NCBI GenBank assembly: GCA_903889745.1 | Contig: CAISYO010000043.1 | Location: 1-35,270 of the forward strand | Origin: an uncultured Bacteroidota bacterium | GTDB taxonomy: Bacteria; Bacteroidota; Bacteroidia; Flavobacteriales; Flavobacteriaceae | Direction of reading: 5' to 3' | Length of the DNA: 35,270 bases | In this document: positions 1 through 35,270 of the stretch, piece by piece | How the letters are laid out: each line of letters opens with the position of its first letter | How positions within the stretch are numbered: position 1 is the stretch's first letter | The notes under the pieces: model-generated | The model's database searches: none | Told to the model about the DNA's origin: nothing | The model's input: only the letters and a program-made list of their open reading frames with translations | Program-made: the position numbers and the translations under genes

Positions 1-237
1 AAAAACGTTGTCTTTTGTTTTCGTTTCAATAATAACGTCTAATTGTTGAATTCTAAGATTTACTCTTCCGGCAATTCTATCAATTACAGGAATTTTTAAT
101 TGTAAACCAGAACTTCTAATGCTTGTAAATTTTCCAAATCGCTCTATTACAACTGCGGTTTGTTGTTTTACAGTAAAGAAAGAAGAGAAAAAAATTACCA
201 ATCCAATGATAAGAAAAGGAATAAAGGCTAGTTCCAT
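1..237 (-). CDS. SPFH/Band 7 (stomatin/QmcA-like) membrane protein, 3' end beyond window start
   Basis: Reverse complement reads MELAFIPFLIIGLVIFFSSFFTVKQQTAVVIERFGKFTSIRSSGLQLKIPVIDRIAGRVNLRIQQLDVIIETKTKDNV: N-terminal TM helix plus a typical SPFH start; open to the window edge. Confidence 0.85.
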   Translation of the reverse strand, partial: MELAFIPFLIIGLVIFFSSFFTVKQQTAVVIERFGKFTSIRSSGLQLKIPVIDRIAGRVNLRIQQLDVIIETKTKDNVF

Positions 238-290
238 AATTGTATGTTTTTAAATTTGGTGATTATACGCGGAGTTTTGTAAAAAGTTAC

Positions 291-315
291 AAAAAAACCT
301 CCATTTGGAGGTTTT
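291..315 (-). terminator. Rho-independent terminator downstream of gltX
   Basis: AAAACCTCC-ATTT-GGAGGTTTT inverted repeat; T-run on the minus strand; lies 5 bp past the gltX stop. Confidence 0.8.
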
Positions 316-319
316 AAAG

Positions 320-1825
320 TTATAAAGCTTGAATGGCTTTCTCTATTCGTTTGATGGTTTCAGTTTTACCAATCATTTCGATAATGTAAAACAGATGGGG
401 TCCTTTTAAAGCGCCTACTAAACTCAATCGAAGCGGTTGCATTACTTTTCCCATTCCTATTTCATTTGTCGTCATCCAGTTTTTCAATTCGGTTTCAATG
501 GTAACCGAAGTAAAATCTTCAATTTTATTCAGTTCAGCAATAACTTGTTGCATTAAAATCGGTGTTTCCTCTTTCCAGTTCTTAGCGGCTTTTTCATCGT
601 ATGAACTTGGTGCTTCAAAGAAATAATCGGCTAAATCCCAAAATTCATTTACAAAATGAGCTCTTTCTTTTATAAAAGAAACAATTTTTGTCATTTCGAC
701 AAAGGAGAAATCACATTTTCCTATACGATTAATAACATCTTTTTCAAAAGCTTCTGCTAGGCTTTCATCACTTTTCCCTATTAGATACTGATGATTAAAC
801 CATTTATTTTTTTCTGGATCAAACTTGGCTCCTGCTTTATGAATTCGGTTTAAATCAAATTTTTCTACCAATTCATCTAAAGAGAAAATTTCTTGTTCGG
901 TTCCGTCATTCCAACCCAATAAAGCTAAAAAGTTGATTACCGCTTCTGGGAAAAATCCGTTTTCTCTGTATCCTGAAGAAGTGCCTTCATCAGTTTTCCA
1001 CTCTAATGGAAACACCGGGAATCCCATTTTATCTCCATCACGTTTACTTAATTTTCCGTTACCAATAGGTTTTAAAATCAAAGGTAAATGCGCAAATTCG
1101 GGTGCGTTCCAACCAAATGCTTTGTATAATAAAACGTGTAACGGCATCGATGGCAACCATTCTTCACCACGAATTACGTGCGAAGTTTCCATTAAATGAT
1201 CATCTACAATATTCGCTAAATGATACGTTGGCATACCATCTGATTTAAACAAAACTTTATCATCTAATAAATTCGTATCAAATTTTATGTCTCCGCGAAT
1301 GATGTCTTTCAATTCTAAAATTTCATTTACTGGCGTTTTAAAACGGATTACATAATGTTCGCCATTTGCAATTCTCTCGGCTACTTTTTCACGTGAAACC
1401 GTTAATGAATTATCTAATTGTTCTCTAACCGAATGATTATAAATAAACGTTTTTCCAGCCGCTTCTGCTTCTTTTCGCATAGCGTCTAAACTTTCTGCTG
1501 TATCAAACGCATAATACGCCCAACCCGAATTTATCAGTTGGTCAGCATATTGTTGGTACATCGCTTTTCGTTCGCTTTGACGATAAGGTCCAAATTTTTC
1601 ATTCTTGCCTACGGTTTCATCTGGCGCAATTCCTAACCATTCTAAAGCCTCAAAAATATAAGCTTCTGCTCCAGGAACAAAACGTGTTTGATCGGTATCT
1701 TCTATCCGTAAATAAAAAGTTCCTCCATGTTTTTTAGCAAACAAATAATTAAATAATGCGGTTCTTACTCCACCTATATGTAATGGCCCTGTTGGGCTTG
1801 GCGCAAATCTTACTCTTACAGACAT
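320..1825 (-). CDS. gltX: Glutamate--tRNA ligase
   Basis: MSVRVRFAPSPTGPLHIGGVRTALFNYLFAKK with the HIGH motif and KLSKRDGD (KMSKS). The ORF-track start at 1930 adds a low-complexity extension; ATG at 1823-1825 is the likely start. Confidence 0.97.
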   Translation of the reverse strand: MSVRVRFAPSPTGPLHIGGVRTALFNYLFAKKHGGTFYLRIEDTDQTRFVPGAEAYIFEALEWLGIAPDETVGKNEKFGPYRQSERKAMYQQYADQLINSGWAYYAFDTAESLDAMRKEAEAAGKTFIYNHSVREQLDNSLTVSREKVAERIANGEHYVIRFKTPVNEILELKDIIRGDIKFDTNLLDDKVLFKSDGMPTYHLANIVDDHLMETSHVIRGEEWLPSMPLHVLLYKAFGWNAPEFAHLPLILKPIGNGKLSKRDGDKMGFPVFPLEWKTDEGTSSGYRENGFFPEAVINFLALLGWNDGTEQEIFSLDELVEKFDLNRIHKAGAKFDPEKNKWFNHQYLIGKSDESLAEAFEKDVINRIGKCDFSFVEMTKIVSFIKERAHFVNEFWDLADYFFEAPSSYDEKAAKNWKEETPILMQQVIAELNKIEDFTSVTIETELKNWMTTNEIGMGKVMQPLRLSLVGALKGPHLFYIIEMIGKTETIKRIEKAIQAL

Positions 1826-1841
1826 TTCATTAAATTTTAGG

Positions 1842-1849
1842 CAAAGATA
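1842..1849 (-). promoter_or_regulatory. Bacteroidota -7 element (TATCTTTG) for gltX
   Basis: TAnnTTTG match on the minus strand, 16 nt upstream of the gltX ATG. Confidence 0.55.
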
Positions 1850-1876
1850 CAATTTGAATTTTGATTTTGTTGATGA

Positions 1877-1904
1877 TGGAAGTTGGAAGTTGGAAGTTGG
1901 AAGT
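1877..1904. repeat. Perfect 7-bp tandem repeat (TGGAAGT)x4 upstream of gltX
   Basis: tggaagt tggaagt tggaagt tggaagt read directly. Confidence 0.95.
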
Positions 1905-2015
1905 AAAAATGAAACCCAAAAGCAAACCACAAATATTAACTTTCATTAAAAAACCTATTGACTAATCACACAAGATGTTGTAATTTTATCGGTTATAAAC
2001 AACACGTCAACACAT

Positions 2016-5000
2016 TTGGAGGCAAAAAACATTATTTTCGATAAACTCGAAAGATTTATCAAAAAGTTTTATACTAATGAACTGATAAAAGGAATCATTC
2101 TTTTTATTGGATTAGGCCTGTTGTATTTCATTGTTACCTTATTGATTGAATACTTTTTATGGTTGCCAACTTCTGGAAGAACCATTTTATTTTGGCTGTT
2201 TGTTGCGGTTGAATTGTTTTTGTTGATTCGATTTATTGCATTTCCGTTGTTCAAGTTAGTAAAACTTCAAAAAGGGATTGATTATGAACAAGCTGCAACA
2301 ATAATTGGCAATCATTTTTCGGAAGTACAAGATAAGTTGTTGAATTTTTTACAATTAATAGACCAAAATCAAACTTCCGAATTATTAGCAGCATCTATAG
2401 AACAAAAAGCCGCTTCATTACAACCCATTCCATTTTCAAACGCTATAAATTTTGCTAAAAACAAAAAGTTTTTACCTTATACTATTGTGCCTGTACTGCT
2501 TTTAATTTTGTTTTTTGTAACCGGAAATTCTTCAGTAATATCAAGTAGTTTTGCTCGCGTTGTAAATTATAAAACAAAATATGCGCCTCCTGCACCTTTT
2601 GAGTTTGTGGTTATGAACACTTCATTAACGAGCCAACAAAACACCGATTTTATTTTACAAGTTAAAACAAAAGGGTCAGTAATTCCTGAAAATGTAGTTA
2701 TTCAAATAGGATCTGAAGAATATTTTCTACAGAATACCAAACCAGGTTTTTTTGAATATACGTTTTCAAAATTATCAAAGGATGTTGTTTTTTCGCTTCA
2801 AGCAAATGGATTAAATTCTAAAGAATATCAAATTAAAGTAATTGACGTGCCTACGATTACTGACTTTAAAATGATTTTGAACTATCCTTCTTATTTAGGA
2901 AAAAAACCAGAAACAATTCAAGGATCTGGAAATGCCTTAGTACCTGAAGGAACGATTATCGATTGGAAAATAAATGCTGTTGCAACGGATAAAATTCTAT
3001 TAAAAACAGGCAGTCAAATTAGTCTGTTTGAACTTAAATCTAATAAGTTTTCCATTACTAGAAAAATTGTAGACCAATTAAACTATGAGGTAATTACGTC
3101 CAACCGAAAAGTTACTGAATTTGAAAAGTTAGGTTATCAAATTTCTATTATCAAAGATCAATTTCCTAGTATTTCAGTTCAAACCGCACCTGATTCGCTT
3201 AAATTAAAAACCAAATTGATTTTAGGTCAAATTTCTGACGATCACGGTTTATCAAAATTACAAGTGGTTTTTTATCCTAAGGACAATCCAAAAGCCATTC
3301 GCAAAGCAAACTTATCCATAAAAAAACAAGCAGTTGACCAATTTATCTATTCGTTTCCAAACGGATTAGTAATTGATAAGGGTGTAAATTATGAATATTA
3401 CTTTGAAGTGTTTGATAATGATGTAGTTAATAATTTTAAAAGCACAAAATCGGCTGTTTTTTATCATTATGAACAAACGGAAGAACAAAAAGAAGATCAG
3501 CAACTTAAAGAGCAAAACGAAAACATCAACAGCATAGAAAAGTCGCTGCACAATCAAGATAAACAAATAGCAGAACTTGAAAAGCTGCAAAAAATAAATA
3601 AAGAGAAAACCAATTTAGATTTTAAAGATCAGAAAAAATTAGAAGATTTTATCAAGCGTCAAAAACAACAAGACGAAATGATGAAAGAATTTACTAAAAA
3701 GCTTTCTGAAAATTTAGAAGAGTTTAATCCTAAGAAGCAAGATAAAGAAAAAGAAGAACTACTTCGAAGACTAGAAGAGGCAGAAAAACAATCGGAAAAA
3801 ACCGAAAAATTACTTAAAGAATTAGAAGAGCTTTCAAAGAAATTAGAAAAAGAAGAGCTTTTTGATAAAGCCGATAAGTTAAAGCAAAACGCAAAAAATC
3901 AGCAACAAAATTTGGAGCAATTGGTAGAATTAACCAAACGTTTTTATGTGGAAAAAAAGGCCGAACAATTAGCCGATAAACTTGATAAACTATCGGATAA
4001 ACAAGAAAAATTAGCCAATAGCGAAAAAGAAAATACCGCTGAAAAACAATCGGATATTAACGACGCTTTTAAAGACATTCAAAAGGAACTTCAAGATTTA
4101 GACCAAGAAAATAAAGATTTAAAAGATCCGCTGGACATTCCAAATGACAAGAATGAGCAAGAAGATGTGAAAAAAGATCTTCAAAAGGCAGCAGATGAGT
4201 TGAACAAACAACAGCCTAAAAAAGCGCAACCTAAGCAAAAATCGGCAGCCGCCAAAATGAATGAAATGAGTCAAAAAATGGCTCAAGCTATGGATTCGGG
4301 CGAAATGGAGCAAATGCAAGAAGACGCAAAGTTACTCCGACAAATTTTAGATAATTTACTAGCCTTTTCATTTGACCAAGAGCGATTAATTAAAACCACA
4401 AACACAGCGCAAACACGTTCTTTAGAACTAAATAAAGTCCTTAAAAAACAACAAGATTTAAAACAACAATTCAAACATGTTGATGATAGTTTATTTGCTG
4501 TTTCCTCACGAAACCCGCGCATTACCGAAATCATTTTAAAAGAACTGAGCGATGTTCATTATAATTTAGATAAAACTTTAGAATCGTTAGCCGATAACAA
4601 CATTTCTAAAGGAGCATCACATCAACAATATACACTTACAGCAGCTAATCGTTTGGCCGATTTTTTAAGTAACGTGCAAAGCCAAATGAATATGGACATG
4701 CAAGGGCAAGGACAGGGCAAACCGAAACCTGGAAAAGGACAAGGTTCTGGAATGCAATTACCAGATATTATCAAGAAGCAAGTAGGGTTAGGCGAAAAAA
4801 TGAAGGACGGAATGAAGCCTGGTGACAAACCCGGAGAGCAGCCTGGCGACAAATCTGGAGAAGGCAAACAAAAAGGAAAGACAGGAAAAGGAAGTTCAGG
4901 TGATGAAAACTCGGAAGGAGAAGGTGGTTCGGAAGGAAATGCTGGAAAAGTGTTAGATATTTTGAAAGAGCAAAGACAGCTTCGTGATGCTTTACAAAAA

Positions 5001-5345
5001 GCACTTGAGAAAGAGGGCATGATGAATCAAGGCATGAACGCGTTACAGCAAATGAAAGATATTGAAAAGCAATTAATCAATAAAGGCTTTAAAAACGAAG
5101 TGCTTCAAAAAATGCTAAATTTAAAGCACGAACTTTTAAAACTTGAAAACGCTATTCAGCAACAAGGCGAAGACACGAAAAGACAATCAAACACAAATGA
5201 TAAGTCTTTTAATAATAACACCATGCCGCTTTCAAAGGAGTTGAAAGAATATATTAATAGTGTTGAAATATTAAACAGACAAAGCTTACCTTTGCAACCC
5301 AATTTTAATCAAAAAGTTCAAAACTATTTTAAAAAGAATGATTAG
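2016..5345 (+). CDS. DUF4175 family large membrane protein with coiled-coil and low-complexity C-terminal region (TTG start)
   Basis: 1109 aa; two N-terminal TM segments (IKGIILFIGLGLLYFIVTLLIEYFLWL), a further TM, Glu/Lys/Gln-rich coiled coil, then a Gly/Pro/Lys-rich tract; gene context before ybeY-mnmG. Confidence 0.8.
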   Translation: MEAKNIIFDKLERFIKKFYTNELIKGIILFIGLGLLYFIVTLLIEYFLWLPTSGRTILFWLFVAVELFLLIRFIAFPLFKLVKLQKGIDYEQAATIIGNHFSEVQDKLLNFLQLIDQNQTSELLAASIEQKAASLQPIPFSNAINFAKNKKFLPYTIVPVLLLILFFVTGNSSVISSSFARVVNYKTKYAPPAPFEFVVMNTSLTSQQNTDFILQVKTKGSVIPENVVIQIGSEEYFLQNTKPGFFEYTFSKLSKDVVFSLQANGLNSKEYQIKVIDVPTITDFKMILNYPSYLGKKPETIQGSGNALVPEGTIIDWKINAVATDKILLKTGSQISLFELKSNKFSITRKIVDQLNYEVITSNRKVTEFEKLGYQISIIKDQFPSISVQTAPDSLKLKTKLILGQISDDHGLSKLQVVFYPKDNPKAIRKANLSIKKQAVDQFIYSFPNGLVIDKGVNYEYYFEVFDNDVVNNFKSTKSAVFYHYEQTEEQKEDQQLKEQNENINSIEKSLHNQDKQIAELEKLQKINKEKTNLDFKDQKKLEDFIKRQKQQDEMMKEFTKKLSENLEEFNPKKQDKEKEELLRRLEEAEKQSEKTEKLLKELEELSKKLEKEELFDKADKLKQNAKNQQQNLEQLVELTKRFYVEKKAEQLADKLDKLSDKQEKLANSEKENTAEKQSDINDAFKDIQKELQDLDQENKDLKDPLDIPNDKNEQEDVKKDLQKAADELNKQQPKKAQPKQKSAAAKMNEMSQKMAQAMDSGEMEQMQEDAKLLRQILDNLLAFSFDQERLIKTTNTAQTRSLELNKVLKKQQDLKQQFKHVDDSLFAVSSRNPRITEIILKELSDVHYNLDKTLESLADNNISKGASHQQYTLTAANRLADFLSNVQSQMNMDMQGQGQGKPKPGKGQGSGMQLPDIIKKQVGLGEKMKDGMKPGDKPGEQPGDKSGEGKQKGKTGKGSSGDENSEGEGGSEGNAGKVLDILKEQRQLRDALQKALEKEGMMNQGMNALQQMKDIEKQLINKGFKNEVLQKMLNLKHELLKLENAIQQQGEDTKRQSNTNDKSFNNNTMPLSKELKEYINSVEILNRQSLPLQPNFNQKVQNYFKKND

Positions 5346-5757
5346 TTTTAATTACGAAACAAATTTCGCCTTAGAAAACGAATCTAATTATGAAGATTGG
5401 ATTACAAGAATAATTTATTCTGAAGGATTTGAGGCAGGCGAAATCAATTATATTTTTTGTGACGACGAATATTTGCATAAAATTAATATGGAATATTTAA
5501 ATCACGATACATTAACAGATATTATCAGTTTTGATTATTCTGTAGGAAATTTATTACAGGGCGATATTTTTATTTCGGTAGAACGAGTAGCTGATAACGC
5601 TAAAGATTTTAATGTTGCTTTCGAAGAAGAATTGAAAAGGGTTTTATCTCACGGTGTTTTACATTATTGCGGCTATAAGGATAAATCTCCTAAAAACGAA
5701 GCTTTAATGCGTAAAAAAGAAGAAGAGAAAATGAAAATGTTTCACGTGGAACAATAA
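5338..5757 (+). CDS. ybeY: Endoribonuclease YbeY (rRNA maturation factor)
   Basis: HGVLHYCGYKDKSP metal-site region, YbeY fold; overlaps the upstream ORF by 8 bp. Confidence 0.92.
   Translation: MISFNYETNFALENESNYEDWITRIIYSEGFEAGEINYIFCDDEYLHKINMEYLNHDTLTDIISFDYSVGNLLQGDIFISVERVADNAKDFNVAFEEELKRVLSHGVLHYCGYKDKSPKNEALMRKKEEEKMKMFHVEQ
5738..5753. promoter_or_regulatory. parS-like ParB binding site TGTTTCACGTGGAACA, within the 3' end of ybeY
   Basis: Matches the widely conserved parS consensus (TGTTNCACGTGAAACA type) at 16 bp. Confidence 0.85.
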
Positions 5758-5780
5758 GTTTGCAAATTATAATTTTTAAA

Positions 5781-5796
5781 TGTTTCACGTGGAACA
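5781..5796. promoter_or_regulatory. parS-like site TGTTTCACGTGGAACA in the ybeY-mnmG gap
   Basis: Identical 16-mer to the site at 5738. Confidence 0.87.
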
Positions 5797-5810
5797 TAAA
5801 AAAAATAAAG

Positions 5811-7682
5811 ATGTTTTTAAATCAGTATGATGTAATTGTTGTTGGTGCTGGTCATGCCGGATGTGAAGCTGCTGCTGCTGCTGCCAATATGGGTTGTTCT
5901 ACATTATTGGTGACAATGAATTTACAAAACATAGCTCAAATGTCTTGCAACCCGGCTATGGGCGGAATTGCTAAAGGGCAAATTGTAAGGGAAATTGACG
6001 CAATGGGTGGTTATTCAGGAATTGTTTCAGACAAGACGGCTATTCAGTTTAAAATGTTGAACAAATCTAAAGGCCCTGCAATGTGGTCGCCTCGAGTTCA
6101 ATCGGACAGAATGCGTTTTTCGGATGAATGGCGTAGCATGTTGGAGAACACTCCTAATCTTGATTTTTATCAAGAAATGGTAGCTGGATTACTTTCCGAA
6201 AATGGAAAAATCACAGGCGTTAAAACATCATTAGGAGTTTCAATTAAGGCTAAATCGGTAGTATTGACTAACGGTACATTTCTTAATGGATTAATTCATA
6301 TTGGAGAAAAACAATTTGGTGGAGGTCGCGCAGGAGAAAGTGCCTCTTTTGGAATCACCGAAGATTTAGTACAACTTGGTTTTGAATCAGGCAGAATGAA
6401 GACAGGAACTCCACCTCGTGTTGATGGGCGTTCATTGGATTTTTCTAAAATGACTGAGCAACCTGGAGATGATGTTCCAGAAAAATTTTCTTATACAAAT
6501 CTAACCGCTCCTTTAAAAACACAACGCTCATGTTGGATGTCATATACATCGTTAGATGTGCACGATATTTTACGCGAAGGGTTCGATAGAAGCCCAATGT
6601 TTAACGGAAGGATTAAAAGTATTGGACCAAGATATTGCCCTTCAATTGAAGATAAAATTAACCGTTTTGCCGATAAAGAAAGACACCAACTTTTTGTGGA
6701 GCCTGAAGGATGGACCACATGTGAATATTACATTAACGGTTTTTCAACTTCTTTGCCTGAAGATATTCAATTTAAAGCATTACGTTCGGTGGCTGGTTTT
6801 GAAAATGTAAAATTTTTCAGACCTGGATACGCCATTGAATATGATTACTTCCCTCCTACGCAGCTGCAACACACTTTAGAAACTAAATTAGTGGAAGGAT
6901 TGTATTTTGCAGGTCAAATCAACGGAACTACAGGTTATGAAGAAGCGGCTTCTCAAGGATTAATGGCCGGAATTAATGCAGCTTTAAAGGTGCAAAATCG
7001 CGAACCATTTATATTAAAAAGAGACGAAGCTTATATTGGAGTTTTAATCGATGATTTAATTACAAAAGGAACTGAAGAACCATACAGAATGTTTACTTCT
7101 CGTGCCGAATATAGAACCTTACTTCGTCAAGATAATGCCGATTTTAGATTAACGCCTAAAGCATTTGAAATAGGTTTAGCCAAAGAAGAACGATTGATTC
7201 GAATGGAACAAAAGTTTGCTCAATCGGATGCAATGGTAAATTTCTTTAGAGAGACTAGTTTAAAACCCGAAGAAGCAAATCCAATTTTAGAAGCAAAAGG
7301 TTCTGCTCCTATGAGTCAGCCCGATAAAATGTTTAAGGTGTTTTCTCGTCCGCAATTGGATTTAGAAGATTTTAGAAAATTTAGTAAAGTTGCAGCATAC
7401 ATCGATGAGCATAATTTAGATCAAGAAGTAGTTGAACAAGCAGAAATTCAAGTTAAATATTCAGGATATATCGAAAAGGAAAAAAACAACGCCGACAAGT
7501 TAACTCGTTTGGAAGACATGATTATCCCAGATAATTTCAATTTTGATACTATCCAATCGATTTCAATAGAGGCCAAACAAAAATTAAATAAAATTCGCCC
7601 AAGAACAATAGCACAAGCTTCAAGAATTAGCGGTGTTTCGCCAAGCGATATTTCAGTTTTGTTGATATATATGGGGAGATAA
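5811..7682 (+). CDS. mnmG: tRNA uridine-5-carboxymethylaminomethyl(34) synthesis enzyme MnmG
   Basis: MFLNQYDVIVVGAGHAGCEAAAAAANMGCSTLLVT FAD-binding N-terminus, MSCNPAMGGIAKGQIVREIDAMGG, CPSIEDKINRFADKERHQLFVEPEG. The track start at 5760 is an upstream TTG; ATG 5811 preferred. Confidence 0.98.
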   Translation: MFLNQYDVIVVGAGHAGCEAAAAAANMGCSTLLVTMNLQNIAQMSCNPAMGGIAKGQIVREIDAMGGYSGIVSDKTAIQFKMLNKSKGPAMWSPRVQSDRMRFSDEWRSMLENTPNLDFYQEMVAGLLSENGKITGVKTSLGVSIKAKSVVLTNGTFLNGLIHIGEKQFGGGRAGESASFGITEDLVQLGFESGRMKTGTPPRVDGRSLDFSKMTEQPGDDVPEKFSYTNLTAPLKTQRSCWMSYTSLDVHDILREGFDRSPMFNGRIKSIGPRYCPSIEDKINRFADKERHQLFVEPEGWTTCEYYINGFSTSLPEDIQFKALRSVAGFENVKFFRPGYAIEYDYFPPTQLQHTLETKLVEGLYFAGQINGTTGYEEAASQGLMAGINAALKVQNREPFILKRDEAYIGVLIDDLITKGTEEPYRMFTSRAEYRTLLRQDNADFRLTPKAFEIGLAKEERLIRMEQKFAQSDAMVNFFRETSLKPEEANPILEAKGSAPMSQPDKMFKVFSRPQLDLEDFRKFSKVAAYIDEHNLDQEVVEQAEIQVKYSGYIEKEKNNADKLTRLEDMIIPDNFNFDTIQSISIEAKQKLNKIRPRTIAQASRISGVSPSDISVLLIYMGR

Positions 7683-7685
7683 AGG

Positions 7686-7754
7686 AGTATTAAGACCGAA
7701 GACTCAAGTATTAAGATTTTTTGTCTTAATACTTAATACAACAATCTTAATACT
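7686..7754 (+). repeat. Nested inverted repeats of AGTATTAAGA (two direct, two inverted copies); possible terminator of mnmG
   Basis: AGTATTAAGA at 7686-7695 and 7707-7716; TCTTAATACT at 7724-7733 and 7745-7754; the inner pair extends to an 11-bp stem with a 7-nt loop. Confidence 0.9.
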
Positions 7755-7759
7755 AAAAA

Positions 7760-7775
7760 TGTTTCACGTGAAACA
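7760..7775. promoter_or_regulatory. parS-like site, perfect palindrome TGTTTCACGTGAAACA
   Basis: Perfect 16-bp palindrome matching the parS consensus. Confidence 0.9.
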
Positions 7776-7822
7776 ACTTTGCCAACCCTAATAAAATAAG
7801 CTAGTACCATAAAATAAAATAA

Positions 7823-8671
7823 ATGAATTTTTTAGAAGATAAATGTTTTATTACCGTTAAAGATTTTTCAGTTTCTGGAGAACATTTTTCTTTGTTGTTA
7901 AATGAAGAATACCAAATTTTAAAAACACACCCACAACCTACTTTAGATAAATTAGGTTCCTATTATGAATTTGAAGATTATATTTCGCACACCGATGGAA
8001 AGCGAACATTCTTTGAAAAAATGTATCATTTGGTAAAGCGAAATGCAATTAAAAACAAAGTTAAATTAATTAATACCCATCAACCGTTAAGAGGTAAAAT
8101 TTTAGATATTGGTGCCGGAACCGGAGATTTTCTTCTAGAATGCAAAAACCAAAACTGGGATATTTTAGGAATTGAACCTAACGAAAAAGCAAAAGCTACT
8201 TCAATTGGTAAAGGAATAACCTTTGGAGAAACCATCGAACAATTAGAAAGCAATTCGTTTGATGTAATAACCATGTGGCACGTCTTAGAACATGTTCCCG
8301 ATGTTGAACATCAAGTAGCCGAATTAAAACGATTATTAAAACCTTCAGGAACAATTATTATAGCGGTTCCTAATTTTAAATCATATGATGCGAATTATTA
8401 TAAATCCAATTGGGCGGCTTATGATGTTCCAAGACATTTATGGCATTTCTCTAAAATAGCAATTGAAAAATTATTTGAAAATCAAAACATGAATTTAGCC
8501 GAAGTTAAACCAATGTGGTTTGATAGTTTTTATGTATCCCTTTTATCTGAAAAACACAAAACCGGTAAAATGAATTTTATTTCAGGTTTTTTAATTGGAT
8601 TTGTTTCAAATCTTGTCGGAATTTTTAAAAACGAGTTTTCATCACATATTTACATCTTAAAAAACAAATAA
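7823..8671 (+). CDS. Class I SAM-dependent methyltransferase
   Basis: KILDIGAGTGDFLLECKNQNWDILGIEPNEKA motif I and MWHVLEHVPDVEHQVAELKRLLKPSGTIIIAVPN. Confidence 0.9.
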   Translation: MNFLEDKCFITVKDFSVSGEHFSLLLNEEYQILKTHPQPTLDKLGSYYEFEDYISHTDGKRTFFEKMYHLVKRNAIKNKVKLINTHQPLRGKILDIGAGTGDFLLECKNQNWDILGIEPNEKAKATSIGKGITFGETIEQLESNSFDVITMWHVLEHVPDVEHQVAELKRLLKPSGTIIIAVPNFKSYDANYYKSNWAAYDVPRHLWHFSKIAIEKLFENQNMNLAEVKPMWFDSFYVSLLSEKHKTGKMNFISGFLIGFVSNLVGIFKNEFSSHIYILKNK

Positions 8672-8850
8672 TCCGCATTTTTAAGCGATTTAAGCGATTT
8701 TTTATATCAAGACAACTTCTGCGCTCAATAAAATTAGTTTTTCGATTTAGGCCAATGTATGAAACTCGGTTTTAATAAACCAAAACTATTATAAACATAT
8801 TTTATTATAGCATTTCTTTATATCGGATTAAAAAATAAAAAACCTACAAA

Positions 8851-8881
8851 TTTGCAACTTGACAACTTATTATTACATTTA
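8851..8881 (+). promoter_or_regulatory. Bacteroidota-type promoter for the OmpH/Skp-like gene
   Basis: TTTG (8851-8854), 19-bp spacer, TACATTTA (8874-8881; 7/8 to TAnnTTTG). Confidence 0.45.
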
Positions 8882-8908
8882 CAAAAATTTAAAATTATTT
8901 ACACCAAG

Positions 8909-9475
8909 ATGAAAAAAGCCATTTTAATTTTAGGCGTTGCATTAAGCCTTTTTGCTTGTAACAAAAATGAAGGAAAATCAGAAAGTTTTAAAACAGCTTA
9001 TATTGATACCGCAGAGATTTTAGAAAAATATGATAAATTCAAAGCTGAAGATGATAAATTTAAAGTAAAGTCTGAAGAAATGGGTAGACCATTAGAGGCA
9101 AAAGTTAGAGCTTTTCAGGCTGAGGCACAAAGTTTCCGTCAAAATGCACAAGTGAGAGGCCCACAATGGGCACAACAAAAAGGTGCTGAACTTTCTCAAA
9201 GAGAACAACAATTAACAGCAGAGCAAGACGCCCTATTACAACAATTACAACAAGAAGGCAGTGTTTTGAGAGACTCTATTATTAAAGAAGTAAAAGTTTT
9301 TATCAAAGAATATGGTAAAAAGAAGGGGTATGACTATGTTTATGGAACAGGTGATGCCGCTACAATTTTATATGCTAAAGACAGTTATAATATTACGAAA
9401 GACGTTTTAAAAGAGCTGAATGACAATTATAAAGCATCTGATAATAAATCGGAAAAAACAGAAGATAAAAAATAA
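8909..9475 (+). CDS. OmpH/Skp family lipoprotein
   Basis: MKKAILILGVALSLFACNKNEG lipoprotein signal; YIDTAEILEKYDKFK start and glutamine-rich helical body; track start at 8852 rejected. Confidence 0.85.
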   Translation: MKKAILILGVALSLFACNKNEGKSESFKTAYIDTAEILEKYDKFKAEDDKFKVKSEEMGRPLEAKVRAFQAEAQSFRQNAQVRGPQWAQQKGAELSQREQQLTAEQDALLQQLQQEGSVLRDSIIKEVKVFIKEYGKKKGYDYVYGTGDAATILYAKDSYNITKDVLKELNDNYKASDNKSEKTEDKK

Positions 9476-9480
9476 CATCA

Positions 9481-9506
9481 AGTCCTGAGCAATCAGGACT
9501 TTTTTA
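9481..9506 (+). terminator. Rho-independent terminator of the OmpH/Skp-like gene
   Basis: AGTCCTGA-GCAA-TCAGGACT followed by TTTTTATTTC. Confidence 0.93.
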
Positions 9507-9522
9507 TTTCTAATGGTTTCTC

Positions 9523-9530
9523 TATATTTG
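9523..9530 (+). promoter_or_regulatory. -7 element TATATTTG for the Pif1-like helicase gene
   Basis: TAnnTTTG match 19 nt upstream of the ATG at 9550. Confidence 0.5.
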
Positions 9531-9549
9531 TTTTTTAAATTTACGCCAC

Positions 9550-11826
9550 ATGGAACCATTATCAGCCGCCGCACATTACACCCTGCGATTTATTAATCAA
9601 ACGAATAAATCGATCTTTCTCACCGGTAAAGCAGGAACCGGAAAAACCACACTTCTTAAAGAAATTATTGCTACAACACACAAAAATACAGTGGTTGTTG
9701 CGCCTACTGGCATAGCCGCCTTAAACGCAAATGGCGTTACAATTCATTCGATGTTTCAGCTGCCTTTTGCTGCTTTTATCCCCGATAATAAGCAACTTCC
9801 GCATTTTTCAGATACTGTAAAATTTGAGAATCGCGATTCGTTAGGCCGTCATTTTAAGATGAACAATGTAAAACGTTCCGTAATTCGAAATATGGAATTG
9901 TTGATTATTGATGAAGTTTCAATGCTTCGCGCCGATGTATTAGATGCCATTGACTTTATGATGCGAAAAGTACGAAGAAACGAACGGCCTTTTGGCGGAA
10001 CACAAGTGCTTTTTATAGGCGATTTACTACAATTGCCACCCGTCGTAAAAAATGAAGAGTGGGAAATGCTAAAGAAGTATTACCGAGGAATGTTCTTTTT
10101 CCATTCGCATATTATGCAACAATATCCGCCATTGTATATTGAATTGGATAAGATTTTCCGTCAAACGGATTCAGAATTTATTGCTGTTTTAAACAATTTA
10201 AGACTTAATAAAATTACTTCCGATGATGTGCAACTTCTTAATCAGTTTGTGCAGCCAAAATTTGATCTTAAAAGTAATAAAGGATACATTATACTTACTA
10301 CGCATAACGCTAAAGCAGATACTATAAACGCTCAGTCATTACAAGATTTAGAAGGGAAACAATTCACCTATTTACCTGAAATTACGGATGATTTTCCCGA
10401 AAAAATATTTCCATTAGACGAGCAATTACAATTAAAAGTTGGCGCTCAAGTCATGTTTGTTAAAAATGATTTGAATTTTGAAAAGCAGTTTTACAATGGT
10501 AAAATGGGCGTAATCAAATCGTTAACAGAAAAGGAAATTTTTGTTCATTTTCCTGAAGAAAACAAGACCATCGAAGTAGAACGATACGAATGGCAAAACA
10601 TTCGATATAAAGTCAATGAAAACACTAAAGAAATCGAAGAAGAAATCATCGGAACTTTTGTCCATTATCCTATTAAATTAGCATGGGCGATTACGGTGCA
10701 CAAAAGCCAAGGCCTAACATTTGACAAAGCAGCACTCGATGTGTCGCAAGTTTTCGCGCCCGGTCAAGCCTATGTTGCTCTTTCGCGTTTACGTTCGTTA
10801 AAAGGACTAATTTTGCTTTCTCCGTTGCAAATGAACGGAATTTCTAGCGATGCAGAAGTGCTCAATTATGCAGAAAACAAAGCTTCTGAAGAAATCTTAC
10901 AACATTCATTGGCCAAAGAAACACAAGTTTTTTGGTTAAATACGCTTATTAATGCATTCGATTTCAAAGAGTTAGTACAAGAATGGCGCAATCATTTGTT
11001 TAGTTATAATACCGAAGCGCCAAAATCTCCAAAAACAAAGCATAACGATTGGGCAAAAAATCAGAATGATAAAATTGCTGAAATTTTAGAACCATCTGGA
11101 AAATTTATGTCACAATTACATACTATTTTTTCTGATGAAAATCTCGATATAAACTTTGTAAAAGAGCGATGCGATGCAGCTTATCAGTATTTTTTTAAAA
11201 CATTAGATTGCGTTGCCGAAGAATTACTGTTAAAGATTGAAGAAGTAAAACGCATCAAAAAAGTAAAGGCTTTTTATGATGAATTATTGGTGTTAGAAGA
11301 ACTTCAAATCAAATCGATTTTACAACTTAAAAAGACAAAATTACTCACAAATATCATCGTCGAAGGAAAGGAAATTTCAAAGAAAAATTTAATTTCGGAA
11401 GACATGAATACGTATAAATTAAATAAGTTAGTAGTTGTGGCTGAACGTTTTAGAATTTCTCATGCCGCTTTAGTGGAAGATGACGAAGAGGTTTCCTATT
11501 ACACCGATTCGAAGAAGAAAAAAATAAAAGAGCCGAAAAAATCTACCTACGAAGACACCTTGGAATTGTGGAAACAAAACTTATCTATTTATGAAATTGC
11601 AAAACAACGAAAGCTAACACCACAAACGATTTACAACCATTTCGCAAAGTTAATTCAAATGGAAATCGTGCAACTTTCAGACATTTTACCTGAAGATAAA
11701 ATTTCAGATTTAAGAGCGGCTTTTAAAGCTTTTAAAGGTGAAAGTTTAGGTGATTTAAAGGAAATTCACGGGGATAAATTTTCTTGGGACGAGTTAAAAT
11801 TGTATAAAGCGAGTTTAAACAATTAA
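9550..11826 (+). CDS. Pif1/Dda-like SF1B helicase with C-terminal helix-turn-helix region
   Basis: Walker A GKAGTGKTTLL, IIDEVSMLRADVLDAID, AWAITVHKSQGLTFDKAALDV, VALSRLRSLKGL; C-terminus LELWKQNLSIYEIAKQRKLTPQTIYNHFAKLIQ resembles the HTH_40-type domain. Confidence 0.9.
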   Translation: MEPLSAAAHYTLRFINQTNKSIFLTGKAGTGKTTLLKEIIATTHKNTVVVAPTGIAALNANGVTIHSMFQLPFAAFIPDNKQLPHFSDTVKFENRDSLGRHFKMNNVKRSVIRNMELLIIDEVSMLRADVLDAIDFMMRKVRRNERPFGGTQVLFIGDLLQLPPVVKNEEWEMLKKYYRGMFFFHSHIMQQYPPLYIELDKIFRQTDSEFIAVLNNLRLNKITSDDVQLLNQFVQPKFDLKSNKGYIILTTHNAKADTINAQSLQDLEGKQFTYLPEITDDFPEKIFPLDEQLQLKVGAQVMFVKNDLNFEKQFYNGKMGVIKSLTEKEIFVHFPEENKTIEVERYEWQNIRYKVNENTKEIEEEIIGTFVHYPIKLAWAITVHKSQGLTFDKAALDVSQVFAPGQAYVALSRLRSLKGLILLSPLQMNGISSDAEVLNYAENKASEEILQHSLAKETQVFWLNTLINAFDFKELVQEWRNHLFSYNTEAPKSPKTKHNDWAKNQNDKIAEILEPSGKFMSQLHTIFSDENLDINFVKERCDAAYQYFFKTLDCVAEELLLKIEEVKRIKKVKAFYDELLVLEELQIKSILQLKKTKLLTNIIVEGKEISKKNLISEDMNTYKLNKLVVVAERFRISHAALVEDDEEVSYYTDSKKKKIKEPKKSTYEDTLELWKQNLSIYEIAKQRKLTPQTIYNHFAKLIQMEIVQLSDILPEDKISDLRAAFKAFKGESLGDLKEIHGDKFSWDELKLYKASLNN

Positions 11827-12212
11827 CTCAATAAAAATACCGCTAAAACAGCCGGAATAAAGTATATCACAATAGTTCTTGCACCATCATAATCTTTGGC
11901 TAAACGTTGTCCAAAAAGTAACAATAGTAACGTAACACACGAAACGATTGCGCCATAATATCCCAACCCTTTTGTAACGGGTTGTTGCACAAAAAGCTGA
12001 ATGATTCCAGAAACGCATAAAACACCAGCAACAATTTCTAAAAGAAGGACAATCATTAACGCTTGTGGAACTTGTTTGGCTAAAATGGTAGTTGCAAAAT
12101 GACTTTTTAGCCATTCAACGTTTCCTTTCCAGTCTTTAATTTTATCATAACCAGACTGTAAAAAAGTAATTGCTAATAAGGCCAAGACTAAAATAGGCGC
12201 AGCATCTGTCAT
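11823..12212 (-). CDS. DoxX family membrane protein
   Basis: Four TM-like segments; LAITFLQSGYDKIKDWKGNVEWLKSHF is DoxX-like. Confidence 0.8.
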   Translation of the reverse strand: MTDAAPILVLALLAITFLQSGYDKIKDWKGNVEWLKSHFATTILAKQVPQALMIVLLLEIVAGVLCVSGIIQLFVQQPVTKGLGYYGAIVSCVTLLLLLFGQRLAKDYDGARTIVIYFIPAVLAVFLLS

Positions 12213-12214
12213 AA

Positions 12215-13366
12215 TTAAGTGTTTTTATGAATTAATCGAGTTAATTTTATAGATAAATCAGTTAAAATAATTTTACTATTTCCATTTCTTTCAATGTGGT
12301 AAATAGCATCTTCTAATTCTTTGTAAATATCGTTAATATTTGCACCATTTACAAACGGAGCAAATTTTTCCAATTCAAATTTTGGCACGTTTGTTTCCAA
12401 GAAAACCAAATCGTTTGCCTGATAATTAAGCAACAAAGCTTGTCTAAAGAAGTGTATGCAATAGTATAAAAATTGTTTTTGCGTTTCTCTTCCGGTAGTA
12501 GCAATATTTTCACTCCAAGCAATTAAATCGTTAATGGCAGCGGCATTTCCTTTTGCTCTAAAAGCGCTTCTCACCCACTCTACAAACCATTCGTCAAACG
12601 GAAATTCATCGTCTTCTTTTCTAAGAATATGCAATGCTTTATTGTAATTTCCTTCGCTTTGATGTGCAATTTTTTTAGCCACTTGTGGATCGCAATTTTC
12701 ACGAGAAACTAATGCTTCAGCAATAACACTTTCGCTTAAGCCAATAAAATCAATTACTTGACAACGCGATAAAATCGTTTGCAACATATCGCTAGTGTTT
12801 TCAGAAATTAATATAAAAACCGTTTTAGCAGGCGGTTCTTCGAGTAATTTTAGCAATTTATTTGCCGATGGACCATTCATTTTATCGGCCATCCAAATTA
12901 TCATCACTTTGTACCCACCTTCGTAGGCCTTTAAAGCTAATTTTTTATTGATTTCTGTAGCTTCATCAACACTAATTAATCCTTGTTTATTTTGAATGCC
13001 TAAATTTCGTAACCAATCAAATAAACTTCCATAGGGTGACTCGGTTAAAAATTGGCGCCATTCAACCATAAAATGATCGCTTACGGGGTGACTTTTTACA
13101 TCATCAGTAGTAGCAACCGGAAACACAAAGTGTAAATCGGGATGTGAAAAATGTTCAAATTTTAGATTACAAACGGTGTTATCGCCACTATTTTCGCCAC
13201 CAACATTGCCACACAAAATATATTGCGCATAGGCAATAGCCATTGGTAACGTGCCAGAACCCTCGGGACCCACAAACAATTGAGCATGCGGAATTCTTCC
13301 TGCCTCAGCACTTTTTGTGAGATGGTTTTTAATGTGGTCTTGACCTAAAATTTCCTTAAAAAGCAT
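12215..13366 (-). CDS. holB: DNA polymerase III subunit delta'
   Basis: MLFKEILGQDHIKNHLTKSAEAGRIPHAQLFVGPEGSG; NKLLKLLEEPPAKTVFILISENTSDMLQTILSRCQ; P-loop lacks the Walker A lysine (GPEGSGTL), as expected for delta'. Confidence 0.93.
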   Translation of the reverse strand: MLFKEILGQDHIKNHLTKSAEAGRIPHAQLFVGPEGSGTLPMAIAYAQYILCGNVGGENSGDNTVCNLKFEHFSHPDLHFVFPVATTDDVKSHPVSDHFMVEWRQFLTESPYGSLFDWLRNLGIQNKQGLISVDEATEINKKLALKAYEGGYKVMIIWMADKMNGPSANKLLKLLEEPPAKTVFILISENTSDMLQTILSRCQVIDFIGLSESVIAEALVSRENCDPQVAKKIAHQSEGNYNKALHILRKEDDEFPFDEWFVEWVRSAFRAKGNAAAINDLIAWSENIATTGRETQKQFLYYCIHFFRQALLLNYQANDLVFLETNVPKFELEKFAPFVNGANINDIYKELEDAIYHIERNGNSKIILTDLSIKLTRLIHKNT

Positions 13367-13370
13367 ACAA

Positions 13371-13378
13371 CAAACCTA
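13371..13378 (-). promoter_or_regulatory. -7 element TAGGTTTG for holB
   Basis: TAnnTTTG match 4 nt upstream of the holB ATG; TTTA lies 19 nt further upstream. Confidence 0.5.
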
Positions 13379-13487
13379 ATCAAAATTTCCTGAATTGTAA
13401 ACGAATCCATATAAAAAATCAAAATAGGAAAGTTTTAAAAAATTACTAAATATCATTATTCGTACAAAGATTTAGAATACAATAAAT

Positions 13488-13495
13488 TATATTTG
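13488..13495 (+). promoter_or_regulatory. -7 element TATATTTG for pgk
   Basis: TAnnTTTG match 28 nt upstream of the ATG. Confidence 0.55.
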
Positions 13496-13523
13496 CATTC
13501 TTCGAAACAATAAAACCAATAAA

Positions 13524-14711
13524 ATGAAAACACTTAACGACTTCAATTTCAATAACAAAAAAGCTATTATTAGAGTAGATTTTAATGTTCCTTTAGACGA
13601 AAATTTTAAAGTAACCGATGCCACTCGAATTGAAGCTGCAAAACCTACCATTGATAAAATATTGAAAGACGGGGGAAGTGTTATTTTAATGAGTCACTTG
13701 GGAAGACCAAAAGGTGTTGAATCTAACTATTCGTTGCAACACATTGTTGCTAAAACCGAAGAAATTATGGGCCAAAAAGTTCATTTTGCTTCAGATTGTA
13801 TTGGTGAAACGGCAGAAACTGCTGCTAAAAACTTGCAGCCTGGCGAAATTTTATTGTTAGAAAACTTGCGTTTTTATCCTGAAGAAGAAAAGGGTGATGT
13901 AGCATTTTCAAAAAAATTAGCTGCGTTAGGCGATATTTATGTCAATGATGCTTTTGGAACAGCGCATAGAGCTCATGCTTCCACAACAATTATTGCTCAA
14001 TTTTTTCAAGGTGCAAAATGTTTTGGTTATTTATTAGCTAAAGAAATTGAAAGCATTGAAAAAGTATTAAAAAATTCAGAAAAACCAGTAGTTGCTATTT
14101 TAGGAGGTAGTAAAGTTTCTTCAAAAATAACGGTAATTGAAAATATTTTAGACAAAGTAAACCACATGATTATTGGTGGCGGAATGACCTTTACGTTTGT
14201 AAAAGCTTTAGGCGGAAAGATTGGTGATTCTATTTGTGAAGATGATAAATTAGATTTGGCCATCGAAATTTTAAAACAAGCCAAAGCAAAAGGCGTTCAA
14301 ATTCATATTCCAGTTGATGTTGTGGCAGCCGATGCCTTTTCTAATAACGCAAACACGCAAATAGTAGATGTAAATCACATTCCTGATGGTTGGCAAGGAT
14401 TAGATGCCGGGCCAAAATCATTAGCTATTTTTAGACGTATTATTTTAGATTCAAAAACGATACTTTGGAACGGACCATTAGGTGTTTTTGAAATGGATAA
14501 TTTTTCAAAAGGAACAATTGCTTTAGGCGAATATATTGCAGAATCTACTGCAAATGGCGCTTTTTCGTTAGTTGGTGGAGGTGACAGTGTTTCCGCAGTG
14601 AAGCAATTTGGGTTGGAGCCAAAAATGAGTTATGTGTCAACAGGCGGAGGCGCAATGTTAGAAATGTTAGAAGGTAGAACGTTGCCAGGAATTGCCGCAA
14701 TTTTAGAATAA
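13524..14711 (+). CDS. pgk: Phosphoglycerate kinase
   Basis: [72 protein letters not shown]. Confidence 0.98.
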
Positions 14712-14770
14712 TAACAATAAAATCCTGATAATTAAGTTATTAGTTTTATCGCCCCAAAAACAAAACAATA

Positions 14771-16309
14771 ATGAAAAAATCAATCCTACAGGTTATGTTG
14801 TTGCTCTCGCTTTACAGCTTTGGGCAAGAACATGCAGAAAGAGAAATAAATATACAATTACCTAAAGTTTCTTACCTAGATTCGTTAAAGGCTACTTTCA
14901 TTAATCATAGTACGAGTAATTGTATCGATGAACGATGGGTGGCAGAATTAGCTAATGTTGAGTTGTCTGAAAATATGTTTTCGGATATTACAGAGATTAA
15001 TTATGATACCGAAGTTAGCTATAGTTTGTCTTCTGAAGTGGTCAAGAAACGATTAGCAAAATTAGATGCCAGATCGCCTTTTAATATCGAATATAATCCG
15101 GCATTAGAGAACACCATAAAAGCCTTTTTAAAGAACAGAACCAAAGCCTTCGAACGCTTAATGGCAATTTCTGAATTCTATTTTCCAATGTTTGAAGAAC
15201 ACTTGGCAAAATACAACATCCCAATGGAATTGAAGTATTTAGCTATTGTTGAATCGGCATTAAACCCTAGAGCAAAATCGAGAGTAGGCGCATCTGGTTT
15301 GTGGCAATTTATGTATCCTACCGGAAAACAGTATAATTTAGAAGTGAATTCCTATGTTGACGAACGCTATGATCCGTTAAAAGCAACCGAAGCGGCTTGT
15401 CAATATTTATCGAGTTTGTATGAAATTTTTGGCGATTGGAGTTTAGTCTTAGCGTCGTATAATGCTGGCCCGGGAAATGTTTCAAAAGCCATCCGAAGAT
15501 CGGGCGGAAGCCAAAATTATTGGAATATTCGAAAAAACTTACCACGTGAAACCGCAAATTATGTTCCGGCATTTTTAGCCACGATGTACATTTATGAGTT
15601 TAGAAAAGAACACGGATTGCAACCTAAAAAAGCAACGTTAACGTATTTTGAAACCGATACCATCCAAATCAAAAGACAGATGTCGTTTAAGCAAATATCA
15701 GAATTATTAGATATTCCGGTACAACAATTAGAATTTTTAAATCCAATTTATAAGCTAAATGTCATTCCGTATGAACTAGAAAAACCACATTTTTTACGTT
15801 TACCGAAAAACAAAATGGGGCTATTCGTATCAAATGAAGATAAAGTATATGCTTATTTAGATTATTTAGAATCGCAGAAAGAGAAAACAAAAATTGAAAT
15901 CAATCCTGCCGTTTCAAAAGACTCTTTGGCTTCAAATCAGCATGAAAAAGAGATTGGCTTAGAGATGACAGAAGGCAAAATACGTTTTTACACGGTTAAA
16001 TCGGGTGATAACTTAATGAAAATCGCTCAAAAACAAGGGGTTCAACTTTCCGATTTAAAAAAATGGAATAACTTAAAATCGAATGCTATTTTTTCGGGTC
16101 AAAAATTAAAAATACAATCCAATTTAAAAGAAACCTCACAGCCAGAAACTCCAACCAAGAAATCGGAATTTTATACCGTTCAAAAAGGGGATACCTTATA
16201 TATCATTTCAAAAAATCATCCCGGAGTCTCGGTAGAAGATTTAAAAAAATGGAACACAATTTGTGACGATGCCATTCAACCCGGAATGAAGTTAAAAATT
16301 AACGAGTAA
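14771..16309 (+). CDS. Lytic transglycosylase (MltD-like) with two C-terminal LysM domains
   Basis: SLT motif AIVESALNPRAKSRVGASGLWQFMYPTGKQYNL; LysM repeats FYTVKSGDNLMKIAQKQGV... and FYTVQKGDTLYIISKNHPGV... Confidence 0.93.
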   Translation: MKKSILQVMLLLSLYSFGQEHAEREINIQLPKVSYLDSLKATFINHSTSNCIDERWVAELANVELSENMFSDITEINYDTEVSYSLSSEVVKKRLAKLDARSPFNIEYNPALENTIKAFLKNRTKAFERLMAISEFYFPMFEEHLAKYNIPMELKYLAIVESALNPRAKSRVGASGLWQFMYPTGKQYNLEVNSYVDERYDPLKATEAACQYLSSLYEIFGDWSLVLASYNAGPGNVSKAIRRSGGSQNYWNIRKNLPRETANYVPAFLATMYIYEFRKEHGLQPKKATLTYFETDTIQIKRQMSFKQISELLDIPVQQLEFLNPIYKLNVIPYELEKPHFLRLPKNKMGLFVSNEDKVYAYLDYLESQKEKTKIEINPAVSKDSLASNQHEKEIGLEMTEGKIRFYTVKSGDNLMKIAQKQGVQLSDLKKWNNLKSNAIFSGQKLKIQSNLKETSQPETPTKKSEFYTVQKGDTLYIISKNHPGVSVEDLKKWNTICDDAIQPGMKLKINE

Positions 16310-16319
16310 AACCAAATTA

Positions 16320-17300
16320 ATGATACGAAGCGGAACAATTGGCATACTTTTATTCCTTTTCTTTTCTTGTACTAACAAGAATGAATCGAGTGAAATAGCG
16401 TTCGGAAGTTCGTTCGGCGAAATTAATACGGTTTCAATTGTTGTCGATGATTATTTATGGAATGGCGAAATAGGAGACACCCTTAGAAAAAAATGGGCGG
16501 CACCGGTTGACGGACTTCCGCAAGAAGAACCGCTTTTTACCCTGAATCAATATCCTACAAAAGTATTTGAAGGAATGGTTAAAAAAAATAGGAATATTAT
16601 TGTGGTTAAAAAAGGAACGAAGGAATCATTTATTCATAAAAAAAATCATTTTGCAAACCCACAACAGTTGTTTTATATTACTGCAACTTCAAACGAAGCC
16701 TTGGTAAAATTACTGGAGCAAAAATCGGCAGAAATTATAAAATCAATAAAAGAGTCTGAAATTATTGAAAATCAAAATCGCATTTTAAAAACACCAGTTT
16801 CTGACCAATTAATTCAAGAGAAATTTCAGGTTAAATTGGCGCTTCGATCGAATTATAAGTATGAATTAGTAGGTAAAAAATTTTTATGGATTCGGCGAGA
16901 ATTAGCAACAGGATACAACAGTTTATTGCTCTATGAAGTTCCTATTTCCCAAATAGAAAAAAACAACACTATTGTCAACAATATTTTGCATGTTAGGGAT
17001 TCTATCGGAAAAAAATTTATTCATGGATCGGTAGGAAAAACCTGGATGATTTCCGAAAAAGCGTACTCTCCGTATTTTTTACAAACCAAAATAGATCAAA
17101 AACAAGCTTTTGAAACCAAAGGCACTTGGCAACTTAAAAATGATTTTATGTCGGGTCCATTTATTAATTATGCCATTAAAGACACTAAGAACAATCGGTA
17201 TTTAATTTTGGATGGTTTTACCTATAATCCATCAAAATCAAAGCGCGATTTAGTTTTTGAACTGGAAGCCATGATGAAGTCGGTGGTTTTTTTACCTTAA
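16320..17300 (+). CDS. DUF4837 family lipoprotein
   Basis: Signal with lipobox ILLFLFFSCTNKNESS; SIVVDDYLWNGEIGDTLRKKW. Confidence 0.75.
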   Translation: MIRSGTIGILLFLFFSCTNKNESSEIAFGSSFGEINTVSIVVDDYLWNGEIGDTLRKKWAAPVDGLPQEEPLFTLNQYPTKVFEGMVKKNRNIIVVKKGTKESFIHKKNHFANPQQLFYITATSNEALVKLLEQKSAEIIKSIKESEIIENQNRILKTPVSDQLIQEKFQVKLALRSNYKYELVGKKFLWIRRELATGYNSLLLYEVPISQIEKNNTIVNNILHVRDSIGKKFIHGSVGKTWMISEKAYSPYFLQTKIDQKQAFETKGTWQLKNDFMSGPFINYAIKDTKNNRYLILDGFTYNPSKSKRDLVFELEAMMKSVVFLP

Positions 17301-17310
17301 TTACCCAACT

Positions 17311-17757
17311 ATGGAAATTACATTTAAAATAAAGCGATTTAACGAACTTTCTTCAGCCGAACTCTATGAAGTATTACAATTTCGGTCAGAAGTGTTTGTA
17401 GTGGAGCAAAATTGCGTCTATCAAGACATTGATGGCAAAGACGAAAAGGCGCTGCATGTGTTAGGGTATTATCAAAATGAATTAACGGCTTATTCAAGAT
17501 TGTTTGATGCTGGAAAATATTTTGAAGAAGCATCGATAGGAAGAGTTATTGTGCGTCAAAAATTTCGAAAATTCAATTTCGGACATGAATTGATGCGGGT
17601 TTCCATTGCTGCAATAGAAGAAAATTTTAATCAAACTGCCATTACTATTTCGGCCCAAGAATATTTAAAAAAATTTTATGAAAGCCATGGTTTTATCCAA
17701 ACCAGCGAATCCTATTTAGAAGACGATATTCCGCATATTGAGATGAAGAAAAAGTAA
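17311..17757 (+). CDS. GNAT family N-acetyltransferase (ElaA-like)
   Basis: LYEVLQFRSEVFVVEQNCVYQDIDGKDEKALHVLGY ... IGRVIVRQKFRKFNFGHELM. Confidence 0.88.
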   Translation: MEITFKIKRFNELSSAELYEVLQFRSEVFVVEQNCVYQDIDGKDEKALHVLGYYQNELTAYSRLFDAGKYFEEASIGRVIVRQKFRKFNFGHELMRVSIAAIEENFNQTAITISAQEYLKKFYESHGFIQTSESYLEDDIPHIEMKKK

Positions 17758-17758
17758 C

Positions 17759-18601
17759 TTATTTTTTTCCCGCCGGAACCTCATTTTTTAAAATCAACAA
17801 TTCTACCCTCCTATCAAGTGCGCTGCCTTGTTTCAAAGATTGGGTGTTGCCATATCCTCTATAAGTCATACGCGAGTTACTAATGCCTTTTTTAAATAAA
17901 TAATTAAAAACTCTTTTAGCTCTATTAACAGATAATTCCCTTTTTTTAGTCTCTCTATCTATGGCTTCTCTGTGATAAGTGGGCGTGCAACATACGTGTC
18001 CTTGTACTTCAAATTGTATGTTTTTGAATTTGAGTAATAATAGTGCAACTTTATCAAGCTCTTTTTTAGCTTGAACGGTCAATTGACTACTTCCGCGTTC
18101 AAAAAGTACTTTTTCTAAATATATGCGATCACCCGGAACTACATCTTTTTTTATAGTGCTATAAACCCCCGGAATTTTTAAATTTTCAATGGTAATAGAT
18201 TTGTAGTTTACAACCACATCAACTCTTCGGTTTTTAGATCGGGCTTCTGGGATATCGGTTTGTAAATCTTCATCGAGCATTATGCGACCTTTTCCTTCAA
18301 GTGTAATGATAATTTTGCTTTTGATACCGCGTTCAATTAACTTGTTTTTTACGGTTGTGGCTCTATTGGTTGACAATACAAAGTTGTATTCGTCTTTTCC
18401 TCTATCGTCGCAATACCCATAAATTTGTATGGATTCGATTCGTGAAGTATCAATTTTTTGGACAAATGCTATGACACCTTCGGCTTGTTCTTCTTTTAAA
18501 TTGAATTTATCAAACTCAAAAAAGATAGAATAGATTTCTTCTTCTTGAGCAAAACTAAGCCCAAAAGTGAAAAATGCCACTACAAATACTAACCATTTCA
18601 T
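17759..18601 (-). CDS. OmpA family protein with two tandem OmpA-like domains
   Basis: Signal peptide MKWLVFVVAFFTFGLSFAQ; YSIFFEFDKFNLKEEQ...YCDDRGKDEYNFVLSTNRA and VLFERGSSQLTVQAKKELDKVA...RELSVNRAKRVFNYL. Confidence 0.85.
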   Translation of the reverse strand: MKWLVFVVAFFTFGLSFAQEEEIYSIFFEFDKFNLKEEQAEGVIAFVQKIDTSRIESIQIYGYCDDRGKDEYNFVLSTNRATTVKNKLIERGIKSKIIITLEGKGRIMLDEDLQTDIPEARSKNRRVDVVVNYKSITIENLKIPGVYSTIKKDVVPGDRIYLEKVLFERGSSQLTVQAKKELDKVALLLLKFKNIQFEVQGHVCCTPTYHREAIDRETKKRELSVNRAKRVFNYLFKKGISNSRMTYRGYGNTQSLKQGSALDRRVELLILKNEVPAGKK

Positions 18602-18625
18602 AGATTGATAATTAGTTTTAATTAG

Positions 18626-20260
18626 TTATTTTTTTAATATCGAAGCGTATTGAACCGAATTGTTTAACAGATTAATAGCTTGTTCAATTTCGGGATTGTT
18701 TTTAGTATAAAATAAATACAATCCTTCTCTATATTGATGTCTGATGATCAATTCTTCTTGCAATTGTTTTTTAATTTGCTCTTTGTTTTTATCAAGCTCT
18801 GCTTCCTGACTTTTCTCTAGCGCTACTTCTAATTGTTTGTATTCTGCTGCAATTTGACCCTCAATTTTTTCCTTTTTTGCGTTTTCTAAGACAGTTTTAA
18901 GCGCTTTATGGGTTTCGGTGTCAAGTGTAATTTTTTCTTGTTTTAAATACGATTTAAAGGCTAAAAAATCAGCATCAGATACGGTAGGAATACCATCAAT
19001 CGTTGGATTTTTATAATACAACTGGGTTGCAAAATTAAAAATGGCATCGTTCTTCAAAAGAATATCGGTACTATTTGCTAATTTAGAGGAAGCAATTTCT
19101 ACATCGGGCAAAACCCCACCACCATCATAAACCGTTCGCCCGGCTTTTGTTTTAAAGGCGTTAAATTCGTTTTGTGTTTTTTTAATTGCTTTACCGTTTT
19201 CATCTTTTTTTGAATAATCCAATGCCTGAATACATCTTCCAGAAGGCGTATAATATCTTGAAATAGTTACTTTTACTTGTGTGCCGTAGGATAAATCTAA
19301 AGGCCGTTGCACTAATCCTTTTCCAAAACTTCTACTACCTAAAACTACCCCACGGTCTAAATCTTGAATGGCTCCCGCAACAATTTCAGATGCCGAAGCA
19401 CTTTTTCCGTCTACAATAACCGCTAATGGAATTTCTAAATCACTTGGTTCGTTTTTAGTGCGGTATTCAGAATTGTATTTTATGTTTTTTGATTTTGTAG
19501 TTACAATAAGTTCGTTTTTAGCGACAAAAAGATTGCAAATATTTACCGCTTCGTGTAATAATCCACCTGGATTTCCTCTTAAATCTAAAATAATTTTAGT
19601 AGCGCCTTGTTGTTTTAGGTCTAATAAGGCCGCTTTGGTTTCGGCACTCGCTTTTTCGTTAAATTTTGATAAAACAATATAGCCTGTTTTATCTTTCAAA
19701 AGCGCATAATAGGGAACCGCTTTAATTTCAACCTCATTTAAAATAATGGTTGCGTTTTGTTGCTTACCTTGTCTAATGTATTGAATTGTAACTTGAGTGT
19801 TTTTGGCACCTTTTAGCAATTGTGAAGCATCTTCTTTATATTCTTTTAAGCTTACGTCTCCTATTTGAGTAATTTCGTCACCCGCTTTTAAACCCGCTTT
19901 ATCTGCCGGAAAACCTTTGTAAACTTCTTTTAGATATACTTTTCCGTCTTTTCGTTGCACCATAGCCCCGATGCCAGTATATTCGCCAGTATTGTTAATT
20001 TTAAACTTTAAAACGTCTTGTTCGTTAAAAAAAACAGTGTAGGGATCCAATTCCTTGAGCATGTTTTTGATGGCAATATCCATAAGTTCTCCGGCATTGG
20101 TTTCATCCACGTAGTTTTGATTTACGGTTTTGAAAACGCCTGTAAAAATTTCGATTTGTTTAGCAATTTCAAAAAAGTCATTTTTAAAACTTACCCCTAT
20201 TAAAAGAAAGGACAAGGTTACTACGGGAATAATTATTTTCTTTTTGAAAAAACGCTTCAT
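18626..20260 (-). CDS. S41 family C-terminal processing peptidase
   Basis: PDZ region (GIGAMVQRKDGKVYLKEVYKGFPADKAGLKAGDEI), catalytic VDGKSASASEIVAGAIQDLDRGVVLGSRSFGKG. Confidence 0.93.
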   Translation of the reverse strand: MKRFFKKKIIIPVVTLSFLLIGVSFKNDFFEIAKQIEIFTGVFKTVNQNYVDETNAGELMDIAIKNMLKELDPYTVFFNEQDVLKFKINNTGEYTGIGAMVQRKDGKVYLKEVYKGFPADKAGLKAGDEITQIGDVSLKEYKEDASQLLKGAKNTQVTIQYIRQGKQQNATIILNEVEIKAVPYYALLKDKTGYIVLSKFNEKASAETKAALLDLKQQGATKIILDLRGNPGGLLHEAVNICNLFVAKNELIVTTKSKNIKYNSEYRTKNEPSDLEIPLAVIVDGKSASASEIVAGAIQDLDRGVVLGSRSFGKGLVQRPLDLSYGTQVKVTISRYYTPSGRCIQALDYSKKDENGKAIKKTQNEFNAFKTKAGRTVYDGGGVLPDVEIASSKLANSTDILLKNDAIFNFATQLYYKNPTIDGIPTVSDADFLAFKSYLKQEKITLDTETHKALKTVLENAKKEKIEGQIAAEYKQLEVALEKSQEAELDKNKEQIKKQLQEELIIRHQYREGLYLFYTKNNPEIEQAINLLNNSVQYASILKK

Positions 20261-20331
20261 GAATTTAGCAATTGATTAATAGGTATACGAAAGTAACGAT
20301 TATTATGGAAAAAGTAAACGGTTATGATGAT

Positions 20332-20703
20332 TTACTTTGTTGTTTCAATGAATTTTTGAAAAAGCTGAATGGTTTTTTCTTCGATTTCTTGATAGGATAG
20401 ACGCTCTTTTGTTTGATAAAAAAACATAAACGCATAAGGTTTTTCAAGATTATCGATTAAAAGATGTTTGTTTAAACGGTAGGTTTCGCGCAATACACGT
20501 TTGTAATAATTGCGATCAACCGCTTTTTTGAAATACTTTTTTGAAACCGAAACGCCCATTTTTATTAATTCAGCATTTTCTTCTTTATTTTCAACATATA
20601 CTAAACGCAACGGAAATTTCGAAACCGAATTTCCGTCCGAAAAAAGCAAATCGATTATGGTTTTGCTCTTTAATTTTTCGTGTTTTGGATACGTGAACTG
20701 CAT
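20332..20703 (-). CDS. rnpA: Ribonuclease P protein component
   Basis: KHEKLKSKTIIDLLFSDGNSVSKFPLRLVY; VSVSKKYFKKAVDRNYYKRVLRETYR (RNR-type motif). Confidence 0.92.
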   Translation of the reverse strand: MQFTYPKHEKLKSKTIIDLLFSDGNSVSKFPLRLVYVENKEENAELIKMGVSVSKKYFKKAVDRNYYKRVLRETYRLNKHLLIDNLEKPYAFMFFYQTKERLSYQEIEEKTIQLFQKFIETTK

Positions 20704-20707
20704 AAGG

Positions 20708-20715
20708 CAAAGGTA
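20708..20715 (-). promoter_or_regulatory. -7 element TACCTTTG for rnpA
   Basis: TAnnTTTG match 4 nt upstream of the rnpA ATG. Confidence 0.5.
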
Positions 20716-20745
20716 TAAAAAAAGCCGACTTGTTGGAGTCGGCTT
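20716..20745 (-). terminator. Rho-independent terminator of the M1 peptidase gene
   Basis: Minus strand AAGCCGACT-CCAACA-AGTCGGCTTTTTTT. Confidence 0.92.
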
Positions 20746-20750
20746 AAATG

Positions 20751-22640
20751 CTATTGTTTTTTCGGAAAAATATTATCTTCTTTATTTATATCGGCCATTT
20801 TATTTTCTGGATCAATAGTAATGGATTTAATAGTACTTATTGATTTTGGAATTTCAAATGTAAATGATGGATAAGCCCAATCCCAACCTTTTAAAACAGT
20901 TCCTTTGATTCCAGGGTATGGATTTTGTTTTTCCCATCGCATTAACGTGTTCGGAATGTAGAAAAATTCTTTAGTTCCGTCGGAATATTCGACAATAATA
21001 TCTAGTGGCATTGGCATTCTGCCTTTTCTTTCTAAAACTACTTTTGTAGTAGAAGAATTCATTTCAGAAACTTCTTTAAAACCATAATCAATAGTGTTCG
21101 TAGTCAACGTCCAATCTAATAAATACCAATCTAAATTTGCACCAGAAACTTTTTCGGCCACACGTTTAATGTCGTTAGGTGTTGGGTGTGTAAATTTATA
21201 GTCGTTGTAATAGCGTTTGATGGTTTTGTTGAGGTTTTCTTCGCCAATAATATACCCTAATTGCACTAAAAAAACTTCTCCTTTGCTATAAGCCGAGATA
21301 CCATAAGCCATATTCAATTCATAACGATCAGCATGGGTTGAAAGCGGTTGCTCTTTTCCAGATTTTGCTAAATAAATATAATTATTATAAGCGTCTTCAT
21401 ATGGAATTTCTGGTTTTTTTGGAGGTAACACTTTGTTCATGGCTAAGTTTGAAATATAGGAAGTAAATCCTTCATCCATCCATTCGTGTTTGGTTTCGTT
21501 AGTTGCCAAAACAAATTGGAACCAAGAATGCGCCATTTCGTGTGCAGTAACTCCTACTAAACTTCCAAAGGATCTGTTTCCGGTGATTAAGGTACACATA
21601 CCATATTCCATTCCACCATCGCCACCTTGAATTACCGAGTATTGTTTGTACGGATATTGTCCTACATTTTCATTAAAAAAAGCTAACAATTCAGCGGTTT
21701 TGGGTTGCATTTTTTTCCAATTTTCCAAATTATCTTTTTTGTTTTTGTATAGGAAATGCAATTCTACATTGTTTGGACCCATCAACTTGTCGTGTATGAA
21801 ATCATTATCGGCGCCCCAAGCAAAATCGTGTACATTAGGCGCATAAAAATGCCAAGTTAGTGTTTTGGTTTTCTTTGGATAGACAACCGTTATCCCTTCA
21901 TCTTGATAACCATGACCTATTTCGTTTTTGTTTTGTAAATAGCCTGTTCCGCCAATTGTGTAGTTTTTATCAATTGTGATTTTTACGTCAAAATTTCCCC
22001 AAACGCCATGAAATTCACGAGCAATGTAAGGATTTGCGTGCCAACCTTCGAAATCATATTCGCATAATTTTGGATACCATTGCGTCATAGATAAAGCAAC
22101 ACCTTCTTCAGATATTCTTCCAGAACGACGAATTTGCAAAGGCACTTGACCTTCAAAATCTAATGAAAAGGTAGTTTTTTGTTTGGGTAATATGGCTTTC
22201 GCCAACGTTACTTCTAAAATAGTACCCGCTACTTTTGTGGTTGCTGCAACACCATCTTGTTTAAAATTGGCGATGTTTAAATAGCCTATTTCGTTTGGTT
22301 TTAAAGTACTAATTCTACTTTCTTTAGTTTCTTTTCCTTCTTTTTTAAAGGTTCTTACCATTCGTTTATCTGGATCAGAAATGGCTTGAAGTCTCGCGTC
22401 CATTTCGCTTCCAGGTTGAAACGCATTATTGAATAAATGATAATATACTTTATGTAAGGTATCGTTAGAATTATTGGTGTAAACAATTTCTTGTTTTCCG
22501 GTGTATTGGAACTTTTTCACATCCATATTCACCTCCATTTTATAGTCAACGTGTTGTTGCCAGTAGCCCGGATTTGGATTGTTTTGTGCTAGAGCGAAAA
22601 TCGGAAATAAGCTTAATAAAAGTATTTTTTTCATATTCAA
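20751..22640 (-). CDS. M1 family metallopeptidase (secreted)
   Basis: GGMEYGMCTLITG, VTAHEMAHSWFQFVLATNETKHEWMDEGFTSY (HExxH-18-E), signal peptide. Confidence 0.95.
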   Translation of the reverse strand: MNMKKILLLSLFPIFALAQNNPNPGYWQQHVDYKMEVNMDVKKFQYTGKQEIVYTNNSNDTLHKVYYHLFNNAFQPGSEMDARLQAISDPDKRMVRTFKKEGKETKESRISTLKPNEIGYLNIANFKQDGVAATTKVAGTILEVTLAKAILPKQKTTFSLDFEGQVPLQIRRSGRISEEGVALSMTQWYPKLCEYDFEGWHANPYIAREFHGVWGNFDVKITIDKNYTIGGTGYLQNKNEIGHGYQDEGITVVYPKKTKTLTWHFYAPNVHDFAWGADNDFIHDKLMGPNNVELHFLYKNKKDNLENWKKMQPKTAELLAFFNENVGQYPYKQYSVIQGGDGGMEYGMCTLITGNRSFGSLVGVTAHEMAHSWFQFVLATNETKHEWMDEGFTSYISNLAMNKVLPPKKPEIPYEDAYNNYIYLAKSGKEQPLSTHADRYELNMAYGISAYSKGEVFLVQLGYIIGEENLNKTIKRYYNDYKFTHPTPNDIKRVAEKVSGANLDWYLLDWTLTTNTIDYGFKEVSEMNSSTTKVVLERKGRMPMPLDIIVEYSDGTKEFFYIPNTLMRWEKQNPYPGIKGTVLKGWDWAYPSFTFEIPKSISTIKSITIDPENKMADINKEDNIFPKKQ

Positions 22641-22653
22641 TTTTTAAAAGAAA

Positions 22654-22682
22654 TCCTACAAGGTGATTTAAGTCTTGTAGGA
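22654..22682 (-). terminator. Terminator-like hairpin between the S8 and M1 peptidase genes
   Basis: TCCTACAAG / CTTGTAGGA 9-bp stem, 11-nt loop; followed on the minus strand by TTTCTTTT. Confidence 0.75.
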
Positions 22683-22709
22683 AAAATTTAGGTTAAAGAA
22701 AAGATGACA

Positions 22710-24305
22710 TTATTTTTTAGCCATTTTTTTAGCTAAAAGTAACGCGTTATATGCATTTACCATTTTACCCGATTTTGAAGCCTCGGAAAAATTAGCTTTA
22801 TGCTTGTCTTCTCCTAAAATAACCGTGTTTTTTAAAGGCATTCCACTTTCCATAATAACTTGTTTCACTTGAATTGCGGTTAAACTTGGATAGTAAGAAC
22901 GTATTAAAGTAGCTACTCCTGCCACATTTGGAGACGCCATTGAAGTTCCTTGTAAGTATTCGTAAGTATTTAAGGGAGTTGTTGCATAAATTTCATCTCC
23001 TGGGGCATAAATATCTACGTTGTTTTTTCCATAATTTGAAAAATCAGCAACCATTTTGGTGCCATAACTTGGTGATAATGCTCCGATGATTAATACATTG
23101 TTAGCAAACTCTGGGCTTCCGTCATAAGTATCGTTTGGATATTTATTGGTCACATCTAAATCATACGATTCATTTCCTGCAGCAATAACTACTAAAACGT
23201 CTTTAGATTCAGCATATTTAATGGCATCAATAACCCATTCTTTATTTTGAGAAAAATACTTACCGAAAGAACCATTGATAACTTTAGCACCATTATCTAC
23301 CGCATATCTTATTCCTAATGCGATATCTTTGTCGTATTCATCACCATCTGGAACAGCTCTTACAACTAATATTTCAGCATTATTAGTAACGCCATCACCG
23401 CCTTTATTGTTTCCTCTAACTTGCGCTACAATTCCTGCTACGTGCGTTCCGTGTTTAGCGGCTTTTGGATCTGGACCAAAAACATTATTATTTCCGTATT
23501 TCGTATCTTTTAAATCGTTTGGATTATCTCCAACAATAGAACGCCCGTCGTATTCAACATTTAAGTTGTAGTTGATTTGTCCGTAAACATAGTCTTTAAA
23601 CTCTTCAATTTCTGCATCAAACTTCTCTTTGGTTGTATTGCTTAAAATTTGAGTAAACATTGCTTTTGCTTGTTTAACTCCTGAATCATCAGATTTTATC
23701 GCTTTAATATCCTCTATAGTAAAAACATCTTTTTTCAAGTGATTCTTGATGGTTTTTTCAGCATTTAAGATGAAGTCTAATTGTTGTTTTTGACCTTGAA
23801 TCCCTTTTAGTTCATCTGCTAATTTTTCTTTCGCTTTTTCATAATCGGGAGTGCTTGGTCCTTTTTTAACAATACGCGTCATTTCAAGTTGTTCGTGCAC
23901 TGCGTTTCCAAGGAAATTCCATCCGTGGATATCGTCAATATAACCGTTTTTATCATCGTCAATCCCGTTACCAGCAATCTCTTTTGGATTGGTCCAAATT
24001 ACCGCTTTTAAATCTTCGTGGTTAATATCCACACCAGAATCTACGATACCTACAATTACTTTTTTACCTTTTTTACCTTTGATTATTTCTTTGTAGGCTT
24101 TATCTACACTCATTCCTGGCACGGTGTCATTTACTAAATCCAAATGACTCCAACGTTTTAAATCGTTTTCGGCAACAGGAGTTGTTTTTAAGGGTAATTT
24201 ATCAATATTTTCAACAGGTGTTGATATCATTTTTTGTGATCCACAGCTTGCTAAAATAAATCCTAAAGCCAAGCTTAAATAAAGCGGTCTAACAATTTTT
24301 TTCAT
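22710..24305 (-). CDS. S8 family serine peptidase (subtilase), lipoprotein
   Basis: Lipobox GFILASCGS; VGIVDSGVDINHED, HGTHVAGI, LQGTSMASPNVAG catalytic triad. Confidence 0.95.
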   Translation of the reverse strand: MKKIVRPLYLSLALGFILASCGSQKMISTPVENIDKLPLKTTPVAENDLKRWSHLDLVNDTVPGMSVDKAYKEIIKGKKGKKVIVGIVDSGVDINHEDLKAVIWTNPKEIAGNGIDDDKNGYIDDIHGWNFLGNAVHEQLEMTRIVKKGPSTPDYEKAKEKLADELKGIQGQKQQLDFILNAEKTIKNHLKKDVFTIEDIKAIKSDDSGVKQAKAMFTQILSNTTKEKFDAEIEEFKDYVYGQINYNLNVEYDGRSIVGDNPNDLKDTKYGNNNVFGPDPKAAKHGTHVAGIVAQVRGNNKGGDGVTNNAEILVVRAVPDGDEYDKDIALGIRYAVDNGAKVINGSFGKYFSQNKEWVIDAIKYAESKDVLVVIAAGNESYDLDVTNKYPNDTYDGSPEFANNVLIIGALSPSYGTKMVADFSNYGKNNVDIYAPGDEIYATTPLNTYEYLQGTSMASPNVAGVATLIRSYYPSLTAIQVKQVIMESGMPLKNTVILGEDKHKANFSEASKSGKMVNAYNALLLAKKMAKK

Positions 24306-24381
24306 CTTCTTTGATTAATTAATTTCATTTATTGGACTGATTTGATTTGTTTTTGTTACAGTTTTTTAAATTTTAAAAGTG

Positions 24382-25239
24382 TTAGAAAAGGTCTTCACAT
24401 TTGAAAACTTCTTTTAACCGAACTCCTTTTTCGGTCTGTTCAACAGTGATAATTTGATTATGAGCGTCGTGTTCTAGAAACAAATAATAATTGTTTTCTG
24501 CTGCTGCGTTCATAAATTTTGTTTTTTCGTCTAAAGTTAGCAACGGTCTGGTATCATAACCCATTACATAAGGAATAGGAATATGCCCCGCGGTTGCTAA
24601 TAAATCACCACAAAAAACAATTGTTTTCCCATTATAATCAATATGCGGAATCATTTGTTTTTCGGTATGACCATCGGCAAAGAAAATGCCAAAACCTAAT
24701 TCAGATTCTTGTAAAAAATCACCTTCTGGTCGTTTGATAAAATTGAGTTGCCCACTTTCTTGCATCGGAATGATGTTTTCATGTAAAAACGATGCTTTTT
24801 CTCTAGAGTTTGGCTTTGTAGCCCATTCCCAATGATTGTCATTCGTCCAAAATTTTGCATTTTTAAACGCTACTTCATAGCCCGTTTTGGATGCGTTCCA
24901 GTTGACACTTCCACCACAATGGTCAAAATGCAAATGTGTCATAAAGACATCGGTAACCTCATCGCGATGAAAACCCGCATTTTTTAGTGATTTATCTAAC
25001 GAATGATCGCCCCAAAGCGAATAATATCCAAAAAACTTATCCGATTGTTTGTTGCCCATTCCGGTATCTATCAAAATTAAACGATTTTCGTCTTCAATTA
25101 ATAAACAACGAGCTGCAATATCAATTAAGTTGTTTTCATCGGCCGGATTGGTTTTATTCCAAATGGTTTTTGGCACAACACCAAACATAGCACCTCCATC
25201 AAGTTTAAAATTTCCAGCTTCAATAGCATGCAATTTCAT
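24382..25239 (-). CDS. MBL fold metallo-hydrolase
   Basis: MTHLHFDHCGGSVNW, FFADGHTEKQMIPHIDYNGKTIVFCGDLLATAGHIP. Confidence 0.92.
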   Translation of the reverse strand: MKLHAIEAGNFKLDGGAMFGVVPKTIWNKTNPADENNLIDIAARCLLIEDENRLILIDTGMGNKQSDKFFGYYSLWGDHSLDKSLKNAGFHRDEVTDVFMTHLHFDHCGGSVNWNASKTGYEVAFKNAKFWTNDNHWEWATKPNSREKASFLHENIIPMQESGQLNFIKRPEGDFLQESELGFGIFFADGHTEKQMIPHIDYNGKTIVFCGDLLATAGHIPIPYVMGYDTRPLLTLDEKTKFMNAAAENNYYLFLEHDAHNQIITVEQTEKGVRLKEVFKCEDLF

Positions 25240-25289
25240 GATTTGTTATTTTGTGCCAAAATACAAAAAATACTATAAATGGAAACTAT

Positions 25290-25316
25290 GCTAACATAAG
25301 TTATAAAAATGTTAGC
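25290..25316. promoter_or_regulatory. Inverted repeat GCTAACAT-N11-ATGTTAGC in the MBL/sufA divergent region
   Basis: Perfect 8-bp arms, a few bp upstream of the predicted suf -33 element. Confidence 0.5.
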
Positions 25317-25321
25317 AAATC

Positions 25322-25351
25322 TTGTAAAAAGTAATTAATGGATTATCTTTG
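25322..25351 (+). promoter_or_regulatory. Bacteroidota-type promoter for the suf operon
   Basis: TTG (25322-25324), 19-bp spacer, TATCTTTG (25344-25351). Confidence 0.65.
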
Positions 25352-25472
25352 TCGTTAATTTAGACAAAATCAAAATAAGCTATGAAATGAGCATGAGAAA
25401 CAATTGAATTTAAAAACAAATTTTTCAATGCGAATTACATAACACTAATAAAACATAAATACTAACGACGTT

Positions 25473-25802
25473 ATGATTAAAGTTTCTGACACAGCAAGTA
25501 AAAAAATCGTTGCGATGATGCAAGATGATGGTTTTGACGCGGACAAAGATTACGTGAGAGTAGGCGTAAAAAGTGGCGGTTGCTCGGGGTTGTCTTATGA
25601 ATTAAAGTTTGACAAAGAACTAACCGAGAACGATAAAGTTTTTGAAGATAACAACATAAAAATTGCCGTTGAAAAAAAGAGTTTCCTTTATTTAGCAGGA
25701 ACCATTTTAGAATTTTCGGGCGGTTTAAACGGAAAAGGATTTGTTTTTAACAATCCTAATGCACAAAGGACATGTGGGTGTGGAGAGAGTTTCTCGCTGT
25801 AA
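25473..25802 (+). CDS. sufA: Iron-sulfur cluster assembly A-type carrier (SufA/IscA)
   Basis: VGVKSGGCSGLSYEL and RTCGCGESFSL: three conserved cysteines. Confidence 0.93.
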   Translation: MIKVSDTASKKIVAMMQDDGFDADKDYVRVGVKSGGCSGLSYELKFDKELTENDKVFEDNNIKIAVEKKSFLYLAGTILEFSGGLNGKGFVFNNPNAQRTCGCGESFSL

Positions 25803-25928
25803 GCCTCCCCAACCCCTCCAAAGGAGGGGCTCCAATAGTTTTGTTAATACAAAGTAATATAAAAATATAAAATAATTGAAATCCTATTTACCCCTAATAG
25901 GAGTTCCCCCTTCGGGGGCTAGGGGGCT
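25803..25928. repeat. Pair of oppositely oriented GC-rich palindromic elements between sufA and sufB
   Basis: CCCCTCC-AAA-GGAGGGG (25814-25830) within AGCCTCCCCAACCCCTCCAAAGGAGGGGCTCC; CCCCC-TTC-GGGGG (25906-25918) nested in CCCCTA...TAGGGG; the second element reversed reads TTAGCCCCCTAGCCCCCGAAGGGGGAACTCC. Confidence 0.85.
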
Positions 25929-25931
25929 AAT

Positions 25932-27380
25932 ATGAGTAAATATACTGAGGACGACTTAAAAGTTGAATTAGAAAATAAAGAATACGAATACGGATTCTAT
26001 ACCGAATTGGACTCGGAAACGTTTCCTATTGGGTTAAATGAAGACATTGTTCGGGCGATATCTAAGAAAAAAGACGAGCCCGAATGGATGACCGAATGGC
26101 GTCTAGAAGCGTTCAGAGCTTGGTTAGAAATGATTGAACCCGAATGGGCAAACGTACATTATGAAAAACCAGATTTTCAAGCGATTTCGTATTATTCGGC
26201 ACCTAAAAAAGCCGATCCGAATAAAAAATTAGAAGACGTTGACCCGGAACTCTTAGCGATGTACAAAAAGCTAGGAATTTCGGTTGACGAACAAAAGAAA
26301 ATGAATAATGTGGCGATTGATATCGTGGTAGATTCAGTTTCTGTGGCAACGACTTTTAAGAAAACATTAAACGAAAAAGGCATTATTTTTTGTTCAATTT
26401 CGGAGGCCATTAAAGAACATCCCGAATTAGTGCGAAAATATTTAGGCACCATTGTTCCGCAGAAAGATAATTTTTATGCGGCTTTAAACTCGGCTGTTTT
26501 TTCTGACGGAAGTTTCTGTTATATTCCAAAAGGCGTTCGTTGTCCAATGGAATTATCAACGTATTTCCGAATCAATCAAGGCGGAACGGGTCAGTTTGAA
26601 AGAACGTTACTAATTGCCGATGAAGGCAGTTATGTTTCGTATTTAGAAGGTTGTACGGCACCAAGTAGAGATGAAAATCAATTGCATGCCGCTGTTGTAG
26701 AATTAATTGCGATGGACAATGCCGAAATCAAATATTCAACCGTTCAAAACTGGTATCCTGGAAACAAAGAAGGCAAAGGAGGAGTTTATAACTTCGTTAC
26801 CAAAAGAGGTTTCTGTGAGAAAAACGCTAAAATTTCTTGGACACAAGTAGAAACAGGTTCGGCTGTAACGTGGAAATATCCATCGGTTGTGTTGAAAGGC
26901 GATAATTCAATTGGCGAATTTTACTCCATTGCAGTAACCAACAATTATCAACAAGCCGATACCGGAACGAAGATGATTCATTTGGGTAAAAATACCAAAT
27001 CGACGATTATCTCTAAAGGTATTTCAGCAGGTAAATCACAAAATAGTTATAGAGGATTAGTCCAAATAGCAGCAAGGGCCGAAAATGCGCGTAACTTCTC
27101 ACAATGTGATTCGCTTTTAATGGGAAATAATTGTGGCGCACATACGTTTCCGTATATCGAAAGCAAAAATGCTTCGGCAAAAATTGAACACGAAGCTACG
27201 ACTTCAAAAATTGGAGAAGATCAAGTGTTTTATTGTAACCAACGCGGTATTCCAACCGAAAAAGCAATTGCCTTAATCGTAAACGGATTCAGCAAAGAAG
27301 TATTGAATAAATTACCCATGGAATTTGCCGTAGAAGCACAAAAATTATTGGAAATTTCGTTAGAAGGTTCAGTAGGATAA
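25932..27380 (+). CDS. sufB: Fe-S cluster assembly protein SufB
   Basis: [41 protein letters not shown]; SCxAPS-like [21 protein letters not shown]. Confidence 0.97.
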
Positions 27381-27416
27381 TCAATCAAAAATTAGAATAA
27401 ATAACACATTTACAAG

Positions 27417-28169
27417 ATGTTACAGATAAAAAACTTACACGCTTCGGTAGAAGACAAAGAAATATTAAAAGGAATCAACCTTGAAATTAAAGCAGGAGAA
27501 GTACATGCGATTATGGGACCAAATGGTGCCGGAAAATCGACATTATCTTCTATTATAGCTGGAAATGAAAATTACGAAGTTTCTGAAGGAGAAATCTTTT
27601 TAGACGGAGAAGAAATTTCAGAATTAGCGCCAGAAGAAAGAGCTCACAAAGGCGTTTTCTTATCGTTTCAATATCCTGTAGAAATTCCAGGGGTTTCGGT
27701 GACGAATTTCATCAAAACGGCAATCAACGAAAAACGTAAGGCAAACAAGCAAGACGAAATGCCGGCGAATGAAATGCTGAAATTAATTCGTGAAAAAGCA
27801 GAATTATTAGAAATGGACCGAAAATTCTTATCGCGTTCTTTAAACGAAGGGTTTTCAGGTGGTGAAAAGAAACGTAATGAAATTTTCCAAATGGCAATGT
27901 TGGAACCAAAAATCGCTATTTTGGACGAAACCGATTCAGGTTTAGATATCGATGCGTTGCGAATTGTGGCTAACGGAGTGAATAAATTGAAAAACGAAAA
28001 CAACGCGGTGTTAGTCATTACGCACTACCAACGTTTGTTAGATTATATCGTTCCTGATTTAGTTCACGTATTAATGGACGGAAAAATCGTGAAAACAGGC
28101 GGAGCAGATTTAGCATTAGAGTTGGAAGAAAAAGGTTACGATTGGATTAAACAAGAACAAGAAGCATAA
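27417..28169 (+). CDS. sufC: Fe-S cluster assembly ATPase SufC
   Basis: [12 protein letters not shown] Walker [15 protein letters not shown] signature, [15 protein letters not shown]. Confidence 0.98.
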
Positions 28170-28170
28170 T

Positions 28171-29487
28171 ATGGAGTTGAAAGATAAATTATTAGCTTCC
28201 TTTATGGCCTTTGAAGAAAAAATCAAGGACAATGAAGATTTACATGAAGTTCGAAATCAAGCCATAAAAAATTTCGAAAACAAAGGTTTCCCTACAAAAA
28301 AAGAGGAAGCTTGGAAATACACGTCGTTAAATGCGATTTTGAAAAATGATTTTTCGGTTTTCCCAAAGAAAGATAATGCTATCGAATTTAAAGATGTAAA
28401 AAAGTATTTCTTACACGAAATTGACACCTATAAAGTGGTTTTCATTGACGGAATTTTCAGTTCGTTTTTGTCGTCTACTACACACGATGGTTTAGATGTT
28501 TGTTTGATGTCTTCGGCATTGACCAAACCAAAATATAAAATGGCAATTGATAGTTATTTCAATCAAATTGCTAATAAAGAAGATAGTTTAACGTCTTTAA
28601 ACACGGCTTTTTCATTGGAAGGCGCTTATATCAACATTCCGAAAAGTAAAGTAGTAGAAAAACCGATTGAAATTATTTATTTTTCTACAGGAACCGAAGC
28701 GGCTTTAATGGTGCAACCTCGAAATTTGGTCATTGTAGGAGAAAACGCGCACGTGCAAATCGTAGAGCGTCACCAAAGTTTGAATTCAAATCCGGTTTTA
28801 ACGAATTCGGTTACCGAAATTTTTGCTCAAAAACGCGCGATTGTGGATTATTACAAAGTACAAAACGATGTGCAAACTGCGAATTTAATTGACAACACTT
28901 ATATTGCTCAAAAGCAAGAAAGTAGAGTAGCGGTGCATACGTTTTCATTTGGTGGAAACATTACCAGAAACAACTTGAATTTTTATCACCAAGGGGAACG
29001 AATCGATTCTACTTTGAAAGGAATTACTATTATTGGAGACAAACAACACGTAGATCATTATACGTTAGTGCAACATGCCACACCAAATTGCGAAAGCCAC
29101 CAAAACTATAAAACAATTTTGCATGATAGTTCAACGGGTGTTTTCAACGGAAAAATTTTCGTAGAAAAAGAAGCACAAAAAACCGATGCGTTTCAACAAA
29201 ATAATAACATTTTAATTGGCGATAAAGCAACGATTAACGCCAAACCACAATTGGAAATTTTTGCCGATGATGTAAAATGCTCGCACGGTTGTACGATTGG
29301 ACAGTTAGATGAAAGTGCCATGTTCTATATGCAACAACGTGGTATTCCTAAAAAAGAAGCCAAAGCTTTGTTGATGTATGCATTTACTAGCGAAGTTACC
29401 AACAGTGTAAAAATACCAGAATTAAAAGCAAAAATTGCTCGCATTATCGCCGATAAATTAGGCGTAAATATGGGGTTTGATTTGTAA
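28171..29487 (+). CDS. sufD: Fe-S cluster assembly protein SufD
   Basis: SufB/D family beta-helix; KCSHGCTIGQLDESAMFYMQQRGI. Confidence 0.95.
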   Translation: MELKDKLLASFMAFEEKIKDNEDLHEVRNQAIKNFENKGFPTKKEEAWKYTSLNAILKNDFSVFPKKDNAIEFKDVKKYFLHEIDTYKVVFIDGIFSSFLSSTTHDGLDVCLMSSALTKPKYKMAIDSYFNQIANKEDSLTSLNTAFSLEGAYINIPKSKVVEKPIEIIYFSTGTEAALMVQPRNLVIVGENAHVQIVERHQSLNSNPVLTNSVTEIFAQKRAIVDYYKVQNDVQTANLIDNTYIAQKQESRVAVHTFSFGGNITRNNLNFYHQGERIDSTLKGITIIGDKQHVDHYTLVQHATPNCESHQNYKTILHDSSTGVFNGKIFVEKEAQKTDAFQQNNNILIGDKATINAKPQLEIFADDVKCSHGCTIGQLDESAMFYMQQRGIPKKEAKALLMYAFTSEVTNSVKIPELKAKIARIIADKLGVNMGFDL

Positions 29488-29504
29488 AAATAAATCTTAG
29501 AAAG

Positions 29505-30719
29505 ATGTTAGATATCCAAAAAATAAGAGCCGATTTTCCGATACTTTCACAAAAAGTAAATGGGAAGCCATTGGTTTATTTTGATAACGGTGCTACTTCG
29601 CAAAAACCGCAAGTGGTCATCGATGCTATTTCTAACTATTACAGCGAAATAAACGCAAATATTCACCGCGGTGTACATACATTGAGTCAATTGGCTACCG
29701 ATGCCTATGAAGCGTCGCGAAATACGATTCAAAATCACTTAAACGCCAAACACAACTACGAAATCATTTTTACTTCGGGAACGACTTTCGGAATTAACTT
29801 GGTGGCGAATGGTTTTGCAAGTCTTTTAAAATCAGGTGATGAGGTGATGGTTTCTGCCTTAGAACATCATAGCAATATTGTGCCTTGGCAATTTTTATGT
29901 GAACGAACAGGCGCAAAGTTGGTGGTTATCCCAATGAATGAAAAAGGAGAATTAATCCTTTCGGAATATGACAACTTACTTTCCGAAAAAACAAAAATTG
30001 TAGCAGTTAACCATATTTCTAATGCGTTAGGAACGGTTAATCCAATAGAATATATCACTACAAAAGCACATGGAGTAGGAGCAGCGGTTTTAATTGACGG
30101 TGCGCAAGCCACCCCGCATTTACGACCCGATGTGCAAGCGTTGGATTGTGATTTTTATGTGTTTTCGGGACATAAAGTTTGCGGACCAACGGGTGTTGGT
30201 ATTTTATACGGAAAAGAAGAATGGTTGCGAAAATTGCCACCCTATCAAGGTGGAGGCGAAATGATTGCTGAGGTTTCGTTCGAAAAAACGACGTATGCCG
30301 ATTTACCTCATAAATTTGAAGCAGGAACGCCAAACATCGAAGGTGGAATTGTTTTAGGAACCGCTATAGATTATATGAATGCCATTGGTTTTGATAACAT
30401 TGCAGCTTACGAACACGAATTATTACTATACGGAACCAAAAGATTACAAGAAATCGAAGGGTTAAAAATCTTTGGAACGAGCGAAAACAAAGCTTCGGTC
30501 ATTTCATTTAATATTGAAGGGATTCATCCATATGACATTGGCACAATTATAGATAAGTTAGGAATAGCAGTGAGAACTGGTCATCATTGTGCGCAACCTA
30601 TTATGAATTTTTTCAATATTCCGGGGACTATAAGAGCAAGTTTTGCTTTTTACAACACTAAGGAAGAAATTGATATCTTTGTAGAAGCGGTTAAAAAAGC
30701 ACAAATGATGTTGTCTTAA
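29505..30719 (+). CDS. sufS: SufS-type cysteine desulfurase
   Basis: YFDNGATSQKPQVVIDAI, FSGHKVCGPTGVGILYG (PLP lysine), VRTGHHCAQPIM (active cysteine). Confidence 0.97.
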   Translation: MLDIQKIRADFPILSQKVNGKPLVYFDNGATSQKPQVVIDAISNYYSEINANIHRGVHTLSQLATDAYEASRNTIQNHLNAKHNYEIIFTSGTTFGINLVANGFASLLKSGDEVMVSALEHHSNIVPWQFLCERTGAKLVVIPMNEKGELILSEYDNLLSEKTKIVAVNHISNALGTVNPIEYITTKAHGVGAAVLIDGAQATPHLRPDVQALDCDFYVFSGHKVCGPTGVGILYGKEEWLRKLPPYQGGGEMIAEVSFEKTTYADLPHKFEAGTPNIEGGIVLGTAIDYMNAIGFDNIAAYEHELLLYGTKRLQEIEGLKIFGTSENKASVISFNIEGIHPYDIGTIIDKLGIAVRTGHHCAQPIMNFFNIPGTIRASFAFYNTKEEIDIFVEAVKKAQMMLS

Positions 30720-30730
30720 AAAGAAAATAT

Positions 30731-31171
30731 ATGAGAGTTTTATTAGGCATGATACTTCTGTTTTTTGTGGGTTGTAAACCGACTAAAAGCGACGTGAATA
30801 ATCACCAAAACAAAGACATTCCGGTTATAAAATATGAGGCTAATGCTCGAAACTTGTTTTTAAATATCAAAATTGAAAATCAAGTGTTGTTTGTTTCTCG
30901 TTCACGAGACGCAAAAGATTATCAAGAGAAAATAACTATTTCCGATGCTGATTGGAAAGAAATTGTGATGATAACAAAAGCAGTAGATTTGGCGAAAGTG
31001 AAAGACTTAAAATGGCCCACAGAAAAACGATTTTATGATGGTGCGGCACACGCTAATGTTACGTTTGTTTCTAATGAAGTAGCATATGCAGCAAATGGAT
31101 TTGATCACGGATTTCCACCTGTTGAAATAGAAAAATTGGTAAACAAAATTTTGAAATTGACCGAAAAATAA
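30731..31171 (+). CDS. Small uncharacterised lipoprotein encoded inside the suf operon
   Basis: 146 aa; MRVLLGMILLFFVGCKP lipobox; 11 bp after the sufS stop and 1 bp before sufE. Confidence 0.85.
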   Translation: MRVLLGMILLFFVGCKPTKSDVNNHQNKDIPVIKYEANARNLFLNIKIENQVLFVSRSRDAKDYQEKITISDADWKEIVMITKAVDLAKVKDLKWPTEKRFYDGAAHANVTFVSNEVAYAANGFDHGFPPVEIEKLVNKILKLTEK

Positions 31172-31172
31172 C

Positions 31173-31592
31173 ATGACAATACAAGACATACAACACGAAA
31201 TTGTTGACGAGTTTTCTATGTTTGACGACTGGATGCAGCGCTATGAATACATCATTGAGTTGGGAAAAACACTTCCTTTAATTGATGAACAGTACAAAGT
31301 TGACGAAAATATCATCAAAGGTTGTCAATCAAAAGTATGGGTGCATGGCGAAGAACAAGATGGAAAAATTGTCTTCACAGCTGATAGCGATGCGATTTTA
31401 ACCAAAGGGATTATTGCCATCTTAATTCGGGCGTTTTCAAATCAAACACCAGCGGCTATTTTAGAAGCAAATACTGATTTTATTGATGAAATTGGTTTAA
31501 AAGAACATTTATCGCCCACAAGAGCAAACGGATTGGTTTCAATGATTAAACAAATAAAAATGTATGCTTTAGCCTTTCAAGCGAAGCAATAA
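31173..31592 (+). CDS. sufE: SufE family sulfur acceptor protein
   Basis: DWMQRYEYIIELGKTLP; IKGCQSKVWVHGE active cysteine. Confidence 0.95.
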   Translation: MTIQDIQHEIVDEFSMFDDWMQRYEYIIELGKTLPLIDEQYKVDENIIKGCQSKVWVHGEEQDGKIVFTADSDAILTKGIIAILIRAFSNQTPAAILEANTDFIDEIGLKEHLSPTRANGLVSMIKQIKMYALAFQAKQ

Positions 31593-31595
31593 TGA

Positions 31596-31655
31596 GTCTC
31601 AGTTTTCAGTCGCAGTTCGCAGTTTTATAATTGCTCTGAGACTGAAAACTGAGAC
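31596..31655. repeat. 16-bp perfect inverted repeat made of iterated CAGTTTT-like words, in the sufE-sufT gap
   Basis: GTCTCAGTTTTCAGTC (31596-31611) / GACTGAAAACTGAGAC (31640-31655), 28-nt loop containing CAGTTCG CAGTTTT. Confidence 0.93.
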
Positions 31656-31670
31656 CGAAAACTTAAAATT

Positions 31671-31994
31671 ATGGAAGAATTTAACGATACAATCAATTTA
31701 GGCGAAGACGTAGTCAAAGTATTAAAAGGAATTTACGACCCAGAAATTCCGGTAGATATTTATGAATTAGGTTTAATCTACGATGTGATGATTAACGAAG
31801 ACAATGATGTAAAAATTGTCATGACTTTAACATCACCAAATTGCCCTGTGGCTGAAACTTTGCCGCAAGAAGTGGAAGAAAAAGTAAAATCTATTGACGC
31901 TGTAAAATCGTGCGAAGTAGAAATTACATTTGATCCGCCATGGAGCAAAGATTTGATGAGCGAAGAAGCGAAGTTAGAATTGGGAATGTTGTAA
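31671..31994 (+). CDS. DUF59/MIP18-family Fe-S assembly protein (SufT-like)
   Basis: LKGIYDPEIPVDIYELGLIYDVMI, LTSPNCPVAETLP, DPPWSKDLMSEEAKLELGML. Confidence 0.93.
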   Translation: MEEFNDTINLGEDVVKVLKGIYDPEIPVDIYELGLIYDVMINEDNDVKIVMTLTSPNCPVAETLPQEVEEKVKSIDAVKSCEVEITFDPPWSKDLMSEEAKLELGML

Positions 31995-32059
31995 TGTTTG
32001 TTGTTAATGGTTTATTGTTCGTTAGCTAACAATAAACTATTAACTATTAACGATAAACA
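31995..32059. repeat. Iterated-word inverted repeat filling the sufT-DUF2480 gap
   Basis: GTTAATGGTTTATT (32003-32016) pairs with AATAAACTATTAAC (32031-32044; one G-U); palindrome GTTAGCTAAC at 32021-32030; outer arms 31995-32008 and 32046-32059 match 12/14. Confidence 0.9.
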
Positions 32060-32062
32060 AAA

Positions 32063-32566
32063 ATGGACGAAATAGTAAACAAAGTAGCGCAAAGTTCTTT
32101 GATGGTATTCGATTTAGAAGATTACTATCCAGATAACCATGTGGTAGAGGTTGATATTTCACAATGGTTAGTGGAGGGGTTTTTACTGAAAGAAGCTGAT
32201 TTTAGAGCCCAATTAAAAGACACCGATTGGTCTAAGTACGAGGACAAATATGTAGCATTATATTGCGCTACAGATGCCATTTTACCCGCTTGGGCATTTG
32301 CTTTAGTTGCTGTTCATTTGGCGCCGTATGCCTTACACGTTATTCACGGCACAAAAGAGTTGGCCGTTATTGCATGGTATCAAGACATTTTAAACAAACT
32401 CGACTATACCGATTATTTTGACAAACCGGTAATTTTAAAAGGCTGTTCTAAAAAAGCCGTACCCAACCAAGTATATACCGTAGCCATACAAAAACTACAA
32501 AAAGTAGCCAAAAGCGTCATGTTTGGCGAGGCATGTTCGGCTGTGCCTTTGTATAAGCGAAAATAA
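32063..32566 (+). CDS. DUF2480 family protein
   Basis: MDEIVNKVAQSSLMVFDLEDYYPDNHVVEVDISQWLVEGFLLKEADFR; family recognised by memory of its suf-linked context. Confidence 0.8.
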   Translation: MDEIVNKVAQSSLMVFDLEDYYPDNHVVEVDISQWLVEGFLLKEADFRAQLKDTDWSKYEDKYVALYCATDAILPAWAFALVAVHLAPYALHVIHGTKELAVIAWYQDILNKLDYTDYFDKPVILKGCSKKAVPNQVYTVAIQKLQKVAKSVMFGEACSAVPLYKRK

Positions 32567-32581
32567 ACTATTTGCTATTTT

Positions 32582-33805
32582 TTACTCGTTTTCAACCGCG
32601 TCTTTATAATCGGGATACAAGAATTTATTGTATGGAAAACGAGTAATGTGAATTTCACGCACTGCTTCATAAACCTTTTCTCTAAATTCTTCAAAATTGG
32701 CTTTTTCGGTTGCCGAAATAAACAAAGTTTTGCTTTCGCCTAATTTACTCATCCAAGTTTGTTTCCACTCTTCCAAGGTGTAATGCTTGGTGCTTTTTTC
32801 AACACTTAAATCGTTTTCATCAAAATAAACCGATTGAAACGCATCAATTTTATTGAACACCATAATTGTGGGTTTGTCGGCACTTTTAATATCCTGTAAA
32901 ATTTGATTTACCGAAGCAATGTGGTCTTCAAATTCGGGATGTGAAATATCTACCACATGAAGTAATAAATCGGCCTCTCTCACTTCATCTAAGGTGCTTT
33001 TAAACGATTCAACCAATTGTGTGGGAAGTTTTCTAATAAACCCTACGGTGTCGCTTAAAAGAAACGGTAAATTCTTAATTACGGTTTTTCTAACGGTTGT
33101 GTCAAGTGTCGCAAATAATTTATTTTCTACAAACACATCGCTTTTTCCTACGGCATTCATTAAGGTTGATTTGCCTACATTCGTATATCCCACTAAAGCA
33201 ACACGAACCATAGCACCGCGATTACTACGTTGGGTAGCCATTTGTTTGTCGATTACTTTGATTTTATCTTTCAGTAACGAAATACGATCACGCACAATTC
33301 GACGGTCGGTTTCAATTTCGGTTTCACCAGGACCGCGCATCCCGATACCTCCTTTTTGACGTTCTAAGTGTGTCCACATTCCAGTTAAACGAGGTAGTAA
33401 ATATTGACATTGGGCTAATTCAACTTGGGTTCTTGCATAAGAAGTTTCAGCCCGTTGTGCGAAGATATCTAAGATAAGATTGGTTCGGTCTAAGACTTTA
33501 CAATCTAATTCTTTGGTAATATTTTTGGATTGTGATGGCGTTAATTCGTCATCAAAGATTACAGTTGTGATATCGTTGTCTTTGATGTAATATTTAATTT
33601 CTTCTAATTTACCCGTTCCTACAAATGTTTTAGGGTTGGGCTTATCCATTTTTTGTGAAAAACGTTTTACCACCGTTCCACCAGCAGTGAAGGTTAAAAA
33701 CTCCAATTCGTCAAGATATTCGTTCAGTTTATCTTCACTTTGGTTTTGGGTTATTATTCCAACTATAATTGATTTTTCAAAGTCAATAACTTCTTTCTCT
33801 AACAT
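32582..33805 (-). CDS. hflX: GTPase HflX
   Basis: GIGMRGPGETEIETDRRIVRDRI, VALVGYTNVGKSTLMNA, LSDTVGFIRKLPTQLVESFKSTLDEV. Confidence 0.96.
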   Translation of the reverse strand: MLEKEVIDFEKSIIVGIITQNQSEDKLNEYLDELEFLTFTAGGTVVKRFSQKMDKPNPKTFVGTGKLEEIKYYIKDNDITTVIFDDELTPSQSKNITKELDCKVLDRTNLILDIFAQRAETSYARTQVELAQCQYLLPRLTGMWTHLERQKGGIGMRGPGETEIETDRRIVRDRISLLKDKIKVIDKQMATQRSNRGAMVRVALVGYTNVGKSTLMNAVGKSDVFVENKLFATLDTTVRKTVIKNLPFLLSDTVGFIRKLPTQLVESFKSTLDEVREADLLLHVVDISHPEFEDHIASVNQILQDIKSADKPTIMVFNKIDAFQSVYFDENDLSVEKSTKHYTLEEWKQTWMSKLGESKTLFISATEKANFEEFREKVYEAVREIHITRFPYNKFLYPDYKDAVENE

Positions 33806-33823
33806 AATCGTTCTTTAAGAATA

Positions 33824-33831
33824 CAAAGGTA
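33824..33831 (-). promoter_or_regulatory. -7 element TACCTTTG for hflX
   Basis: TAnnTTTG match 18 nt upstream of the hflX ATG. Confidence 0.5.
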
Positions 33832-33846
33832 CGAAATAGCAAGCAT

Positions 33847-33875
33847 AAAAAAAGCGACTCAAATGAGCCGCTTTT
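33847..33875 (-). terminator. Terminator of the DUF5689-type lipoprotein gene
   Basis: Minus strand AAAGCGGCTCATTTGAGTCGCTTTTTTTATG: imperfect stem (one mismatch) plus T-run. Confidence 0.85.
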
Positions 33876-33893
33876 GATGTATAAGAATTGCAA

Positions 33894-35270
33894 TTAGTTA
33901 ATTACAATATCATCTATTTGCATAGTTGTTGTAACACCACCAGAACCATTTCCTACATACTCAAAAACGAAGAAACCGTTTCCGGTTACACCCGCAGGAA
34001 TATTGTAAGTTCCACTATTTGTAAAGTTTGTTGCATACCCAGAAGTAGATCCTGAAGCAATGGTAAAGTTTGACGTAATATCGACTAAGGTAGCCGTTGT
34101 TATTTGTGAACCGGGCACATAATTAGTTGTGTAATATACTTTTAATACATTACCATTATTGTATCCATCTTTAGTTTTGAAAGACAGGGTGTTTGCGCTA
34201 GTCATGTTAACAGGAACGATAAATAACGATCTGTTAGCTTCTGGGGTTCCTCCAAAAGAAGACATTTGGATATAAGTATTTCCACCAAAAACTTTTCTTT
34301 GCCAATATTTGCTACCAACAGCTGCATCATTGATGTATTTTGGGAATATTTGTTGATTGGTAGTGGTATAACTTGTAAACGGTTCATTCAAAGTAGCGTC
34401 ATAAACAATTGCAGTTCCACCTAAAGGTGGAGAAGAATCAAATCTAGGATTAGTTAAATTAACATCATTTATTGTTCTAATCATTAATTGATAATCATTA
34501 TTGTATTTTGTTAAAACACCTCTAATTTTACCACTTCCTGAAGGAATAGCATTCGCTGCAAAAGTAGCAAATTCACTCGCTCTCAATATTAGAGTATTCC
34601 CATTAGCATCTGCTATACTATGATTTGTTGCTGTCCAACTTGCTTCAGCGTTTAAACTTCGGTCAAAATATTTTTTTCCTAACGAGGGATCAGTAAATTG
34701 CACACCATCTAATTCAATTAGCATGTGTAAATTTTGATTATTTTTTGCTTGTGCAATGGTTAAGCGTTTAACAATGTTATTTTCATCAACTTTTGTACAA
34801 CCACGTGTAATAATTTTTTTATACTCAACACCTGAAATCCTACCCACTTTGTCATCTGAGGTGTTTGCTGGCGTTTCATTATCATAATAAGAACCAATTT
34901 CTAATGAAGAAGTTAGTGAGTTATTATAAAAATATAATGAATCCATTTTAATAAAAACTTTTCTTCCTGGTTCATATCTATTATATAGGTTATAATCATC
35001 AATTGGAATTGTGAAACCTTTTAACCCATCAATAGAACTTAAGGATATAGTTTTATAAAAATTTCCACCTTCATCACTTGATGTCACATATGCTTCAATA
35101 ATATCTTCAACAGCCGTATTAGAGTTTTGATACATTTGAAGAGATGAAGTTGATAATGTTGTAATATTTTGAACTGTTTTATTGGCAGTTAAGTCATTAC
35201 ATTCATTTGATAAATCTGGCACACCATAATCGTCCCCATTTACACAACTTGATAAAGTTGCTAAAATTAC
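33894..35270 (-). CDS. DUF5689-type surface/secreted lipoprotein, 5' end beyond window
   Basis: The frame stays open past the GTG 'start' at 35222: VILATLSSCVNGDDYGVPDLSNEC, a lipobox (LSSC) and acidic residues after Cys; C-terminal jelly-roll-like GNGFFVFEYVGNGSGGVTTTMQIDDIVIN. Confidence 0.75.
   Translation of the reverse strand, partial: VILATLSSCVNGDDYGVPDLSNECNDLTANKTVQNITTLSTSSLQMYQNSNTAVEDIIEAYVTSSDEGGNFYKTISLSSIDGLKGFTIPIDDYNLYNRYEPGRKVFIKMDSLYFYNNSLTSSLEIGSYYDNETPANTSDDKVGRISGVEYKKIITRGCTKVDENNIVKRLTIAQAKNNQNLHMLIELDGVQFTDPSLGKKYFDRSLNAEASWTATNHSIADANGNTLILRASEFATFAANAIPSGSGKIRGVLTKYNNDYQLMIRTINDVNLTNPRFDSSPPLGGTAIVYDATLNEPFTSYTTTNQQIFPKYINDAAVGSKYWQRKVFGGNTYIQMSSFGGTPEANRSLFIVPVNMTSANTLSFKTKDGYNNGNVLKVYYTTNYVPGSQITTATLVDITSNFTIASGSTSGYATNFTNSGTYNIPAGVTGNGFFVFEYVGNGSGGVTTTMQIDDIVIN

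Follow-up and report, generated by a model that had tools for sequence, protein, structure and literature searches.

Palindromes flanking mnmG

The window, that is, the whole stretch of 35,270 nucleotides analysed here, contains ybeY and mnmG on the forward strand, together with three copies of a 16-bp palindromic sequence arranged around mnmG:

5338–5757, + strand: ybeY (endoribonuclease YbeY; Pfam YbeY, E = 3e-28), the last codons of which form putative parS copy 1
5738–5753, no strand assigned: putative parS copy 1, TGTTTCACGTGGAACA, an exact match that overlaps the 3′ end of ybeY
5781–5796, no strand assigned: putative parS copy 2, TGTTTCACGTGGAACA, an exact match that ends 14 bp before the mnmG ATG
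5811–7682, + strand: mnmG (gidA; Pfam GIDA, E = 1e-164), ATG at 5811 and stop at 7682, bracketed by the putative parS copies
7760–7775, no strand assigned: putative parS copy 3, the perfect palindrome TGTTTCACGTGAAACA, an exact match located 78 bp past the mnmG stop

An earlier note on this DNA had described three parS-like 16-mers, two of them 27 bp apart before mnmG and one, perfectly palindromic, after it. This description was accurate in all respects: TGTTYCACGTGRAACA matches exactly at 5738–5753, 5781–5796 and 7760–7775, the two copies 5′ of mnmG are separated by 27 bp and deviate from a perfect palindrome at one position, and the copy 3′ of mnmG is fully symmetrical. A parS site is a TGTTNCACGTGNAACA palindrome in which one or two bases may vary, and all three copies match it exactly. 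Copy 1 also encodes the C-terminal residues of YbeY, M-F-H-V-E-Q-stop.

From the base composition, 8.5e-10 exact copies are expected per site, corresponding to 3e-5 in the window, 1.7e-6 in the 2-kb stretch and 0.002 in the genome, and none of 100 dinucleotide shuffles of the window attained the four matches observed at up to three mismatches. A chance origin is thus very unlikely, as the earlier note had argued. In the assembly of this genome (2,276,128 bases in 331 contigs, 88.5% complete), the only exact copies are these three, which span 2.04 kb; further matches, at two mismatches, are isolated and dispersed. A weak site inside gltX (1385–1400) was not counted because it has two mismatches and is shared with the nearest relative (L039) alone. 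A terminator scan detected no terminator-like site at the palindromes. Between the mnmG stop and copy 3, the window also contains a perfect inverted repeat, AGTATTAAGA-TTTTTTG-TCTTAATACT (7707–7733), which is the only one of its kind in the window and is too A+T-rich for the terminator scan.

ParB and the distribution of the sites among relatives

The sole ParB of the genome is encoded on contig C84 (TIGR00180, E = 7e-51), directly after parA, forming one chromosomal-type parA–parB pair that is not on the mnmG contig. Among solved structures, the top hit for this ParB is 7bnk, a 'ParB family protein' (E = 1e-52) that we take to be Myxococcus ParB, followed by Spo0J/ParB proteins of other bacteria; Noc structures are also among the matches. 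The protein has the boxes QPRTNF, GERR and ENIQRHDLDPIE, which are known from CTP-binding ParB. Published work on ParB specificity places conserved DNA contacts at Q162, G170, K171, S172, N178 and R204, and describes the R173 and G201 pair as the mark of parS versus Noc-site recognition (the parS-specific RXXG class), position 179 as almost free and position 184 as free (PMC7383237). Direct alignment yielded Q162, G170, K171, Q172, R173, N178, Y179, K184, G201 and R204 for the protein on C84. Judged by these residues, it belongs to the parS-specific RXXG class with one shared contact (172) changed, and the sites thus share a genome with a ParB that has parS-type recognition residues.

Exact copies, one to five per genome, were present in all 60 same-genus genomes, none of which matched a reversed control pattern. 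Coordinates were listed for 25 of these relatives, and each of the 25 has its copies in a single cluster of at most 2.4 kb, so that the sites are few and clustered, as parS sites are, both in these relatives and in the assembly studied here. The two observations that the earlier note had named as counting against parS, an even scatter of the motif over the genome and the absence of ParB, were therefore not made: copies in the assembly occur only here, the cluster is single and tight in 25 of 25 relatives, and a parB gene is present on C84.

The association with mnmG extends beyond the genus. Across 80 mnmG loci (1.58 Mb), 188 of 196 sites with no more than one mismatch adjoin mnmG and 8 lie elsewhere; two control patterns gave 0 and 1 matches in the same DNA. 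Sites flank mnmG on both sides in 66 loci, upstream only in 7 and downstream only in 3, and are missing from 4, which places a site upstream in 73/80 and downstream in 69/80; many are within 16 bp of the start or stop codon. The mnmG-bracketing layout is common across the bacterial order. In 31 of the 64 relatives with a recognised ybeY, parS is inside the 3′ end of that gene, and the resulting YbeY tails mostly read (M/L)FHVE(Q/H/R), for example, KMFHVEQ and QMFHVEH. In many Flavobacteriaceae, YbeY owes its MFHVEQ-type C terminus to the embedded parS.

In Tenacibaculum and Polaribacter, the mnmG-flanking sites have decayed to one to three mismatches. Altered sites in some lineages have CACATG centres (Kordia and locus L081) or differ by one base in the centre (Polaribacter). 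Lineage-specific parS-like variants (TGTTCCACATGGAACA, GTTTCATGTGAAAC and TGTTCCTCGTGGAACA) occur beside mnmG at loci L070, L081, L274–L279, L087 and L095, and are possibly accompanied by matching changes in ParB.

Whether the sites follow ParB or mnmG can be read from 39 genomes belonging to other families of the order, in which the motif was scored at up to one mismatch. parB is present in 34 of these genomes, and the motif in 32 of the 34 (chance matches occur at one mismatch). The remaining five, endosymbiont-sized genomes of one family (0.3–0.6 Mb), have neither parB nor the motif (0/5), and all five retain a full-length mnmG; sites and parB therefore co-occur. Moreover, a Capnocytophaga MAG (G103) has two exact copies and one near-exact copy within 316 bp off its mnmG contig, a Bacteroidota MAG (G105) has three exact copies within 6.3 kb on a different contig from mnmG, and the mnmG loci of both are without sites. 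Because the motif is lost with parB despite the retention of mnmG, and because clusters occur elsewhere in G103 and G105, the sites track ParB and not mnmG, which is a usual, non-obligatory neighbour.

Position relative to the replication origin

GC skew and third-position skew were sampled in complete same-genus chromosomes, the assembly of this genome being in 331 contigs. Five of them (G035, G008, G031, G032 and G042) show a sign change near the cluster, whereas the skew of G018 is too weak to judge. In G035, every sample as far as 1.385 Mb gave a negative skew and those from 1.560 Mb onwards a positive one, with parS at 1.569 Mb, dnaA at 2.658 Mb and parB at 2.831 Mb. For the six same-genus genomes that are complete, the distance around the circle between the cluster and parB or dnaA is 0.8–1.3 Mb, and an origin at dnaA was ruled out by skew in five complete relatives. 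Finer sampling in two genomes placed the skew minimum upstream of the mnmG start, at a distance of 16.1 kb in G035 and 15.9 kb in G008. The link to the origin that the earlier note had predicted thus stands at the level of the origin region, by sign change in five relatives and at fine scale in two; at the finer scale, the cluster is about 16 kb off the inferred origin.

In both finely sampled genomes, the minimum lies within the roughly 1-kb gap that separates the leftward rpiB from the rightward rnr, where gene direction switches:

L198, approx. 4246–5265 (G035:C1:1553246–1554265): rpiB–rnr gap in G035

This gap is noncoding, has 77% A+T, is about 70% identical between G035 and G008 over 939 aligned columns and contains the 9-mers TTATCAACA, TTATTAACA and TTGTCAACA. 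The same noncoding stretch is also located ahead of rnr in G010, G024, G031 and G032 (L294, L295, L296 and L297), where 14–18 kb separate rnr from mnmG or from the parS cluster. On these sequence features we propose the gap as a candidate oriC of Flavobacterium; as G018, G042 and other families either lack it or are rearranged at rnr, the proposal is limited to six same-genus genomes. The RNase R gene (rnr) was not found in the 331 contigs of the 88.5% complete assembly studied here, and 240 bp of the candidate oriC are matched at C138:9651–9890 with 95% identity. The left end of the window is about 5.8 kb upstream of mnmG, and the candidate oriC would therefore be beyond it.

In other phyla, ParB at parS usually has a second task, the loading of SMC. 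In seven same-genus genomes, including this one, no protein passed the threshold of TIGR02168, the model for canonical SMC (best 37 bits versus a cut-off of 567), a search that 10 of 14 control genomes passed and that covers the canonical family as distinct from MksB/MukB-type condensins; the canonical SMC that a parS–SMC loading site presupposes was thus not found. For Bacteroides caecimuris and Muribaculum intestinale, PMC10197239 states that no known condensins are present. Given this report and the TIGR02168 result, the mechanism here probably does not involve SMC loading at parS. The chromosome condensin of this genome and of the six other same-genus genomes was not identified by TIGR02168.

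A putative ParB loading zone and its alternatives

Together, these data indicate that the palindromes are very probably the chromosomal parS centromere of this Flavobacterium-like bacterium, which ParB would recognise and clamp onto for ParA-driven segregation of the origin. The reading of the sites as a parS cluster, put forward in the earlier note, is well supported by comparison with relatives, and it gains from the uniqueness of the sites in the assembly and from the parA–parB pair elsewhere in it. We strongly infer that the ybeY–mnmG locus is the predicted ParB loading zone. In brief, each 16-mer would be read by the helix-turn-helix of the ParB encoded on C84, which would form a CTP-bound clamp at parS and then slide into adjacent DNA; ParA would move the ParB-coated stretch, and the freshly replicated origin region would thereby be the first to segregate. 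These steps, from binding and clamping to spreading and transport by ParA, are expected by analogy with the ParB family.

The close attachment to mnmG, with both-sided sites in 66/80 loci that are often within 16 bp of the start or stop, might also suggest local operators or RNA signals for mnmG or ybeY that serve an ordinary regulator and have no role in segregation. Sites flanking both ends of a gene would be odd for an operator, however, and neither the five small genomes that have mnmG without parB and the motif nor the exact clusters of G103 and G105, which are off the mnmG contig and leave the mnmG locus bare, agree with regulation of mnmG. Moreover, the motif is the exact ParB consensus, the genome's own ParB has the matching specificity residues, and the terminator scan revealed nothing terminator-like at the sites. 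We therefore consider local regulation as the function of the sites highly improbable.

The palindrome could alternatively be read as paired DnaA boxes (TGTTTCACG) of oriC. This has a precedent in Bradyrhizobiaceae, in which predicted oriCs beside gidA, where the skew switches, contain TGTTTCACGTGAAACA, read by Ori-Finder as two DnaA boxes (PMC2275245); the sites in the relatives studied here are likewise near the skew origin. Unlike in Bradyrhizobiaceae, the inferred origin in these relatives is about 16 kb off, with both the skew minimum and the change in gene direction (two relatives) in the rpiB–rnr gap, whose boxes are of the TTATCAACA/TTATTAACA type. The palindromes do not coincide with a skew minimum bearing canonical DnaA boxes, and such boxes (TTATCCACA, up to one mismatch) occur 10 times in the window versus 10.3 expected. 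The motif also vanishes along with parB, and a review gives the identical 16-mer as the Hyphomonas ParB site and a near-identical one for Caulobacter. It is very unlikely, in our assessment, that the sites are DnaA boxes.

Noc is a relative of ParB, and Noc structures among the matches to the genome's own ParB raise the question of whether a Noc-like paralogue binds the sites to control division and not segregation. The sole ParB-type protein found has R173/G201, not the Q173/R201 of Noc, and the sites here form one cluster, whereas PMC4331003 describes Noc sites as scattered around the chromosome. We give this possibility almost no credence.

parS is a long-established element, of which Livny 2007 is said to be the original survey. 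The proposed parS cluster resembles the chromosomal ParABS systems of Bacillus, Caulobacter, Hyphomonas and Myxococcus in its palindrome (consensus TGTTTCACGTGAAACA), in its clustered copies near the origin, in its one parA–parB pair and in its ParB of the RXXG class. It differs from them in that the sites are apart from parAB and dnaA (in complete same-genus relatives) and that canonical SMC was found in 0/7 same-genus genomes. According to PMC10197239, parS clusters and GC skew have been used to place origins in Bacteroidetes and gut bacteria, dnaA not always being an origin marker. Its example of Bacteroides caecimuris, from a different class of the phylum, combines a parS cluster with a skew-placed origin, as here, and we found no mention of an mnmG bracket in the passages concerned. 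A literature search, which did not reach Livny 2007, found no description of Flavobacterium parS. New here are the conserved mnmG bracket, the separation from parAB and dnaA, and the lack of a canonical SMC hit, an arrangement that we did not find described.

As a speculative extension, which we think rather unlikely to hold as a whole, mnmG may be a fixed seat of the centromere across Flavobacteriales, with parS kept just before its start and just after its stop although parAB and dnaA have drifted; ParB might work without canonical SMC, through ParA alone or an unknown condensin, and the sites may tune mnmG expression. The proposed ParB–parS system would offer a tractable case without a recognisable SMC, plus a 1-kb candidate oriC. 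The parS cluster could also serve to mark the origin region in genomes of Flavobacterium, for which dnaA is a poor guide, and the choice of marker affects skew plots, coverage-based estimates of replication rate and genome rotation. Of the six same-genus relatives with complete genomes, four have a record that starts at dnaA; in these, the parS cluster is about 0.9–1.1 Mb distant, as is the inferred origin where the skew is readable.
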